Assembly: GCA_020054675.1 (NCBI GenBank)
Contig: JAIHAL010000001.1
Span: forward strand, 248,001 to 312,000
DNA: 64,000 nucleotides
Origin: Oscillospiraceae bacterium
GTDB taxonomy: Bacteria; Bacillota; Clostridia; Oscillospirales; Ruminococcaceae
Reading direction: 5' to 3'
Shown: piece by piece, positions 1-64,000 of the stretch
Position numbering within the stretch: the stretch's first letter is position 1
How the letters are laid out: the number at the start of each line of letters is the position of its first letter
Made by a program: the position numbers and the translations under genes
The notes under the pieces: generated by a model
The model's input: only the letters and a program-made list of their open reading frames with translations
The model's database searches: none
Told to the model about the DNA's origin: nothing

Positions 1-1005
1 CATATTTGTATGAACGTGCAGTTCAACCCTTTTTCCCTCGGCATTGTCCTTGATTTTTTCCTTTTTTACAAGCATTATATCGTTTGGGCGAAGGTTTATG
101 TCATTATCAAATTTATCAAAGCTTACTTCGCCCCTTACAATAAGAGTACTTCCGTTTTTTATTTCCTTTAAGGGCTCAGCCTTTTCTTTTTTTTCAATAA
201 TTTTTAATATGATTGAATTGGTATAATCAGTTAAATATATTGAAAGGATGACCTTTTCACCGTCACGACTTTCACGCTCGTCCACATTAAAAACATCACC
301 CCATACGGTCACTTTTCCGCTTTCAGCATTTAAAGTTTCAATTGGAACCGGATTTTCCTTTATTTTGCTTCCCTTTAAAATTTGTGCACCCTCTGATAAA
401 ATCGGCAATTCTGAAAAATTTACGGTAACTGTTTGTATTGGTTTATTTTCTTTTGTTTCCTGCTTTGGTTTTTCCTGAAAATCAATTTGAGGAATTGAAA
501 CGGCTGCCGTTTCAAGCATTTTTTCATAATGTTCTTCAGGACAGCAAAGATTTCCGCAAAATTTTACGGAAATCTTTCTTGAAAATTCTTCAAAAACAAG
601 CTTTGGCAAAACAAGGTCTATTTTTGCTTTTGTTAAGAGGTCGTATCCGCCGTTTTTAAGCTCAATAGTCAATATTTCATCCCTAAATTCAGCATTGGCA
701 TTGTCAAGAAAACCGTTTACAACCGGAAATTTTCTTTTAAGCTTTAAAATAAGCTCCGAAAAATACTCAATCGAAAACATATCAGGCGTATATTTGCACA
801 TAAGAGAAAAATTTTCAATGCCCAACCTTTCCCCCATGTTTTTTTCAAAAATATATACGTCTTCCGATTTTTGAAGAGTTTTAAAAGACGCATATATCGA
901 AAAAGAGGTTAAATTTGCCGTATGTACGATTTTAATTATTTCACCATCATAAATAGGCACAGGAATTAAATCCAAATAATCATACAAATATTCCTTTATA
1001 TTCAA
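1..1005 (-). CDS. polC: DNA polymerase III PolC-type, N-terminal part (runs off window)
   Basis: Replicative DNA polymerase of Gram-positive bacteria. Only the first 335 codons are in the window; the frame stays open to base 1. I read a TTG start at 1003-1005 with GGGAGG nine bases upstream. The visible part holds the variable N-terminal domain, then an OB-fold-like stretch (residues about 220-320, with GKVTVWGDVFNVD), and ends at VELHVHTNM, which matches the start of the PHP domain of PolC. It follows ispG by 14 bases, the usual dxr-rseP-ispG-polC order of Firmicutes. Identification is firm from the PHP motif plus synteny; the exonuclease and polymerase domains must lie beyond the edge. Confidence 0.9.
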   Translation of the reverse strand, partial: MNIKEYLYDYLDLIPVPIYDGEIIKIVHTANLTSFSIYASFKTLQKSEDVYIFEKNMGERLGIENFSLMCKYTPDMFSIEYFSELILKLKRKFPVVNGFLDNANAEFRDEILTIELKNGGYDLLTKAKIDLVLPKLVFEEFSRKISVKFCGNLCCPEEHYEKMLETAAVSIPQIDFQEKPKQETKENKPIQTVTVNFSELPILSEGAQILKGSKIKENPVPIETLNAESGKVTVWGDVFNVDERESRDGEKVILSIYLTDYTNSIILKIIEKKEKAEPLKEIKNGSTLIVRGEVSFDKFDNDINLRPNDIMLVKKEKIKDNAEGKRVELHVHTNM

Positions 1006-1019
1006 CTTAATTAACCTCC

Positions 1020-2057
1020 CTACATTGCGTCTATTTCTTTTAACAGCACGTCAAGTATTTTATCCTCGGGAATTTTGCCGATTATTTCCCCTTTTTTTAT
1101 TAAAACGGCACAGCCGTCACCGCCGGCAATGCCGATATCGGCTTCTTTTGCTTCACCGGGGCCGTTTACGGCGCATCCCATAACCGCAATCTTTATATTT
1201 TTATCAATATTTTTTACTGCATTTTCAATTTTGCAAGCAATCTTTTCAACATCAATCCTTGTCCTGCCACAAGTCGGACAAGAAATTACTTGAACGCCCT
1301 TAAATTTGCCTATGCTTTTTAAAATATCCTTTGCAGCATAAATTTCTTTAACAGGGTCGGCAGTAAGAGAAACCCTTATTGTTTCTCCAATTCCATCAAG
1401 GAGAAGCGAGCCTATGCCTATTGAGGATTTAATAAGCCCCATTCTTTCCGTTCCGGCTTCGGTTACTCCAAGATGGAGCGGGTATTCGCATTGTTGAGCC
1501 AAAAGACGGTATGCCTCAACAGTTGTCCTTACATCAGATGATTTTATAGAAATAACTATATCGTCAAATCCGACATCATTTAAAATATTCACATGCTTTA
1601 AAGCACTCTCCACAAGCGCCTGCGGCGTAGGAGAACCATATTTTTGAATGAGTTCTTTTTCAAGCGAGCCTGAATTTACTCCAATTCTTATGGGAAGTCT
1701 TCTCTCCTTGCAGGCATTGGCAACAAGCTTTACCTTTCCTTTATCTCCTATGTTGCCGGGATTTATTCTTATTTTGTCAATTCCCGCCGATACTGATTCA
1801 AGCGCCAGACGGTAATCAAAGTGTATATCAGCTACAAGCGGAATAGAAATATTTTCTTTTATAGCTTTTATAAGTTTTATTGAATCTTTATTTGGAATTG
1901 CTACGCGCAATATTTCACATCCGGCCTTTTCAAGCTCAATTGCTTGTTTTACATTCCCTTCGATATCATCTGAACGGCAATTAAGCATTGATTGAATGTA
2001 AATATGCTCACCGTTAAATATAAAGTCTTTTAACTTTACAGGTTTTATTTTTCTCAT
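1020..2057 (-). CDS. ispG: 4-hydroxy-3-methylbut-2-enyl diphosphate synthase (flavodoxin/ferredoxin)
   Basis: Penultimate step of the MEP isoprenoid pathway: converts MEcPP to HMBPP with a 4Fe-4S cluster. The 345-residue length is typical of the short bacterial form. The N-terminal TIM barrel includes VADIHFDYRLAL and KIRINPGNIG. The C-terminal cluster cysteines are visible in CPTCGRTRIDVE and in VMGCAVNGPGEA. ATG at 2057 has an AAAGGTGA ribosome site. It lies 10 bases after rseP and two genes after dxr, another MEP enzyme, so the operon supplies isoprenoid precursors next to the uppS user gene upstream. Confidence 0.97.
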   Translation of the reverse strand: MRKIKPVKLKDFIFNGEHIYIQSMLNCRSDDIEGNVKQAIELEKAGCEILRVAIPNKDSIKLIKAIKENISIPLVADIHFDYRLALESVSAGIDKIRINPGNIGDKGKVKLVANACKERRLPIRIGVNSGSLEKELIQKYGSPTPQALVESALKHVNILNDVGFDDIVISIKSSDVRTTVEAYRLLAQQCEYPLHLGVTEAGTERMGLIKSSIGIGSLLLDGIGETIRVSLTADPVKEIYAAKDILKSIGKFKGVQVISCPTCGRTRIDVEKIACKIENAVKNIDKNIKIAVMGCAVNGPGEAKEADIGIAGGDGCAVLIKKGEIIGKIPEDKILDVLLKEIDAM

Positions 2058-2067
2058 ACTTTCACCT

Positions 2068-3111
2068 TTATTTAACTATCAGTTTTGCCACATCATTGAA
2101 GGTTACTGCAACCATAAGCAAAATTAAAAGAGCAAGCCCTGCAAAATGGATTATTGCCTCAACCTCCGGCTTAATCTTTTTTCTTATTACCGCTTCAATA
2201 AGGCGGCAGAAAATTCTTCCTCCGTCAAGAGCAGGCAAAGGCAGAAGATTAAATATCCCGACGTTTATTGTTATAAAAGCTCCAAGGCTAAGCAGTGAAC
2301 GAATTTTATCAATAAGAGAAACCTGAACACTTATAGTACTCCCTATGGCGCTTACAATCCCAACAGGCCCGGTGAGGTCATTAAATCCGTACTTCCCTCT
2401 AATAAGGTCAATTAAGGAAATCCATATAAGTCTTGCATACGATGCATAGCTTTTAAAGGAATGTTCAATTACAGAGATTGGGGTTTTCTTGACTGAATAA
2501 ACTTTAAAATCAAAAACAATTTGCTGCTTTGAGCTATCAGTTGCAGGCTTAAGTTCAAATTTTACATTATCAAGATTTACTTTTTTCCCATCGCGTTCAA
2601 CCTGCATGCTTACAATTCCGTCTGTATCGGTAGTCAGAACATACATTATATCATTTGCATCAAAAATTCTCATGCCGTTTATTTTCAAGATATTGTCATC
2701 AACCTTTAAGCCGCTTTGCTGACTGGATGCATTATCGCTGAAAGTTGCTATTTTTGTTGAAATAAGCCTTTCACTCATTGACGTAAGCAAAATTACAAGC
2801 AAAAGTCCCAGAAGCAAGTTCATGAACGCACCAGCAACAAGCACCGCTATTCTTTGCGGTATAGGCTTGTTGCCAAAAGCGCGTTCGTCACTGCTGTCAC
2901 CATCCTCACCTTCCATAGCGCAAAAACCTCCTATGGGAAAAAGACGGAGCGAATAAAGAGTTTCACCCTTTTGCCTTTTAAATATGGCAGGCCCCATTCC
3001 GATTGAAAACTCATTCACTTTAATGCCGCATTTTTTTGCGACAATAAAATGTCCAAATTCATGAACCGCAATAATTATTCCAAAAACAATTACAGCTATA
3101 ATAATATTCAT
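2068..3111 (-). CDS. rseP: Site-2 intramembrane zinc metalloprotease RseP/RasP
   Basis: M50 protease that cuts membrane-bound substrates such as anti-sigma factors and signal peptide remnants. Of 347 residues, the first membrane segment carries the zinc motif HEFGH (residues 17-21). A PDZ domain lies at roughly residues 115-200. The third zinc ligand sits in LPALDGGRIF near residue 300, and a last membrane helix ends the protein. Strong AAAGGAG ribosome site. Located between dxr and ispG, the standard place for this gene in Bacillota. It is one of three M50 proteases in the window; the others are at 40364 and 62373 and belong to different subfamilies. Confidence 0.95.
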   Translation of the reverse strand: MNIIIAVIVFGIIIAVHEFGHFIVAKKCGIKVNEFSIGMGPAIFKRQKGETLYSLRLFPIGGFCAMEGEDGDSSDERAFGNKPIPQRIAVLVAGAFMNLLLGLLLVILLTSMSERLISTKIATFSDNASSQQSGLKVDDNILKINGMRIFDANDIMYVLTTDTDGIVSMQVERDGKKVNLDNVKFELKPATDSSKQQIVFDFKVYSVKKTPISVIEHSFKSYASYARLIWISLIDLIRGKYGFNDLTGPVGIVSAIGSTISVQVSLIDKIRSLLSLGAFITINVGIFNLLPLPALDGGRIFCRLIEAVIRKKIKPEVEAIIHFAGLALLILLMVAVTFNDVAKLIVK

Positions 3112-3131
3112 ACAAAACTCCTTTTCTTATG

Positions 3132-4271
3132 TTAAATAAGGCTAATTGCATACTCCCTCGCCGCTTTGTCCGCATTTTCAATGTCGGAATACGAATTAGG
3201 TTCAGAATACGGAAATTTTTCCATAGTCTTAATTACAAGCTCGCTTATTTTTAAAAATGATACTTTCCCGTTTAAAAATTGTTCTACCGCAGCTTCATTT
3301 GCAGCATTGACGACGCATGGATAAATGCCGCCTTTTTTTATTGCCAAAATGCAAGCCGAAAGGCATTCAAATGTTGCATAATCCGGTTTTTCAAATGTAA
3401 GCGCTCCGCATTCGGTTAAAGAGAGGCGTTTTGCAGGAGAAGGCAATCTTTTAGGATAAAGCAAGGCATATTGTATCGGTATTTTCATATCAGGCATTCC
3501 AAGCTGAGCTATAATTGAAAAATCCTTGTATTCAACAGCTGAATGCAAAATGCTTTGCCTATGCACAACAACTTCTATTTGAGATGGCTCCAAATCAAAG
3601 AGCCATTTTGCTTCAATGAATTCCAAACCTTTATTCATAAGAGTTGCGGAATCAATAGTAATTTTATTGCCCATGTTCCAGTTTGGATGGTTCAAAGCAT
3701 CTTTTACGCCTACATTTTCAAGTTCATGCTTTTTTTTGCCATAAAAAGGCCCGCCGGAAGCGGTAAGTATAATCTTATTCAAATCTTTCCTGTCATTGCC
3801 TTGCAAGCATTGAAATATTGCTGAATGTTCGCTATCCACCGGAATAATAGGAGTATTTTTTTCTTTTGCCAGATTCATTACGATGTTTCCTCCGGCAACA
3901 AGGGTTTCTTTGTTTGCAAGCGCAACCGGGATTTTTTTTTCGACAGCGCTAAGTGTTGGTAAAAGTCCAACCATTCCAACGACGGAATTCAGCATCATAT
4001 CAACGCCGTCAAGTGAAGCAGCTTTACACAATCCATCCATCCCTGAAATAACTTTTATATCGGTATCAAAAAGACGCTCTTTTAAATCTTTATATGAATT
4101 CTGGTCATATACGCATACATATTCGGGGAGAAATTCTCTTGCTTGTTTTTCAAGCAACTTTACATTTTTGTTCCCTGAAAGAGCTTTTATCTTTATATTA
4201 TGCATTCTTGCCACTTCTAATGCCTGAATGCCAATTGAACCCGTTGAACCCAAAACAGATATTGTTTTCAT
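3132..4271 (-). CDS. dxr: 1-deoxy-D-xylulose 5-phosphate reductoisomerase
   Basis: First committed step of the MEP pathway: DXP plus NADPH to MEP. The NADPH-binding loop GSTGSIG is at residues 8-14. Metal and substrate motifs are in ALANKETLVAGG, PVDSEHSAIFQ and DSATLMNKGLEFIEA, and the flexible active-site loop contains HPNWNMG. Length 379 is normal. An intrinsic terminator at 4302-4323 separates it from cdsA upstream, so it may partly depend on read-through or on a weak promoter I could not identify. Start ATG has AAGAGGA seven bases upstream. Confidence 0.97.
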   Translation of the reverse strand: MKTISVLGSTGSIGIQALEVARMHNIKIKALSGNKNVKLLEKQAREFLPEYVCVYDQNSYKDLKERLFDTDIKVISGMDGLCKAASLDGVDMMLNSVVGMVGLLPTLSAVEKKIPVALANKETLVAGGNIVMNLAKEKNTPIIPVDSEHSAIFQCLQGNDRKDLNKIILTASGGPFYGKKKHELENVGVKDALNHPNWNMGNKITIDSATLMNKGLEFIEAKWLFDLEPSQIEVVVHRQSILHSAVEYKDFSIIAQLGMPDMKIPIQYALLYPKRLPSPAKRLSLTECGALTFEKPDYATFECLSACILAIKKGGIYPCVVNAANEAAVEQFLNGKVSFLKISELVIKTMEKFPYSEPNSYSDIENADKAAREYAISLI

Positions 4272-4301
4272 GAAAAATCCTCTTTTATATTATTGAAAAA
4301 A

Positions 4302-4323
4302 GGAGCCACTTATAGATAGCTCC
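4302..4323 (-). terminator. Intrinsic terminator after cdsA, inside the uppS-cdsA-dxr run
   Basis: Hairpin GGAGC/GCTCC extended inward by three pairs; two of these are C-A on the plus strand but G-U in the minus-strand RNA, which sets the direction. A run of six T follows on the minus strand. It lies between the cdsA stop and the dxr start, so it should reduce transcription into dxr-rseP-ispG-polC. Confidence 0.6.
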
Positions 4324-4334
4324 ATTTTTAAATA

Positions 4335-5165
4335 TCAATAAAAAATTTTTACATAAGCAAGAATTATGCTCATAAATGGTGCAACAAACAAAACGCTGTC
4401 GAACCGGTCAAGCATTCCCCCGTGTCCAGGCATAATATTACCGTAATCCTTTATTTGGTTTTGCCTTTTTATAAGAGATGCCGAAAGATCCCCGATAATT
4501 CCAAGAACAGCACATGCCATACCTATAAAAGCAATAAGAATATAATTTACTTCAAAGAAAATATTATTAGCCTGCTGATACTTCATATACACAAAGGCAG
4601 CTATATCCAGAACAAGGCCTGTAAAAACAATTCCGCCGACTGCGCCTTCAATGGTCTTTTTAGGGCTGATTTCCGGTGCAAGCTTATGTTTGCCAAAAAA
4701 AGTACCTATAAAGTAAGCCAAAGCATCCGCTATCCAAGCCGCGCCAAGGGTTAAAATTACATAAAACACCCCGTGGATTTCATCAAGCCTTTTTACAGAT
4801 ATTAAACAGCATATTGAAAGTGAAGTTAATGCTGTCGTAGCTATCATAAAAGAAAGCTTATCAAAATTAAGAGTTTTATGCAGGGCAAGATAAGTCAAGA
4901 AAAGCAATATCACGCAAAATACCGCAAACAAATTTCTATAAACCAGAAAATTATCGGATGAAATAACCGGCATTATTGCTGCATAAGCAATGCATATTGC
5001 ATATGCAGATTTATATTGCGTGCATTTTTCTGCACGGAAAAGCTCGTGGATAATGACGACTGAAACCAAAGACATTGCCAAATTAAATATGATTGTATTT
5101 GAAAAAAACAAAATTATTATTAGTATAAAAATCCCCACAGCAGCCGAAATAATCCGCGTAGACAT
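4335..5165 (-). CDS. cdsA: Phosphatidate cytidylyltransferase (CDP-diglyceride synthase)
   Basis: Makes CDP-diacylglycerol from phosphatidate and CTP, the branch point of phospholipid synthesis. The 276-residue protein is strongly hydrophobic with about seven to eight membrane segments. The family signature is at the C-terminus: LIKRQNQIKDYG followed by PGHGGMLDRFDS, with the Lys-Asp and the HGG...DR residues intact. GGAGG lies nine bases before the ATG. It starts two bases after the uppS stop, so the two are translationally coupled; this pairing is near universal. Confidence 0.96.
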   Translation of the reverse strand: MSTRIISAAVGIFILIIILFFSNTIIFNLAMSLVSVVIIHELFRAEKCTQYKSAYAICIAYAAIMPVISSDNFLVYRNLFAVFCVILLFLTYLALHKTLNFDKLSFMIATTALTSLSICCLISVKRLDEIHGVFYVILTLGAAWIADALAYFIGTFFGKHKLAPEISPKKTIEGAVGGIVFTGLVLDIAAFVYMKYQQANNIFFEVNYILIAFIGMACAVLGIIGDLSASLIKRQNQIKDYGNIMPGHGGMLDRFDSVLFVAPFMSIILAYVKIFY

Positions 5166-5167
5166 TT

Positions 5168-5857
5168 TTAAATACCTCCGAATCTCCTGCCCCTTGAAGC
5201 ATAATCTAATAGCGCTTTATCAAGTTCCCTCTCAGAAAAATCAGGCCACAAAACATCGGTAAAATAAAATTCGGCATAAGCAGACTGCCAAATAAGGAAG
5301 TTTGATATCCTTTGCTCTCCGCTTGGACGAATAATGAAATCTACATCCGGCAGACCCTTGGTATAAAGAAAACTTGACACAAGCCCTTCATCAATTTGCT
5401 CCGGATTTATTGTTCCTTCCCTTACAAGCTTTGCAATCTGCTTTACTGAATGCACAATATCATCCTTGCCGCCGTAATTTATTGCAAGCAGCAAGGTCAT
5501 TTTGTCGAATTCTTTTGAATCCTCTTCAAGGGAAACCATCTTTTTTTGAAGTTCACTGCTGAATACGCTTTTATCGCCTAAAAATATCACGCGGACCTCT
5601 TCATCGACATGGCTTCTTACATCGTCAATATATTGTTCAAAGAGCTCTATTATTGCATCAACTTCTTCTTTTGGACGTTTCCAGTTTTCAGTTGAAAAAG
5701 CAAAAAAGCTTGCGTATTTTATGCCGATTTTTTTGCAATAACGCACTATTTTTTTAAATGTTTTTGCTCCCTCTCTATGCCCGAATTTTCTCGGGAGTCC
5801 ACGCTTTTCGGCCCATCTTCCGTTGCCGTCCATAATAAACCCTACATGGACAGGCAA
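5168..5857 (-). CDS. uppS: Isoprenyl transferase (undecaprenyl diphosphate synthase)
   Basis: cis-Prenyltransferase that makes the C55 lipid carrier for cell wall synthesis. The catalytic P-loop region is GFIMDGNGRWAEKR; SFFAFSTENW and RPSGEQRISNFL are the other family motifs. The frame from the TTG at 5857 gives 229 residues, a little short. The only good ribosome site (AAGGAG, 5891-5896) is 33 bases upstream of that TTG, but nine bases upstream of an in-frame CTG at 5879-5881. A CTG start would give 237 residues with the usual eight or so residues before the P-loop. I list the TTG start but consider the CTG plausible. Confidence 0.93.
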   Translation of the reverse strand: MPVHVGFIMDGNGRWAEKRGLPRKFGHREGAKTFKKIVRYCKKIGIKYASFFAFSTENWKRPKEEVDAIIELFEQYIDDVRSHVDEEVRVIFLGDKSVFSSELQKKMVSLEEDSKEFDKMTLLLAINYGGKDDIVHSVKQIAKLVREGTINPEQIDEGLVSSFLYTKGLPDVDFIIRPSGEQRISNFLIWQSAYAEFYFTDVLWPDFSERELDKALLDYASRGRRFGGI

Positions 5858-5896
5858 ATTGATGCCATTGTTTTTTATCAGGACAAAGCCCTCCTT

Positions 5897-6451
5897 TTAT
5901 ATTGACATTATTTCCTTTTCCTTGGCGGCAACACTGGCATCAATATCCGCGCAGAATTTATCAGTCATTTTTTGAATATCTTTTTCGTAATTATTCATAT
6001 CATCTTCGGTAATTTCTGAATTTTTCTTCATGGCTTTGAATTTTTCAATTGTGTCGCGCCTGATAGAGCGTATTGCAACCTTTGCATCTTCGCCGTACTT
6101 GCGGACTTGTTTTACAAGCTCTTTACGTCTTTCCTCAGTAAGTTGAGGGAATGTAAGCCTTAATACTTTCCCATCGTTTGTAGGTGTAATCCCTATATCT
6201 GATGCAAGGATAGCCTTTTCAATAAGCTTCAATGAAGACATATCCCAAGGCTGTATTACAAGAACTCTTGCCTCAGAAACAGAGATTGCCGCCATTTGAT
6301 TTATTGGGGTTGGTGCTCCGTAATAATCAACAAGTATTTTATCTAAAACAGCAGGATTTGCACGTCCGGCCCTTACAGTCGAAAATTCATGTTCAAGACT
6401 TTTTATTGTTTTTTGCATTTTTTCCTTTGCAATATTCATTTGTTCGTTCAT
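5897..6451 (-). CDS. frr: Ribosome recycling factor
   Basis: Splits the post-termination ribosome together with EF-G. With ATG at 6451 the protein has 184 residues, the family norm. This start is chosen because GAGGAG is eight bases upstream; an earlier TTG at 6457 would be only two bases from it. Recognisable stretches are EFSTVRAGRANPAVLD at the N-terminus and LTEERRKELVKQVRK in the middle. It follows pyrH, and pyrH-frr-uppS-cdsA is a conserved order in Bacillota. Confidence 0.97.
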   Translation of the reverse strand: MNEQMNIAKEKMQKTIKSLEHEFSTVRAGRANPAVLDKILVDYYGAPTPINQMAAISVSEARVLVIQPWDMSSLKLIEKAILASDIGITPTNDGKVLRLTFPQLTEERRKELVKQVRKYGEDAKVAIRSIRRDTIEKFKAMKKNSEITEDDMNNYEKDIQKMTDKFCADIDASVAAKEKEIMSI

Positions 6452-6495
6452 AATCAATTCTCCTCATTCTGCTGATATATGATTATTTTAAATTA

Positions 6496-7206
6496 TTATT
6501 CGCCTTCAACTATAGTTCCAACGTCTTTGCCGCATACTGCGTCATAAATATTATCGGGATTATCAAGATTGAAAACAAGTATTGGAATCCCATTTTCCTT
6601 GCACATAGAAGCTGCAGTACTATCCATTACTGCAAGATTTTTTACAAGGATTTCATTAAAACCAAGTTTATTATATTTTACCGCATCTGGAAATTTATTC
6701 GGATCCTTGTCATAAACACCATCAACCATGGTAGCTTTGAAAAATATATCTGCTTCAATTTCAGCCGCCCTTAAAGCTGAGGCTGTATCAGTTGAAAAAA
6801 ACGGATTTCCGGTGCCGCATCCAAAAATTACTATTCTTCCTTTTTGCAAGTGTCTCATAGCCCTGTTTCTTATATAAGGCTCTGCAACCTGCTGCATTGA
6901 AATTGCCGTTTGAACCCTAACATCAACGCCCAAAGATTCAAGCACATCAGCTACTGCCAAAGCATTCATTGCGGTTGCAAGCATGCCTATATGGTCGGCC
7001 CTTGTCCGGTCCATTGCCCCGCTTGAACGTCCGCGCCAGAAATTTCCGCCTCCGACAACAATTCCTATTTCAACGCCAATGTCTGCACATTTTTTTATGC
7101 TTTTGCAAATATCTGTTATGACATTGTAGTCAAGTCCGGTTTTTTTAGTACCTGCAAGCGCTTCTCCGCTCAGCTTAAGCAAAATCCTTTTGTACTTAGG
7201 TTCCAT
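6496..7206 (-). CDS. pyrH: Uridylate kinase (UMP kinase)
   Basis: Hexameric UMP kinase of the amino acid kinase fold, giving UDP for pyrimidine nucleotide synthesis. Motifs: [11 protein letters not shown] at the N-terminus, [11 protein letters not shown] for phosphate binding, [15 protein letters not shown], and the C-terminal [15 protein letters not shown]. Length 236 is typical. It appears to be the first gene of the pyrH-frr-uppS-cdsA transcript, driven by the extended -10 promoter at 7250-7258. tsf is upstream but ends in its own terminator. Confidence 0.97.
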
Positions 7207-7249
7207 TTTAACACTCCCAAATTTTTATAAACAACATTTACCTATTATC

Positions 7250-7258
7250 ATTATACCA
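7250..7258 (-). promoter_or_regulatory. Candidate extended -10 promoter of pyrH
   Basis: The minus strand reads TGGTATAAT, a perfect extended -10 (TGn plus TATAAT), about 44 bases before the pyrH ATG. I see no good -35 at 17 bases, which fits an extended -10 promoter. It lies directly downstream of the tsf terminator, where a new promoter is expected. Confidence 0.6.
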
Positions 7259-7311
7259 CAATTTATTTTACCTTATTTTAAAGTCCATGTAAAGCATTTT
7301 TTTAAAAAATA

Positions 7312-7340
7312 AAAGCTACACGCAAAAAACGTGTAGCTTT
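7312..7340 (-). terminator. Intrinsic terminator of rpsB-tsf
   Basis: Perfect 11-bp stem (7312-7322 with 7330-7340, core GCTACACG/CGTGTAGC) and a seven-base loop. On the minus strand it is followed by TTATTTTTTAAA. It starts 16 bases after the tsf stop. Confidence 0.88.
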
Positions 7341-7355
7341 AAAAAAACGCATGCT

Positions 7356-8282
7356 TTACTTAATCATGCTTGCAACTTCGCTGGCAAAATTATCCTCTTT
7401 CTTTTGGAGACCTTCGCCTCTTTCAAATCTAACGAAGTCTACTACCTTAATTGAACCGCCAAGTTCTTTTGCTACATTCTCAATATATTTAGAAACAGGA
7501 ATTTCAGTATCCTTTATAAATACTTGATCAACAAGGCAGTTTTCCTTGTAATATTTAGAGATTTTGCCTTCAATCATTTTATCGATAACTTGTGCGGGCT
7601 TATTAGCCATTTTAGGATCGGATGAAATTTGAGCCTTGATGATTTCCTTTTCACCCTCAACCACAGATGCCGGAACTGAGGATTCATCAAGATAAAGCGG
7701 ATTTGAAGCTGCAACCTGAAGCGCAATATCCTTTCCGCAGGCAAGAAGTCCTTCGTTGTTTGGGTCAAGGCTTGATTCAAGCTTAACCATAACACCGATT
7801 CTTCCCTCGCCGTGAACGTAAGAAACAAGTATTCCTTCCATTCTTACGAATCTTCTTACTTTAAGATTTTCGCCTATAACAAGAATCTTATCGGTAAGCG
7901 CTTCTGAAACTGTTTTATCAGAGCCGCTGAGCTTGCAAGCAAGCAAAGCATCAAGGTCTGCGGGATTTTGTTCGATAACAGTTTTAGCAACCTGGTTTGC
8001 AAATTCAACAAAAGTTTCGTTTTTAGCAACAAAGTCTGTTTCGGAGTTTACTTCAACAACCGCTCCGACTTTCTTTTCCTTGTCAATTACGGCAACAACA
8101 ACGCCTTCTGCGGCAATTCTTCCAGCCTTTTTAGCAGCGGCAGCAAGACCCTTTTCGCGAAGTATGGTTATAGCCTTGTCCATATCGCCGTCAGCTTCAA
8201 CAAGAGCCTTTTTGCAGTCCATCATTCCGACGCCTGTTCTTTCGCGAAGAGCGGCAACGTCCTTAGCCGAGATAGTAGCCAT
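7356..8282 (-). CDS. tsf: Translation elongation factor Ts
   Basis: Guanine nucleotide exchange factor for EF-Tu. The 308-residue protein opens with an N-terminal UBA-like domain containing RTGVGMMDCKKALVEA. The nucleotide-exchange core includes VEVNSETDFVAKNETF, with the TDFVA that contacts EF-Tu. The dimerisation domain and C-terminal helices follow. It lies 69 bases downstream of rpsB, the universal rpsB-tsf order, with a hairpin between the two that may lower tsf expression. ATG has a GGAGG-type site. Confidence 0.98.
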   Translation of the reverse strand: MATISAKDVAALRERTGVGMMDCKKALVEADGDMDKAITILREKGLAAAAKKAGRIAAEGVVVAVIDKEKKVGAVVEVNSETDFVAKNETFVEFANQVAKTVIEQNPADLDALLACKLSGSDKTVSEALTDKILVIGENLKVRRFVRMEGILVSYVHGEGRIGVMVKLESSLDPNNEGLLACGKDIALQVAASNPLYLDESSVPASVVEGEKEIIKAQISSDPKMANKPAQVIDKMIEGKISKYYKENCLVDQVFIKDTEIPVSKYIENVAKELGGSIKVVDFVRFERGEGLQKKEDNFASEVASMIK

Positions 8283-8311
8283 TTTAATTCTCCTCCAAAT
8301 TTATTATTCCA

Positions 8312-8336
8312 AAACGCCCGGCATTTCCGGGCGTTT
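8312..8336 (-). promoter_or_regulatory. Intercistronic hairpin between rpsB and tsf (partial terminator or attenuator)
   Basis: Perfect 10-bp stem AAACGCCCGG/CCGGGCGTTT with a five-base loop, located 15 bases after the rpsB stop. Only TTTT follows on the minus strand before GGAATAATA, so termination is probably incomplete. It could set the S2 to EF-Ts ratio, or stabilise the 3' end of an rpsB-only message. Confidence 0.6.
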
Positions 8337-8351
8337 GCTTTTATTTAAATT

Positions 8352-9104
8352 TTATTCAGCCTGTTCTTCTGCAGTTTCTTCAGCAGGAGCCTCAGCTTCT
8401 TCAGTCACAGGAGCCATTTCTTCTCCCTGTCTGCCTTCAATAACAGCATTTGCTATTGTTCCTGCAATAAGCTTAACAGCGCGGATAGCATCATCATTTC
8501 CGGGGATTACATAGTCAACTTCATCCGGGTCGCAGTTTGTGTCAACTATTGCAACTATCGGAATGCCAAGCTTTTTAGCTTCAGCAACAGCAATTCTTTC
8601 CTTCCTTGGGTCAACTATGAAAAGCGCGCCTGGAAGCTTCTTCATTTCTTTTATTCCGCCAAGGAACTTTTCAAGTTTTTCAATTTCAAGCTTAAGCTTA
8701 ATAACTTCTTTCTTAGGAAGGAGGTCAAAAGTTCCGTCCTCTTCCATCTTGCGAAGCTGTGCAAGACGATCTATTCTTCTTCTGATTGTTTTGAAGTTTG
8801 TAAGCATTCCGCCGAGCCATCTTGCGTTTACGTAATAACCTCCGCAACGTTCAGCTTCTTCCTTAATAGAATCGCCGGCTTGTTTCTTAGTTCCTACAAA
8901 CAACACGTTTTCGCCGTTAGCCGCAAGATCACGGACAAACATATAAGCTTCTTCAAGCTTCTTAACGGTTTTTTGAAGGTCGATAATGTAGATTCCGTTT
9001 CTTTCTGTGAAAATGTACTGAGCCATTTTCGGGTTCCATCTTCTTGTCTGGTGTCCAAAATGAACGCCGGCTTCAAGAAGCTGCTTCATTGATACTACTG
9101 CCAT
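8352..9104 (-). CDS. rpsB: 30S ribosomal protein S2
   Basis: Small-subunit ribosomal protein, 250 residues. Family motifs: [19 protein letters not shown] at the N-terminus, [12 protein letters not shown], and [15 protein letters not shown]. The last 20 or so residues are rich in Glu and Ala, an acidic tail beyond the conserved fold that varies among Clostridia. Strong GGAGG site. Transcription starts about 110 bases upstream from the promoter at 9223-9251, leaving a leader with an extensive hairpin (9145-9206). Confidence 0.98.
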
Positions 9105-9144
9105 AGCAGTTCCCTCCTGTTTGGTTTTATTATAAATTATCCTC

Positions 9145-9206
9145 CGTATGACTTAGCTTGATAATAACCTATAAAAAAATAGGCACCAATTATCAAAAGA
9201 CATACG
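9145..9206 (-). ncRNA. Structured 5' leader of rpsB (candidate S2-responsive regulatory RNA)
   Basis: Three nested stems read from the sequence: CGTATG/CATACG (9145-9150 with 9201-9206), an 8-bp TTGATAAT/ATTATCAA (9158-9165 with 9189-9196), and CCTAT/ATAGG (9168-9172 with 9179-9183) closed by six A/T bases. Internal loops are asymmetric. The whole element sits in the transcribed leader, ends 40 bases before the rpsB ATG, and is not followed by a T run, so it is not a terminator. Autoregulation by S2 is inference from its position only. Confidence 0.6.
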
Positions 9207-9222
9207 TGCGAATTACCTAAAA

Positions 9223-9251
9223 ATTATATCATATATGTATTTTTTTTGCAA
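9223..9251 (-). promoter_or_regulatory. SigA-type promoter of rpsB-tsf
   Basis: Minus strand: -35 TTGCAA (9246-9251), a 17-base spacer, and -10 TATAAT (9223-9228). The expected start near 9216 gives a leader of about 112 bases. The promoter lies in the gap after the ylmC-like gene. Confidence 0.85.
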
Positions 9252-9266
9252 TAGTCAAAAAGCAAT

Positions 9267-9557
9267 CTATTTATATAAATTTTCAAAGCTAAACCAACGT
9301 CTTTTTGTTTGTTTTTCCGGTTCCTCAATTTTAATGAGTATTGTATCTTCTCCAATCACTTCAATTTCCCTGCATTTTATCACTATATCGTCATCCCTGC
9401 CCAAAAGTCCAAAAAGACGCGGACGTCCATATACAACCAGAGCAATTACCGATGCCGTTTCAACATTTACTTCTATATCATCAATATAGCCAAGTTTGGC
9501 TCCGGTTTTTATATTTATAACTTCCTTATGGCGCAGCTCCTGAAAACTGCATATCAT
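9267..9557 (-). CDS. YlmC/YmxH-family PRC-barrel sporulation-associated protein
   Basis: A 96-residue PRC-barrel protein of the YlmC/YmxH family, found in spore formers; its biochemical role is not known. The barrel is clear: the strand motif ELRHKEVINIKTGAKLGYI, then IDDIEVNVE, and a short GRPRLFGLLGRDDDIVI segment. The frame is open to 9623, but I choose ATG 9557 because AAGGGTGA precedes it and because the family begins just there (MICSFQELRHKEV). It follows sigG, and in Clostridia ylmC-type genes commonly sit beside the spoIIG-sigG cluster. About 30 C-terminal residues are charged. Confidence 0.82.
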   Translation of the reverse strand: MICSFQELRHKEVINIKTGAKLGYIDDIEVNVETASVIALVVYGRPRLFGLLGRDDDIVIKCREIEVIGEDTILIKIEEPEKQTKRRWFSFENLYK

Positions 9558-9589
9558 ACAAATCACCCTTAAAGGCAGGAAGTTTTTCA

Positions 9590-9617
9590 GCCGGACAGCC
9601 TGTTGCAGCCGCCCGGC
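9590..9617 (-). other. GC-rich hairpin between sigG and the ylmC-like gene
   Basis: GCCGG (9590-9594) pairs with CCGGC (9613-9617), with a possible inner CTG/CAG. No T run follows in either direction, so it is not a standard terminator. It might stabilise RNA or weaken read-through from sigG into the next gene. Low-confidence structural note. Confidence 0.3.
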
Positions 9618-9672
9618 AGACATTTTCCCTAAACATAATAATACTTTTTATTATCAAATGCAATACAAAAAT

Positions 9673-10443
9673 TTACATATGCTCCTTTATTCTATCCAAA
9701 GCTCCTTTTTCAAGCCTTGAAACCTGGGCTTGGGAAATTCCTATTTCATTTGCAACTTCAACTTGTGTTTTTCCTTGGAAAAATCTTAAAAAAAGTATAT
9801 TTTTTTCACGCGGCAAAAGCATGTTTATTGCTTCTTTGAGCGAAATTTCTTCAAGCCAGCTGTTGTCATCATTTTTATCTCCAATTTGGTCAAGCACATA
9901 AAGCGTATCCCCGGCATCGGAATAAACCGGCTCGTAAAGGGAAAGTGGGTCGCTTATGCTTTCAAGGGCAATTACAACATCTTCTTTTTTTGCGTTAATT
10001 TCTTTTGCTATTTCTTCAATTGTAGGGTCTTTTTGATATTTTGCGGTAAGCTTTTCTTTTGCCTGCATTGCTTTATATGCCAAATCTCTGAGCGAACGGC
10101 TGACTCTTATGGGGGAATTGTCCCTGAGGTATCTCCTTACTTCACCAAGAACCATGGGAACTGCATAAGTTGAAAATTTCACCGGCTGCGATACATCAAA
10201 ATGGTCTATTGCTTTTATAAGGCCTATGCATCCGACTTGAAAAAGGTCATCCGGGTTTTCTCCCCGGCCTATGAAACGTTGTATAACGCTTAAAACAAGC
10301 CGCAGATTTCCGTTTATAAGCTGTTCTCTTGCGGACTTATCGCCTGCTTTTGCCTTTTTAAGAAGCTCGATTTTTTCAGATTCCTTTAATACTTTTAGCT
10401 TTGAAGTGTTTACACCGCTTATATCCACCTTATTGTAGTACAT
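9673..10443 (-). CDS. sigG: Forespore-specific RNA polymerase sigma factor SigG
   Basis: Directs late forespore transcription. The 256-residue protein starts MYYNKVDISGVNTSKLKVL, close to the diagnostic SigG N-terminus (NKVEICGVDTSKLPVL in B. subtilis). Region 2 includes DDLFQVGCIGLIKAIDHFD and KFSTYAVPM. Region 4 ends with FFQGKTQVEVANEIGISQAQ, a helix-turn-helix typical of SigF/SigG. ATG 10443 has GGGGG seven bases upstream; the longer frame to 10491 lacks support. It lies directly after sigE, as in Bacillus and Clostridium. A SigF-like promoter is at 10475-10503. Confidence 0.96.
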   Translation of the reverse strand: MYYNKVDISGVNTSKLKVLKESEKIELLKKAKAGDKSAREQLINGNLRLVLSVIQRFIGRGENPDDLFQVGCIGLIKAIDHFDVSQPVKFSTYAVPMVLGEVRRYLRDNSPIRVSRSLRDLAYKAMQAKEKLTAKYQKDPTIEEIAKEINAKKEDVVIALESISDPLSLYEPVYSDAGDTLYVLDQIGDKNDDNSWLEEISLKEAINMLLPREKNILFLRFFQGKTQVEVANEIGISQAQVSRLEKGALDRIKEHM

Positions 10444-10474
10444 AACAATTGCCCCCAGATTTAGTCTTGATAGA

Positions 10475-10503
10475 ATTATTGTCAGGGGCAAAAATTATTA
10501 TAC
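10475..10503 (-). promoter_or_regulatory. Candidate SigF/SigG-type promoter of sigG
   Basis: Minus strand: GTATA (10499-10503), 15 bases, then GACAATAAT (10475-10483). This fits the forespore consensus GYATA - 15 - GGnnAnAnT with one mismatch in the -10. It lies in the sigE-sigG gap 32 bases before the sigG ATG, where B. subtilis spoIIIG also has its SigF promoter. Confidence 0.55.
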
Positions 10504-10532
10504 GGCGAAAACCTAAGTTATTTTTTGGAAAG

Positions 10533-11252
10533 CTATCCTACCCTATCCAACTCACGCTTCAGCTTTTTTATTATCTTTTTTTCAAGCCTTGATATGTACG
10601 ACTGTGAAATTCCTATTATATCGGCAACTTCCTTTTGAGTTTTTTCTTTTCCGTCATAAAGTCCAAACCGCATTTCCATTATAAGCTTTTCCCTTTTGCC
10701 AAGCTTGCTGATTGCCTCAAAAAGAAGGCTTTTCTCAGCTTCGTTTTCTATGTCCTTATTTACCATATCTTCATCAGTGCCAAGTATATCGGAAAGCAAA
10801 AGCTCGTTTCCGTCCCAATCTATATTTAAAGGCTCCTCAAAAGAAATTTCATTTTTATATTGCACCGATTTCCTTAAAAACATAAGGATTTCATTTTCAA
10901 TGCATCTTGAAGCATAGGTTGCAAGCTTTATATTCTTTCCGGGACAAAAAGTATTAACAGCTTTTATAAGGCCTATTGTTCCTATTGATACCAAATCTTC
11001 TATTCCTACTCCGGTGGATTCAAATTTTTTTGCAATATAAACCACCAATCGCAAATTATGTTCTATAAGCTTTTTCCTTGCAGAAGGTTCATTTTGCTCC
11101 AAAAGCTTAAAAATTTCTTCTTCCTCCAATTTTGTAAGAGGCGGTGGAAGCGTTTCTGACCCATTTATATAAAAAATTTTGCCAAAATTGATTTTAAAAA
11201 TTAAATTTTGAAATGATAATTTGATTTTCTTTATAAATTCTGCAATTTTCAT
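10533..11252 (-). CDS. sigE: Mother-cell RNA polymerase sigma factor SigE (pro-protein)
   Basis: Early mother-cell sigma factor, made as an inactive membrane-bound precursor. The 239 residues begin with a basic amphipathic pro-sequence (residues 1-28), then [18 protein letters not shown]. This matches the SpoIIGA cleavage zone of B. subtilis (YIGGSEALPPPL). Region 2 includes [20 protein letters not shown]; region 4 has [19 protein letters not shown]. Its protease gene spoIIGA is 18 bases upstream and sigG follows, the complete spoIIG-spoIIIG arrangement. Confidence 0.96.
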
Positions 11253-11270
11253 TTTTTATCACCTTTCAAA

Positions 11271-12140
11271 TCATATTATTAAATTCGGGTTGAAAATTGC
11301 GTCACACTTTCCGTTATCTTCCTTGCAAATCCCTATTAAAGCATCAACATGCTTTATTTCGTTCTTGCTTTCAAACTTTATGTATACATTTTCCGGAGGG
11401 AAAACCGGCAGCACTCCGCCGGAATTTATTGTCGAAAAAGGTATGAGTTTTATTCCTCGCAAATCTTTATGAGAAATTATAAAATCTTTTAAAAAATCAA
11501 TATCATCAGATAAAAAGGCCTCATTATAACCTTGGGGAAGTATTTTTTCAAGCTTTTTAAGGCTGCATACAATTATAGGTTTCCCTGAAAAAACATCCAC
11601 AAGTCCGTTTCCGGTATCAGCTATTGCACAAAGCGAAACTACTTTGCCCATATTTGAAATTATCACGCTGAATTTTTCATTAAGTGAGGCTTTTTTATCA
11701 AGAAAATATCTTATTGCGCTTACCGCAAAATAAGCTATAATAGTTGAAATTACAAGTGCAAGCAGCGAAAAATCAACATAAAAATATGTATTGTTGTAGT
11801 GCACGAAATCCGGTTTGGTTAAAATATATGCTGCAAAAATTACGCCTGCAAAAATAAAGTTTGCCGCATAAAAAAATAAAACCAGTTTTAAAAATCTTTC
11901 CTTGCTTATGCCAAATGCTAAGGCAACTATAATTGCCGAAGCAGCAAGCTTAAGTAAAAAATTTATAAAAAAATCCAATGGCGGAAGAAAAATCATCAGA
12001 GCAAAAAGGCTTCCTATTATTGATGCAAAAACGCAGCGCGGAATACTTAAAAATGTATGTGTAAGCTTTGCCGTGGCCTTTAAAAGAAAATAATTGACGT
12101 AAATATTTATTATTATAAGCACGTCTAAATAAATGCTCAC
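11271..12140 (-). CDS. spoIIGA: Sigma-E processing aspartic protease SpoIIGA
   Basis: Membrane protease that removes the SigE pro-sequence after a signal from the forespore. The 289 residues have an N-terminal membrane half with about five helices (residues 1-155). The cytosolic protease half carries the aspartic motif CAIADTGNGLVD (catalytic Asp in DTG) near residue 185. A GTG start at 12140 with GGAGGG seven bases upstream is preferred over the longer frame, since family members begin with a residue or two before IYLDVLI. First gene of the spoIIG operon, behind a candidate Spo0A-controlled promoter. Confidence 0.93.
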   Translation of the reverse strand: MSIYLDVLIIINIYVNYFLLKATAKLTHTFLSIPRCVFASIIGSLFALMIFLPPLDFFINFLLKLAASAIIVALAFGISKERFLKLVLFFYAANFIFAGVIFAAYILTKPDFVHYNNTYFYVDFSLLALVISTIIAYFAVSAIRYFLDKKASLNEKFSVIISNMGKVVSLCAIADTGNGLVDVFSGKPIIVCSLKKLEKILPQGYNEAFLSDDIDFLKDFIISHKDLRGIKLIPFSTINSGGVLPVFPPENVYIKFESKNEIKHVDALIGICKEDNGKCDAIFNPNLII

Positions 12141-12175
12141 ATTTCCGCCCTCCGTTATTGTCAAGCTTTACCATA

Positions 12176-12209
12176 ATTATATTATTAAGAGATTGTTATT
12201 TCTGTCGAT
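12176..12209 (-). promoter_or_regulatory. Candidate spoIIG promoter with a Spo0A box over the -35
   Basis: Minus strand -10 is TATAAT (12176-12181). At 17 bases the -35 is poor (CAGAAA, 12199-12204), but a 0A-box-like TGTCGAT (plus strand, 12203-12209; consensus TGTCGAA) overlaps it. In B. subtilis spoIIG, Spo0A boxes also overlap the -35 of a SigA promoter. The start would be about 28 bases before the spoIIGA GTG. Confidence 0.5.
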
Positions 12210-12259
12210 TTTGGACATACAGAGCTTATTTGCATTAATTTGTACAAATAAATAAAAAA

Positions 12260-12283
12260 AGTCCTCCGGAAACTCGGAGGACT
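12260..12283 (-). terminator. Intrinsic terminator after the M18 aminopeptidase gene
   Basis: Perfect 9-bp stem AGTCCTCCG/CGGAGGACT with a six-base loop, followed by TTTTTTATTTATTT on the minus strand. It closes the DUF951-prfA-tsaC-coaE-transglycosylase-aminopeptidase run. Confidence 0.9.
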
Positions 12284-12298
12284 GGCTTTACAACCATA

Positions 12299-13696
12299 TC
12301 AATCGGCAAAAAATACCGAAAAAGCCCTATATGCCATATAAACGTCAATTTTAGAAACAATTTCAAACGGAGAATGCATTGAAAGAACCGGAACGCCGAC
12401 ATCAATAACATCCACATTTAAGTTTGCAATATAAGCCGCAACCGTTCCGCCGCCGCCAAGGTCAACCTTCCCAAGCTCGCCCGTCTGCCAAATAACTCCG
12501 TTTCTGTCCAAAAGATTGCGCACTCTGCCGGTAAATTCGGCCGAAGCATCTGAAGTGCCTGCCTTGCCTCTTGAACCTGTATATTTTGTTACAGCCACTC
12601 CTTTGTTAATATATGCCGCATTGTTCTTTTCAAGAACATCCGAGAAAGTCGGGTCATAAGCAGCGTTTACATCCGCAGAAAGACATTCGGATTTTGAAAG
12701 CACTTCCCTTCCGTCACATCCGAAAGCCTTTGCCAAATCATATATGAAATACTTGAGATAAGCGGATTTTAAGCCCGTATTTCCGTCGCTTCCGACTTCC
12801 TCTTTGTCAGCAAGGATTGTAACCGTTGTTTTCTTTGGATTTTTGCAATTAACTCCAGCCATTAAAGCCGTATATGCGCAAACCCTGTCATCCTGCCCAT
12901 ACGACCCAATCATGCTGCGGTCGAAGCCTACATCCTTTGCTTTGATTGCAGGAACGGCTTCAAGCTCTGCGGAAAGGAAATCGCTTTCAATAATGCCATA
13001 TTTTTCATTAAGGATTTTCATTATGTTAAGCTTTACTTTTTCGCTTATTTCATCATCCCTGAACGGCCTTGAACCTATGAGTATATTAAGCTCCTCGCCT
13101 TTTATGATTTCATTTGCCGGACGCTTTACCTGTTCCGTTGCAAGATGCGGAAGCAAATCGGTAACGCAGAATACCGGGTCATTTTCATTTTCGCCGATAT
13201 TTACTTCAACCTTGCTTCCGTCGGATTTTACTATTACTCCATGAAGCGCAAGTGGCATAGCCGGCCATTGGTATTTCTTTATTCCGCCATAATAATGAGT
13301 TTTAAAGAGCGCAAGCTCATTATCCTCATAAAGAGGGCACTGCTTTAAATCCAAACGCGGAGAATCTATATGAGCGGCGGCAATTCTGACGCCGTTTTTT
13401 ACATCTTCCGTTCCTATTACAGCAAAGATAAGCGCTTTCCCTCTGTTATTTAAATAAACCTTATCTCCAGGTTTTAAAGATTGTTTTGAAGAAAATTCAA
13501 CAAAGCCCTCTTTCTTTATAAGATTTACTGCAAAATCAACCGCTTCGCGTTCGGTTTTGGAGCTGTCAAGGAATTTTTTGTAATTTTCACAAAAATCATC
13601 ACATTCCCTTACTTGCTCATCACTTAAAATAAGCCCTGCATTTTTCTTTTTATAAAAGAGCTTCTCCTGCAAGAGCTTTGCCTCGGTTTTTTCCAT
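12299..13696 (-). CDS. M18-family zinc aminopeptidase
   Basis: Cytosolic dinuclear-zinc aminopeptidase of the M18 family (aspartyl aminopeptidase / aminopeptidase I group), 465 residues. The metal-ligand regions are visible: AAHIDSPRLDLKQ (His and Asp), SYGQDDRVCAYTAL, DKEEVGSDGNTG (Glu-Glu), SADVNAAYDP, and the C-terminal LSMHSPFEIVSKIDVY with the last His ligand. The family acts on N-terminal residues of peptides; substrate preference cannot be read here. Clostridial orthologues are often labelled apeA. Last gene of its operon. Confidence 0.9.
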   Translation of the reverse strand: MEKTEAKLLQEKLFYKKKNAGLILSDEQVRECDDFCENYKKFLDSSKTEREAVDFAVNLIKKEGFVEFSSKQSLKPGDKVYLNNRGKALIFAVIGTEDVKNGVRIAAAHIDSPRLDLKQCPLYEDNELALFKTHYYGGIKKYQWPAMPLALHGVIVKSDGSKVEVNIGENENDPVFCVTDLLPHLATEQVKRPANEIIKGEELNILIGSRPFRDDEISEKVKLNIMKILNEKYGIIESDFLSAELEAVPAIKAKDVGFDRSMIGSYGQDDRVCAYTALMAGVNCKNPKKTTVTILADKEEVGSDGNTGLKSAYLKYFIYDLAKAFGCDGREVLSKSECLSADVNAAYDPTFSDVLEKNNAAYINKGVAVTKYTGSRGKAGTSDASAEFTGRVRNLLDRNGVIWQTGELGKVDLGGGGTVAAYIANLNVDVIDVGVPVLSMHSPFEIVSKIDVYMAYRAFSVFFAD

Positions 13697-13711
13697 AAAA
13701 ATACACCATCC

Positions 13712-14296
13712 TTATTCTTTGTTATATATGTTAGTATAGCTTTTATAAGCTTTCATAACCTTTTCAACATAATGCGCCGTAGTTTTTGACGGAATTTTTT
13801 TTAAAGTTTTTCCATCAGAGCTGTATTTTTCATCAGAAAGCCAATTATTCACAGTAGTTCTTCCTGCATGGTAAGCAGCAAGCGCAGTTTCATAATCACC
13901 GTATTCATCCGTCAAAAGTTTAAGCATATATGTGCCGTATTCTATATTGTATTCAGCTTTGAACATATCGTCATAGCTTATGTCCCTGCTGTCGGACATC
14001 CTGTATTTTATCCAATCAAATGCATCATTCATAATTTGCATAAGTCCTCTTGCGCCTACATTTGACTCGGCTTTTTCATTGAAATTGCTTTCCGTTTTTA
14101 TTACAGAATATATAAAATACTTATCCATCCCATATTTTGCCGAATAAAGTTCAACATATTCTTTATATTTTATCGGATAAAAAATTTTCCCGCAAAAATC
14201 AAACAGCTTTAATAAAATCCAAATTATCGTTAAAATAACTCCAATGGCAGCAGCAAGTTTTATCGGGCTGTTTTTCCTGCTAAGCTTCTTTCGCAT
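13712..14296 (-). CDS. Membrane-anchored lytic transglycosylase (SLT domain)
   Basis: Cleaves peptidoglycan glycan strands with anhydro-sugar formation. The 194 residues have a basic N-terminus, one membrane anchor (residues about 13-35, VILTIIWILLKLF), then an extracellular SLT domain. Its catalytic Glu lies in SVIKTESNFNEKAESN, and GARGLMQIM and AALAAYHAGRTTVNNW follow. ATG 14296 has GGAG seven bases upstream and overlaps the end of coaE by 17 bases. The same small SLT protein next to coaE is common in Clostridia; roles in wall turnover or sporulation are possible. Confidence 0.9.
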   Translation of the reverse strand: MRKKLSRKNSPIKLAAAIGVILTIIWILLKLFDFCGKIFYPIKYKEYVELYSAKYGMDKYFIYSVIKTESNFNEKAESNVGARGLMQIMNDAFDWIKYRMSDSRDISYDDMFKAEYNIEYGTYMLKLLTDEYGDYETALAAYHAGRTTVNNWLSDEKYSSDGKTLKKIPSKTTAHYVEKVMKAYKSYTNIYNKE

Positions 14297-14915
14297 TATA
14301 ATACTCCTTAATTTTATCCGATACCTCTTTTGCCTTTTCTTTAAGCACCTCTATACTCTTATTGTTTTTTATTATAAAATCGGAATTGTTTATATAAAAA
14401 TCATCATTATACTGGCAACTCAACCTATTAAGTGCAAGCTCTTCTGATATGCTATCCCTTTTTATAATCCTGTTGAGTCTTATTTTTTCATCTGCAATAA
14501 CGCTTATAATAAGGTCGCAGAAATCATCAGCCCTGCTTTCAAACAGCGTAGGAGCATCAAGCAGGATGAATTTTTCCCCATTAGCGGAATATTTTTTTAT
14601 TTCTTCCAAAATCCTTTCGGTTATATATGGAAAATTTATGCTTGTCAAAAGATTAAGCTTGCCTTTGTCTTTAAAAACAATTTCCGCAAGCTTTCGGCGG
14701 TTAAGACTTCCATCCGGCAGGGCTATATCTTCTTCCGAAAAAGCATCAAAAATTTCATTCAGGCACGGATGGCCTTTTTGCATTACCTCCCTTGAAATAA
14801 GATCGGCATTGATAATTGCAAATCCGTTTTCACGAAAAACATCGCAAACGGTAGTCTTTCCCGCGCCGCTTTGGCCTGTAAGACCAATAACAATTACATC
14901 AGAAATTCCGCTCAT
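14280..14915 (-). CDS. coaE: Dephospho-CoA kinase
   Basis: Last step of coenzyme A synthesis: phosphorylates the 3'-OH of dephospho-CoA. The 211 residues carry the P-loop GLTGQSGAGKTTV at residues about 11-23. The CoA-domain segment INADLISREVMQKGHPCL, LLDAPTLFESRADDFCD and the lid RIIKRDSISEELALNR follow. Start ATG overlaps the tsaC stop by four bases (ATGA), indicating translational coupling. Confidence 0.95.
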   Translation of the reverse strand: MSGISDVIVIGLTGQSGAGKTTVCDVFRENGFAIINADLISREVMQKGHPCLNEIFDAFSEEDIALPDGSLNRRKLAEIVFKDKGKLNLLTSINFPYITERILEEIKKYSANGEKFILLDAPTLFESRADDFCDLIISVIADEKIRLNRIIKRDSISEELALNRLSCQYNDDFYINNSDFIIKNNKSIEVLKEKAKEVSDKIKEYYNAKEA

Positions 14916-15928
14916 AATGTTATTACCTCAAATCCTGCCGCACGCAAAAGCCTGTTGTACACCGCAAGCCCTATTCCTTCCTTTTGAGGGCAGCGGACAA
15001 AAACAATTTCTGCACCAAGCTTGTCAAATTCACGAAGCTTATCAAATATTTCGTGAGCTTGGCGGAGGCTTGTATCGCCGTACGTTAAATTTTTAAACGG
15101 AAATAAATTTTTGTCGCTGTCAAATATCATTGAATATGTTTTTTCAGAATCATGCATTGAAACATATGAGATAAAGCTTTCGAGATTTCCCTCAACAATT
15201 ATTACTCTTGCTTTCGGAGAATAATGCTTATATTTCATTCCCGGCGAAAGGGCCTTTCTGCCATCTTCAAGTTTTTGAAATATCCCCTCATCCGCAATCA
15301 CTTTTTCAGAAACTCTTTTTAAATCTTCAAAAGAAACAAATCCCGGCCTTAAAAGCCTTACGGCATCATTTTCAAAGGAAATTACCGTTGATTCAACCCC
15401 AACATCGCAAGACCCTCCATCAACAATTGCCGGTATTCTGCCATTCATATCGTCAAAAACATGTCCAGCGCAGGTAGGACTTGGACTGCCGGAAAGATTT
15501 GCCGACGGAGCTGCCAAAGCAGTCCCTGAAAGCCTTATAATTTTCCTTGCAGTTTCATTGGACGGAAGTCTTATGCCTATGGTTTCAAGACCGCCACTGG
15601 TGATTTTAGGCACTATGTCCTTTTTGGGAAGAACCATTGTAAGCGGCCCCGGCCAAAACTTTTCCGCAAGCTTTAAAGCGGCTTCCGGGACTTCTTTTGC
15701 ATAATCATATATGCTTTCAAAATTGGCAATATGGACAATCAGAGGATTATCCTGAGGTCTTCCTTTTGCTTTAAAAATCTTGGCAACAGCATTTTCGTTC
15801 AAAGCATCGGCGGCAAGGCCGTACACGGTTTCGGTAGGTATGGCAACAACTTCACCCGATTTTAAAAGCTGTGCCGCTTCATTTATTCCTTCTTCGTTTG
15901 GTTTGAGTATTTTTGTTTCATAAATCAT
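14912..15928 (-). CDS. L-threonylcarbamoyladenylate synthase (TsaC/Sua5 type)
   Basis: Makes threonylcarbamoyl-AMP from Thr, bicarbonate and ATP for the t6A37 modification of ANN-decoding tRNAs. The 338-residue length shows the two-domain Sua5/YwlC form. The N-terminal YrdC domain is at residues about 12-200 (GEVVAIPTETVYGLAADALN, KGRPQDNPLIVHI, GTALAAPSANLSG), followed by a linker with SPGMKYKHYSPKA and a C-terminal Sua5 domain. It sits beside prfA, as in many Bacillota. Confidence 0.95.
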   Translation of the reverse strand: MIYETKILKPNEEGINEAAQLLKSGEVVAIPTETVYGLAADALNENAVAKIFKAKGRPQDNPLIVHIANFESIYDYAKEVPEAALKLAEKFWPGPLTMVLPKKDIVPKITSGGLETIGIRLPSNETARKIIRLSGTALAAPSANLSGSPSPTCAGHVFDDMNGRIPAIVDGGSCDVGVESTVISFENDAVRLLRPGFVSFEDLKRVSEKVIADEGIFQKLEDGRKALSPGMKYKHYSPKARVIIVEGNLESFISYVSMHDSEKTYSMIFDSDKNLFPFKNLTYGDTSLRQAHEIFDKLREFDKLGAEIVFVRCPQKEGIGLAVYNRLLRAAGFEVITL

Positions 15929-15930
15929 TT

Positions 15931-17004
15931 TTATTCTTCCTGAGCCGATAATTTTGCGGCCTTATCAGCCGTTGCAAGAGCATCTATTACTTCGTCGAGG
16001 TTTCCGTCAAGTATATATTCCAATCTGTAAATTGTAAGTCCAATCCTATGGTCGGTAATGCGTCCTTCCGGATAATTGTAAGTCCTTATCCTTTCGGAAC
16101 GGTTTCCGGTTCCAACCTGAGATTTTCTTTCGGAAGCTATCTTTTCGTTTTGCTCCTGCTGCAATGCGTCATAGAGCTTTGAACGCAAAATTTTCATTGC
16201 CTTATCCTTGTTTTTATACTGGCTTCTTTCGTCCTGACATTCAACCACAACTCCTGTGGGCAAATGCGTAATCCTTACAGCCGATTCAGTTTTATTTACA
16301 TGCTGTCCTCCTGCACCGCTTGCCCTGAAATAATCTATTTTCAAATCAGTCGGATTGATGTTCAGCTCAACTTCATCCGCTTCGGCGAGCACTGCAACCG
16401 TTACTGTGGAAGTATGGATTCTTCCCTGCGATTCGGTTTCCGGAACTCTTTGAACCCTATGGACGCCGCTTTCATATTTAAACCTTGAATATGCGCCCTC
16501 TCCTTCTATGCTGAAGCTTATTTCTTTAAATCCGCCAAGCTCTGTTTCATTTGAATTTAAAACTTCAACCTTCCATCCCTTTGATTCGGCATACATGGTA
16601 TACATCCTGAAAAGCGAATTTGCAAAAAGAGCAGCTTCTTCGCCGCCTGCGCCTCCGCGTATTTCAACAATTACGCTTTTATCATCATTAGGATCTTTAG
16701 GAAGCAGAAGAATTTTAATTTCTTCGGAAATAACCTCAAGCTTTTCTTTTGATTCTTCATATTCTGCTTGAACCATTTCTTTAAAATCCTTTTCAAGCCC
16801 GCCGGCATTTAAAAGCTCTTCAGCCTCATCGAAAGATTTCTTGACCGCATTATATTCTTTTATTTTTTCAAAGATAGGAGTAAGATTTTTATACTCCTTC
16901 ATTAAGTCCTTATAGAGGTCTGCATTATTTATAACTGCCGGGTCGGCAAGTTTTTCATTTATTTCATTATATCTTTCTTCAATTAGTTTAAGTTTATCAA
17001 CCAT
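15931..17004 (-). CDS. prfA: Peptide chain release factor 1
   Basis: Terminates translation at UAA and UAG. Of 357 residues, the stop-codon recognition tripeptide PET is in [18 protein letters not shown], which marks RF1 rather than RF2. The catalytic GGQ is in [17 protein letters not shown]. The C-terminal [17 protein letters not shown] is typical. No prmC (GGQ methyltransferase) lies beside it, unlike many genomes; here tsaC follows directly, three bases apart. Confidence 0.97.
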
Positions 17005-17056
17005 AGCACTTCTCCTAAAAAAACAATTTAAAATAAAGATTTATATTTAAAGTCAG

Positions 17057-17248
17057 CTATGGCTCCTCTGTTTCGCGTATTATTGATTTTATATTTTTTT
17101 CTATCTTGCTTCTTGGCACCATAAATTCATGTCCGCACTGTGTACATTTAAGTTTGAAATCCATTCCGGAGCGCAGAACCATCATCTTATTTCCGCCGCA
17201 GGGATGCTTTTTTTTCATTACAAGTATATCCTTGGGACGAACATCCAT
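17057..17248 (-). CDS. DUF951 family small zinc-ribbon-like protein
   Basis: A 63-residue conserved protein of unknown function. MDVRPKDILVMKKKHPCGGN at the start and LKCTQCGHEFMVPRSKIE later give a CGG...CxxC pattern that may bind zinc. The frame runs open to 17386, but the AAAGGA site and family length point to ATG 17248. It leads an apparent operon with prfA 52 bases downstream, behind the promoter at 17280-17309. Members of this family usually lie near translation, replication or recombination genes in Clostridia; that is association only. Confidence 0.82.
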   Translation of the reverse strand: MDVRPKDILVMKKKHPCGGNKMMVLRSGMDFKLKCTQCGHEFMVPRSKIEKNIKSIIRETEEP

Positions 17249-17279
17249 GACAGTTTTTCCTTTCTTTTTTATTTTTAAT

Positions 17280-17309
17280 ATTATAACACTTATAATATAT
17301 TTAAGGCAA
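17280..17309 (-). promoter_or_regulatory. Candidate SigA-type promoter of the DUF951-prfA operon
   Basis: Minus strand: TTGCCT (17304-17309), an 18-base spacer, TATAAT (17280-17285). It lies in the gap between the divergent minus-strand DUF951 gene and the plus-strand gene at 17377. Confidence 0.6.
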
Positions 17310-17376
17310 ATATTTTCTGTAATAATTAACAAATTTATATAAACAATAATAAAAAAATAAATTTGTGGAGGAAAGT

Positions 17377-17754
17377 ATGATAACAAAAATTAACGCCGAA
17401 CTTGATTCCATTGAAACCGCAGAACTTGCCGCAAGAATGATTAAACAAAAAACCGACGGCATTTTAAGCATAAAAATTGAAAGAAAAGACAAATCTTATG
17501 ACGGATATGAATACGAATATGCCAATTCGTTATTTTTTCCTTATATGAATGGATTTTTAACTTCTACTCAAAGTGTTGGAAGCCCCTATACAGGAAATGC
17601 CGGTTTTTTTTATCCGGATGAAATTATTTCTTCAAGTGACGGCAGGGAGATTTCAAAATCCGTTATAATTGATGTTATCTGCGAAAAAGAAGCCGAAAGC
17701 ACCGTTACCCAGGTTTTTACCTCCTTGGGCGGGCTGAAAATCAACAAAAATTAG
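17377..17754 (+). CDS. Hypothetical protein, predicted ferredoxin-like fold
   Basis: I do not recognise this 125-residue protein. ATG 17377 has GGAGG five bases upstream; the GTG at 17365 lies before that site and is unlikely. No signal peptide or membrane helix. The pattern looks like beta-alpha-beta...beta-alpha-beta: ITKINAEL, a helix ETAELAARMIKQ, ILSIKIERK, then a middle section rich in Tyr, Phe, Gly and Ser (residues about 42-90), then SVIIDVICEK, a helix and LKINKN. The ends recall YflT-like stress proteins but the match is only impressionistic. With the next gene it forms the only plus-strand unit here. Confidence 0.75.
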   Translation: MITKINAELDSIETAELAARMIKQKTDGILSIKIERKDKSYDGYEYEYANSLFFPYMNGFLTSTQSVGSPYTGNAGFFYPDEIISSSDGREISKSVIIDVICEKEAESTVTQVFTSLGGLKINKN

Positions 17755-17811
17755 TCTAAAATAATCATATCTCTCATATGAATTAGAGAAAAAAAATATG
17801 GGAGGTACAAA

Positions 17812-18738
17812 ATGACAAAATATTATCCTGAAGGTGTTTTAATAAACACCATAGAAAATAAAAATTCATTAAAATCCTTTTATTCCTTGCAGGAAGCTAT
17901 GCTCCAAGGTAAAATCCTTGAATCACGCGCGCTTGTCTGCGACAGCGAGCACAACCTAATTGTAGATTTACCCTGCATGAAGGGAATTATACCACGAAAT
18001 GAAGGCGCAATAGGAATTGATGACGGAACCACAAGGGACATTGCCCTTATTGCAAAAGTCAACAAGCCTGTGTGCTTTAAAATCCTTGAAATAACAAAGG
18101 ACAATGACGGACAGTCCATTGCCGTTTTGTCAAGAAAAGCCGTTCAGGAAGAATGCCTTCACGAATATATATTAAAACTTTCCCCCGGAGATATAATTCC
18201 CGCAAAAGTAACACATTTGGAGCAATTTGGATGCTTTGTCGACGTCGGATGCGGAATTCCGTCTCTGATACCTATAGATGCAATTTCAATTTCAAGGATT
18301 TCGCATCCATCTGACAGATTTTTCCCCGGGCAGGATATAAAAGTAATAATAAAAAGCATTGAAAACGGCAGAATATGGCTTTCCCACAAAGAGCTTCTCG
18401 GCACGTGGGAAGAAAATGCCGCTATGTTTAAATGCGGCGAAACGGTTGCCGGAATAATACGTTCTGTTGAAGATTACGGGATATTTGTTGAACTTTCCCC
18501 AAATCTTGCAGGGCTTGCCGAAATTAAAGAAAATGTCCATCCCGGCCAGCATGCCAGCGTTTACATAAAAGCAATCATTCCGGAAAAAATGAAAGTAAAG
18601 CTAATTATAGTTGACGTATTTGATGCCGCATATTCTTCTTCGCCAAAAGAAATTCATTATTTCATAAACGGAGGGCATATTTCCTCATGGAGATATTCAA
18701 CTCAATCCGCAGGGAAAATAATTGAAAGCTGCTTTTAA
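17812..18738 (+). CDS. S1 RNA-binding repeat protein (ribosomal protein S1-like)
   Basis: A 308-residue protein with S1/OB-fold repeats that probably binds RNA. Two repeats are clear: residues about 142-205 (PGDIIPAKVTHLEQFGCFVD) and about 212-275 (GETVAGIIRSVEDYGIFVE). A degenerate one lies at about 35-115 (GKILESRALVC, MKGIIPRNEGA). The last 40 residues are not S1-like. It is shorter than ribosomal S1 and resembles the short S1-like proteins of Clostridia whose role is not established. GGGAGG lies before ATG 17812. It follows the hypothetical gene by 57 bases and ends in the terminator at 18748-18780. Confidence 0.82.
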   Translation: MTKYYPEGVLINTIENKNSLKSFYSLQEAMLQGKILESRALVCDSEHNLIVDLPCMKGIIPRNEGAIGIDDGTTRDIALIAKVNKPVCFKILEITKDNDGQSIAVLSRKAVQEECLHEYILKLSPGDIIPAKVTHLEQFGCFVDVGCGIPSLIPIDAISISRISHPSDRFFPGQDIKVIIKSIENGRIWLSHKELLGTWEENAAMFKCGETVAGIIRSVEDYGIFVELSPNLAGLAEIKENVHPGQHASVYIKAIIPEKMKVKLIIVDVFDAAYSSSPKEIHYFINGGHISSWRYSTQSAGKIIESCF

Positions 18739-18747
18739 TACAATCAT

Positions 18748-18780
18748 AAATTCGGCCGATAGCAAATATCCGCCGAATTT
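18748..18780 (+). terminator. Intrinsic terminator of the plus-strand pair
   Basis: Perfect 9-bp stem AAATTCGGC/GCCGAATTT around a 15-base loop, followed on the plus strand by ATTTTTTCTTTTTT. The right arm overlaps the last bases of rarA on the other strand. No T run follows on the minus strand, so it acts for the S1 gene. Confidence 0.8.
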
Positions 18781-20047
18781 ATTTTTTCTTTTTTACATTT
18801 TTCCAATACGCCAAGGAGGCTTGTTCTATTTTATTATTTCCAAAATGATAGTAAACCCTATCTTTTATATTATCAGGCAAGTATTGCTGTTCAACATAAG
18901 AATCCGGAAAATCATGCGGATATTTGTATCCTTTAGCCCTTCCAAGCTTTTGTGCGCCGGAGTAATGCCCATCTTTTAGATAAGGAGGTATTTCACCGTA
19001 ATCCCTTGTTTTTAAATCTTCGATAGCGGCATCTATCGCACAGATTGCACTGTTTGACTTCGGCAAGGTTGCAAGAAAAATCACTGCCTGTGCAAGAGGG
19101 ATTCTCGCTTCCGGCAATCCGAGCTGCATGGCGCTGTCAACGCACGCTTTTACAACAGTTATTGCCGATGGATAAGCAAGTCCTATGTCCTCACAGGCAA
19201 TCACAAGCAGCCGCCTTGAAAGTGATATTATATCTCCCGCTTCAATAAGCCTTGCCGCATAATGCAAAGCTGCATTTTCATCCGAACCCCTTATTGATTT
19301 TTGCAAAGCTGAAAGGATATCGTAGTGTTCATCTCCATCACGGTCATACCTCATATTGCTGCGTTGAGTGAGTTCCTTTGCAGTTTCAAGAGAAATTTTA
19401 ACTCCTTCCGGCTTAATGTCACTTGAAAGCACGCAAAGCTCAACCGTATTTATTGATTTTCTTACATCCCCTCCGCAGCCCTTTGCTATATGCGAAACAA
19501 CTCCATCCTCAATTTCAAAATTGCAGCCAAGCTCTTTTTCCATAAAGGAGAAAGCTCTTTTAACCGCATTTTCTATCTCATCAAAAGGAACCGGTTTAAA
19601 TTCAAATACGGTGCATCGGCTTATTATCGCATTATAAATATAAAAATAAGGATTTTCGGTAGTGGAGGCAATTAAAGTAATCTGCCCGTTTTCAATATAT
19701 TCCAAAAGGCTTTGCTGCTGTTTTTTGTTAAGGTATTGAATTTCATCAAGGTAAAGCAAAACGCCTTTATAGCCGTCAATAGAAGCGGTATCTTCAATTA
19801 CCTCTTTTATATCGGAAACCGAAGCGGAAGTTCCATTCAATTTATGCAGTTTCTTTTTGGCATTTGCGGCAATAATTCCGGCGACGGTTGTTTTACCAAC
19901 GCCGGAAGGGCCGTAAAAAATCATGTTTGGAATTTCCCCGCGCTCTATAATCCGGCTAAGCGGCCTGCCTTTACCTAAAATATGCTTTTGCCCAACAACT
20001 TCTTCAATAGTTTTAGGTCTTATCCTATCTGCAAGAGGAGCCGACAA
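18779..20047 (-). CDS. rarA: Replication-associated recombination protein A (AAA+ ATPase)
   Basis: MgsA/RarA/WRNIP1-family ATPase that acts at stalled replication forks. Of 422 residues, Walker A is GPSGVGKTTVAG near residue 46, Walker B LLYLDEIQYLN, sensor 1 ASTTENP, and an SRC arginine-finger motif (ISRCTVFEF). The C-terminal tetramerisation domain follows (YPHDFPDSYVEQQYLPD). TTG start at 20047 with GGAGG eight bases upstream; an ATG inside the ribosome-site region is out of frame. It ends tail-to-tail with the plus-strand S1 gene. Confidence 0.95.
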   Translation of the reverse strand: MSAPLADRIRPKTIEEVVGQKHILGKGRPLSRIIERGEIPNMIFYGPSGVGKTTVAGIIAANAKKKLHKLNGTSASVSDIKEVIEDTASIDGYKGVLLYLDEIQYLNKKQQQSLLEYIENGQITLIASTTENPYFYIYNAIISRCTVFEFKPVPFDEIENAVKRAFSFMEKELGCNFEIEDGVVSHIAKGCGGDVRKSINTVELCVLSSDIKPEGVKISLETAKELTQRSNMRYDRDGDEHYDILSALQKSIRGSDENAALHYAARLIEAGDIISLSRRLLVIACEDIGLAYPSAITVVKACVDSAMQLGLPEARIPLAQAVIFLATLPKSNSAICAIDAAIEDLKTRDYGEIPPYLKDGHYSGAQKLGRAKGYKYPHDFPDSYVEQQYLPDNIKDRVYYHFGNNKIEQASLAYWKNVKKKK

Positions 20048-20067
20048 AGCCCATACCTCCGTTTAAA

Positions 20068-21321
20068 TTATTCATAAAGAGGATACTTTTTGCAAATCTC
20101 ATTTACACCGCTTTTAATTTTTTCAGCGCTGTTTTCAAAATCATTTGCAGCAAGGTAAATATATTCCGCAATTTGCTCCATGTCTTCTTTTCCAAGTCCC
20201 CTGCTTGTAACGGCGGGAGTTCCTATTCTTACACCGCTTGTAACAAACGGGCTTTGAGGGTCATTCGGAATAGCATTTTTGTTTACAGTAATATAAACTT
20301 CATCCAAACGCTTTTCAAGTTCTTTTCCCGTAATGTCAAAAGGACGAAGGTCAACAAGCATTAAATGATTGTCTGTTCCGCCTGATACAAGATTGAACCC
20401 TCTCTTTAAAAGTCCATCCGCAAGAGTTTTTGCATTGTCAATTACGTTCTGGGCATATACTTTCCATTCGGGTTTTAAAGCCTCGCCAAAACATACCGCT
20501 TTTGCAGCAATAACATGCATAAGCGGGCCTCCTTGAATTCCGGGGAAAATAGCCTTATTTATTTTTGCAGCAATTTCTTCATTATTTGTAAGGATAAGTC
20601 CTCCTCTGGGACCTCTCAAAGTTTTATGCGTAGTTGAAGTAACTACATCCGCATACGGCACAGGCGATTGATGCAATCCGGCAGCGACAAGTCCTGCGAT
20701 ATGCGCCATATCAACCATGAAATATGCTCCTACTTCCTTTGCAATGCCTGAAAGCCTTTCAAAATCAATTGCCCTCGGATAAGCGCTTGCACCGGCAACT
20801 ATAAGTTTTGGCCTATGTTCCTTTGCAAGGGATTCTACCTTTTCATAATCTATTTTTTCATCCTCGCCAAGCCCATATGGTATGAAATTAAAATATTTTC
20901 CGGACATATTTACCGGTGAGCCATGCGTCAAATGTCCGCCATGTGCAAGACTCATTCCCATTACGGTATCGCCGGGATTCAAAAGAGCAAAATAAACAGC
21001 CGTATTTGCCTGTGCTCCAGAATGTGCCTGAACATTTGCAAAAGCTGCTCCAAAAAGCTTTTTAGCTCTTTCTATTGCAACAGTTTCAACTATGTCAACA
21101 GCTTCGCATCCGCCGTAATACCTTTTGCCCGGATATCCTTCCGCATATTTATTGGTGAGGACGGACCCCATTGCCGCCATTACTGCCGGAGAAACAAGGT
21201 TTTCGCTGGCAATAAGCTCAAGGTTTCTCCTTTGTCTTGAAAGCTCCTTGCCCATTGCTTCGCCGACTTCAGGGTCAAACTGAGAAACAAAACCGATTGT
21301 ATCCATCATATTTCCGTACAT
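20068..21321 (-). CDS. glyA: Serine hydroxymethyltransferase
   Basis: PLP enzyme converting serine and tetrahydrofolate to glycine and methylene-THF. The 417 residues include [34 protein letters not shown], and the PLP-binding lysine in [15 protein letters not shown]. The C-terminal part includes [15 protein letters not shown] clear SigA promoter is at 21351-21379. rarA follows 20 bases after its stop, so the two are probably co-transcribed. Confidence 0.98.
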
Positions 21322-21350
21322 AGCAAAACTCCTCTATTTTATAATATATA

Positions 21351-21379
21351 ATTATATACTTTTAAGTATTAAATTTCAA
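21351..21379 (-). promoter_or_regulatory. SigA-type promoter of glyA
   Basis: Minus strand: TTGAAA (21374-21379), 17-base spacer, TATAAT (21351-21356). The start would be about 23-25 bases before the glyA ATG. No riboswitch fits in so short a leader. Confidence 0.72.
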
Positions 21380-21414
21380 CAATAAAATTAAATTTATTCA
21401 CCCAAAAACAAAAA

Positions 21415-21438
21415 CACCGCTGATTTTTTTCAGCGGTG
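21415..21438 (-). terminator. Intrinsic terminator of the tRNA operon
   Basis: 9-bp stem CACCGCTGA/TCAGCGGTG with a six-base loop; TTTTTGTTTTT follows on the minus strand. It starts seven bases after the CCA end of tRNA-Cys. Confidence 0.9.
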
Positions 21439-21444
21439 CAAATT

Positions 21445-21518
21445 TGGAGGCGCCACCCGGATTTGAACCGGGGATCAAGGTGTTGCAGACCTATGCCTTA
21501 CCTCTTGGCTATAGCGCC
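21445..21518 (-). tRNA. tRNA-Cys (anticodon GCA)
   Basis: Full cloverleaf on the minus strand; acceptor GGCGCTA pairs with TGGCGCC, discriminator U, CCA encoded. Anticodon loop CTGCAAC gives GCA. T-arm GGTTCAAATCC. Last of five tRNAs in one transcript. Confidence 0.95.
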
Positions 21519-21526
21519 TGATAAAT

Positions 21527-21602
21527 TGGAGCGGATTACGAGGCTCGAACTCGCTACCTCCACCTTGGCAAGGTGGCGCTCTACCAGATGAGCTAAATCC
21601 GC
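21527..21602 (-). tRNA. tRNA-Gly (anticodon GCC)
   Basis: Acceptor GCGGATT pairs with AATCCGC, followed by discriminator and encoded CCA. Anticodon loop TTGCCAA gives GCC. T-arm GAGTTCGAGCCTC. Fourth in the array. Confidence 0.95.
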
Positions 21603-21612
21603 ATTGAAAATT

Positions 21613-21688
<76 letters not shown>

Positions 21689-21692
21689 AAAA

Positions 21693-21769
21693 TGGCGACC
21701 TGAATGGGGCTCGAACCCACGACCTCCGCCGTGACAGGGCGGCGTTCTAACCAACTGAACTACCAGGCC
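21693..21769 (-). tRNA. tRNA-Asp (anticodon GTC)
   Basis: Acceptor GGCCTGG pairs with TCAGGTC through two G-U pairs; discriminator G and encoded CCA. Anticodon loop CTGTCAC gives GTC. Second in the array, four bases from its neighbours. Confidence 0.95.
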
Positions 21770-21772
21770 ATA

Positions 21773-21848
21773 TGGTGGGAGTTATAGGGCTCGAACCTAT
21801 GACCCTCTGCTTGTAAGGCAGATGCTCTCCCAGCTGAGCTAAACTCCC
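21773..21848 (-). tRNA. tRNA-Val (anticodon TAC)
   Basis: Acceptor GGGAGTT pairs with AACTCCC; CCA encoded. Anticodon loop CTTACAA gives TAC. First tRNA after the promoter at 21881-21909. Confidence 0.95.
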
Positions 21849-21880
21849 GTTTTCATCGCTCTTACCAAGCGACGAAATTT

Positions 21881-21909
21881 ATTATACACTAAACATCAAT
21901 CTTTGTCAA
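21881..21909 (-). promoter_or_regulatory. Consensus SigA promoter of the five-tRNA operon
   Basis: Minus strand: TTGACA (21904-21909), exactly 17 bases, TATAAT (21881-21886): a perfect consensus, as expected for a strong stable-RNA promoter. The start is about 25 bases before tRNA-Val. Confidence 0.93.
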
Positions 21910-21949
21910 GCGTTTTTTGAAAAAAACAAAGCAAAAATTATTCTGCCCT

Positions 21950-22747
21950 CTATAGCCCTTTTTCAAAAACAAATTCTTCAATAGCTTTAAGCACTCCACC
22001 TTCTTTATTGCTTTTTGCGCGATAATTTCCGTATTGGAACATATCATCATTTGCATTTTCCATCACAAAGCTGTATTTTGCGCGCTTAAGCAGCTCTATA
22101 TCATTATAAAAATCCCCAAAAGCCATTGTTTCATCATAGGATACACCTAAATTCTCTTGGATTTTTTCAAGTGCCTTTCCCTTGCTTACACCTTTGTTCA
22201 TTACATCCATCCAATAGCTGCCTGAAATTTGAAGAGCCAGTTCTTCACCCAAAGCCTCATAAAGCTTTGGAAATGAATTATTTTCAGGTCCTTTAAGGTC
22301 GCAGATTGCAATTTTAAAAATATCATCTTTTACATCAAGCAAATCTTTTTCTATTTTTCTGTTTATATAATATGCTTTTATGTGCTCGTCAAATTCCTCA
22401 TCCGAACTTAAATGATAAGTACCTTTTACGCCGCAAAGCAACAGTCTTATGCTTTCCATTCCAGCGCACAAATTTATTATTTCGCGTACTTTTTCCGGGT
22501 TGATTATATCAAGGTTTGTTATCCCGCCGTTTATAACCACAAACGCCCCGTTATCGCAAATAAAATCAATGCTGTCAGAATGCGGCTTGAAATTTTCATA
22601 AAGTGTCACATACGACCGGCCGCTTGCAACGACAAAAGCCACTCCTTTTTCTTTGAGCTTGTTCAACATTTCAAAGAAGCCTTGCGGAATATTTTTGTCT
22701 TCATCAAGCAAAGTTCCGTCCATATCGGTTGCAATAAGTTTTATCAT
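21950..22747 (-). CDS. Cof-type HAD-IIB phosphatase
   Basis: Cytosolic HAD-superfamily phosphatase, 265 residues. Motif I is IATDMDGTLLDEDK (nucleophile Asp), motif II FVVASGRSYVTL, and motif IV MAFGDFYNDIELLKRA. A C2B cap lies between motifs II and III (residues about 80-185). The class acts on sugar phosphates, FMN or PLP; no specific substrate can be read. It starts 14 bases after the ABC exporter and is probably co-transcribed with it. Confidence 0.9.
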   Translation of the reverse strand: MIKLIATDMDGTLLDEDKNIPQGFFEMLNKLKEKGVAFVVASGRSYVTLYENFKPHSDSIDFICDNGAFVVINGGITNLDIINPEKVREIINLCAGMESIRLLLCGVKGTYHLSSDEEFDEHIKAYYINRKIEKDLLDVKDDIFKIAICDLKGPENNSFPKLYEALGEELALQISGSYWMDVMNKGVSKGKALEKIQENLGVSYDETMAFGDFYNDIELLKRAKYSFVMENANDDMFQYGNYRAKSNKEGGVLKAIEEFVFEKGL

Positions 22748-22760
22748 AAATCCTCCGTTT

Positions 22761-24527
22761 TTACATCTTTGTACATATATTGTAAAGATTGTAGTATATG
22801 CCTTTTCGCTCCATCAAATCAAGATGTGTGCCTTCTTCCTCTATGCCGTTTTCAGTAAGTACAACTATCTTTGTGGCATTTCGTATTGTAGTCAAACGAT
22901 GAGCTATTGTAAATGTTGTACGGCCATATGAAAGCTTTTCAAGCGATTGCTGCACAATCTGTTCGCTTTCATTGTCAAGAGATGAAGTTGCCTCATCCAA
23001 TATTATTATCGGAGGATTTTTTAAAAACACCCTTGCAATGCTTATGCGCTGCTTTTGTCCCCCGGAAAGTTTTACTCCTCTCTCACCGACATATGTATCA
23101 TATCCCTCCGGAAATTGACTGATAAATTCATCGGCACCGGCAAGTTTTGCTGCATTGATTACTTCTTCCCTTGAAGCATTTGGTTTTCCGTATTTTATAT
23201 TTTCATATATTGTCCCGGAAAACAAATATACATCCTGTGCCACAACGCCTATGTTTTCCCTAAGGGATTTTAAAGTGTAAATTCTTGAATCCTTGTTGTC
23301 AATAAGGATTCTTCCCGATGTCGGTTCATAAAAACGTGGAATAAGGCTGCAAAGCGTGGATTTGCCGCTTCCGGACGGCCCTACTATGGCAATGTTGTCC
23401 CCAGGCCTTGCATGGAGCATTATATCCTTTAAAACTTTTACATTGCCATCTGAATATCCAAAGCTCACATGCTCAAATTTTATATCACCAATCACATTTT
23501 TAAGTTCAATAGCTCCCCTTTTGTCAACAATATCCGGAATTTCGTCCATAATTTCGCAAAATCTCTCTATTCCGGTCATTCCCCGCTGGAATTGCTCGGC
23601 AAATTCAACTATTCTCCTTATTGAAGCCAAAAGAGTGGTTACATAAAGCAAATATGCAACCAAATCCCCTGGAGTAAGCTTTTGCTCAATCATAAGCAAA
23701 GCTCCGAAAACAACCACAAGAATATACATAATCCCGTCAAAAACCCTTGTGGTTGTCTGGAATCCAGCCATGTATCTGTAAGCCATTTTTTTGATTCTCA
23801 AAAAATCAAGGTTGCCCTCATTGAATTTTTCTTTTTCAATTTCCTCGTTTGCAAAAGATTTTACAACGCGTATTCCAAGCAGGCTGTCCTCAACCTGAGA
23901 ATTTATTTCGCCGACTTTATTTCTGGATTCCTTAAAAGCTGCCCGCATCTTTCTGTTAAAGCTCATTGAAAAAATAAGCATAAACGGAAGCACGGCAAAA
24001 ATAATTAAAGTCAGTTTTACATTCATTGAAAGAAGTATGCAAAAAGACATTACAATTTTTATTCCGGCAATAAAAAATTCTTCAGGACAATGATGGGCAA
24101 ATTCGGTAACCTCAAACAAATCATTTGTGATTCTGCTCATTATCTGCCCTATTTTTGTATTGTCATAAAAAGAAAAGGATAATTTTTGAAGATGGTCAAA
24201 CAAATCCCTTCTCATATCCGTTTCTATTTTTGCTCCCATAACGTGGCCTACATTTGCCATAAAATAATTTGCCGCCGCATCAATTAGTCTTAATGCAATA
24301 TAAAGGCCGCCAAGCTTAAAAATCATCTGGAAAGTTAATGAACTTAAATCATTTATACCTGTATTGGTTATATATCTGACTATCAGAGGCAATACAAGCT
24401 CGCAAACAGTAGTAAGCGCGGCGCAAAACAAATCAAAAACCAAGACGTGCCTATACTTTTTAAAATAAGGTGCAAATCTTGATATAAGCTCCGAATTTTT
24501 CATTGTTCTTGGATTTTTATTGTTCAT
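22761..24527 (-). CDS. ABC transporter, fused permease/ATP-binding (exporter type)
   Basis: A 588-residue half-transporter of the MsbA/BmrA type that works as a dimer. Six membrane helices occupy residues about 25-310. The ATPase domain has Walker A VGPSGSGKSTLCS, signature KLSGGQKQRISIARV, and Walker B IIILDEATSSLD. The H-loop is in TFTIAHRLTTIRN. Substrate cannot be told: lipids, drugs or peptides are all possible. Only one half-transporter is present, so a homodimer is likely. Own promoter at 24587-24615. Confidence 0.92.
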   Translation of the reverse strand: MNNKNPRTMKNSELISRFAPYFKKYRHVLVFDLFCAALTTVCELVLPLIVRYITNTGINDLSSLTFQMIFKLGGLYIALRLIDAAANYFMANVGHVMGAKIETDMRRDLFDHLQKLSFSFYDNTKIGQIMSRITNDLFEVTEFAHHCPEEFFIAGIKIVMSFCILLSMNVKLTLIIFAVLPFMLIFSMSFNRKMRAAFKESRNKVGEINSQVEDSLLGIRVVKSFANEEIEKEKFNEGNLDFLRIKKMAYRYMAGFQTTTRVFDGIMYILVVVFGALLMIEQKLTPGDLVAYLLYVTTLLASIRRIVEFAEQFQRGMTGIERFCEIMDEIPDIVDKRGAIELKNVIGDIKFEHVSFGYSDGNVKVLKDIMLHARPGDNIAIVGPSGSGKSTLCSLIPRFYEPTSGRILIDNKDSRIYTLKSLRENIGVVAQDVYLFSGTIYENIKYGKPNASREEVINAAKLAGADEFISQFPEGYDTYVGERGVKLSGGQKQRISIARVFLKNPPIIILDEATSSLDNESEQIVQQSLEKLSYGRTTFTIAHRLTTIRNATKIVVLTENGIEEEGTHLDLMERKGIYYNLYNICTKM

Positions 24528-24586
24528 CTAAATATACCGTCCCTTTTTTATGTTAATACAGCGCAATGCTGTTCTCATACATTATT

Positions 24587-24615
24587 ATGATAAAATTCTT
24601 TTTATAATTTGTCAA
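24587..24615 (-). promoter_or_regulatory. SigA-type promoter of the ABC exporter-HAD operon
   Basis: Minus strand: TTGACA (24610-24615), 17 bases, TATCAT (24587-24592). About 60 bases before the ATG. It lies downstream of the lysA terminator, in an AT-rich gap with nothing else recognisable. Confidence 0.75.
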
Positions 24616-24699
24616 TAACATAAAAGAAAAAAACAATAAATGTGCAAAATCAACAAATAAATCAAATAATTAAAAAATTAAAAGTCAAAAATGCAAAAA

Positions 24700-24726
24700 C
24701 GTGCGAACCGCCAAGCAGTCCGCACG
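24700..24726 (-). terminator. Intrinsic terminator of lon-engB-lysA
   Basis: Stem CGTGCG/CGCACG extended by two more pairs across one mismatch, with a loop of about nine bases. TTTTTGCATTTTT follows on the minus strand. It starts five bases after the lysA stop. Confidence 0.8.
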
Positions 24727-24731
24727 CATAA

Positions 24732-26030
24732 TCACAAATCATTTCTTATTAAATCATCAAGAGTTTCTCTTTTTACAATTACTTTTGAATTGCCTTTGCT
24801 TACCATAACTACCGGCGGCTTGGCAATCCTGTTATAATTGGAGGACATTGAATAATTATAAGCCCCCGTTGCCAAAACTGCGATTATATCTCCCGGTTCT
24901 GCCTTTTGCAAAGGAATATTCTCACCTATAAGGTCTCCACTTTCACAGCATTTCCCTGCAATTGTAACGACAGTATCCTTTGGGTCCGAAGCTTTATTTG
25001 CCAAAACAGCCTCATATTGTGAACGGTAAAGAGCATACCGCGGATTATCGCACATTCCTCCGTCAACTGAAACATAAGTGCGCACTCCGGGAATTTCTTT
25101 TACCGCTCCAACGGTATAAAGGGTTATTCCGGCAGCTCCAACAATTGAACGCCCCGGTTCTATCATTACAAACGGCTGAGGAATATCAAGTTCCTTGCAG
25201 GATTGCTTTATGACCTTGGATACCCTTTCCATATAAGCTTCATAAGGCGCAGGGTCATGTTCTGAAAGATATTTTATGCCAAATCCTCCGCCCAGATTTA
25301 ATTCAGAAATGCTATATGAAAGTTCATTGCTTATTTTTGCCATAAACTCAAGCATTACCTTTGCCGCAAGTTCAAAAGGCTCAATGTCAAAAATTTGGGA
25401 GCCTATATGGCAATGAAGCCCTTTTAATATAACATTTTCAAGTGATATGGCATATTTTACAGCTTCAAAGGCTTCCCCTGTTTCAAGTGCCAAGCCGAAT
25501 TTGCTGTCTATTTGCCCTGTTTTTATAAAATCATGGGTATGGGCATCGATTCCCGGCTTTACCCTAAGCATAATATTAGCTTTTTTGCGAAGTTTGGAAG
25601 AAAGATTTTCAAGCCTTTCAAGCTCGCTGAAATTATCTACCACTATTCTTCCTACTCCATGAGAAAGAGCAAGGGTGATTTCATCATCGGTTTTATTATT
25701 GCCGTGAAAACATATCTTTGCGGCAGGAAAACCAACGCTTAAAGCCGTAAAAAGCTCCCCGCCGGAAACAACGTCAAGGCCCATGTCCTCTTCTTTCATA
25801 ATCCTGCATATTTCCTTGCAGCAAAAAGCTTTGCTTGCATAGCAAACAAGTCCGTTTTTATCATAAAATTTTTCAATTGACGATTTAAAATTCCTGCAAT
25901 TTTCCCTTATAAGAGCTTCATCCATTACATAAACCGGAGTGGCGTATTCTTTTGCAAGCTTTACGCAATCAACTCCGCCTATTGTAAGATGCCCATCTTC
26001 ATTTACACCAAGATTTTTTGACAAAAACAT
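24732..26030 (-). CDS. lysA: Diaminopimelate decarboxylase
   Basis: Last step of lysine synthesis, removing CO2 from meso-DAP. Of 432 residues the PLP lysine is in VCYASKAFCCKE; other motifs are GLHCHIGSQIFD, LNLGGGFGIKYL, MIEPGRSIVGAAG and the cross-dimer cysteine in AGKCCESGDL. I place the start at ATG 26030, with GGGAG eight bases upstream. An in-frame ATG at 26045 has its purine run only a few bases away. Odd company: it sits at the end of the lon-engB operon rather than with other lysine genes. No L-box riboswitch is present upstream. Confidence 0.95.
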   Translation of the reverse strand: MFLSKNLGVNEDGHLTIGGVDCVKLAKEYATPVYVMDEALIRENCRNFKSSIEKFYDKNGLVCYASKAFCCKEICRIMKEEDMGLDVVSGGELFTALSVGFPAAKICFHGNNKTDDEITLALSHGVGRIVVDNFSELERLENLSSKLRKKANIMLRVKPGIDAHTHDFIKTGQIDSKFGLALETGEAFEAVKYAISLENVILKGLHCHIGSQIFDIEPFELAAKVMLEFMAKISNELSYSISELNLGGGFGIKYLSEHDPAPYEAYMERVSKVIKQSCKELDIPQPFVMIEPGRSIVGAAGITLYTVGAVKEIPGVRTYVSVDGGMCDNPRYALYRSQYEAVLANKASDPKDTVVTIAGKCCESGDLIGENIPLQKAEPGDIIAVLATGAYNYSMSSNYNRIAKPPVVMVSKGNSKVIVKRETLDDLIRNDL

Positions 26031-26062
26031 TTGCTTCTCTCCCATACTTCCCCAAGCTATGT

Positions 26063-26650
26063 TTAATCCTCATTTGAAACTTCCTCAATTATTCTGCGAA
26101 GCTCATAAACGCCCTCACCTGTCACTGAAGAAAATTCTATCATTTTAATTTGCTCCGAATACGGTATCTCTTTTTTAAAATTTTCAAGCCTCTCACGTCT
26201 TGCAGAAGACGAAAGCTTGTCGGCTTTTGTTAAAACCACAATAAACGGCATCTGGTTTTGAATAAGAAAATCAATCATAAGCAAATCATCTTCCGTCGGG
26301 GGATGCCTCATATCAATAAGCTGAAGGACAAGCGCTATGTTCCTTTCCGACATAAGGTAACCGTCTATCAGTTCCGACCAGCGTTTTTTTTCAGTCTTTG
26401 ATACCTTTGCATAACCATATCCGGGAAGGTCGACAAAGTAAATCCCGTCAACACTAAAAAAATTTATGGTTGCAGTTTTTCCCGGAACTGATGAAACCCG
26501 CGCCAAAGACTTTCTGTTTAAAATTTTATTTATTAAAGATGACTTGCCAACATTTGACCTCCCGGCAAAGGCTATTTCAAGCCTTTGCTGAGGAGGTATC
26601 TGAGAAAAATTCCCGTATGAAGCGGCAAATTCAGCCTTGTTGAAATTCAT
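26063..26650 (-). CDS. engB: Ribosome biogenesis GTP-binding protein YsxC/EngB
   Basis: TRAFAC GTPase required for 50S subunit assembly. The 195 residues have G1 GRSNVGKSSLIN, G2 near SSVPGKTATINFF, G3 VDLPGYGYAKVS and G4 VVLTKADKLS. Start ATG has AGAGG. It lies immediately after lon, the same lon-ysxC order as in B. subtilis. Confidence 0.96.
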   Translation of the reverse strand: MNFNKAEFAASYGNFSQIPPQQRLEIAFAGRSNVGKSSLINKILNRKSLARVSSVPGKTATINFFSVDGIYFVDLPGYGYAKVSKTEKKRWSELIDGYLMSERNIALVLQLIDMRHPPTEDDLLMIDFLIQNQMPFIVVLTKADKLSSSARRERLENFKKEIPYSEQIKMIEFSSVTGEGVYELRRIIEEVSNED

Positions 26651-26661
26651 AAAAAACCTCT

Positions 26662-29073
26662 TTACGAATGTATTTGTATTCCCTGTCTTTCATCCGGCGG
26701 AATTGAAAGTATCATTTCCTTTGAATTTTCATTTTTATCAAAGGCAAGAGCCGTATCAAGCACTTCGGAAAGATTTTCTGCACATACAAAATTTATGCTT
26801 GATTTTACCGTATCGTCAACTTCTTCAAGGTCGGCCTTATTAAGTTTTGGAATAATCACTGTTTTTATTCCTGCCTTATAAGCAGCCATGGTTTTTTCTT
26901 TAAGCCCGCCTATCGGCAAAACTTTTCCGTGAAGTGTGATTTCTCCCGTCATTGCAACATCTTTTCTAACAGGAATTCCCGAAAGCGCTGAAACCAATGA
27001 AGTTACAAGCGTCACGCCTGCGGATGGTCCGTCTTTTGGCACTGCACCCTCGGGAGCATGTATATGGATATCCTTTTCCTTATAAAAATCTTTGTTTATT
27101 GAATATTTATCAGCAACCGAACGCACATAGCTTACTGCTATCTTTGCACTTTCCTTCATGACTTCGCCAAGGCTTCCGGTAAGTTCAATGCTTCCCTTTC
27201 CGTCAAGTATTAAAACTTCAAGCGGCATTAAAACTCCGCCTACGGATGTCCATGCAAGGCCGTTTGCTATTCCGACTTCGTTTTTATCGCTTAAAAGGTC
27301 AGGAAGATATTTTTTAGGGCCAAGATATTTTTCTATGTTTTCAGCGGTAAAAATAACTTTCTTTTTATTTTCTTCAACTATTTCCTTTGCGGCCTTTCTG
27401 CAAAGAGAAGAAACCTCACGTTCAAGATTTCTCACACCGGCTTCTTTTGTGTAGCCGTCAATAAGTTCATAAATGCAATCGTCGGTAATTTTTACATTTG
27501 AAGCTTTAAGCCCGTTTTTCTTAATTTGTTTTGGAATCAAATGCTCCTTGGCAATATGAAATTTTTCTTCCCTTGTATAGCTGTTAAGTTCAATTACTTC
27601 CATTCTGTCAAGAAGCGGAGGGTCTATGGTTTGAGTTGTGTTTGCAGTCGTTACAAACATTACTTTGCTCAAATCAAAAGGCACTTCTATGTAATGGTCA
27701 CGGAACTCAACATTTTGCTCGCTGTCAAGCACTTCAAGCATTGCCGACGATGGGTCGCCGCGGAAGTCATTTCCCATTTTGTCTATCTCATCAAGCAATA
27801 TAAGCGGATTATTTGTGCCGGCAGTTTTTAAAGCCGTTATAATTCTTCCGGGCATCGAGCCTATATAAGTTTTTCTATGGCCTCTTATATCGGATTCATC
27901 CTTTATTCCGCCAAGCGAAATCCTTGCGTATTTTCTGCCGAGAGATTTTGCAATAGACCTTCCTATTGAGGTTTTTCCGACACCGGGAGGTCCCACAAGG
28001 CAAATGATTTGTCCCTTTATATCAGGTGAAAGTTCCCTTACAGCAATGGTTTCAAGAATTCTTTCCTTTACCTTTTTAAGTCCGTAATGGTCCTTATCAA
28101 GAATAGCCTTTGCTTTTTTTATGTCTGCGCGTTCTTTTGAGGATGTATTCCATGGCAATTCAAGGCAGGTATCAAGATAATTCCTTATTACAAAAGCCTC
28201 CTGTGAAGCAGGCGACATTTTTAAAAGCCTTTCCGCCTCTTTTATAAGCTTTGATGAAACTTCTTCCGGAAGCTTTAATGCTTCTATTCTTTCAATGTAA
28301 TTATATGCTTCATCCTGCAAAGTATCGTCTTCGCCAAGCTGGCTGGAAATAGCTTTAAGCTGTTCTCTCAAATAATAATCTCTTTGACCCTTATCAATCT
28401 GTTCCCTTACTTGTTCCTGTATCTGACGTTCGATTGCAAGTATTTCAACCTCACGGGAAAGCATTGCCACCAAAAGGCTAAGCTTTGATACGATATTCGG
28501 CGATTCAAGAAGCTGCTGTTTGTCTTCTGCCTGCATTGCAACATTAAAAACAATGTTTTCAAAAAGCTTATACGGATCATCCTGATTCATTATAGATGAT
28601 ATAAGCTCCTTAGGCATTTTAGGCATATTGTAGCAATACTGCTCAAAAATATCCTTTATGGATCTCATCAGTGCCGTAACTTCAACTTCGTCAATTTTTG
28701 CTTTTGCATAAGCCGGAAGTTTCTTTACTTCCGCAATAAAATAAGGGTCCTGTGAAACAATATCAACAAGCTTTGCCTTGTAAAGTCCTTCAACAAGAAC
28801 TCTTGTGACATTGTCCGGTGTTCTCAAAACCTGACGTATTTCAGAAACCACGCCAACCGAATATAAATCCTTTTTTTCCGGATTATCAACCGAAATATCC
28901 TTTTGCGTTACAAGAAATATTTTTCTATCCGTCGAAAGGGCTGCCTTTAAAGCTTCGTTTGATTTTTCCCTCGCGACGTCAAAATGCATTACAATATTCG
29001 GAAAAACAACAAGTCCGCGCATTGCAAGAGCCGGCATCATGTTGTTTTGTGTAACTTTTATCTTTTCGCTCAT
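26662..29073 (-). CDS. lon: ATP-dependent Lon protease
   Basis: AAA+ serine protease that removes damaged and regulatory proteins. The 803 residues comprise the N-domain (about 12-205), a coiled coil, and an ATPase with Walker A LVGPPGVGKTSIGR and Walker B PLILLDEIDKMG. The protease domain has catalytic Ser in PKDGPSAGVTL and Lys in GGLKEKTMAAY. Start ATG 29073 is supported by AAGGAAGG; the frame's earlier TTG is not. SigA promoter at 29174-29202. I saw no CtsR or HrcA/CIRCE operator in the 100-base leader. Confidence 0.97.
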   Translation of the reverse strand: MSEKIKVTQNNMMPALAMRGLVVFPNIVMHFDVAREKSNEALKAALSTDRKIFLVTQKDISVDNPEKKDLYSVGVVSEIRQVLRTPDNVTRVLVEGLYKAKLVDIVSQDPYFIAEVKKLPAYAKAKIDEVEVTALMRSIKDIFEQYCYNMPKMPKELISSIMNQDDPYKLFENIVFNVAMQAEDKQQLLESPNIVSKLSLLVAMLSREVEILAIERQIQEQVREQIDKGQRDYYLREQLKAISSQLGEDDTLQDEAYNYIERIEALKLPEEVSSKLIKEAERLLKMSPASQEAFVIRNYLDTCLELPWNTSSKERADIKKAKAILDKDHYGLKKVKERILETIAVRELSPDIKGQIICLVGPPGVGKTSIGRSIAKSLGRKYARISLGGIKDESDIRGHRKTYIGSMPGRIITALKTAGTNNPLILLDEIDKMGNDFRGDPSSAMLEVLDSEQNVEFRDHYIEVPFDLSKVMFVTTANTTQTIDPPLLDRMEVIELNSYTREEKFHIAKEHLIPKQIKKNGLKASNVKITDDCIYELIDGYTKEAGVRNLEREVSSLCRKAAKEIVEENKKKVIFTAENIEKYLGPKKYLPDLLSDKNEVGIANGLAWTSVGGVLMPLEVLILDGKGSIELTGSLGEVMKESAKIAVSYVRSVADKYSINKDFYKEKDIHIHAPEGAVPKDGPSAGVTLVTSLVSALSGIPVRKDVAMTGEITLHGKVLPIGGLKEKTMAAYKAGIKTVIIPKLNKADLEEVDDTVKSSINFVCAENLSEVLDTALAFDKNENSKEMILSIPPDERQGIQIHS

Positions 29074-29173
29074 TTTCAATCCTTCCTTTCCATTTGGAAA
29101 TTAAAAGCGTTAAAACATAAATATATAAAAATTAACAAATAATCAAACCTTGCCTTATATACCATGCAACTCT

Positions 29174-29202
29174 ATTATAAAATAAAAACGTAAATAATGC
29201 AA
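29174..29202 (-). promoter_or_regulatory. SigA-type promoter of lon
   Basis: Minus strand: TTGCAT (29197-29202), 17 bases, TATAAT (29174-29179). It is placed after the clpX terminator, giving a leader of about 95 bases with no obvious hairpin or heat-shock operator. Confidence 0.75.
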
Positions 29203-29234
29203 GAAACATTTTTGAGCAATTTTAATGGATATAA

Positions 29235-29265
29235 AAAACCTCCTAAGAAAATCTTAAGAGGTTTT
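29235..29265 (-). terminator. Intrinsic terminator of tig-clpP-clpX
   Basis: Stem of 13 pairs with one internal mismatch (29235-29248 with 29252-29265; core AAAACCTC/GAGGTTTT) and a three-base loop. TTTTTTATA follows on the minus strand. It separates clpX from lon. Confidence 0.88.
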
Positions 29266-29272
29266 AAAAAAA

Positions 29273-30565
29273 TTACGCAAAATTTTGCTGTTTTTTTACA
29301 GTTTTCTTCTTACCGCGTTCAATAATCGGTGGAGCATTTTCCAAAACACATTCTTTATTTACGATGATTTTATTTACATCGCTTTCAGAAGGAGCTGTAA
29401 ACATAACGTTCATCAAAATTCCCTCAACTATTGCGCGCAATCCTCTTGCTCCAGTTTTTTGAGCAATGGTCTTTTTAGCTATTTCTCTCAAAGCATCCTC
29501 TTCGATAACAAGTTCGATTCCGTCATACTCAAAAAGCTTTGCATATTGCTTTGTAAGAGCATTTTTAGGCTCAACAAGTATTTTTACAAGAGCATCCTCA
29601 TCAAGCTCATCAAGAACGGTTATAATCGGAAGACGGCCTATAAGCTCCGGAAGCATTCCAAACTTAACCAAATCCTGCGGGATAACCTTTCTGAATATGT
29701 TATCCTTTTCGTGGCCCTTTGATTTAAGTTCGGAGCCAAAGCCAAGGCTTGAAGAATCAGTGCGCTTTTTTATTGCATTTTCAAGTCCGTCAAATGCTCC
29801 GCCGCAAATAAAGAGGATGTTTTTTGTATCTATCTGGATAAATTCCTGATTAGGATGCTTCCTTCCTCCCTGCGGGGGAACATTGGAAACCGTGCCTTCA
29901 ATAATTTTTAAAAGCGCCTGCTGAACGCCTTCGCCGCTTACATCCCTTGTTATTGAAGTATTTTCGGATTTCCTTGCTATCTTGTCAATTTCATCAATGT
30001 AAATTATACCACGCTGTGCAGCTTCAATATTGTAATCAGCGGCTTGAATAAGCCTTAAAAGCACATTTTCAACATCGTCGCCGACATATCCGGCCTCAGT
30101 AAGCGTTGTTGCATCTGCAATGGCAAAAGGCACATCAAGAATTTTAGCAAGAGTCTGCGCAAGATAAGTTTTTCCCACGCCGGTAGGACCCAAAAGAAGA
30201 ACATTGCTTTTTTGGATTTCCACTTCACTGTCAGATTCGGATTGGCTAAGAATTCTTTTGTAATGATTATAAACCGAAACCGAAAGCGAAATTTTAGCGC
30301 TTTCCTGTCCGATTACATATTCATCAAGTATCGCCTTTATTTCAGCAGGCTTAATAAGCTTAAACTGTGAGGAAGCGCCTGTACGCTGTCTTTTCCTTGA
30401 AGTACTGTTGACGTAAGAAATCGGGTCGTTTTTTATCAGCAATTCATAGCAATAAATTACGCATTCATCGCAAATATTTGCAGTACCCGCCGAAAAAAGA
30501 TTCCTTACCTTGCTTTCGCTTTTGCCGCAAAAGCTGCATCTTTTATATTCATTATCCACAGCCAT
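29273..30565 (-). CDS. clpX: ATP-dependent Clp protease, ATP-binding subunit ClpX
   Basis: Unfoldase that feeds tagged proteins to ClpP. The 430 residues begin with a zinc-binding domain ([12 protein letters not shown], then CDECVIYC). The AAA+ module has Walker [15 protein letters not shown], Walker [12 protein letters not shown], and sensor 2 in [11 protein letters not shown]. ClpP-docking is expected at an IGF loop near residue 270; here the corresponding region reads SSLGFGSE, so LGF replaces IGF as in many Clostridia. Third gene of tig-clpP-clpX. Confidence 0.97.
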
Positions 30566-30577
30566 TGAACACCATTC

Positions 30578-31162
30578 CTATCGCTTTGTAATAACCTTAT
30601 CAATCAACCCGTATTCAACGGCTTCATATGCCGACATAAAGTTATCCCTTTCGGTATCTCTTTCAATGACTTCAATAGGCTTTCCTGTATTTTCAGAAAG
30701 CATCCTGTTGAGGTTTCTCTTCATTTTCAAGAGCCATTCAGCCTGAATTTGAAGGTCCGTAACCTGTCCCCTTGTTCCTCCGCCGGAGGGTTGATGAATC
30801 ATGATTTCGCTGTTGGGAAGTGCAAAACGTTTGCCCTTTGCTCCCGACGAAAGCAGGAATGCACCCATTGAAGCGGCCATGCCAAGGCAAATTGTAGACA
30901 CATCGCATTTTATATACTGCATAGTGTCATAAATTGCAAGACCCGCAGTAACAGAACCTCCGGGACTGTTTATATACAAATTAATGTCCTTATCGGGATC
31001 CTGTCCTTCAAGATACAAAAGCTGAGCTACAACAAGGCTTGCAGTAGTATCGTTAACCTCATCACAAAGCATTATTATACGGTCATTTAAAAGACGCGAA
31101 TAAATGTCATAAGAACGTTCGCCCCTGTTTGTCTGCTCAACAACCATTGGCACCAGACTCAT
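30578..31162 (-). CDS. clpP: ATP-dependent Clp protease, proteolytic subunit ClpP
   Basis: Tetradecameric serine protease, 194 residues from ATG 31162, chosen for the AGGGGGT ribosome site and the family start [11 protein letters not shown]. Catalytic triad: Ser in [12 protein letters not shown], His in [10 protein letters not shown], Asp in [11 protein letters not shown]. Works with ClpX, encoded 12 bases downstream; the chaperone trigger factor is upstream. This cluster couples folding of nascent chains to proteolysis. Confidence 0.97.
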
Positions 31163-31203
31163 TTTAAAACCCCCTTGCAAAAGCATATTTAAAATTCAAA
31201 AAA

Positions 31204-32487
31204 TTATTCTGAAATCTTTGCGGAAGAGCGCACGATTTCAGCAGCCTTTCCGACTGCGATATCAAGCCTGAAATCTTCAGGATGAACAATTTGCTTAACT
31301 CTTTCGAGTTCCATCTTGTGAGCATCAGCAAGCTTTTTAAATTCTTCTTCAAGCTCTTCGTCAGAAACAGCAACGTTTTCAAGTTTTGCTATCTTTTCAA
31401 GAGCAAGTCTCAATGTAACCTCATTTTTTGCGCGTTCTTCAAAAGTCTTTTTAAACGCATCCAAAGACATTCCCATGTATTGGAGGTACAAATCAAGCTT
31501 TATTCCTTGTGCAGAAAGACGGTAAGCAAAATCGTTAACCATTTCATTTATTCTGTTGTCAAACATAACCTGCGGAATTTCAGCAGAAGTATTTGCAATA
31601 ACCGTTTCAAAAATTTTGTCCTCAACTTCACTTTCAGCTTTTTTAACTGCATTTTCTTCAAGCTTTTTCCTTATGTCATCTTTAAGTTCAGCGAGAGTTT
31701 CAAATTCTGTCAAATCCTTGACAAATTCATCATCAAGCGCAGGAAGTTCCTTTGCCTTTATCTCATGAAGCTTTATCTTAAATACAGCAGGCTTTCCTGC
31801 AATTTCTTTCATTTGATAATTTTCAGGGAAAGTTACATTTATTTCAAACTCTTCGCCTGCATTATGGCCTATAATCTGGTCTTCAAATCCGGGAATGAAT
31901 TGGCCTGAACCTAATGTCAATTCAAAGTTTTCAGCGCTTCCGCCTTCAAATGCAACACCGTCAATAAAGCCTTCGAAGTCAAAAACAACATCGTCGCCGG
32001 ACTGTGCAGTCCTGCCTTCAACAGTAACAAGTCTTGCGCCCTTTTCCCTTATTTTTTCAACTTGGGCATCAACATCTGCATCAGTTACAGCATTGACAAC
32101 TTTTTTAACTTCTATTCCTTTATAATCCTTAACCTCAACTTCAGGCTTTACAATGCAAGTAGCCTTGAAGAGCACTCCGGTTCCCTTATCAACCGAAACA
32201 ACTTCTATTTCAGGCCTGTCAACAATGTCAAGATTAGACTCTGTTACAGCCTTCGCGGTTTCAACAGGAACAATAGCATTTATAGCATCCTCGTAAAAAG
32301 CGCCCTCGCCATAAAGCTTTTCTATCATTTTCCTTGGAGCTTTTCCTTTTCTGAATCCGGGGATAGAAATATTATTCTTTGCTTTCATATAAGCTGCCTG
32401 AACAGCTTTTTCAAAAGCCTCGGCATCAATTTCGATTTCTAAAACAATCTTATTTGTTTCAACTTTATTACTTGATTTCAAACCCAT
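31204..32487 (-). CDS. tig: Trigger factor (ribosome-associated chaperone and prolyl isomerase)
   Basis: Binds nascent chains at the exit tunnel. The 427 residues show the ribosome-binding domain with the signature loop ISIPGFRKGKAPRKM. The FKBP-like PPIase domain is at about 155-240 (SGDDVVFDFEGFIDG, LGSGQFIPGFEDQI), followed by the C-terminal arm domain. ATG 32487 has GGAGG eight bases upstream; the frame's earlier start is before the ribosome site. First gene of the Clp cluster. Confidence 0.97.
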   Translation of the reverse strand: MGLKSSNKVETNKIVLEIEIDAEAFEKAVQAAYMKAKNNISIPGFRKGKAPRKMIEKLYGEGAFYEDAINAIVPVETAKAVTESNLDIVDRPEIEVVSVDKGTGVLFKATCIVKPEVEVKDYKGIEVKKVVNAVTDADVDAQVEKIREKGARLVTVEGRTAQSGDDVVFDFEGFIDGVAFEGGSAENFELTLGSGQFIPGFEDQIIGHNAGEEFEINVTFPENYQMKEIAGKPAVFKIKLHEIKAKELPALDDEFVKDLTEFETLAELKDDIRKKLEENAVKKAESEVEDKIFETVIANTSAEIPQVMFDNRINEMVNDFAYRLSAQGIKLDLYLQYMGMSLDAFKKTFEERAKNEVTLRLALEKIAKLENVAVSDEELEEEFKKLADAHKMELERVKQIVHPEDFRLDIAVGKAAEIVRSSAKISE

Positions 32488-32525
32488 TGCAGCGTCCTCC
32501 ATTTATTTAGCAACATATCCTTATC

Positions 32526-32554
32526 ATTATATCATAAAAATTTTTATCTTTCCA
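32526..32554 (-). promoter_or_regulatory. Candidate SigA-type promoter of tig-clpP-clpX
   Basis: Minus strand: TATAAT (32526-32531) with TGGAAA (32549-32554) 17 bases upstream; the -35 matches four of six. About 40 bases before the tig ATG. The phosphoesterase upstream has no visible terminator, so read-through is also possible. Confidence 0.55.
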
Positions 32555-32586
32555 TACAATTTATAACATTTTACACTTTTAACAAA

Positions 32587-33273
32587 TTAAAATATTTTAA
32601 ATGGCTTAAATTGTAGAAAATCACCTGATATTAAAGTAAACTTTATTCCGTCACGCTCATCATTTATGGCATACGCAGAACTTTTGCCATGAATATGCCC
32701 ATAAAAACATTGCTTTATATTATGCTTGAAAAGCACTTCAAGGATGTTGTAATTGTAATTTCCGGCGTAAATAGGCGGATAATGCAAAAACACAATCGGC
32801 TTCAAGCCTGCTTTTTCAGCGCTTTGTATTGAAACCTCAAGCCTTGCGGCCTCTCTTGCAAGGATCTTTGCATCGGACGGCTCATCGGTTTCATTTATCC
32901 ATCCTCTTGTTCCGCAGATTCCATACTCGCCATATTGATAGTGGTTGTTATGAAGAATATTTAAAGTATCAAGACCATTCGCCTCAAAAAAATCCTCCAT
33001 TTTCTTTTTGGTGTTCCACCAATAATCATGGTTGCCTTTAAGCAGTATCTTTTTCCCGGGAAGAGCATTGACAAACTTAAAATCTTCAAGGGATTCTTCA
33101 AGCGACATCCCCCATGAAAGGTCTCCGGCAAGCACTGCAACATCATTGCTTTTTATATTTTCAAGCCAATTTGCTTTTATCCTGTCAACATAATTTTCCC
33201 ACCCATTAAAAACATCCATAGGTTTTGAGGAGGAAAGTGACAAATGCAAATCACCGATAACATACAGCCCCAA
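32587..33273 (-). CDS. Calcineurin-like metallophosphoesterase
   Basis: Dinuclear metal phosphoesterase, 228 residues, function unassigned. Metal-ligand motifs are all present: GDLHLS (Asp-x-His), LAGDLSWG, LLKGNHDYWW (Asn-His-Asp), LHYPPIY, and YGHIHGKS. TTG start with only a weak ribosome site. It follows thrC by 33 bases. The family includes nucleotide and nucleic acid phosphatases; nothing here narrows it. Confidence 0.85.
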   Translation of the reverse strand: MGLYVIGDLHLSLSSSKPMDVFNGWENYVDRIKANWLENIKSNDVAVLAGDLSWGMSLEESLEDFKFVNALPGKKILLKGNHDYWWNTKKKMEDFFEANGLDTLNILHNNHYQYGEYGICGTRGWINETDEPSDAKILAREAARLEVSIQSAEKAGLKPIVFLHYPPIYAGNYNYNILEVLFKHNIKQCFYGHIHGKSSAYAINDERDGIKFTLISGDFLQFKPFKIF

Positions 33274-33306
33274 TATTTCACCGTCCCTTAATAAACGGAT
33301 TTTTAT

Positions 33307-34800
33307 TCATATACCCAATGCTTTTAAAACAAATTCCTTCATTTCCGATTTGTCAATGGAAGTTTTAAACCTTTCTTCCTTGTTTTTAAGCTCCAAAAGT
33401 TCCTTGGGAACATCAAATCCTGAAAGCTTGTAAAGTCTGTCAACCATTTCGTATTCATCGATTTCAGGAGCTTTTCCCTCAATAGCCTTCAATACGCTTG
33501 CACTAAATTTATAAGGACTCGCGGTTGAGGCAATCAAGGTTTTTGTTGCATCGCCGGTGGATTTCCTGTATTCTTCATAAACCTTTACCGCAACGGCCGT
33601 ATGTGTATCGCAGGTGTAAGAATACTTATCAAAAATATTTTTAATTGTCTCTTCGGTTTCATCATCAGTGCAAAATCCGGCGCTGAAATCGGCTTTAAGC
33701 TTCGCCTTCACATCATCGCTTACTTCATATCTTCCGCTTTGCGCAAGCTCTCCGAACCATTTTTTTATTTGCGCATCATCTTCTCCGCAAAGCATATAAA
33801 GCAGTCTTTCGAGATTGCTTGAAATGAGTATATCCATTGACGGGGAAATTGTGGTTATAAACTTGCGGTTTCTGTCATAAATTCCCGTTTTTATGAAATC
33901 CGTAAGCACGTTGTTTGAATTTGAAGCACATATGAGTTTAGCTACAGGAAGTCCCATTTTTTTTGCATAATATGCCGCAAGAATGTTTCCGAAATTACCT
34001 GTTGGAACAACTATGTTTATTTTTTCGCCAAGCGAGATTTCTTCATTTTTTACAAGTTCGGCATAGCTTGAAATGTAATAAATTATCTGCGGCGCAAGTC
34101 TTCCCCAGTTTATTGAATTTGCGCTTGAAAACATCATAGAATTTTTGTCAAGGAGCTCTTTTATTTCATCGTTAGTAAAAATGCTTTTCACTCCGTTTTG
34201 CGCATCGTCAAAATTGCCCTTGATTGCGCAAACTGCAACATTTCCGCCCTCTTGGGTGGTCATCTGCCTTTTTTGCATAGGACTTACCCCTTGCTCCGGA
34301 TAAAAGACCATTATCTGCGTGCCCGGAACATCCTTAAAGCCTTCAAGAGCCGCTTTTCCAGTATCCCCGGAAGTAGCAACCAAAATTACGATTTTCTTAT
34401 CGCAATTTATTTTTTTAACCGAAGTCGTCAGCAAAAACGGCAGAATTTGCAAAGCCATATCTTTAAAAGCGCAAGTAGGCCCATGCCAAAGTTCAAGCAT
34501 ATATGTCCCGTCAAAAAGATGGGATATTTCAACGATATTTTCACTGGAAAATTTTTGTAAGTTATATGCGTTTTCAGTGCAATATCTTATTTCCACCTCG
34601 GAAAAATCAGTAAGATATTTTGAAAAAATATAAGCCGCCCTGTCGCTGTATTTCATTGCGCCTAATTTGGCAATTTCATCAAGCGAAATAGAAGGAATTT
34701 CCGACGGCACAAAAAGCCCTCCATCAACGGAAATGCCCTGTGCTATTGCCTGTGCCGAAGTAACCTTTAAATTGCTGTTTCTGGTGCTTTTGTAAAACAT
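33307..34800 (-). CDS. thrC: Threonine synthase
   Basis: PLP enzyme converting O-phosphohomoserine to threonine. The 497 residues begin FYKSTRNSNLKVTSAQAI. The PLP lysine is in ELWHGPTCAFKDMALQ, and the phosphate loop in VATSGDTGKAALEGF. This is the longer (E. coli/yeast-like) class of threonine synthase. ATG 34800 is preferred to the TTG just before it. Homoserine kinase (thrB) is also in the window but 28 kb away, so the pathway genes are dispersed. Confidence 0.95.
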   Translation of the reverse strand: MFYKSTRNSNLKVTSAQAIAQGISVDGGLFVPSEIPSISLDEIAKLGAMKYSDRAAYIFSKYLTDFSEVEIRYCTENAYNLQKFSSENIVEISHLFDGTYMLELWHGPTCAFKDMALQILPFLLTTSVKKINCDKKIVILVATSGDTGKAALEGFKDVPGTQIMVFYPEQGVSPMQKRQMTTQEGGNVAVCAIKGNFDDAQNGVKSIFTNDEIKELLDKNSMMFSSANSINWGRLAPQIIYYISSYAELVKNEEISLGEKINIVVPTGNFGNILAAYYAKKMGLPVAKLICASNSNNVLTDFIKTGIYDRNRKFITTISPSMDILISSNLERLLYMLCGEDDAQIKKWFGELAQSGRYEVSDDVKAKLKADFSAGFCTDDETEETIKNIFDKYSYTCDTHTAVAVKVYEEYRKSTGDATKTLIASTASPYKFSASVLKAIEGKAPEIDEYEMVDRLYKLSGFDVPKELLELKNKEERFKTSIDKSEMKEFVLKALGI

Positions 34801-34829
34801 CAAAATTCATTCCTTTCGTTATTAAAAGG

Positions 34830-35201
34830 CTAAACAATAAAACCTGCCGCCTCAAAAGCATTTTCTATGTAATCTATATTTATTACCTTTCCTTCGTGAA
34901 AAACAGCCAAAGCTGCATCAAACCTCGGCTGCAAGGCGCTTGGATGCTTTAAAAGATATTTTTGCGCCGTTAAAACTATCAGCCTTTGCTTTGACTTTGT
35001 AACGGATTCAAACCCGTTGAGCATTGAATCCGCTTTGCGTGTTTTCACCTCAACAAAAGCTATTATTTCATCAGATTCGGCTATAATATCAATTTCCCCA
35101 CCCCTTACGGTAAAGTTTCTTGAAACGATTTTAAAGCCTTTTCCGGAAAGCAGCCTGCAAACCGCCTCTTCCCCAAGCCTGCCCATTTCTTTCTTATCCA
35201 T
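34830..35201 (-). CDS. YraN family (UPF0102) putative endonuclease
   Basis: A 123-residue protein with the restriction-endonuclease-like core of UPF0102: [15 protein letters not shown], then [20 protein letters not shown] with the Asp and Glu-Val-Lys of the PD-(D/E)xK fold, and [13 protein letters not shown]. Function in the cell is not established. It overlaps the rnhB stop by eight bases; rnhB-yraN is a common pairing. Confidence 0.9.
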
Positions 35202-35796
35202 TTTTAAACAGCTTCTTCAAAAATGATTTTCTGTGGATTTCACAAGGCCCGTATTTCAATATTAGCTCCCTGTGCCGTGCCGTACCATATCCTTTATGTT
35301 TTGAAAATTCATATTGAGGATATTTCTCCGCAAGAGTTTTCATATACCTGTCACGGCTTACCTTGGCAAGAATTGATGCTGCTGCAATGCTTGCGGAAAG
35401 AGAATCCCCTTTGATTACCGTTTCCACCGGATATTGCAACGGAGGTTTTTTATTTCCGTCCACAAGTACAAGTCCAAAATCAAGCCCAAGCCCATCCACC
35501 GCTCTTTTCATAGCAAGAAAAGTGGCTTCTAAAATATTAAGGCTCTCTATTTCCTCAACAGATGCGGCAGCAATTGAGTACGCCCTTGCTTTTTCTATTA
35601 TTTCATCAAAAAGCTTTTCTCTTTTTTTGGCAGAAAGCTTTTTACTGTCATTTAAACCGTCAATTGTCACATCTTCATCAAAAACCACTGCCGCGGCATA
35701 TACATCACCGGCAAGCGGGCCTCTGCCGGCCTCATCGACTCCGCAAACCAAGCCGAATTTATCCCTATAATCTTTGTCAAACTCAAACAGCAACAT
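35194..35796 (-). CDS. rnhB: Ribonuclease HII
   Basis: Removes ribonucleotides and RNA-DNA junctions from DNA. The 200 residues include [20 protein letters not shown] with the catalytic Asp-Glu, the second Asp in [11 protein letters not shown], and [13 protein letters not shown] followed by [11 protein letters not shown]. It sits between rbgA and yraN, as is standard in Bacillota. Confidence 0.96.
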
Positions 35797-35801
35797 CGAA
35801 T

Positions 35802-36671
35802 TCAGTTCCTTTCAGGCGGTTTTTCAAGAGTAATTTTCCCAAGCTTTCCGCCTCGGAATTCATCCAAAACAGCAATGGAAGCACGCTCCGTATTTGTTTC
35901 TCCTCCGGACAAAAGCATTCCCCTTTTTCGGGCGACTTTTTGCAAAATATCAAATCCCGCATCTTCATCTGCAAGCCCAATGCCGTATCTTTCAATGACA
36001 TTGTTTTTATAATTTTCTTTCATAAACTCCAAAAGCCTTGAAGCAAGTGCTTCAAGGTCAACAATTTCATCTTTTACAGCTCCGGTAAAGGCAAGCCTTT
36101 CACCTACAATTTTATCTTCAAATTTAGGCCAAAGCACACCGGGCATATCCAGCAACTCAACTTCGCTGTCAATTTTAACCCACTGCTTATCCCTTGTAAC
36201 TCCGGGCCTATCCTCTACCTTGGTCTTTTTTGCATTTGCCATTCGGTTTATAAAAGACGATTTCCCCACATTTGGAATTCCAACCACCATAAGACGTACA
36301 GCCATTCCCGACATATTTTTTGCCTTTCGCCTTTCAAGCAAATCCCTTAAAACTTCCTTTACAAGCGGAAGAAAGTTTTTAAGTCCTTTTCCTGTTTTGC
36401 AATCGGCTGCAAAAGCGGCAATTCCCTTGGATTTGTAATATTCAATCCATTTTGCGGTAACAAAATCATCTGCATTGTCACATTTATTTAAAACAACAAT
36501 TCTCGGCTTGTTTCCAATAAGTCTATCAAGCTCCGGATTTCTGCTGCTTTGGGGGATTCTTGCGTCGGTAATTTCAACAACAGCGTCCACAAGCGGCAAA
36601 CATTGCTTTATGATTCTTCTTGTTTTTGCCATATGGCCCGGAAACCACTGAACCGAAGAAACCTCCGTCAT
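35802..36671 (-). CDS. rbgA: Ribosome biogenesis GTPase RbgA (YlqF)
   Basis: Circularly permuted GTPase needed for late 50S assembly. The 289 residues have motifs in permuted order: G4 [10 protein letters not shown], then G1 [12 protein letters not shown] and G3 [10 protein letters not shown]. The N-terminus [13 protein letters not shown] is diagnostic of YlqF, and a C-terminal helical RNA-binding domain follows. ATG 36671 has AGGAGG eight bases upstream. The order rplS, lepB, rbgA, rnhB is preserved from B. subtilis. Confidence 0.95.
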
Positions 36672-36683
36672 CAAGCAAACCTC

Positions 36684-37241
36684 CTATTCTACTCCTCCAA
36701 AAGAATTAAACGGATAAAACCTAAACACCACATGTCCTATTATATCATTTTCATTTACAAATCCAACATAAGTAGTGCGGCTGTCCACCGAATTGTTTCT
36801 ATTATCTCCAAGGACGAAAACATATCCATCCGGCACAGTAACCGGATATTTAAAAGCCGCTATTCCTTCATTTTCATAGCTTCTTGTTGTAATATCGTTT
36901 ATATAAGGTTCGTATTGTTCAACGCCATCGACATACACTTTGCCCTCGTCAAAATCTATATCCACCTTCTGCCCGCCGGTAGCGATAACCCGTTTTACAA
37001 TTGCCTCATTTAAGTTCCTGCAGTTTATCACCACGATATCCCTTGCTTTTGGTTTATAAAACCAATTTGACATTATAAGCTTATCCTGGTCATGAAGCGT
37101 GGGAACCATTGAATCACCCTTAACCTGGGCAGGCCTTAATATAAACGTAAATATAAGTGAAACCGTAAAAATTGAAAAAAGTATTGATTCTATCCAATCA
37201 AGTATTTCTTCAACCGCATTGTTTTTTTTCGCGCTGTCCAT
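36684..37241 (-). CDS. lepB: Signal peptidase I
   Basis: Membrane serine protease that removes signal peptides. The 185 residues have one N-terminal membrane helix (about 18-40). Catalytic Ser is in VKGDSMVPTLHDQD and Lys in AIVKRVIATGGQ, with VLGDNRNNSVDSR near the end. GGAGG before ATG. It lies just after rplS, with the rplS terminator 25 bases upstream of its start. Confidence 0.95.
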   Translation of the reverse strand: MDSAKKNNAVEEILDWIESILFSIFTVSLIFTFILRPAQVKGDSMVPTLHDQDKLIMSNWFYKPKARDIVVINCRNLNEAIVKRVIATGGQKVDIDFDEGKVYVDGVEQYEPYINDITTRSYENEGIAAFKYPVTVPDGYVFVLGDNRNNSVDSRTTYVGFVNENDIIGHVVFRFYPFNSFGGVE

Positions 37242-37266
37242 ACTAACCTCCGGATAAAAATAGCAA

Positions 37267-37289
37267 AAAAGGGACTATACGTCCCTTTT
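37267..37289 (-). terminator. Intrinsic terminator of rplS
   Basis: Perfect 9-bp stem AAAAGGGAC/GTCCCTTTT, five-base loop, TTTTTTGC following on the minus strand. lepB begins 25 bases on, so lepB-rbgA-rnhB must rely on read-through or an unseen promoter. Confidence 0.88.
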
Positions 37290-37292
37290 AAA

Positions 37293-37637
37293 CTAAATGA
37301 TTTGCTCTTTAACCTTAGCGGATTTGCCAAGACGGCCACGCAAATAGTAGAGCTTTGCACGGCGTGTTTTACCTTTTCTCACTACCTCAATCTTATCGAT
37401 AACAGGTGAATGAACAGGGAAAACTCTTTCAACTCCGCAGCCGTGAGCAACACGTCTTACGGTAAAGGTTTCGGAAACACCTTCGTGCTTCTTGGCGATA
37501 ATAGTGCCTTCAAAAACCTGAATTCTGTACTTGTCGCCTTCTTTAATTTTTACGTGAACCTTTACGGTATCACCGATGACAAGTTCAGGCACTTCGCTTT
37601 TTAAGCTGCTTTCGCTTATAAGCTTTAAAGCGTCCAT
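37293..37637 (-). CDS. rplS: 50S ribosomal protein L19
   Basis: Ribosomal protein at the 30S-50S interface, 114 residues. [20 protein letters not shown] and [20 protein letters not shown] are typical, as is the end [12 protein letters not shown]-like sequence (here [14 protein letters not shown]). Strong AAGGAGG site. Own promoter at 37779-37807 and a leader of about 135 bases with hairpins. Confidence 0.98.
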
Positions 37638-37773
37638 TTGATTTCCTCCTTAATTTTCAGATATTCTTACCCTTATGCCCAAGCATAAGACAGAGGACTA
37701 TCCTTTTTAATGTCTTGCCTTTAACGGCCGGCATTAAATCTCGCCCTTTAAAAAAGGCGGGTTTTTAAATGCT
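37638..37773 (-). ncRNA. Candidate rplS (L19) leader RNA
   Basis: The transcribed leader contains a 7-bp hairpin CTTATGC/GCATAAG (37672-37678 with 37683-37689). Upstream of it is an interrupted stem in which GCATT and AATGC bracket a CGCC...GGGCG helix (about 37727-37773). Known L19 leaders of Firmicutes occupy this position. I cannot confirm the covariance-model match by eye. Confidence 0.5.
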
Positions 37774-37778
37774 TTAAT

Positions 37779-37807
37779 ACTATAACATATCGCAGAAAAA
37801 AAAGCAA
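37779..37807 (-). promoter_or_regulatory. Candidate SigA-type promoter of rplS
   Basis: Minus strand: TTGCTT (37802-37807), 17 bases, TATAGT (37779-37784). It lies just downstream of the stop of the TIGR03936 gene. Confidence 0.55.
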
Positions 37808-37813
37808 GTATTT

Positions 37814-38467
37814 TTAGAAAAATTTTTTCCCATCAAGGCAAAGAATATCCGTACGGCAAATAAAAATATCATCAATTTCTGATTTTATAAAATTTTGAAA
37901 AGCTTCAAGCATGGAATTGACATTTAAATTCTCCTGTGTTCCGGCGGGAAGTTTTAATTTAATTACGGCTTGTCCATCTTTGGATACCATTTCTAAAACT
38001 TCTATTTGAGGCTTTATATCAATCTGAACAGGAATTTTTTTCTTGTTAACCTTTTGGATTTCAATTTTTTCTTGTTCCATAAACTCATTAAACAAAAGAA
38101 TGATGTTACTGTTCCTGTCAAAAAATTTTATTTCATAAACCGCTGCGGCAATTTCGGTATGCTTTTTAACAGGAGCATCCACGCTTAAAATTTTAATGCC
38201 GTCCGGCAATGTTTTATTCAGCCTGTCCTTTATTTCATCGCAGCTAATATCATCTACAAGGGTAAAATCCATAATTTCACATATGCTGCCAATGCCAAGC
38301 GAAAGCGGCAGCGGAAACATCAAATATGCGCGCGGATTAAATCCCTGCGAATACCAAAGCGGCAATCCTGCCCTCTTAAAAGCCCTTTGCATGCATCTTA
38401 ACAAATCAAGGTGGGAGATAAACCTTGCTCTGCCAAGTTTTTCAAATACAGCCCTTACATCATTCAA
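37814..38467 (-). CDS. TIGR03936/DUF2344 family protein
   Basis: Partner of the radical-SAM protein encoded just upstream; function unknown but linked to ribosome or tRNA metabolism by gene neighbourhood in other genomes. About 217 residues; RARFISHLDLLRCMQRAFKR and LWYSQGFNPRAYLMF are the family hallmarks. Start uncertain: in-frame TTG 38482, GTG 38476 and TTG 38467 are all available. I list TTG 38467, which overlaps the upstream stop by eight bases. In Actinobacteria and some Clostridia the two proteins are fused. Confidence 0.85.
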   Translation of the reverse strand: MNDVRAVFEKLGRARFISHLDLLRCMQRAFKRAGLPLWYSQGFNPRAYLMFPLPLSLGIGSICEIMDFTLVDDISCDEIKDRLNKTLPDGIKILSVDAPVKKHTEIAAAVYEIKFFDRNSNIILLFNEFMEQEKIEIQKVNKKKIPVQIDIKPQIEVLEMVSKDGQAVIKLKLPAGTQENLNVNSMLEAFQNFIKSEIDDIFICRTDILCLDGKKFF

Positions 38468-40295
38468 AGCAAGCACCGCCAATCGCTTTATTTATTCCGC
38501 ATCCCGAACATGAAATCCTGCAGTTTGGCGTTGCAATTCCCTCATGAGCCTTTTTATTTTCCCTGATAAGAAATTCTTTTGAAACAAAATAGTCAAGATG
38601 GTCCCACGGCTGAATTTCCTCATAACTCCGCTTTCTGTTTGCATAAAAGCTAATGTCTATGCCAAGCTCTTCAAAAACCTTTTTCCATTTTAAAAAATCA
38701 TAGCATTCATCCCAACTGTCAAAAACACATCCGCTTTTCCAAGCATGGTACAAAGCATCGCAAAGTCTTCTGTCGCCCCTTGCAAGAACCGCTTCAAGAA
38801 TGCTTATATCGGTTTTGTGCCAGCTAAGGGAAACAGTTTTGGGGTTTGTTTTAGAAATCAAAAGGCTTTGTTTTCTTTTAATTTCCTCCGGCAATGCCTG
38901 AGGTTCAAACTGAAAAGGTGTAAACGGCTTTGGAACAAACGTCGCCGCGCTTATTGAAATTGAAAGTCTGCCCTTAGGACGGTGCGGAAGAGAATAAAAA
39001 AGCTTCTCTATTTTTTCGGCGAGAACGGCTATTCCTTCCACATCTTCATCGGTTTCAGTTGGAAGTCCAAGCATAAAATAAAGCTTTACGCTTGAATACC
39101 CTCCCTCAAATGCTGTTTTGCACGCTGAGAGTATTTCTTCTTCCGTTATATTTTTATTTATAACATCCCTTAGCCTTTGCGTGCCTGCTTCCGGTGCAAA
39201 AGTAAGCCCGCTCTTTCTTACAGATTTTATTTTTTCAAGAAGTTCCTTTGAAAAATTATCAATCCTTGTTGAAGGCAACGAGAGATTTATCTTTTCTTTT
39301 TCTGTATAATCAACCAGTTCGTTAAGCATAAGGTTTATTTGTGAATAATCGCTTGTGCTTAATGACGAAAGCGAAACTTCCTCATAGCCCGTGGATTCGC
39401 AAAGGGATTTTGTTTCATTTACAATCGTGCCTATTGATTTTTCTCTAAAAGGCCTGTAAATAAAGCCTGCTTGACAAAATCTGCATCCTCTTATGCATCC
39501 CCTTAAAACTTCTACAACCGCCCTGTCATGCACAGTTTCAGTAAATGGAACCACAAATGTTTCAGGATAAAAAACATTGTCAAAATCCTTTATTATTCTC
39601 TTTTTGACCTTTTCCGGAGCGCCATTTTTAGGGACAACAGATTTTATCGTTCCATCGTGATTATAGCTGACATCATAAAAAGCAGGGATATAAATCCCCT
39701 CAATTTTTACGGCTTCTTTTAAAAATTCTTCCTTGGAAGCGCCATCTTTTTTCATTTTTGCATATAAATCCAAAAGCTCAAGGTTTACCTCTTCTCCCTC
39801 GCCAAGAATAAAAATATCAACAAAATCGGTGAGAGGTTCCGGATTGCAGGTGCAAGGGCCTCCGGCAACCACAATAGGGCTTAAATTTTTCCTGTCTTTT
39901 GAATAAACCGGCACTCCCGCCAAATCAAGCATATTAAGGACATTAGTATAAGAAAGCTCATACTGCAATGTAAAGCCTATAAAGTCAAAATCCTTTATAG
40001 GTTCAAGGCTTTCCAGACCATAAAGCGGAATATCATTTTCACGCATTATTTTTTCATAATCTATCCAAGGAGAAAAAACACGTTCACACCAAAAGTTTTC
40101 ACGGCTGTTTGTCAAAGAATAAAGAATTTTCATTCCAAGATGGGACATTCCTATATCATACACATCCGGAAAACAAAAGGCGAACCTTACATCAATCTTA
40201 CTTTTGTCCTTTACAATGCTCCCTATCTCACCGCCTATATACCTTGATGGCTTTTGTACTTTTAAAATATGTCTTTCTATTTTTTCTCTAAGCAT
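38460..40295 (-). CDS. TIGR03960 family B12-binding-domain radical SAM protein
   Basis: A 611-residue radical SAM protein. N-terminal B12-binding-like region (residues about 35-180, including FCFPDVYDIGMSHLGMKILY and VVAGGPCTCNPEPLTDF). The SAM cluster motif CxxxCxxC is in VLRGCIRGCRFCQAGF. A C-terminal extension ends with a cysteine-bearing RISCSGCGINKAIGG. The reaction is not established. It belongs to the clostridial block spoIVFA-spoIVFB-TIGR03960-TIGR03936, usually followed by rng and rplU-ysxB-rpmA-obg; those followers are absent here. Confidence 0.88.
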   Translation of the reverse strand: MLREKIERHILKVQKPSRYIGGEIGSIVKDKSKIDVRFAFCFPDVYDIGMSHLGMKILYSLTNSRENFWCERVFSPWIDYEKIMRENDIPLYGLESLEPIKDFDFIGFTLQYELSYTNVLNMLDLAGVPVYSKDRKNLSPIVVAGGPCTCNPEPLTDFVDIFILGEGEEVNLELLDLYAKMKKDGASKEEFLKEAVKIEGIYIPAFYDVSYNHDGTIKSVVPKNGAPEKVKKRIIKDFDNVFYPETFVVPFTETVHDRAVVEVLRGCIRGCRFCQAGFIYRPFREKSIGTIVNETKSLCESTGYEEVSLSSLSTSDYSQINLMLNELVDYTEKEKINLSLPSTRIDNFSKELLEKIKSVRKSGLTFAPEAGTQRLRDVINKNITEEEILSACKTAFEGGYSSVKLYFMLGLPTETDEDVEGIAVLAEKIEKLFYSLPHRPKGRLSISISAATFVPKPFTPFQFEPQALPEEIKRKQSLLISKTNPKTVSLSWHKTDISILEAVLARGDRRLCDALYHAWKSGCVFDSWDECYDFLKWKKVFEELGIDISFYANRKRSYEEIQPWDHLDYFVSKEFLIRENKKAHEGIATPNCRISCSGCGINKAIGGACFE

Positions 40296-40330
40296 TTTTC
40301 CCTCCGCATTTTAACTTCTGTGCTTTTACA

Positions 40331-40359
40331 ATGATACAACAATTTAAAAGATTAGGCAA
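40331..40359 (-). promoter_or_regulatory. Candidate SigA-type promoter of the radical-SAM pair
   Basis: Minus strand: TTGCCT (40354-40359), 17 bases, TATCAT (40331-40336). It begins within five bases of the stop of the protease gene upstream, giving a separate start for the TIGR03960-TIGR03936 genes. Confidence 0.55.
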
Positions 40360-40363
40360 CCTT

Positions 40364-40954
40364 TTACGCAAAAATTTCACATACTAAAAAATATAAAACC
40401 GTTAAATACAATGTTATATTCCCAGACTTATTGATTATAAAAAAACAAAAAAATATTCCAATTAAAAATACACATAAAATTTTTAAAATCATTGCAGCCT
40501 TGCTTGCATTTTGAATAGATAAAAAATTCCCGAAAATTAAATCTAAAATCCTGCCGCCGTCAAAAGCTTTAAAAGGCAAAAGATTAAAAATCCCAACCGT
40601 TAAATTCATAAAAGCAAAAATTAAAATGTCATTATTTTTAAAAGAAAGTAAAAAGGCAACAGAAAACGCAATAAAATTAGCTAAAGGCCCACCAAGTAAA
40701 ATTAAAATATCTTTAAAAAAAGGCATGATTTTATGCGCTGGAACAATTTTTATCCCGGCGCCATAAAAAGATATTTTTTCCAACTTTCCGCCTGCAAGAT
40801 TCATCAAAATTAAATGTCCTATTTCGTGAAGCATGCAAGCATAAAATCCTAAAATGATATATTTTGTATCCTTTAAAAGCATAAGCAAAGCAAGTGTTGC
40901 AAAAAAACTGAAATCAAAAGAAATTTTTATTCCAAATGCCTTAAATTCTATCAT
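40364..40954 (-). CDS. SpoIVFB-like M50 intramembrane metalloprotease
   Basis: A 196-residue, very hydrophobic zinc protease with about six membrane segments. The zinc motif HEIGH is at residues 43-47 and the third ligand in FKAFDGGRILD near residue 132. Length and topology fit SpoIVFB, the sporulation protease that activates pro-SigK. The small membrane protein upstream and the radical-SAM genes downstream match the spoIVF locus of Clostridia. It lacks the C-terminal CBS domain found in some SpoIVFB. Substrate assignment is inferred; no sigK is in the window. Confidence 0.8.
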   Translation of the reverse strand: MIEFKAFGIKISFDFSFFATLALLMLLKDTKYIILGFYACMLHEIGHLILMNLAGGKLEKISFYGAGIKIVPAHKIMPFFKDILILLGGPLANFIAFSVAFLLSFKNNDILIFAFMNLTVGIFNLLPFKAFDGGRILDLIFGNFLSIQNASKAAMILKILCVFLIGIFFCFFIINKSGNITLYLTVLYFLVCEIFA

Positions 40955-41252
40955 TTGGCGTTGAATTTAAAAAATCGGATATTTTTTGTGCAATTGTCAT
41001 CAGCGTGCCGTTCATATCATTTTGAACCGTGATTTGATTTTTATACGCTTTGCTTATTTCATTTAAAACCTCAGGAAACAATATTTTTGAAATTACAAAT
41101 AAAATTGAAACTATAAGACAAATTATGCATTGCATTGTTATTATATCGCTTGTCTTTACATTGAAGCCAACCCTTTTTTCCTTTATCAGTTCTATTGCGG
41201 CCTCTTCCTCGGTTATTCCTTCTTTTTCAAAAATTTCATTTTCTGATTCCAT
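40941..41252 (-). CDS. Small single-pass membrane protein, SpoIVFA-like without LytM domain
   Basis: A 103-residue protein overlapping the start of the SpoIVFB-like gene by 14 bases. An acidic cytosolic N-terminus (MESENEIFEKEGITEEEA) is followed by KTSDIITMQCIICLIVS, a single membrane helix (residues about 40-58), and a 45-residue outside tail. SpoIVFA proteins have the same layout but end in a LytM/M23-like domain of about 100 residues, which is absent here with no frameshift remnant. ATG 41252 has GAGGGG eight bases upstream. Assignment rests on position and topology rather than sequence identity. Confidence 0.6.
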   Translation of the reverse strand: MESENEIFEKEGITEEEAAIELIKEKRVGFNVKTSDIITMQCIICLIVSILFVISKILFPEVLNEISKAYKNQITVQNDMNGTLMTIAQKISDFLNSTPNDRI

Positions 41253-41315
41253 TGCCATCACCCCTCGTTTTAATTTTATTTGCGTTAACAAGGTTTTATT
41301 ACTTCCGGCACAAAA

Positions 41316-41345
41316 AAGGCGGCCATTTTTTCAAATGACCACCTT
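41316..41345 (-). terminator. Intrinsic terminator after spoVM
   Basis: 13-bp stem (41316-41328 with 41333-41345). Two C-A oppositions on the plus strand become G-U pairs in minus-strand RNA, so it serves the minus strand; TTTTTTG follows there. It closes the long yicC-to-spoVM run. Confidence 0.85.
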
Positions 41346-41353
41346 ATGTATTT

Positions 41354-41443
41354 TTAATTTTCAACCTTTTCCTTTTTAATCTTAAATATAAGCCTTAAAA
41401 ATCCCGATAAAAATTTTGGACTCTTTATAACGACAATTTTCAT
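41354..41443 (-). CDS. spoVM: Stage V sporulation protein SpoVM
   Basis: A 29-residue amphipathic peptide that marks the convex forespore membrane and anchors SpoIVA to start coat assembly. It reads MKIVVIKSPKFLSGFLRLIF and then IKKEKVEN-type charged residues. It aligns end to end with B. subtilis SpoVM (MKFYTIKLPKFLGGIVRAML), including Pro9. GGAGG is eight bases before the ATG. It lies just downstream of thiN and before a terminator; in B. subtilis spoVM is also next to thiN. It is too short for usual gene callers, but length, sequence and locus all agree. Confidence 0.93.
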   Translation of the reverse strand: MKIVVIKSPKFLSGFLRLIFKIKKEKVEN

Positions 41444-41506
41444 AACCATTACCTCCAATATTATTTTGCGTACAGTATATAATATTCCAAAAGGAGAAAA
41501 TGGTTC

Positions 41507-42127
41507 TTAATCTTTTGAATAAATTACAAGCAAAACACCGTTTTTTACTTCAACATCAGCAAAATTTTCAATAATTTCATTGCTTATTCCAAGCGGAAAG
41601 GAATTTTCAAGAGTTGCCTCATATAACGGATATTTTACCCCGGAAACCGAAACCCCAAAACTTTTTTCCGAATAAGAAAAAAGCGAAAGGAAATTCCCAT
41701 TGTGCTTTTCAAAAAGGCGTGATTCATTTTCCAGTATATAAATTGACTCTTTATGGCTATGAAGTGATGCATCTGCCCCCATCCTTTTGGCATAAAAAAT
41801 TGTCTGAATATTTGCAAAAGTATGGTCAAACCTTCCGCCAAGAGCGCCGAAAATTTTAATATCCAAAAAACCTCTTTCAAGCGCGAGCTTTACCGCAAGC
41901 ATTGTATCAGTATCGTCTTTTTCTTTTGGGTATCTTATTACTTCGCAATTTTCAGGAGCTTCCCCGATGAAAGTATCAAAATCCCCAAGAATGACATCCG
42001 GCAAAAGTCCAAGTTTTTGAGCATGGAAATATCCGCCGTCAGCACATATAACATAATCATTCTTATCGATTTTTAAAAAAGAATAATCCGGAATATCCGC
42101 TCCGGCAAAAATCAAGCAGCGTTTCAT
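41507..42127 (-). CDS. thiN: Thiamine diphosphokinase
   Basis: Transfers pyrophosphate from ATP to thiamine. The 206 residues include VICADGGYFHAQKLGLLPDV, LGDFDTF, and the metal/ATP motif EKDDTDTMLAVKLAL. GGRFDHTFANI and the C-terminal thiamine-binding strand region follow. Start ATG overlaps the rsgA stop by four bases. No TPP riboswitch is present. In B. subtilis rpe lies between rsgA and thiN; here it is missing. Confidence 0.94.
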   Translation of the reverse strand: MKRCLIFAGADIPDYSFLKIDKNDYVICADGGYFHAQKLGLLPDVILGDFDTFIGEAPENCEVIRYPKEKDDTDTMLAVKLALERGFLDIKIFGALGGRFDHTFANIQTIFYAKRMGADASLHSHKESIYILENESRLFEKHNGNFLSLFSYSEKSFGVSVSGVKYPLYEATLENSFPLGISNEIIENFADVEVKNGVLLVIYSKD

Positions 42128-43029
42128 TGCTTTTTACTCTTAACTTCCCATTCCTTTATTTGTTTTGCTTCTTCATACATTAAAACATAGCTTTTATATC
42201 TTGATTTGGCTATAATTCCATTTTGAGCCGCCTCAATTATGGCACAGCCTTTTTCCTTTGTATGAGAGCAGTCCAAAAATCTGCATTTTCCTGCAAAAGG
42301 TGCAAATTCCCTAAAACAGCCTGCAAGCTGTTCTTTTAATATTATATCATATTTATTTATATCAAAAGAAGAAAATCCGGGAGTATCCGCAACATAACCT
42401 CCGTTTTTAAGCTTGTAAAGCTCAACCTGCCGTGTGGTATGCTTCCCTCTTCCAAGCTTTTTGCTTATTTCATTAGTTTCAATTTTAAAAGATGGGTCAA
42501 TATGATTAAGCAAAGTAGATTTTCCAACTCCGGAATTACCCGTGAAAGCACTTATTTTGCCTTCAAGCAGAGAATAAAGCTCGGCGCAGCAATCCGGTAT
42601 GGAGTAATCTATGACCAAAACCTTTATTCCCACGCTTTCATATATTTGTTTTATTTCATCGCCGCGTTCCAAATCCACTTTTGTAATAACTACAACCGGC
42701 TCAATTTTTTTAAATTCGGCAACCGCAACAAATTTGTCTACAACAGTAAAATTCGGCTCCGGCTCGCAGGTTGAAATTACAAAAACAAGCTGGTCAAGGT
42801 TTGCAATCGGCGGACGGATTATGCTATTCTTCCTTTCAAGGATTTTTGTTATGACTTTGTTTTCCGGATTGATAAGAACATTATCGCCGGCGCAGGGAGA
42901 TAACTCGTCTTTTCTAAAAATTCCGCGCGCCTTGCATTCAAAAATGCCCCCGGAAGTCTCTACAAAGTAAAGACCCCCGACAGCTTTTGTTATTATACCT
43001 TTTTCATTATCAGCATTAACAAAATCCAT
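42124..43029 (-). CDS. rsgA: Ribosome small subunit-dependent GTPase A
   Basis: Circularly permuted GTPase that checks late 30S maturation (also called CpgA/YloQ). Of 301 residues: an N-terminal OB fold (residues 1-65), G4 VVITKVDLERGD, G1 FTGNSGVGKSTLLN, G3 VADTPGFSSFD, and a C-terminal zinc knuckle with CRFLDCSHTKEKGCAI. It lies directly after prkC, as in B. subtilis, and its homologue there is a PrkC substrate. Confidence 0.96.
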   Translation of the reverse strand: MDFVNADNEKGIITKAVGGLYFVETSGGIFECKARGIFRKDELSPCAGDNVLINPENKVITKILERKNSIIRPPIANLDQLVFVISTCEPEPNFTVVDKFVAVAEFKKIEPVVVITKVDLERGDEIKQIYESVGIKVLVIDYSIPDCCAELYSLLEGKISAFTGNSGVGKSTLLNHIDPSFKIETNEISKKLGRGKHTTRQVELYKLKNGGYVADTPGFSSFDINKYDIILKEQLAGCFREFAPFAGKCRFLDCSHTKEKGCAIIEAAQNGIIAKSRYKSYVLMYEEAKQIKEWEVKSKKQ

Positions 43030-43049
43030 AAATCAATCCTTTATAATCA

Positions 43050-45065
43050 TTACTCATTGCTATCGCCGGAAACCTCATCAAAAGCGTCATAATTATATGC
43101 CGGCCTTGAAATATATTTTCCTGTTTCAAAATCTACCGTCATTTCAGCATATTTTGCCGTCTTGCCGGTTGTATTATCCTTAATTTGCACAACGATTGTC
43201 TGTGTTCCGCTTGAAACAACAACTATATCCGCCTGGGATGGCGCATATTCAATGTTATCATAAGTTACCGAATCCCCTGCCACCTGTCCGTTAATATACG
43301 GAGTAAAGGTATAGGAGCCTTTTCCGCCTGAAAGAATATCAATCTTCCAAACTCTTCCCACAGAACCGGTGCTTATGGTAAGGGTTATTGTTGTCCCCTC
43401 TTCTACTGACTGCTTTTCCTCTATGCTTTGAGCAATTACTGTGCCCTTTGGCTCAAAAGAATCTTTTTGCTCATATTGAACTACAAGTTTTTTCTCAGTA
43501 AGCAGGCTGTATGCTTCTTCCTGCGTCTTTCCAACCACATTTGGAACAATTACATACTGCTTTTCAGGGCCAAGGCTTACATAAAGTATTACTTTTGTAC
43601 CCTTTTCAACCGACTCTCCCTTTGCAGGTGAAGTTTCTATCGCATAACCGGCCACAACATCGCTGACCTTTTTTATAACCTCGACTTCAAGCCCTTCGCT
43701 TTTAAGGAGGTTTTCTGCCGCAGTTGCTTCAAGATTTGCAACGGATGGTATTGAAATCATTCGTTTGCCCTTGCTGACTTTAACTGAAACTTCGTTGCCT
43801 TTTTTTATTTCCCTGCCCTCCGGGATTGACTGTTCAAATATAACACCTTGGTCATAATCCGAATATTCTTGGGATATTATTTTAAGTTCAAAATCCTGCA
43901 GATATTTTGCCTTTGCTTCATTATAATCCATTCCGACAAGCTTTGGCATATTCATTACGCCGTTGCTGCCGCTGTTAAGGTTTGTCATAAATACAACCGT
44001 TATGAAAAATATGGCCACAATTACAACAGCTGCAGCAACACCCATTAAAATCGGCACAAGCATTCTTCCGTGCTCTTCTTCCTCTTCTTCATACTCCTCT
44101 TCAATTTCATATTCATATTTTCGGGGTTTGATTTCCTGTTTCATATAATTCCTCCCGCTATTTTTAACCGAAACCGGCTCAAAATATTTTGTTGTGCTGT
44201 CCGGAGAATCCAAATATTTATATTCAAAAACTATGCTTGGATTTTTTTTGAATTGCTCTATATCCTTAATCATTTCCGCTGCTGACTGGTATCTCATGGA
44301 AGCATCTTTTTGAATTGCCTTTAAAACTATTTCCTCAAGCCCCTCGGGAATCGTATCGTTTATTTCCCTTGGGTTTTTCGGCCTTGTCTGCATATGCATA
44401 ACCGCAACTGAAACCGGGTTATCCGCATCGAAAGGCTTTTGTCCGGTCAGCATTTCATAAAGCATTATCCCAACTGAATAAATATCGCTTTTTTCGTCGG
44501 TAAAATCCCCTCTTGCCTGTTCCGGGCTTATATAATGAACAGAGCCTATTGCTTTATCAGAAAGAGTCTTTCCTTCTTCCCTTGCAAATCGGGCAATTCC
44601 AAAATCCATGACCTTTATTGTTCCATCCGGAAAAAGCATTATATTTTGAGGTTTTATATCCCTATGAACTATTCCTCTGTCATGGGCATGCTGCAATGCA
44701 CGAAGTATCTGTATTATAAAATGAACAGCATCTTTCCATTTTAAAACCCTTTGCTGCTCCATGAATTCCTTAAGAGTAATTCCGTCAATGTATTCCATAA
44801 CAATAAACTGTATTTTCTCGGTAAAACCAACATCATATATCTTAACTATATTCGGGTGCGAAAGCACTGCTATTGCTTTTGATTCATTTCTAAAACGCCT
44901 TAAAAAATCCTCGTCGTTTGCAAATTCATTTTTAAGTATCTTTACGGCAACTGTTTTCCCCTCGATAATATCGACAGCCTTATAAACGTCTGCCATTCCG
45001 CCTATACCGATAAGCTCGGTTATTTCATAGCGGCCGTCAAGCTTTTTGCCTATATTTTTATCCAT
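43050..45065 (-). CDS. prkC: PASTA-domain Ser/Thr protein kinase
   Basis: Membrane kinase that senses wall muropeptides and lipid II and regulates wall metabolism and germination. The 671 residues have an N-terminal kinase domain: glycine loop IGIGGMADVYKA, catalytic HRDIKPQNIM, DFGIARF, and APE-region GSVHYISPEQARG. A membrane helix lies near residues 342-366. Three PASTA repeats cover about 370-570 (start motifs MPKLVGMDYNEA, IPSVANLEATAA, VPNVVGKTQEEA). A further 100-residue C-terminal domain beginning GSVGRVWKIDILSGG is not PASTA-like. ATG 45065 is chosen after AGGAG. Phosphatase prpC is 26 bases upstream. Confidence 0.95.
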   Translation of the reverse strand: MDKNIGKKLDGRYEITELIGIGGMADVYKAVDIIEGKTVAVKILKNEFANDEDFLRRFRNESKAIAVLSHPNIVKIYDVGFTEKIQFIVMEYIDGITLKEFMEQQRVLKWKDAVHFIIQILRALQHAHDRGIVHRDIKPQNIMLFPDGTIKVMDFGIARFAREEGKTLSDKAIGSVHYISPEQARGDFTDEKSDIYSVGIMLYEMLTGQKPFDADNPVSVAVMHMQTRPKNPREINDTIPEGLEEIVLKAIQKDASMRYQSAAEMIKDIEQFKKNPSIVFEYKYLDSPDSTTKYFEPVSVKNSGRNYMKQEIKPRKYEYEIEEEYEEEEEEHGRMLVPILMGVAAAVVIVAIFFITVVFMTNLNSGSNGVMNMPKLVGMDYNEAKAKYLQDFELKIISQEYSDYDQGVIFEQSIPEGREIKKGNEVSVKVSKGKRMISIPSVANLEATAAENLLKSEGLEVEVIKKVSDVVAGYAIETSPAKGESVEKGTKVILYVSLGPEKQYVIVPNVVGKTQEEAYSLLTEKKLVVQYEQKDSFEPKGTVIAQSIEEKQSVEEGTTITLTISTGSVGRVWKIDILSGGKGSYTFTPYINGQVAGDSVTYDNIEYAPSQADIVVVSSGTQTIVVQIKDNTTGKTAKYAEMTVDFETGKYISRPAYNYDAFDEVSGDSNE

Positions 45066-45090
45066 CAATAATTTCACTCCTGTAAATAAT

Positions 45091-45798
45091 TTAATCGCCT
45101 ATAAGCACAACGGTTATATTATCGTTTCCGCCTTTTTTCAAAGCAAAGTCAATAAGCGAAGAAACAGCGTCATCCATGCCTTGTGAAGAAATAATTTCAA
45201 GCATCTCATTTTCGCCGCAATAATTTGACAATCCATCGGAACATAAAAGTATTTTTGCTCCTTGCTTTATTTCAAATTCAAAGTAATCAGGTTCAATCTT
45301 AGGCTCAATCCCGACTGCCTTTGTTATAAATTTCCTTTCAACAAATTTAAGTTTTTCATCAAGATATACGCTTGTCATAGAATGGTCGGCAGTAACTTGA
45401 GAAATATTTGCGCCATCTATAATATAAGCTCTGCTATCACCAACATTGACAAAATAAGCTTTTCCCTCTTTTACCAAAACCAAAACGCAGGTTGTCCCCA
45501 TTCCGCTTTTGGATTCATCTTTTTGTGAAGCATCGAACACAACCGCATTTGCCGCACAAACAGCTGAAACAAGAAGATTTCTTATTTTATTGCAGTCATA
45601 ATCAGCTTTAAATCCTAAAGAAATACGTTCAAAAATCGTATTTACGGCAAGTTCGCTTGCATCGCTTCCGGCATTATGCCCGCCCATTCCATCACAAAGA
45701 ACTGCAAGCACGACATCGTTACCAATTTTTTCAGCTCTTACTCTGTCTTGATTTTCATTCCTCACAAATCCGATGTCCGTTTTTGCAACAATATTCAA
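45091..45798 (-). CDS. prpC: PP2C-family Ser/Thr phosphatase
   Basis: Reverses PrkC phosphorylation. The 235 residues contain the manganese-binding PP2C motifs: FVRNENQDRV, LCDGMGGHNAGSDAS, VGDSRAYIID, TADHSM, LLCSDGLSNYCGE and GGNDNITVVL. TTG start behind a GTGGGA site. It directly precedes prkC, and the pair is conserved across Firmicutes. Confidence 0.96.
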   Translation of the reverse strand: MNIVAKTDIGFVRNENQDRVRAEKIGNDVVLAVLCDGMGGHNAGSDASELAVNTIFERISLGFKADYDCNKIRNLLVSAVCAANAVVFDASQKDESKSGMGTTCVLVLVKEGKAYFVNVGDSRAYIIDGANISQVTADHSMTSVYLDEKLKFVERKFITKAVGIEPKIEPDYFEFEIKQGAKILLCSDGLSNYCGENEMLEIISSQGMDDAVSSLIDFALKKGGNDNITVVLIGD

Positions 45799-45833
45799 AC
45801 ATTCCCACCCTTTCGCGCTTATTTGAAAGCAAA

Positions 45834-46868
45834 TTACGCCTCCGCCTCATGCTCGCGCCTAAGTTGACCGCATGCGGCATTTATATCTGCGCCCAAAGTT
45901 CTTCTTACAGTAACATTAAGCCCGCCTTTTTCAAGTATTGACGCAAAATTTGCAACAGATTTTCTGTCAGCCCTATAATCTCTTTCTTTAATTTTATTCA
46001 CAGGAATTATATTTACATGACAATTTATTCCCTTTAAAAGAGAAATAAGCTCATCAGCATTCTTCTTGGAATCATTTATTCCCTCCATCAAAGCATACTC
46101 GAAAGAAATCCTTCGGCCGGTTTCATTTATATAGTACCTGCATGCTTTTAATAATTCCCCAATTCCATAAACTTTGTTTATTGGCATGATTTTGCTCCTG
46201 TCTTCGTCATTTGAAGCGTGCAAAGAAACTGAAAGGGTAAGGCCGTACTTTTTTTTGGCAAGCTCATAAATTTTGTCCACAAGTCCGCAAGTTGAAAGGG
46301 AAACATGTCTTAAACTCATATTTGTCCCTTTTTCAGAGGAAAGTATATCCAAAAACGAAAGCACATTTTCATAATTGTCCAAAGGTTCTCCTATGCCCAT
46401 TAAAACAATGCTGGAAATTTTTCTTCCGCTGTCCCTTTCCGTTTCATAAAGCTGCAAAAGCATTTCGGACGGCATGAGATTTCTTTTAAATCCCGCAATT
46501 GTAGAAGCGCAAAAGTTGCAGCCCATTTTGCAGCCTGCCTGCGTTGAAATGCAAAGGCTTGTTCCATGAATATACTCCATGACCACACATTCAATATGGT
46601 TCCCATCCGAAAGCCTATACAAATATTTTATAGTATTATCAATTGAAGATTCAAGTTTTTTAACAATATTTAGTTGTTCTATATAAAAATGTTGAGATAA
46701 TTTTATACGAAATTCCAGTGAGAGATTAGTCATCTGTTCAAATGAAACCACTCTTTTCTTATGAAGCCATTCGTAAATTTGAATGGCACGGAATTTTTTC
46801 TCGCCAAGCGAAACAATTGCCTCTTCAAGTTCATTTATTCTAAGCGAAAGTATATCCGTTTTTTCCAA
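45834..46868 (-). CDS. rlmN: Dual-specificity 23S rRNA A2503 / tRNA A37 methyltransferase RlmN
   Basis: Radical SAM enzyme that makes 2-methyladenosine. Of 344 residues the cluster motif is QAGCKMGCNFCASTIAG. The catalytic cysteines are expected in the C-terminal ARRTLGADINAACGQL-like segment (VRRTLGADINAACGQLR here) and near YALMEGIND. Start is TTG, preceded by GAGG about nine bases away. Absence of an inserted loop fits RlmN rather than Cfr. Confidence 0.95.
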   Translation of the reverse strand: MEKTDILSLRINELEEAIVSLGEKKFRAIQIYEWLHKKRVVSFEQMTNLSLEFRIKLSQHFYIEQLNIVKKLESSIDNTIKYLYRLSDGNHIECVVMEYIHGTSLCISTQAGCKMGCNFCASTIAGFKRNLMPSEMLLQLYETERDSGRKISSIVLMGIGEPLDNYENVLSFLDILSSEKGTNMSLRHVSLSTCGLVDKIYELAKKKYGLTLSVSLHASNDEDRSKIMPINKVYGIGELLKACRYYINETGRRISFEYALMEGINDSKKNADELISLLKGINCHVNIIPVNKIKERDYRADRKSVANFASILEKGGLNVTVRRTLGADINAACGQLRREHEAEA

Positions 46869-46877
46869 AATAGCACC

Positions 46878-48194
46878 TCAAACATTATTTTTTTTAACAA
46901 ACTTTGCAATAAAAAATCCGTCGCTATTAAAATCTGCCGGCAAAATAGTAGCTTTATAATTTCCAAAAGGCCCGCCATATCCTTCAAGAAAGCTTTTTCC
47001 TGAAAAATCAGAGTTTTCCCTTAAAAATCTATCCGCAACCTCATCGTTTTCTTCGCGTGAAAGCGAACAAGTCGAATAAACTATTTCCCCGCCCGGCTTT
47101 AAATACCTTGAAGCATTTTTAAGTATATTGTACTGTATTTCGGGAAGATTGCCAAGTTCATCAGGATTTTTATATTTTATTTCCGGCTTTTTGGAAATTA
47201 CTCCAAGTCCAGCGCAAGGCACATCGCATAAAATTTTATCCGCCAGCGGAATGTTTGGATTAAATTCCCTCGCATCCCCTGTTCCGGCTTTAATGCAATC
47301 AATTCCAAGCCTTTCTGCGCCTTTCCTTATTAAATTCACACGCTTTTCATGCAAATCAAATGCATAAATGATTCCGTTTGAATTCATAAGCTGAGCAAGA
47401 GTAAAACTTTTTCCGCCGGGAGCTGCGCACATATCCAAAACAACTTCACCATCTTTAGGGTCAAGCGCCATGCAGCAAAGCTGCGAAGAAATGTCCTGAA
47501 CATGAAAAAGGCCATCCTTAAAACTTTTTGAGCTTTCCAAATCACCGCTTTTCACCAAAAGGCAATTCGGTATGCTTTCATGTTTTTTTGCGGATATATT
47601 TTCAAGGGAAAGTTTTTCTAAAAGTTCATCTGTTGACGTTTTTAAAACATTCACCCTTAAAGCTGTTTCGGGAATGGCGACCGTGCTTTGAAGGAGCGAT
47701 TCTATATTTTCCTTGCCATATTCCGAAATCCATTTTTGAACAAGCCACAATGGGCAAGAATACTTAATTGACAAATATTCCAATTTATTTTCAGGGAAAT
47801 TTATTTTATTATTATCCCTTATAAAATTTCTTAAGACAGCATTAACAAGCCCGGCGGCGCTCTTTTTTCTTATGCTTTTTGCAAGATTTACACTTTCGTT
47901 GACCGCAGCGCTTTCCGGAACAGAGTTCATATAAACAAGCTGATAAAATCCCATTCTTAAAATTTGAAGAACATCCTTGTCAATTTTTTCAAAAGGCATT
48001 GACAAATATTTTTTTATTATAAAATCAAGGGTGATTTTTCTTTCGATTACACCATAAAAAAGGCTGCTTGCAAACTTTTTGTCCTGTAAAGTCATATCGC
48101 TTTCCAGCAAAGCTTTATCTAAAATTATATTTGAATATCCGTTATTCTCCATCTTTATCAAAAGTTTCAGAACAAAAAGTCTTGCATTATCCAT
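46878..48194 (-). CDS. rsmB: 16S rRNA (cytosine-967 C5) methyltransferase RsmB
   Basis: Methylates C967 of 16S rRNA. The 438 residues combine an N-terminal NusB-like RNA-binding domain (about 1-140, with LRMGFYQLVYMNSVPESAAV) and a SAM methyltransferase domain. Motif I is VLDMCAAPGGKSFTLAQ, motif IV DVPCAGLG with one catalytic Cys, and motif VI IVYSTCSLSREEN with the other. ATG 48194 is preferred; AAGGGA lies nine bases upstream and the earlier TTG precedes it. Follows fmt as in B. subtilis. Confidence 0.95.
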   Translation of the reverse strand: MDNARLFVLKLLIKMENNGYSNIILDKALLESDMTLQDKKFASSLFYGVIERKITLDFIIKKYLSMPFEKIDKDVLQILRMGFYQLVYMNSVPESAAVNESVNLAKSIRKKSAAGLVNAVLRNFIRDNNKINFPENKLEYLSIKYSCPLWLVQKWISEYGKENIESLLQSTVAIPETALRVNVLKTSTDELLEKLSLENISAKKHESIPNCLLVKSGDLESSKSFKDGLFHVQDISSQLCCMALDPKDGEVVLDMCAAPGGKSFTLAQLMNSNGIIYAFDLHEKRVNLIRKGAERLGIDCIKAGTGDAREFNPNIPLADKILCDVPCAGLGVISKKPEIKYKNPDELGNLPEIQYNILKNASRYLKPGGEIVYSTCSLSREENDEVADRFLRENSDFSGKSFLEGYGGPFGNYKATILPADFNSDGFFIAKFVKKNNV

Positions 48195-48201
48195 TTTAAA
48201 A

Positions 48202-49152
48202 TCATCCCTTGCCAAAAACAGTTCCTTTTTCTATTTTATTTCCTCTTAAATAATCTGCCGTATTCATTCTTTTGCCGCATTCGGCCTGAAGCTGAAGTAT
48301 TTCAACTGCATTGCCATCTCCGCAGGCAATAATAAGCTTTTCATTATTGTCAATTATTTCACCCGGTTTAAAGCCTTTTCCGGCATCCGCAATAAATTTG
48401 GATTTATAAAATTTAAGTTTTTTACCATTTACTTCCGCCGTTGCGCAAGGCCAATCGGAAAGTCCCCTTATTTGATTATGAACTTCCCTTGCCGGTTTAG
48501 AAAAATCAATTCCGCAAAGCTCTTTTGTAAGCATAGGAGCATAAGATGAAAGCTTGTCGTCTTGTTTTTCAGGTGTAATGTTTTCAAGCTTTACACGTTC
48601 GATTGTTTCCAATAAAAGCTCCGCACCCAAAACCGAAAGCCTGTCATGAAGCTCCGAAGCCGTTTCATCTTCCCCTATTGGAGTAGATTTTTTAAGCAAC
48701 ATATCACCGGTATCAAGACCTTCCGCCATTATCATTGTAGTAACGCCGGTTTCATTTTCACCATTTAAAACGCTCCATTGTATAGGGCCTGCACCTCTAT
48801 ATTTAGGCAAAAGCGAAGCATGCACATTGATGCAATAAAGTTTAGGTATTTCAAGGACTTCCTTTGGCAATATCTTCCCGTATGCCACAACAACAATTAA
48901 ATCCGGAGAAATCTCTCTAAGCTTTTCAACAGCTGCTTTCGCATCTTCGCCTTTTTTAAGACTTTCGGGTTGAAATACCGGAATTTTATGCGTCAAGGCA
49001 AGTTCCTTTACAGGAGGCGGAGCTAATTTATATCCCCTTCCCTTTGGCTTGTCCGGCTGTGTGAAAACAGCACAGACATCCTCGCCGCTTTCAATTAAGG
49101 CTTTTAAACATGGAACAGCAAAATCAGGAGTTCCCATAAAAACTATTCTCAT
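48202..49152 (-). CDS. fmt: Methionyl-tRNA formyltransferase
   Basis: Formylates initiator Met-tRNA. The 316 residues begin MRIVFMGTPDFAVPCLKAL. The folate/catalytic centre is in LYCINVHASLLPKYRGAGP (Asn-His pair) and VTTMIMAEGLDTGDM (Asp). The C-terminal OB-fold binds tRNA. It follows def, its functional partner, by 19 bases: the two add and remove the same formyl group. Confidence 0.97.
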   Translation of the reverse strand: MRIVFMGTPDFAVPCLKALIESGEDVCAVFTQPDKPKGRGYKLAPPPVKELALTHKIPVFQPESLKKGEDAKAAVEKLREISPDLIVVVAYGKILPKEVLEIPKLYCINVHASLLPKYRGAGPIQWSVLNGENETGVTTMIMAEGLDTGDMLLKKSTPIGEDETASELHDRLSVLGAELLLETIERVKLENITPEKQDDKLSSYAPMLTKELCGIDFSKPAREVHNQIRGLSDWPCATAEVNGKKLKFYKSKFIADAGKGFKPGEIIDNNEKLIIACGDGNAVEILQLQAECGKRMNTADYLRGNKIEKGTVFGKG

Positions 49153-49171
49153 TGCGTTCCTCCGTTTTTTA

Positions 49172-49654
49172 TTATTTTTCTTCCTCTATATCAACCATTT
49201 CGTCGGCAATATCTATGAAAAGTTTTCCATTCAAATGATCTATTTCATGAAAAGCGCATCGGCAATCATGTCCCTTTAACTCTATCTCAAAAATTTCGCC
49301 ATGCCTGTTTTGCGCTCTTATCTTGCATTTTAAAGGCCTCGTAACATATCCCCAAAGGCCCGGACATGAAAGACAGCCTTCTATATCCCTTTGTGTTCCG
49401 CTGCTTTTTATAATTTCCGGATTGATAAGTTCAATGATTTTATCTTCTTCCCCATCTTCGCCAATTAAGCTTATTATGGCAGCTCTTCTTAAAACGCCAA
49501 CTTGAGGAGCGGCAAGGCCGGCTCCGGAAGCTTTTTTCAAGGTTTCTGCCATGTCATCAAGCAAAGTCCAAAGTTTTTCGTCAAATTTTTCAACCGGTTT
49601 GCTTTTTTTTCTAAGTGTTTCGTCTTCTTTTAAAACAATTTTTCTTAAAGCCAT
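49172..49654 (-). CDS. def: Peptide deformylase
   Basis: Removes the N-formyl group from new proteins. The 160 residues contain all three motifs: GAGLAAPQVGVL, EGCLSCPGLWGYV, and CAFHEIDHLNGKLF, the metal ligands being Cys and two His. The third motif reads HEIDH where HExDH is expected. It lies between priA and fmt, the usual order. Confidence 0.97.
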   Translation of the reverse strand: MALRKIVLKEDETLRKKSKPVEKFDEKLWTLLDDMAETLKKASGAGLAAPQVGVLRRAAIISLIGEDGEEDKIIELINPEIIKSSGTQRDIEGCLSCPGLWGYVTRPLKCKIRAQNRHGEIFEIELKGHDCRCAFHEIDHLNGKLFIDIADEMVDIEEEK

Positions 49655-49667
49655 TTTTACACCTCAA

Positions 49668-52118
49668 TTATAAAATATCTCCATTTATATCAATATAAAC
49701 ATTTACATTGGAAAATTCTTTCATTTTGTAAGTGAACATTAGAATTTCACTTATGAATTTTCTGAATTCAATCGTATTTTTGCATTTGATTATCATTTTA
49801 TATCTGTATTTTCCATTAATTTTTTCATAAATGCATTTTGATGGACCAAGAACTTTTAACGGAAATGATACTTTTTCGCTGATTGCCTTTTTCTTGATAA
49901 GTTCTAAAAAAACCTTTGAGGCCTTGTCGGCTTCACTATCCACCAATGAGGAAAATCCAACTATAAAAATATCGCAAAACGGCGGATATATAAGTGCTTT
50001 TCTTATTAAAATTTCTTCGTTATAAAATCCGGCATAATCTTGATTTGCAGCAAGATTTAAAACATAATGCCCTGGGACAAAGGTTTGCAGAAATGCCCTG
50101 CCTTTTTTATCCCCTCTGCCGCTCCTCCCCACCACTTGCGTGATAAGTGAAAAGGTTCTTTCATAGCTCCTGAAATCTCCCGCAAACAGCGCCTTATCAA
50201 CCGAAAGAACACCCACCAAAGTTACGTTTGGAAAATCCAGCCCCTTTGCAATCATTTGCGTTCCTATCATAATATCATATTCACCATCGGCAAAAGCTTT
50301 AAAGTTTTTTTCATACGCATACCTTGAATAAGTGGTATCCGTATCCATTCTTAAAACCCTTGCTGCCGGAAAAAGCTTTTGAATTTCGTCCTCAATTTTT
50401 TGAGTTCCAAAACCAGTCATTTTTAAATGCTCGGAACCGCATTTCTTGCATGCTCCCTCAAAAGATTCGCTATGACCGCAATAATGGCAGATAAGTCTCC
50501 CATTTATTTTATGATAAGTAAGCGGGATGTTGCAGTTTGGACAAAGTATCGGCTCTTTGCATTGAAGGCAGCTCACATATGTATTATAGCCCCTCCTGTT
50601 CAAAAGCAATATGCTTTGCTCCCTATGACTTAAATTATAATTTATCTCCTCCGCCAAAACATCGCTGAAAAATCCTGAATTCCCTTTTAAAAGTTCCTCA
50701 GACATATCAATTATGCTTACTTCGGGAAGAGCAGATTGAGAATATCTTTGCGAAAGCTCAAAAAGCTCATACCTTCCGTTTTTGGCAAAAAAATAGCTCT
50801 CAATAGAGGGCGTTGCGGATGCCATAAGCAGCACCGCATTATGAAAAGCGCAACGCTTTTTAGCTACATCCCTTGCATGATATCTTGGCGAAGCATCTGA
50901 TTTATAAGTCATTTCGCCTTCTTCATCCATTATTATAAGACCTATATTTTTCAGCGGGGCAAAAACTGCGCTTCTTGTGCCGACAACAATTTGCGCATCG
51001 CCTCTTTGGATTCTTTTGTATTCGTTAAGTCTTTGCGACAATGACAAATTGCTATGGATTACTGCCACCGTTTCCCCAAAAAGATTTTGAAATTTCTCAA
51101 CCATTTGAGGAGTAAGAGAAATTTCCGGAATAAGCATTATTGCCTGCTTTTTAAGCTTCAAAGTAAAATCAATGAGCTTTATAAAAACGGAAGTTTTTCC
51201 GCTTCCTGTAACTCCATGAAGGAGAATGCCTTTAGGGTTATTTTCCTCAATTCTCTTTGCAATCCCATCAAAAACCTTATTTTGCTCATCAGAAAGCACT
51301 ATGTCCGAAACGTTTTCTTTTATTTGCGCATTTGACGGCAAAACGACCTCGTATTCATAAGATTCAAAAACCCCTTTTCTGCAAAGGCTTTCAACCACCG
51401 CCGCCGTCATATTGCAAAGATAGCACATTTCTTTTACAGATGCGGAAGAATTCTGCATAAGCAAATCCACCGCCTGCTTTTGTTTCAATGAAAGCTTGTA
51501 CATATTTGGTTCATCCAAATATTTTTCCGAAAGGCGAACCATTTTTACTGTTTCGTCTTTTATTTTCCGCTTTACGCTGCTCGTTTGCCTTATAATGCCT
51601 TTTTGCAAAAGTCCTTCAACAGCAACATATTTGCTTTTGTTGCCTGATGTTTCCAGCATGGCATCAAATTCTTTTTTATTTTTTGCCTTTAAAAGAAATG
51701 CATACAGCGCTTCCTCTTCTTTTGTCAAATCTTCTTTTGGAGCACGGCCGGTAAGTTCATACTTTGGTGCAAAATTGACATTAAGTCCGCTGGGAATTAT
51801 GGTTTTAAGCGCTTCAAAATAAGTGCACATTGTGGTTTCTTTAAGCCAAGAAACCATTTCCAGCATTTCATCGTTAACCAAAGGCTCTTCGTCAATCAAT
51901 GAAAGAATAGGCTTTAAGTCCCTTGCAATATTAAGGTCATTGCTTTCCGACACATTTAAAACCAAAGCAACCCTTTTTCTGTTGCCTTTTCCAAAAGGAA
52001 CAAGAACTCTCATGCCTTTTGAAACATATTCAGCAAGTTCGGCTGGAACACGATAGCTGTATGGCACATCATATCCATATGAAGTATTGCTTACAGCCAC
52101 GTCAACAGTTTTTGCCAT
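49668..52118 (-). CDS. priA: Primosomal replication restart helicase PriA
   Basis: 3'-to-5' helicase that reloads the replisome at stalled forks. The 816 residues have an N-terminal 3'-DNA-binding domain (YRVPAELAEYVSKGMRVLVP), Walker A LLHGVTGSGKTSVF and DEEG box LIIMDEEGEMTY. The zinc-binding cysteines are in CLQCKEPILCPNCN and CHYCGHSESFEGACKKCG, and the motif V-VI region contains IGTQMIAKGLDFPNV. It precedes def-fmt-rsmB. Confidence 0.96.
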   Translation of the reverse strand: MAKTVDVAVSNTSYGYDVPYSYRVPAELAEYVSKGMRVLVPFGKGNRKRVALVLNVSESNDLNIARDLKPILSLIDEEPLVNDEMLEMVSWLKETTMCTYFEALKTIIPSGLNVNFAPKYELTGRAPKEDLTKEEEALYAFLLKAKNKKEFDAMLETSGNKSKYVAVEGLLQKGIIRQTSSVKRKIKDETVKMVRLSEKYLDEPNMYKLSLKQKQAVDLLMQNSSASVKEMCYLCNMTAAVVESLCRKGVFESYEYEVVLPSNAQIKENVSDIVLSDEQNKVFDGIAKRIEENNPKGILLHGVTGSGKTSVFIKLIDFTLKLKKQAIMLIPEISLTPQMVEKFQNLFGETVAVIHSNLSLSQRLNEYKRIQRGDAQIVVGTRSAVFAPLKNIGLIIMDEEGEMTYKSDASPRYHARDVAKKRCAFHNAVLLMASATPSIESYFFAKNGRYELFELSQRYSQSALPEVSIIDMSEELLKGNSGFFSDVLAEEINYNLSHREQSILLLNRRGYNTYVSCLQCKEPILCPNCNIPLTYHKINGRLICHYCGHSESFEGACKKCGSEHLKMTGFGTQKIEDEIQKLFPAARVLRMDTDTTYSRYAYEKNFKAFADGEYDIMIGTQMIAKGLDFPNVTLVGVLSVDKALFAGDFRSYERTFSLITQVVGRSGRGDKKGRAFLQTFVPGHYVLNLAANQDYAGFYNEEILIRKALIYPPFCDIFIVGFSSLVDSEADKASKVFLELIKKKAISEKVSFPLKVLGPSKCIYEKINGKYRYKMIIKCKNTIEFRKFISEILMFTYKMKEFSNVNVYIDINGDIL

Positions 52119-52147
52119 AAGGACAAGCCTATCTCCTCTCGGATAAA

Positions 52148-52369
52148 TTACTGTTCAGACTTTGTTGGTTTAAGCGCCGGGTCTTCAATCAGTCTGCATT
52201 TTCCGCTTGCAAATTCTTCAACCGCAATTTTAACAGGCTTTTCCTCAAGTATTTGATTATTTGCAGATAATTCGTCAGCAATCTGACGTGCTCTTTTCGC
52301 AACGGCAATAACAAGTGAATAATAGCTTTCGTTTTTTGTTATAAGCTGAGATATAGCAGGTCTATGCAT
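52148..52369 (-). CDS. rpoZ: RNA polymerase subunit omega
   Basis: A 73-residue protein that helps assemble the beta' subunit of RNA polymerase. Residues 18-30 (LVIAVAKRARQIA) and VKIAVEEFASGKCR are typical. It overlaps the gmk stop by eight bases; gmk-rpoZ-priA is the standard order. Confidence 0.93.
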   Translation of the reverse strand: MHRPAISQLITKNESYYSLVIAVAKRARQIADELSANNQILEEKPVKIAVEEFASGKCRLIEDPALKPTKSEQ

Positions 52370-52967
52370 TATTCAACACCTCATCTATTTTATTTAATGA
52401 ACGTTTTTGAGTAAGCTTTTCAGCAACAATTATTGCATTAAGCTCATCAATAGCTTTTGTCAAATCTTCATTAACCATTATGTAGTCATAATATTTTGCA
52501 GCTTTTATTTCGTTCACAGCTTCGGCCAAACGTTTTTCTATTTTTTCTTCGCTCTCAGTCCGTCTTTTTTCAAGCCTTCTCCTAAGTTCGTTAAGAGATG
52601 GCGGAAGTATGAAAATAAACACCGCTTCAGGACAAGTTTCCTTTATTTTCATAGCTCCCTTTACTTCAATTTCAAGAATCACATCCTTTCCGCTTTCAAG
52701 CATTTCTTCAACTTGTTTTCTTGGAGTGCCATAATAATTATCGCAATAAAAGGCATATTCAAGCATGCCCCCTGTTTCAATAAGCTCCATAAATTCCTGT
52801 TTGTCCATAAAATGATAATTTATCCCGTTGACTTCACCCTCCCTTGGCGCACGTGTAGTCGCGGAAACGGAATAATAAATATTTTCATTTTTTAAAATCT
52901 GCGAAAGAATAGTGCCTTTCCCACAGCCGGAAGGCCCGGAAACTACTATAAGCAACCCCTTATTCAT
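52362..52967 (-). CDS. gmk: Guanylate kinase
   Basis: Phosphorylates GMP to GDP. With ATG 52967 (GAGGAGG nine bases upstream) it has 201 residues. P-loop [16 protein letters not shown]-binding [19 protein letters not shown] and lid [15 protein letters not shown] are visible. It overlaps the remA stop by eight bases. RemA overlapping gmk is a fixed arrangement in spore formers. Confidence 0.97.
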
Positions 52968-53211
52968 CAATATTTTCCTCCTCATCAAAACGTCCGGCAA
53001 CGGTTTCCGGCTGAACTGCGGAAAGAATTACATGGTCGCTGTCCATAATTATAACTGCCCTTGTCCTTCTTCCGTAAGTTGCATCAATCAAAGAACCCCT
53101 ATCCTTTGCATCCTGAACAATTCTTTTTATAGGGGCCGATTCGGGACTTACTATGGCAATAAGCCTTGCGGCGGAAATCATATTCCCAAATCCGATATTT
53201 ATAAGCTTCAT
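52960..53211 (-). CDS. remA: Extracellular matrix regulator RemA (DUF370)
   Basis: An 83-residue DNA-binding protein that in B. subtilis forms rings and activates matrix and osmoprotection genes. [20 protein letters not shown] and [20 protein letters not shown] hold the conserved core and the DNA-contacting arginines. ATG 53211 has GGAGG five bases upstream. Located between yicC and gmk as in B. subtilis (yloC-remA-gmk-rpoZ). The C-terminus is acidic. Confidence 0.94.
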
Positions 53212-53223
53212 TGGAACCTCCAA

Positions 53224-54102
53224 TTATTCAATATTTTGAATTTGCTCCCTTATTTTTTCAATTTCGGATTTAATATCGACAACTAATTTAGTTATTTCTA
53301 TATCTTGGGATTTTGAACCAATGGTGTTTGCCTCTCTGTTCATTTCCTGAACAAGAAAATCAAGTTTTCTTCCGACAGGTTCTTTTGATTCCATAAGAGC
53401 CTTAAATTGCTGCATATGGCTTTTAAGCCTTACTGTCTCCTCATCAACCGCTATTTTTTCAGCAAAAACCGCAGCCTCAAACAAAATCCTCTGCTCGTCA
53501 ATATTATTGTCAGACAAAACCTCTTTAAGTCTGGCAAAAAGCTTATTGCGGTAATTTTGTACAGTTTCAGGGGAACGCCTCTCAACCGATTCAACCATGC
53601 GCCAAACCAAATCAATGCGTTCCAGAATATCCGCTTTCATTTTTTCGCCTTCGGTTTCTCGCATTTTAATAAATTTATCAAGCGCTTCCTCGGCAAATAT
53701 TTTTACTGACGACCAAACAAGCTCTTCATCTTCAATAATTTTTTTAACATTAAACACATCGGGAAGTTTTATTAAATGCGACAATGATAAATCATCAGCA
53801 AGATTTAATTCCTCATTTGCTCCACGCAAAGCATCAATATAGCCTTTTGCTATAAAACGATTTATTTCAATCTGTTCATCTTTAACCTCATTATTGCTTA
53901 TTAAAACTGAAACCTCAACTTTTCCTCTTGAAATGCCGCCTTGAAGAAAAGATTTTAATTTTTCTTCAAGATAGCCGTACATCCTTGGAATTCTTGCCGT
54001 AAAATCGTAATATCTGTTGTTTACGGAACGTATTTCAACAAGGATATCTTTCCCGTTTGCAGTACCTTGCGCCCGTCCGTAACCAGTCATGCTTCTAATC
54101 AC
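53224..54102 (-). CDS. YicC/YloC family endoribonuclease
   Basis: Conserved ribonuclease family (YicC in E. coli, YloC in B. subtilis), 292 residues. The N-terminus IRSMTGYGRAQG and VEIRSVNNRYYDFTARIP, and the C-terminal LDFLVQEMNREANTIGSKSQ, are hallmarks. GTG start with GAGG eight bases upstream. It leads the long run down to spoVM, behind a SigA promoter at 54138-54166. Confidence 0.93.
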   Translation of the reverse strand: MIRSMTGYGRAQGTANGKDILVEIRSVNNRYYDFTARIPRMYGYLEEKLKSFLQGGISRGKVEVSVLISNNEVKDEQIEINRFIAKGYIDALRGANEELNLADDLSLSHLIKLPDVFNVKKIIEDEELVWSSVKIFAEEALDKFIKMRETEGEKMKADILERIDLVWRMVESVERRSPETVQNYRNKLFARLKEVLSDNNIDEQRILFEAAVFAEKIAVDEETVRLKSHMQQFKALMESKEPVGRKLDFLVQEMNREANTIGSKSQDIEITKLVVDIKSEIEKIREQIQNIE

Positions 54103-54137
54103 AATACAAACCTCATTTTACTCAATACTTAATAAAT

Positions 54138-54166
54138 ATTATACCATTTTATTTTTTATAAATCAA
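54138..54166 (-). promoter_or_regulatory. SigA-type promoter of the yicC-remA-gmk operon
   Basis: Minus strand: TTGATT (54161-54166), 17 bases, TATAAT preceded by TGG (54138-54143). About 30 bases before the yicC GTG and just downstream of the oadA terminator. Confidence 0.8.
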
Positions 54167-54189
54167 CCCGAATGGCAAAATTAACAAAA

Positions 54190-54215
54190 GCAGCAGTACC
54201 GCAAAATACTGCTGC
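54190..54215 (-). terminator. Intrinsic terminator of the carboxyltransferase operon
   Basis: Perfect 9-bp stem GCAGCAGTA/TACTGCTGC, eight-base loop, then TTTTGTTAATTTTG on the minus strand. It lies 20 bases after the oadA-like stop. The T-rich sequence on the plus side (CCTTTTTT) could also allow function in the other direction. Confidence 0.85.
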
Positions 54216-54235
54216 CTTTTTTAAACAGTCTTAAT

Positions 54236-55633
54236 TTATACCGGATGAACCTTATTTGCTGCATCGGAATGCTTTCCGTCAATTCCGTATTTCTTGTTTC
54301 TCCTTGCTTCAAAGAATTTTGGAGCAACCTGCGGGAACTGTGCATAGCTGAGAACATCTTCTTCCTGTTCAATCCATTCAGCGCATTCGGCTCTAAGCTT
54401 TTCAAGCTCGGGCTTGAGCAAATCCGCCGGTCTGCAATCAATAGGCTCTTCATTTCCAATAATCTTTTTCCTGAATTCAGGGTCAATCGGCACAGGAGTT
54501 CTTCCGTATTCTCCTCTTACAAGTCCCTTAAATTCCTTTGTTACGGTCTTATACCTTTCACCCATTATTACATTAAACACAGCCTGCGTTCCAACAATCT
54601 GTGATGTGGGCGTAACAAGCGGAGGATATCCGGAATCCTTGCGCACTCTCGGAACTTCTTGGAGCACCTCAACAAGCTTGTCGGCTTGACCGGCTTGTTT
54701 TAACTGCGAAAGTAGGTTTGAAAGCATTCCTCCGGGAACCTGATATATCAAAGCATTGGTATCAACCGCAAGCATTGATGGGTCAAGAAGACCGGAATCA
54801 ATATATTTTTTCCTAAGCTTCATGAAATAATCCCTAATCTCATTGAGAAGAACCAAATCAAGTCCGGTATCGTATTCGGTTCCCTGCAAAGCTGCAACAA
54901 TTGACTCTGTCGGAGCATGTGAAGTTCCCAAAGCAAGCGGCGACATTGCTGTATCAACGCCGTCAACGCCTGCCTCAACGCCTTTCATAAGGCACATTGA
55001 AGCCAATCCGGAAGTATAGTGTGTATGAAGCTGAATAGGAATCTTAACAACCGATTTTAAATTCCTTACAAGCTTTTCAGTAGCATACGGAGTAAGAAGA
55101 GCAGCCATGTCCTTAATGCATATCGAATCTGCGCCCTCTTCCTCTATTTGCTTTGCATAATTCATATAATACTCATCAGTGAAAACATCCCCAAGAGTAT
55201 ATGAAATTGCAACCTGGGCATGAGCACCTTCTTTTTTAGCAGCCTTAATTGCAGTTTTCAAATTTCTTATATCATTTAAAGCATCAAAAATCCTTATTAT
55301 ATCAATTCCGTTTGCAACTGTTTTTTGCACGAAATACTCAAGCACGTCATCGGCATAATGACGATAGCCAAGCATATTCTGCCCTCTGAAAAGCATTTGA
55401 ATCTTTGTGTTGGGCATATTTTTCTTTATAGTCCTAAGCCTTTCCCAAGGGTCTTCGTTGAGAAATCTAAGACATGCATCAAACGTTGCGCCGCCCCAAG
55501 CCTCAACAGAATAAAATCCAACCTTATCCATCAAAGGAAGAATCGGCAGCATTTCATCAAGGCTCATTCGTGTGGCAATCAGGGACTGGTGAGCGTCTCT
55601 GAGGACAGTTTCCGTAATATTTATTTTAGCCAT
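54236..55633 (-). CDS. Biotin-dependent oxaloacetate decarboxylase / pyruvate carboxyltransferase subunit (5S type)
   Basis: A 465-residue carboxyltransferase of the OadA / pyruvate carboxylase B / transcarboxylase 5S family. It moves CO2 between biotin and pyruvate or oxaloacetate. The TIM-barrel active site is seen in ETVLRDAHQSLIATRM (metal Asp), VEAWGGATFDACLRFL, IRIFDALNDIRN, and IQLHTHYTSGLASMC with two metal His. The catalytic Lys is in DSICIKDMAALLTP. No biotinyl domain is fused; that domain is the separate gene upstream. No membrane beta or gamma subunit accompanies it. Confidence 0.88.
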   Translation of the reverse strand: MAKINITETVLRDAHQSLIATRMSLDEMLPILPLMDKVGFYSVEAWGGATFDACLRFLNEDPWERLRTIKKNMPNTKIQMLFRGQNMLGYRHYADDVLEYFVQKTVANGIDIIRIFDALNDIRNLKTAIKAAKKEGAHAQVAISYTLGDVFTDEYYMNYAKQIEEEGADSICIKDMAALLTPYATEKLVRNLKSVVKIPIQLHTHYTSGLASMCLMKGVEAGVDGVDTAMSPLALGTSHAPTESIVAALQGTEYDTGLDLVLLNEIRDYFMKLRKKYIDSGLLDPSMLAVDTNALIYQVPGGMLSNLLSQLKQAGQADKLVEVLQEVPRVRKDSGYPPLVTPTSQIVGTQAVFNVIMGERYKTVTKEFKGLVRGEYGRTPVPIDPEFRKKIIGNEEPIDCRPADLLKPELEKLRAECAEWIEQEEDVLSYAQFPQVAPKFFEARRNKKYGIDGKHSDAANKVHPV

Positions 55634-55663
55634 TTAACCGACCGCCTTTCATAAATTGTAAAA

Positions 55664-56047
55664 TTAAAGAATAGTTAAGAGCAAATCGTTTGAATTTACG
55701 CTGTCGCCTTTTTTTACATTTATAGCGGCAATCTTTCCGGCCTTAGGCGCAACAATATCATTTTCCATCTTCATTGCTTCAAGTACAAGAAGAACCTGAG
55801 CTTCACTTACAGTATCTCCAACAGAAACCTTTATATCGTTTATTGTTCCAGGCATAGGAGCCTTAACGGGAGTTCCTCCCTCAACAGCGGCAGCAGGAGC
55901 GGCCTGTGCGGGAGCAGCTGCCGGAGCCGGAGCTGCAGGTGCAGGAGCTGGTGCGGCAGTCTGTACCGGAGCCGGAGCAGAACCTGTAATTTCTTCAACA
56001 GCAACATCATATGATTTTCCATTTACAGATATATTAAATCTTTTCAT
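55664..56047 (-). CDS. Biotin carboxyl carrier protein (biotinyl domain)
   Basis: A 127-residue carrier. It consists of a short N-terminal strand segment, an Ala/Pro-rich flexible linker (residues about 22-60), then a biotinyl domain. The biotin lysine is in LVLEAMKMENDIVAPK. It is the mobile arm between the two carboxyltransferase subunits encoded on either side. The start at 56047 is preferred because GGTGGT is eight bases away; the ATG two codons earlier is too close. Comparable to the 1.3S subunit of transcarboxylase or the gamma subunit of decarboxylases. Confidence 0.92.
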   Translation of the reverse strand: MKRFNISVNGKSYDVAVEEITGSAPAPVQTAAPAPAPAAPAPAAAPAQAAPAAAVEGGTPVKAPMPGTINDIKVSVGDTVSEAQVLLVLEAMKMENDIVAPKAGKIAAINVKKGDSVNSNDLLLTIL

Positions 56048-56107
56048 TTTCATTTACCACCATTCTTTAAAATTTGTTCCGTTTTCCTTTAAATTTAAAT
56101 TAAAATC

Positions 56108-57505
56108 TTAGAAAGGCATATTATTATGTTTCTTGGGAAGTCTGCTTACCCTCTTGCCGGCAAGCACTTCAAGCGCAGAAATAAGTGATGCCCTTGTTTC
56201 GGACGGCTCAATTATGCTGTTTACGCAGCCTTTTTCAGCAGCGTCAAATGCTGAAGCAACGGTTGAGCAATATTCAACAACAAGCTCTTTCCTCTTTTCA
56301 GCAGTATTTTCAGCGCCCTTGAGTTTATCATGCCACAAAAATTCAACTGCTGTTTCAGGAGCAAGCGGAGTAATAACAGCCTCCGGATACGCAAACACCA
56401 TATCAGCATTTGCATTTCTGCCTGCAAGCACCGTAAAGGCCGGTCCATATGCTTTGCCTGATACAACTGCAATTTTTACAGTTGTTGCTTCCGCATAAGA
56501 ATTTGCAAGCTTTGCTGCATCCCTTATGCTGCCTGCAAGTTCAGCTTCTGCCGAGGGCTCAAAACCTTCCGTATCAACAATAGTAATTACGGGCACAGCA
56601 AAAGCGTCGCAAGTTCTTACAAAACGCGCAATCTTTGAGCAATCATCTGCTGAAAGCTTGTTCGATGTTTTGTTTGTTGCGACAAATCCAACAGTTGCTC
56701 CGCCAACTGTCGCAAGAGCAGTATAAGAAGCTTTTCCAAATTCAGCTGAAAGTTCAACAACGCTTCCCGCATCAGCTATTGAAGAAACAGCCGATGCCGC
56801 ATCAGAAATTCCCGAAAAAGCATTTTCGGAAAATTCAAACATAGGCACAGGAGAGAGATTATTTGCCGGAAGCATTGAAATAAGCTTTCTCGCCTGTTCA
56901 ACAGCCGCCTTATCATCATCGCATATAAGGCTCGCCGTTCCGGACTTTGCGGCGTTTGCAGCCGTTCCGGCGCCGCTTGTTTCTTTTGAATCAAAAGGAG
57001 GAGCCATGAAAAACTCGCTGTCCTTTGTCATAATCACAATATCAGATGAACATGCAATAACTGCCGCGGTTCCCGCGCAAGTTCCCGCAATAACGGAAAT
57101 CTGCGGAACAACACCGGAAATATTGCTTGTCCACATAAGCATATCGCCATAAGCGGCAAGGGCATCGGTTCCACCGTCGATAAAAGCTCCGTTTGAATCG
57201 TGTATGCCAACAACAGGTGCTCCGGTCTTTGCGGCAAGTTCAAGCACCTTGCAAATTTTTGTCGCATGCGCCTTCCCTACTGCACCGCTTTTCACGTTCT
57301 TATCTTGCGAAAAAGCGTAAACAGGATTGCCTTCAACAAAACCATAAGCAGCAATAACACCGGTAAAATTGTCGCCAGCCTTTGCAAAAGCATCAATTTC
57401 AGTAAACACCCCGTCGTCAAAAAGATATGACAACCTCTTCCTTGCTGGAGAATCGGTCAAAGCAGCGTTTCGGAATTCAGCAAGCTTCTTGCTTTCAGAA
57501 ATCAT
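56108..57505 (-). CDS. Acyl-CoA carboxyltransferase subunit (MmdA/12S type), divergent
   Basis: A 465-residue carboxyl transferase of the crotonase-fold family that uses acyl-CoA and carboxybiotin (MmdA, PccB, transcarboxylase 12S). YAFSQDKNVKSGAVGKAHA, ICKVLELAAKTGAPVVGIHD and IPQISVI-type (VVPQISVIAGTCAG) stretches place it in the family. It ends KKHNNMPF where KHGNIPL is usual. It is about 45 residues short and two active-site loops differ: GAFIDGG replaces the usual GARIQEG, and CAGTA replaces CAGGA. ATG 57505 has GGAGG seven bases upstream. First gene of its operon. Confidence 0.82.
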   Translation of the reverse strand: MISESKKLAEFRNAALTDSPARKRLSYLFDDGVFTEIDAFAKAGDNFTGVIAAYGFVEGNPVYAFSQDKNVKSGAVGKAHATKICKVLELAAKTGAPVVGIHDSNGAFIDGGTDALAAYGDMLMWTSNISGVVPQISVIAGTCAGTAAVIACSSDIVIMTKDSEFFMAPPFDSKETSGAGTAANAAKSGTASLICDDDKAAVEQARKLISMLPANNLSPVPMFEFSENAFSGISDAASAVSSIADAGSVVELSAEFGKASYTALATVGGATVGFVATNKTSNKLSADDCSKIARFVRTCDAFAVPVITIVDTEGFEPSAEAELAGSIRDAAKLANSYAEATTVKIAVVSGKAYGPAFTVLAGRNANADMVFAYPEAVITPLAPETAVEFLWHDKLKGAENTAEKRKELVVEYCSTVASAFDAAEKGCVNSIIEPSETRASLISALEVLAGKRVSRLPKKHNNMPF

Positions 57506-57564
57506 TTCAGTTCCTCCGTTCGTTTTAGGACATATTAGCCAACATTTAAACAATATCTTCGTTT

Positions 57565-57593
57565 ATTATACAACTTTTCTTTTCTATTGACAA
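57565..57593 (-). promoter_or_regulatory. SigA-type promoter of the carboxyltransferase operon
   Basis: Minus strand: TTGTCA (57588-57593), 17 bases, TATAAT (57565-57570). The start lies about 53 bases before the ATG. It begins five bases after the stop of the GNAT-like gene. Confidence 0.85.
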
Positions 57594-57597
57594 GAGT

Positions 57598-57969
57598 TTA
57601 ACAAGAATTTTTACACTTTTTACAGCCATCCATAACACTTTCTATTGAAATAAGCCAATCGCTTTCTTTTTCAAGGAAGCCAAGTTTTTTAAATACCGAC
57701 AAATCCTTTGCCTCAAATTTAGCCTTATTTATTCCAAGCATTGAAGCTTTAAAAAGCACTGTTCTGACTATTCCGTCACAAAGGTACAAATCATCCCCAT
57801 ACTCAACATGATATATAAAGACGGCATCCTCTTTTATTTTATATATTGCAAATCCTGTAACGTTTCCCTTATCAAAGGCCTCCACCACATTTGCATCATC
57901 CGGGATATTGTATTTTTTAAAATAATCAATATAATTTTCAATATTTTCTCTTTGGTGGATTTCAAGCAT
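57598..57969 (-). CDS. Small GNAT-like protein with cysteine-rich C-terminal tail
   Basis: A 123-residue protein I cannot name. The middle (residues about 38-105) looks like a reduced GNAT acetyltransferase fold: NVTGFAIYKIKEDAVFIYHV strands, a helix LCDGIVRTVLFKASML, and the typical late motif LSVFKKLGFLEKESDWLISI. The tail ends CKKCKNSC (CxxCxxxC), which could bind a metal or form a disulfide. No acetyl-CoA P-loop (Q/RxxGxG/A) is visible, so catalysis is doubtful. It overlaps the rluB stop by eight bases. Confidence 0.7.
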   Translation of the reverse strand: MLEIHQRENIENYIDYFKKYNIPDDANVVEAFDKGNVTGFAIYKIKEDAVFIYHVEYGDDLYLCDGIVRTVLFKASMLGINKAKFEAKDLSVFKKLGFLEKESDWLISIESVMDGCKKCKNSC

Positions 57970-58711
57970 TATTATCCCTCTTTATTTCCTTGCCTATTGC
58001 ATTTTTGATTGCCCTTATTTCCTCGGGAGTAAGCTCCCTGAAAGTACCCGGTTTAAGCATTCCAAGCCTTATAGGACCTATTGCAGTTCTGCGGAGCCTT
58101 GCCACTTCAAGCCCCACAGCCTCGCACATTTTTCTTATTTGCCTGTTTCTGCCCTCTTTTATAACCATTTGCAAAACCACCCTGCCCGGTTCCTTTACAA
58201 GAACATTTACGGTTGCCGGAAGAGTTTTTTTGCCGTCTATCTCCACTCCCTCGGTAAGCTTTACAAGCTGTTCATCGGTTATGTCAGGCCTTACGGTTAC
58301 ACGATATGTCTTGCTTATATGCCTGCTTGGGTGCATGATATTATTTGCAAATTCTCCATCATTAGTAAAAAGCAACAAGCCTTCCGAATTTCTATCAAGC
58401 CTGCCCACCGGATAAACCCTTTCCTCCACACCATCAAGCAAATCCATTACACATTTTCTGTCAAGTTCATCTGATACTGTCGTAACATATCCCCTTGGCT
58501 TATTCAGCATTAAATAAATATATTTTTTCTTTTTCTTTACAGCCAATCTTTCATCATCAATTGTCACAATATCCTTTGCAAAAGCCTTATCGCCAAGCTT
58601 TGCCGGATGCCCGTTTATTTTTACCCTGCCGGCCTCTATAAGTTCCTCGGCTTTTCTGCGCGAGCAAAATCCGCTGTCGGCAATAATTTTTTGTATTCTT
58701 ATCTTTTCCAT
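57962..58711 (-). CDS. rluB: Ribosomal large-subunit pseudouridine synthase B (RsuA family)
   Basis: Isomerises a uridine in 23S rRNA helix 89/93 region (family knowledge). The 249 residues have an S4 domain (RIQKIIADSGFCSRRKAEEL) and the catalytic Asp in YPVGRLDRNSEGLLLFTND. IKEGRNRQIRKMCEAVG is the other RsuA-family signature. ATG 58711 is chosen after GAGAG. It lies next to the dac gene and near scpAB, as ypuL does in B. subtilis. Confidence 0.93.
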   Translation of the reverse strand: MEKIRIQKIIADSGFCSRRKAEELIEAGRVKINGHPAKLGDKAFAKDIVTIDDERLAVKKKKKYIYLMLNKPRGYVTTVSDELDRKCVMDLLDGVEERVYPVGRLDRNSEGLLLFTNDGEFANNIMHPSRHISKTYRVTVRPDITDEQLVKLTEGVEIDGKKTLPATVNVLVKEPGRVVLQMVIKEGRNRQIRKMCEAVGLEVARLRRTAIGPIRLGMLKPGTFRELTPEEIRAIKNAIGKEIKRDNNA

Positions 58712-58720
58712 CAAAATCTC

Positions 58721-59866
58721 TCACTTTTCATTTTTAAAAATATTAAATCTTTCAAACAAATTATCCCAAAAGCTTTTTTCTTTTTGAGTTACTTCAGCAT
58801 CGGCATTTTCTGAAACAATTACAGGCACCGAAAGAATCTCTTTACCGTCAATAGAATATTTCACCCTGCCAACGACTTTTCCGGATTTAACCGGAGCATA
58901 AACAAATTTATCCATAAAAACTGCGCTTTGCACTTTTGAAAAATCTTCCTCAGTAAGCGAAGCTTTCGGAATGCTTGCCAGTGAAACTCCAACGTTGTCT
59001 TTAAATCCTCCAACAAGGCCTATTTGTGAAATTGCCGGAACAGGCAAATCGTAATTTTTCACTATGCTAAAACCGTAATTAAGCATTTTCTGATGGTCCG
59101 CCCAGTCATCCGGAGCTTTTAACGTCACACATATAAGACAGACTCCGTTTCTTTCTGTCGCAGACACAAGGCATCTGCCGGCGGCGTCTGTAAAACCTGT
59201 TTTTACTCCTATGCACCCGTTATAATATGTTAAAAGCTTATTTGTATTTTTAAGCCATCTGTCATAAGGAGGATTGCCATAAGAAAGCTTTATATTTTTT
59301 TGACTGCATATTGCCTTAAAATCAGGATTTTTAAGAGCCTCCCTTGCAAGAAGCGCCATATCATATGCAGTTGAATAATGTCCCTCGGCATCAAGCCCTG
59401 ACGGAGTTATAAAATGAGTATTAAGCATGCCTATTTTTGCAGCACGCTCATTCATCATTTCGGCAAATTTTTCAAAGCTTCCTGCAATTTTTATTGCTGC
59501 CGCATTAGCTGCATCATTTCCAGACGGAAGCAGCATCCCTATGCAAAGTGACCTTTTTGTCACTATATCGCCTTCAACAAGCCCCATTGACGAGCCCCCA
59601 ACCTTTATAGCAGAAGAATCAACCACAAACTGTTCATCCAAATTGCCGCTTTCAAGACAAATCAGTGCAGTCATGATTTTAGTTGTGCTTGCCATCGGAC
59701 GTTTTTCGTTTTCGTTTTTAGCATAAAGGATTTTCCCTGTTTGAGCTTCAATCAAAACAGCCGATGCCGCAGAAATTGAAACATCAAATCCTTGTGCACA
59801 TACTTGTGAAGATGAAAAATGCAAAAAAAGTAAAATCGCCGCAAAAAAAACAATTATTCTCCTCAT
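58721..59866 (-). CDS. D-alanyl-D-alanine carboxypeptidase (PBP5/DacB-DacF type)
   Basis: Secreted S11 peptidase that trims peptidoglycan stem peptides. The 381 residues begin with a signal peptide (residues 1-24, ending near VCAQG). Active site: S-T-T-K in MASTTKIMTAL, S-G-N in LPSGNDAANAAA, K-T-G in IGVKTGFTDAAGR. A PBP5 C-terminal domain and a C-terminal amphipathic helix (FWDNLFERFNIFK) for membrane attachment follow. The neighbourhood of rluB, gerW and scpAB and a SigE-like promoter suggest the sporulation enzyme DacB, but DacF is also possible. Confidence 0.92.
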   Translation of the reverse strand: MRRIIVFFAAILLFLHFSSSQVCAQGFDVSISAASAVLIEAQTGKILYAKNENEKRPMASTTKIMTALICLESGNLDEQFVVDSSAIKVGGSSMGLVEGDIVTKRSLCIGMLLPSGNDAANAAAIKIAGSFEKFAEMMNERAAKIGMLNTHFITPSGLDAEGHYSTAYDMALLAREALKNPDFKAICSQKNIKLSYGNPPYDRWLKNTNKLLTYYNGCIGVKTGFTDAAGRCLVSATERNGVCLICVTLKAPDDWADHQKMLNYGFSIVKNYDLPVPAISQIGLVGGFKDNVGVSLASIPKASLTEEDFSKVQSAVFMDKFVYAPVKSGKVVGRVKYSIDGKEILSVPVIVSENADAEVTQKEKSFWDNLFERFNIFKNEK

Positions 59867-59904
59867 AAATATATCAACCTCAAATACATATAAAATTACG
59901 ATAT

Positions 59905-59931
59905 ATTTTATGGGAGAATTTTATTTTTTAT
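59905..59931 (-). promoter_or_regulatory. Candidate SigE-type promoter of the dac gene
   Basis: Minus strand: ATA (59929-59931), 16 bases, CATAAAAT (59905-59912), matching the loose SigE pattern ATA - 16 - CATAnnnT. It lies directly after the gerW stop. The region is AT-rich, so chance is a real concern; support comes from B. subtilis dacB being SigE-dependent. Confidence 0.35.
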
Positions 59932-60329
59932 TTCTTGTCCTGTGTTTTTTCCCCGTTTTCATCCGAATCTTTTTTATTAAAAAGCGATGAAATCTTATCA
60001 AACATTTCAGGCACCATATTTATAATTGCATTAGGAGTATTTGCATTCATTGACATCTGCAAAAGCTTTACATCGCCGTTTGAAACGACAAGAAAAGCCA
60101 CCGGCTGAATTGAAATTCCGGCCCCGCCTCCGCCGCCAAACAAATCCTTTGCAGTTTTTGCAGGAAGATCAGAGCCTCCGGAAGCAAAACCAAAAGATAC
60201 TTTTGAAACCGGAACAATTACAACTCCCTCAGAAATAGTTATCGGGTCGCCAATTATTGTATCAACGTCAACCATTTCCCTTATTTTTTCCATGGTTGTT
60301 TTTATAAGTCCCTCAATAGGATGCTCCAT
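59928..60329 (-). CDS. GerW/YtfJ family sporulation protein
   Basis: Forespore-expressed protein family (YtfJ/GerW) linked to germination. The 133 residues start EHPIEGLIKTTMEKIREMVD, then DTIIGDPI and VVIVPVSKVSFGFASGG, and a Gly-rich loop LFGGGGGAGISIQPVAFLV, all family hallmarks. The charged C-terminus varies. It overlaps the DUF2953 stop by 17 bases; this ytfJ-DUF2953 pair is typical of Clostridia and Bacilli (ytfJ-ytfI). Confidence 0.93.
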   Translation of the reverse strand: MEHPIEGLIKTTMEKIREMVDVDTIIGDPITISEGVVIVPVSKVSFGFASGGSDLPAKTAKDLFGGGGGAGISIQPVAFLVVSNGDVKLLQMSMNANTPNAIINMVPEMFDKISSLFNKKDSDENGEKTQDKK

Positions 60330-61065
60330 TTACCTCAGCCCTTTCAATATTCTTTGTACTATTCGGTTTTTCCTGTTCTTTTTTATACTTTTTAGTATTT
60401 GCCAAATAATGAAAATAAATACTTCCTGCCGCAAGAATAGCAGTTATAGGCCTTAATTTTACTTTGCAGCTTCCATCATAATTGCTTTGCGAGCTGTTGA
60501 ACTTGCAAACTATATTTATTTTTTCTATTGAAACCGTAAAAAAAATTCTCAAAAACGAAATGACATTAAAAACTGCCGTATTTACAATGCCATAGTTTAT
60601 TGCGGCATTATACGCATCTTCATCAGCAACCGCAAAATCAAGGTTTATATCGCAAATGCGAATTCCTTTAACCAATCTCCTTAAACCTTTTTTTGAAGAT
60701 TCAAGTATAACCTTTACAGCTTCAATTTTTTCAAGCAAATCGCTTTTGTCATTTTTTTCCTCTTTGTGCTTTGCCTTTTTGCCATTGATACTTTTTTTGC
60801 TTATATCCTTCTGAACGGCCTTTACAGTTTTTTTAGAGGATTTTATTCCGGAACTTACGGCTTCCTTTGGTGAAACCTCAGCTTCAGGAGATTCAAGTTT
60901 TTCCTCTCCATCCGGCCTTTTTTTTGGCGGATATACTGTAAACCCCATATACTTTACTTTTATTTCAAAAACTGCACCTAAATATTTTATTTCAGCAATT
61001 ATAGGACAATTCAGCAAAATTGCAAAAATGAGCAAAATTCCGCCGATTATCCATAAGGCTATCAT
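60313..61065 (-). CDS. DUF2953 domain protein (YtfI-like)
   Basis: A 250-residue protein with a single N-terminal membrane helix (residues 2-20). A region FEIKVKYMGFTVYPPKKRPD follows, and then a lysine- and glutamate-rich, probably disordered or coiled segment (about 55-115). The C-terminal DUF2953 core includes INLDFAVADEDAYNAAINYG and RPITAILAAGSIYF. It pairs with gerW/ytfJ, which overlaps its end. Molecular function unknown; a membrane role in sporulation is inferred from the partner. Confidence 0.88.
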   Translation of the reverse strand: MIALWIIGGILLIFAILLNCPIIAEIKYLGAVFEIKVKYMGFTVYPPKKRPDGEEKLESPEAEVSPKEAVSSGIKSSKKTVKAVQKDISKKSINGKKAKHKEEKNDKSDLLEKIEAVKVILESSKKGLRRLVKGIRICDINLDFAVADEDAYNAAINYGIVNTAVFNVISFLRIFFTVSIEKINIVCKFNSSQSNYDGSCKVKLRPITAILAAGSIYFHYLANTKKYKKEQEKPNSTKNIERAEVNGASY

Positions 61066-61079
61066 ACCCGTCCTCCTGA

Positions 61080-61625
61080 CTAAACAGTTATTTCATCAAA
61101 GCTTACTTGTTCAGAACGGTCAGGCAAAACCGGCAAATCGTCCAAAGAAGAAAGCTTAAAGCATCTTAAGAAATTATCCGTAGTCCTGTATGCAATAGGT
61201 CTTCCGGGCACATCAAGCCTGCCGGCTTCTTCAAGCAAGTTTTTTTCAATAAGAGAATTTACTATTCCTGAGCTGTCAACACCTCTAATATGCTCAATAA
61301 AGCTTTTTGTGACAGGCTGGTTATATGCAACTATCGTAAGAACCTCCAAAGCGGCAGAAGAAAGCGGAGCAGAACGCTTTGTTTCAAGTGCATTCCTTAT
61401 ATAATCTGCATATTCACTTTTTGTTGCAAGCTGATAAGAATTATTAAGTTTTATTACCACAAGAGCGCTTTTAGTTTCTTCATAACGGTCCGAAAGCATT
61501 TTTACAAGCTTTGGTATAGTTTCCTGTTCGGTGCCGCTCGCAAAAGAAAGCTTTTCAATTTCAACCGGGTCGCCGCTTGCAAAAAGTATTGCCTCAATTA
61601 TTGAAATTTTTTCATCCAGCTGCAT
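61080..61625 (-). CDS. scpB: Segregation and condensation protein B
   Basis: Winged-helix subunit of the SMC-ScpAB condensin. The 181 residues include EAILFASGDPVEIEKLS and LSSAALEVLTIVAYNQPVTK. IRGVDSSGIVNSLIEKNLL and GRPIAYRTTDNFLRCF are family marks. ATG 61625 has GGAGG seven bases upstream; the in-frame TTG at 61631 is too close to that site. Lies immediately after scpA. Confidence 0.95.
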   Translation of the reverse strand: MQLDEKISIIEAILFASGDPVEIEKLSFASGTEQETIPKLVKMLSDRYEETKSALVVIKLNNSYQLATKSEYADYIRNALETKRSAPLSSAALEVLTIVAYNQPVTKSFIEHIRGVDSSGIVNSLIEKNLLEEAGRLDVPGRPIAYRTTDNFLRCFKLSSLDDLPVLPDRSEQVSFDEITV

Positions 61626-61627
61626 AT

Positions 61628-62359
61628 TCAAACCTCCGCAAGGACATGGCGCTTTTCCCTAAGCGGTCCGCAAAAAGATATTTCACTGTTGTCATCGCTT
61701 ATTAAAATCCTTCCCGACTTTGTCAGCTCAAGTATGGCAAGAAATGTCGCCACACGTTCCGAACGTCCAGCCATATCTTCAAAAATCCCATCAAGTTTAA
61801 CTGTTCCAAAAGTATAAAGCTTTTTCAAAACATAAAGAATTTTTGAAGCAACCGAAACTACTTTTTTAGAAACAATTGATTCAAAAGAAGAAACAGTGGT
61901 TTCATTCTTCCAAGAATATTTTAAATTTGCATTTTTATAAGTTTCAAGCAATATATTTTTATCATGCACAAGCCTGTAAGTATTGTCAATTTCAATTTTC
62001 AAAGGACTTCTCACAAAAATGCTGCCGCCGTTATACCTCTCCCCCAACAACGCTGCAGCCTTTTTGCAAAGGGAGTATTCAACAAGTCTTCCCTCAAGTT
62101 CTTTCTTAAGTCGTTCGGCCTCTTCCGGCGACGGAAGAAGCGAAACGGTTTTTATATAAATAAGCCTTGCCGCCATTTCAAGAAATTCGCCGGCTATTTC
62201 CATATCCTGTTCCGCCATTTGGTCAATATATTCCATATACTGCTCCAAAAGCGAAACAATAGGTATGTCATTTATATTAAGCTTATGTTTGGAAATCAAA
62301 TACAGGAGCAAATCAAGCGGCCCCTCAAATTTTTCAAGCTTAAACGAAAGCTCAGCCAT
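61628..62359 (-). CDS. scpA: Segregation and condensation protein A (kleisin)
   Basis: Kleisin that bridges the SMC heads. The 243 residues start with SFKLEKFEGPLDLLLYLI, the diagnostic N-terminal ScpA motif. EFLEMAARLIYIKTVSLLP binds the SMC neck, and the C-terminal winged helix includes VATFLAILELTKSGRI. Smc itself is not in this window. Confidence 0.96.
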   Translation of the reverse strand: MAELSFKLEKFEGPLDLLLYLISKHKLNINDIPIVSLLEQYMEYIDQMAEQDMEIAGEFLEMAARLIYIKTVSLLPSPEEAERLKKELEGRLVEYSLCKKAAALLGERYNGGSIFVRSPLKIEIDNTYRLVHDKNILLETYKNANLKYSWKNETTVSSFESIVSKKVVSVASKILYVLKKLYTFGTVKLDGIFEDMAGRSERVATFLAILELTKSGRILISDDNSEISFCGPLREKRHVLAEV

Positions 62360-62372
62360 TGCTAAACAGTCC

Positions 62373-63029
62373 TCACCTCATTATTATGTCAACAAATCCG
62401 GTAAGAAAATCAAGTCCTATAATAATCAGGGAACGCAAAAATCCAAGCAGAGGATTAAGTATGCCGGAAAACATTATGAATATAAGCGCTATAAAAATAT
62501 ACTGCTCATACTGCATTATACGGAAATAAATTCTATCCGGAAGTACCGCATTTAATACCTTTGAACCGTCAAGCGGCGGTACCGGCAAAAGATTGAAAAC
62601 CGCAAGCCCGACATTAAGCAAAATAATATAATAAAACATATAAGAAGCATAGTATAAAATACCACTTTGACTTGCCGGGAGATATGATAAAAATTTGTAT
62701 ATTATCATTGCCAAAAATCCGAGCAAAACATTTGAAAAAGGCCCTGCAATTGATGTCAGCACCGTCCCAAGTTTCCTGTTGCGGAAATTGTTTGGGTTTA
62801 TTCCTACCGGCCTTGCCCAGCCAAATCCGGTAAGCAGCATGCAAATCGTACCAAAAAGGTCAAGATGGACAAAAGGATTCAAAGATATCCTGCCCTGATA
62901 CCTTGCGGTCGGATCGCCAAGTTTATCTGCGGCCCATGCATGTGCACATTCATGTACAGGAATAGCAGTGAAAAGCACAAGGGCCCTCATTAAAATTTTA
63001 AAAATATTATCAAAAGTAAATATTCCCAT
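62373..63029 (-). CDS. M50B site-2 protease family membrane protein (YwhC-like)
   Basis: A 218-residue multi-pass protein with zinc motif HECAHAW (residues about 27-33) and LPVPPLDGSKVLN as third ligand. ARYQGRISLNPFVHLDLFGT and GWARPVGINPNNF are typical of the compact M50B group (YwhC/YydH-like). Substrates are unknown. The ATG at 63029 is preferred over one two codons earlier since GAGG is seven bases away. It leads the scpA-scpB-DUF2953-gerW-dac-rluB run, driven by the promoter at 63062-63090. Confidence 0.88.
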   Translation of the reverse strand: MGIFTFDNIFKILMRALVLFTAIPVHECAHAWAADKLGDPTARYQGRISLNPFVHLDLFGTICMLLTGFGWARPVGINPNNFRNRKLGTVLTSIAGPFSNVLLGFLAMIIYKFLSYLPASQSGILYYASYMFYYIILLNVGLAVFNLLPVPPLDGSKVLNAVLPDRIYFRIMQYEQYIFIALIFIMFSGILNPLLGFLRSLIIIGLDFLTGFVDIIMR

Positions 63030-63061
63030 CAACATACCTCGCCAAAAATATTATATTTTTA

Positions 63062-63090
63062 ATTATACTTTAATTTGGATAAAACTTCAA
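63062..63090 (-). promoter_or_regulatory. SigA-type promoter of the M50-scpAB operon
   Basis: Minus strand: TTGAAG (63085-63090), 17 bases, TATAAT (63062-63067). The expected start is about 26 bases before the M50 gene ATG. It lies after the thrB terminator. Confidence 0.8.
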
Positions 63091-63128
63091 CAGTATTTTT
63101 TAAAATTCTTTTATCTTCTTAAAAAGAC

Positions 63129-63160
63129 AATTCCTCCAACCAGAAATGGCTGGAGGAATT
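63129..63160 (-). terminator. Intrinsic terminator of thrB
   Basis: 14-bp stem (63129-63142 with 63147-63160), loop of four. One A-C opposition on the plus strand is U-G in minus-strand RNA, favouring the minus direction. GTCTTTTT follows there. Starts three bases after the thrB stop. Confidence 0.8.
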
Positions 63161-63162
63161 TT

Positions 63163-64000
63163 TTATAAAATCAACGTGCCTTTATTGTCAATTTCAAGTT
63201 CTTTTACCGTCCATGAAAGAAGCCCCATTTTATCAAGCGAAAAACGCATTTTCCCGCAGAAAAATTTATTTTTTTCATCCACAATAGACATTATTGCAGG
63301 CCCGGCGCCGCTTATATATGCCGCATAAGCTCCCAAAGAATAAGCAACATCAAAAACATCCCTTGCGTGCGGAATAAGCGGCATGCGGTACGGCTGATGA
63401 AGCTTATCGTGAACTGCGGTGCGAAGATTTTCATACTTCCCCGTCAAAAGGCTTGCCGAAAACAATGCCGCTCTTGAAAGATTATAAACCGCATCCTTAT
63501 GAGAAACTTCCTTTGGCAGACATTCCCTTGCTTTTTCGGTTTTAAGCTCAAAATCAGGTATTATTACAACAAATTTAAGAGAAGTATGCACTTCCTGCTT
63601 TACCCAATGCACAATTTTACCATCAAAAACCGCAGTGACAATTCCTCCAAGCAGTGCCGGAGCGGTATTGTCCGGATGCCCCTCTATCTGCGCGGAAAGA
63701 TTTACAAGGTCATCAAGCGTCAGAGGATTCCCCATAAGCGTATTTGCCCCCACAAGGCCCGCTATTATGCAGGCAGAGCTGCTACCCAGCCCGCGCGCCA
63801 TGGGGATATTGTTTTCCTGTTCTATTTTAAGACCTTTCAGTTCCTTTCCGCAAATATCATAAAGCGTTTTTGCAGTTTCATAGACAAGATTTGTTTCATC
63901 AAGCGGTATTTCCGTCCCGTCAAGTGAAATTATTTCCGTCTTATCGCTTTCTTCAATATTCACATAATTATAAAAATTCAGCGCAAGTCCCAAAGCGTCA
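63163..64000 (-). CDS. thrB: Homoserine kinase (5' end outside window)
   Basis: GHMP kinase that phosphorylates homoserine for threonine synthesis. The frame is open to base 64000 and reads DALGLALNFYNYV at the edge; this matches the family N-terminus after the LGPGFDTLG-type motif, so only about 20 residues are missing. The GHMP ATP loop is IPMARGLGSSSACIIAGL. HPDNTAPALLGGIV and the C-terminal AAYISGAGPAIMSI complete the fold. thrC is about 28 kb away on the same strand. Confidence 0.94.
   Translation of the reverse strand, partial: DALGLALNFYNYVNIEESDKTEIISLDGTEIPLDETNLVYETAKTLYDICGKELKGLKIEQENNIPMARGLGSSSACIIAGLVGANTLMGNPLTLDDLVNLSAQIEGHPDNTAPALLGGIVTAVFDGKIVHWVKQEVHTSLKFVVIIPDFELKTEKARECLPKEVSHKDAVYNLSRAALFSASLLTGKYENLRTAVHDKLHQPYRMPLIPHARDVFDVAYSLGAYAAYISGAGPAIMSIVDEKNKFFCGKMRFSLDKMGLLSWTVKELEIDNKGTLIL

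Follow-up and report, generated by a model that had tools for sequence, protein, structure and literature searches.

A putative SpoIVFA homologue without its LytM domain beside a SpoIVFB-like protease in Clostridia

What becomes of the sigma-K checkpoint when the partner of its protease has no LytM domain? The SpoIVFA protein of Bacillus subtilis has 264 residues; at the equivalent place in the 64-kb stretch of clostridial DNA analysed here (the window), a gene encodes a product of 103 residues, P0001. An earlier note on this DNA had described P0001 as a SpoIVFA-like protein made of an acidic cytosolic part, a single membrane helix and a tail, with no LytM/M23 domain and no frameshift to account for its absence, and had proposed a different inhibitor logic for SigK activation.

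The gene order on which that note relied — small membrane protein, M50 protease, TIGR03960, TIGR03936 — held up in family searches, as did the overlap of the partner gene with the protease start, the P0001 stop falling inside the M50 gene (Table 1). Read along the minus strand, the locus begins with a gene that we take to be thiN-like, followed by spoVM, a hairpin, the 103-residue gene, the M50 gene and the two radical SAM-related genes. The P0001 gene starts with ATG, 8 bases downstream of a GAGGGG run, and the hairpin folds at -20.1 kcal/mol over 71 nt (z -3.58; none of 200 shuffles was equally low). No ribosome-binding sequence is visible ahead of the M50 start; together with the overlap, this suggests that the two genes are translationally coupled. 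SigE and SigG are also encoded within the window, where a SpoIIGA match lies below its cut-off.

Table 1. Features of the locus, in window coordinates
Feature	Position	Strand	Basis
LytM-less SpoIVFA homologue (putative) P0001, 103 aa	40941..41252	-	ORF and translation; profile match; hhalign
Predicted membrane helix of P0001, residues 37-55	41088..41144	-	hydropathy; AlphaFold helix 34-58
P0001 tail, 48 residues	40944..41087	-	AlphaFold model and alignments
SpoIVFB-like M50 site-2 protease P0002, 196 aa, without CBS domain	40364..40954	-	Pfam, PDB, Foldseek, alignment
Overlap of P0001 and P0002 genes, 14 bases	40941..40954	-	ORF coordinates
spoVM, next upstream gene	41354..41443	-	NCBIfam SpoVM_broad E 8.4e-14, 26-position model
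Terminator-like hairpin and T run, between spoVM and spoIVFA homologue	41311..41345	-	folding and shuffles
TIGR03960 B12-binding radical SAM protein, tree marker	38460..40295	-	NCBIfam E 1.7e-300
TIGR03936 radical-SAM-associated protein	37814..38482	-	NCBIfam E 2.4e-54

The described build of P0001 agreed with the open reading frame, the hydropathy and the AlphaFold model (block pLDDT up to 98, 74.8 for the whole model, pTM 0.38; P0001 and P0002 were modelled as single chains). An acidic N-terminal part precedes the one hydrophobic helix, and the tail is predicted to form two further helices (residues 60-79 and 81-97; block pLDDT mostly 65-84) before ending in FLNSTP, where near relatives are similar in the alignments. 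The absence of the LytM domain was likewise upheld: no M23 match appears for P0001 among the Pfam and NCBIfam matches listed at E up to 10, none for its 12 short relatives in alignment A2, and no Pfam or NCBIfam family matches P0001 above its curated cut-off. A LytM domain concealed by a frameshift after P0001 was ruled out, because the M50 gene begins before the P0001 gene ends and leaves no room for one. Nor is the LytM-less state a local break: among 79 classified genomes, 29 have a gene without LytM here, and in 5 others it is shorter still. In position P0001 corresponds to SpoIVFA, lying upstream of and overlapping the gene of an M50 protease whose best PDB match is SpoIVFB, and it has the homologous helix and juxtamembrane segment, the link to Bacilli being one Paenibacillus protein. 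Because the C-terminal LytM/M23-like domain is missing, we call it, from sequence comparison, a LytM-less SpoIVFA homologue and not a full SpoIVFA member.

A profile of the helix region, built from 33 LytM-bearing proteins at the same locus and searched against 5,254 six-frame ORFs, matched P0001 at E 2.5e-5; all matches under E 0.012 carry a LytM domain or adjoin an M50 gene. P0001 was also matched by profiles built only from the 12 LytM proteins of other families (E 8.9e-5) or only from the 21 of its own family (E 1.6e-4). None of 1000 shuffles of P0001 reached its score, whether the N-terminal part, helix and tail were each shuffled or the tail only. Across 17 short forms, region-wise shuffles never reached the score in 14 (0/1000 each) and did so 1, 14 and 17 times per 1000 in G022, G020 and G016, three forms that do not stand clearly above this control; tail-only shuffles equalled the score in 7 of the 17, P0001 not among them. 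A single hhalign comparison of the short with the LytM families returned 97% (E 8.3e-11).

Toward the Bacilli, the helix profile matched SpoIVFA of Paenibacillus cellulosilyticus (from the spoIVFA-spoIVFB pair L322) over the helix and juxtamembrane part at E 2.6e-5, with none of 2000 shuffles as good, and an M50 profile matched the SpoIVFB of the same species at 1.7e-38. Against a B. subtilis SpoIVFA sequence the helix profile gave no match (2.4 bits, E 42), and a profile of the short forms matched neither the Paenibacillus nor the B. subtilis protein; the connection to Bacilli therefore depends on the LytM forms together with a single Paenibacillus protein. A full-length profile gave 5e-13 for Paenibacillus SpoIVFA and 9e-8 for the B. 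subtilis sequence, yet it scores other M23 proteins equally high and so is no proof of homology, only the helix profile being specific. By these comparisons P0001 is a SpoIVFA homologue reduced to a membrane helix with its cytosolic part and tail, with the end of the linker and the LytM domain apparently lost. This bears out the SpoIVFA-like character proposed earlier. The note had named two findings that would speak against it: a profile-based assignment to an unrelated family, where the profiles in fact group P0001 with SpoIVFA, and a full-length SpoIVFA elsewhere in the genome. A LytM-bearing SpoIVFA elsewhere in the window's genome (G000; 2.28 Mb, 90% complete) was rejected, the helix profile matching none of its four M23 proteins, which by eye are SpoIIQ-like, secreted lectin-like, LysM-like and coiled-coil EnvC-like.

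We then surveyed the same position across related genomes. Searching with the P0001 protein sequence gave matches in 5 of 61 genomes, its own included; P0001 being too divergent for such a search, the M50 gene and TIGR03960 served as anchors. The gene upstream of M50 was read in 55 of the 61 genomes of the window's family and order. A scan of genome contigs with P0002 as query found no relative; with TIGR03960, 80 named loci were taken, the best of 588, and 28 of them have an M50 gene. Three of these 28, copies or cut, were dropped and 25 used; the other 52 of the 80 lack M50 in the stretch fetched, some stretches being incomplete. Left out before counting were G001, G010, G018, G024, G040 and G050 (no usable M50 locus), G056 (a doubtful 68-aa ORF), L197 and L246 (copies of G006 and G034) and L233 (cut upstream); G049 was classed by eye as a LytM instead of a short form. 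The 79 classified genomes comprise 34 LytM forms, 29 short forms, 5 minimal forms and 11 without a partner. Minimal forms (L222, L223, L237, L231, L238) end about 20 residues past the membrane helix, and their BofA is weak (2/5) or not detected.

On a 72-row tree of TIGR03960 (classified genomes absent from it: G004, G016, G017, G027, G028, G035, G047 and G049), the window falls in a 29-row clade (support 100/97) that holds no LytM form: 15 rows are short, 5 minimal and 9 without a partner, and the next row outside, G011, has LytM. The tree shows 9 changes in LytM presence, the starred branches forcing at least five changes of LytM group, and 6 changes in presence of the partner gene. The LytM loss is thus, on this tree, old in the window's clade, and the LytM-less state recurs elsewhere in the order.

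Such a pattern could mark a SpoIVFA on its way out, with the short gene controlling nothing and SpoIVFB either unregulated or held by BofA alone. The minimal and partner-less rows of the same clade and the six changes in partner presence speak for it, as does Ruminococcus bicirculans, which has M50, SpoIVB and pro-SigK but no partner gene and no BofA match. We nevertheless think it unlikely: the helix is conserved across genera and the tail end in near relatives, most short forms preserve the gene overlap, judging by intergenic gaps, and BofA searches gave a match for 21 of the 29 short-form genomes. Selection also weighs against decay, as one close pair gave dN 0.08 and dS 0.32 (a ratio of about 0.25); in three further pairs dS was saturated and pN was below pS.

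The remaining pathway genes were sought in the same genomes. G000 encodes SpoIVB with S55 and PDZ domains, a BofA (C2:72601-72807; PF07441 43.3 bits, above cut-off; TIGR02862 26.5 bits, below the cut-off of 53.35) and SigK (C1:201319-201990), which scores 280.1 bits to TIGR02846 from model position 3, below the cut-off of 298.65, as does B. subtilis SigK. The SigK N-terminus, MFSELINMALSNLLYFALHIEGNGVFPKPLS, is a clear hydrophobic pro-sequence, so that all three of the genes the earlier note had asked after are present. Such a pro-sequence was seen by eye in 23 of 29 short-form genomes; in the other six it was not read or only SigE was found. In G006 (C8:46190-56014), G011 (C16:36571-45368) and G014 (C2:514804-524463), sigK lies in two pieces 8-9 kb apart, resembling the B. 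subtilis skin element. SpoIVB occurs in 27 of 29 short-form genomes and, with and without a partner gene, in 57 of 61 genomes of one set and 26 of 29 of another; since 10 of 11 partner-less genomes have it, its presence says nothing about cleavage of the short-form tail. G000 has one S41 protease only, encoded beside the coiled-coil M23 gene; given this neighbour, a dedicated CtpB is not evident there, and the S41 protease may have a housekeeping role.

Of the 68 genomes that have a partner in whatever form, 51 gave a BofA match (LytM 28/34, short 21/29, minimal 2/5), as did none of the 11 without one (Fisher 2e-6, counting genomes regardless of kinship). In six independent pairs, partner and BofA changed the same way in 3.6 on average, in opposite ways in 0 and not at all in 2.4 (median p 0.125), and LytM state showed no link with BofA in independent pairs, on a tree with some rows in the wrong frame. 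BofA went undetected by Pfam search in 8 of 29 short-form and 6 of 34 LytM genomes, absences that are weak evidence because the search missed B. subtilis BofA in its control. Eight loci — L214 (R. bicirculans), L175, L202, L206, L208, L219, L226 and L227 — have M50 with neither partner nor detected BofA; seven of them have a SpoIVB match, and a SigK pro-sequence was read in five, one with a stop inside the match.

P0002 itself has the M50 fold, HExxH and DG zinc motif of a SpoIVFB: it matches Pfam M50 (E 1.1e-11), its best PDB sequence match is SpoIVFB (8vjl, E 1.8e-9), and Foldseek with its model (pLDDT 90.7) returns the site-2 protease of M. jannaschii (3b4r) and then 8vjl. All 25 aligned proteins share H43, E44 and H47 of HExxH as well as D132, the DG-motif aspartate. 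The C-terminal CBS domain expected of a SpoIVFB is found in none of the 25 proteins of alignment A3 (P0002 and 24 relatives), among them two proteases whose SpoIVFA partner has LytM; P. cellulosilyticus SpoIVFB gives a sub-threshold CBS match. In B. subtilis this domain contacts pro-SigK. Two other M50 genes lie separately in the window, at 2068-3111 (weak PDZ matches; RseP type by eye) and 62373-63035, and a genome search found three in all, P0002 included.

An M50 protease without the domain that touches pro-SigK might instead belong, with its membrane cofactor, to another pathway and cut another substrate. The 52 of the best 80 loci lacking M50 in their fetched, partly incomplete stretches would fit such a role, and many relatives in the group are not known as spore formers. 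We find this distinctly unlikely, however, in view of the SpoIVFB match of P0002, of spoVM immediately upstream, of spoIIGA, sigE and sigG in the window, and of the pro-SigK; moreover G018, which lacks matches to SpoIVB, SigK (at 1e-20) and BofA, also lacks a P0002 match. In L182 (R. flavefaciens) and L215 (R. albus) a SigK pro-sequence was read and no M50 gene lies in the stretch beside TIGR03960, and other loci of L170-L249 are likewise without M50 in the stretch fetched there.

That P0001 is an unrelated small membrane protein placed by chance at the spoIVFA position, as its 12-32% identity to 12 short relatives, the lack of a family above cut-off and the available part of Galperin 2012 (PMC3533761) might suggest, is most improbable in the face of the profile matches, shuffle controls and hhalign. 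The same portion of that paper describes clostridial proteins at the spoIVFA position as having N-terminal parts apparently unrelated to SpoIVFA and terms the clostridial LytM protein a non-orthologous displacement. Our helix-profile data, which tie the helix region of that LytM protein to Paenibacillus SpoIVFA, on balance argue against this view, through one Bacilli sequence.

We therefore return to P0001 as a SpoIVFA homologue that lacks the linker end and the LytM domain and would still do the core inhibitor job with BofA, a reading we hold to be probable. The accessible text of PMC3808539 places the helix of B. subtilis SpoIVFA at residues 73-90 and LytM at 160-255, with the linker between, and maps the cuts of SpoIVB (104, 116, 146, 154) and CtpB (131) all to the linker; the earlier statement that SpoIVB cleaves the LytM domain does not agree with these sites. 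It further has CtpB acting once LytM is shed, with residues 131-154 taken as the inhibiting piece, and with the consulted sections of PMC12632252 it locates inhibition in helix and linker, beside BofA and the SpoIVFB gate. The 48-residue tail behind the P0001 helix would correspond roughly to B. subtilis 91-138; given similar spacing, three of the five mapped cuts would fall within it. Since the tail roughly equals the initial stretch of the linker in length, the inhibitor core is probably kept; since it could carry SpoIVB sites, the proposed different inhibitor logic was too strong for the inhibition step, while release and anchoring remain the likely differences.

In the mechanism we propose, P0001 would sit in the mother-cell membrane and, with BofA, hold the SpoIVFB-like protease inactive; the P0001 helix and short tail would press BofA onto the protease. 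A protease secreted from the forespore (SpoIVB and/or a tail-specific S41 protease) would trim the tail, upon which SpoIVFB would cut pro-SigK and late mother-cell genes would start. In B. subtilis the LytM cap shields the linker from CtpB; without it, strict two-step trimming would no longer be needed, and the order of the proteases should differ. Anchoring should differ too: PMC6242693, in the part available, describes SpoIIQ-SpoIIIAH as the anchor of SpoIVFA and SpoIVFA as that of SpoIVFB, and, on the assumption that LytM is the part attached to SpoIIQ-SpoIIIAH, the complex would be anchored more weakly or by other means.

One observation on BofA bears on this. The column of B. subtilis BofA N48, a residue crucial for inhibition (PMC9042235, as available), holds His in 12 of 21 short-form genomes (L122, which is G000, L115, L133, L289, L292, L293, L296, L297, L299, L343, L345 and L346) and in none of the 28 LytM-form genomes, whose most frequent residue in this column is Asn (15/28); two minimal forms have Glu. 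All 11 His carriers on the tree belong to the window's clade and may therefore reflect one event; G020 of that clade has Asn. Given this 12/21 against 0/28, inhibition could have been strengthened on the BofA side: the checkpoint of this clade would be membrane-only, with SpoIVFA encoded already shed, the SpoIVB-then-CtpB order gone, and the BofA His perhaps acting within the membrane as a ligand of the SpoIVFB catalytic zinc, as the switch residue of a metalloprotease prodomain may do. We regard this version as distinctly improbable; the available text of PMC9042235 favours a simple steric block by BofA, without a zinc ligand.

Among known systems, P0001 shares with the SpoIVFA of Bacilli its place upstream of and overlapping spoIVFB and the single membrane helix, and with Paenibacillus SpoIVFA a related helix and juxtamembrane segment; those proteins differ in having LytM, and the Paenibacillus one in its length (353 against 103 residues). 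The clostridial LytM protein has the same place, helix and following helix and differs in the LytM domain. Similar in form is 4FAproc, the SpoIVB-processed SpoIVFA of B. subtilis described in the seen part of PMC3808539, which likewise keeps helix and linker stub without LytM; it is a transient cleavage product, whereas P0001, if our reading is right, is encoded directly in that state. We found no description of a LytM-less SpoIVFA in the literature searched, a scope that took in few subscription papers.

What controls SpoIVFB in those Clostridia that are described as lacking SpoIVFA is a question of the field (PMC12632252 and PMC9042235, in the parts available). In the group sampled here the spoIVFA gene is present in many genomes, as the LytM or the short form; no SpoIVFA-named Pfam or NCBIfam model matches P0001 or Paenibacillus SpoIVFA, so annotation would miss the short form. 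LytM form, short form, minimal form and none, each beside related proteases, amount to a natural deletion series of an inhibitor, which makes it testable which part of SpoIVFA inhibits, which anchors, and what SpoIVB must cut. Loss of the outer domain may change how the spore signals the mother cell to proceed.
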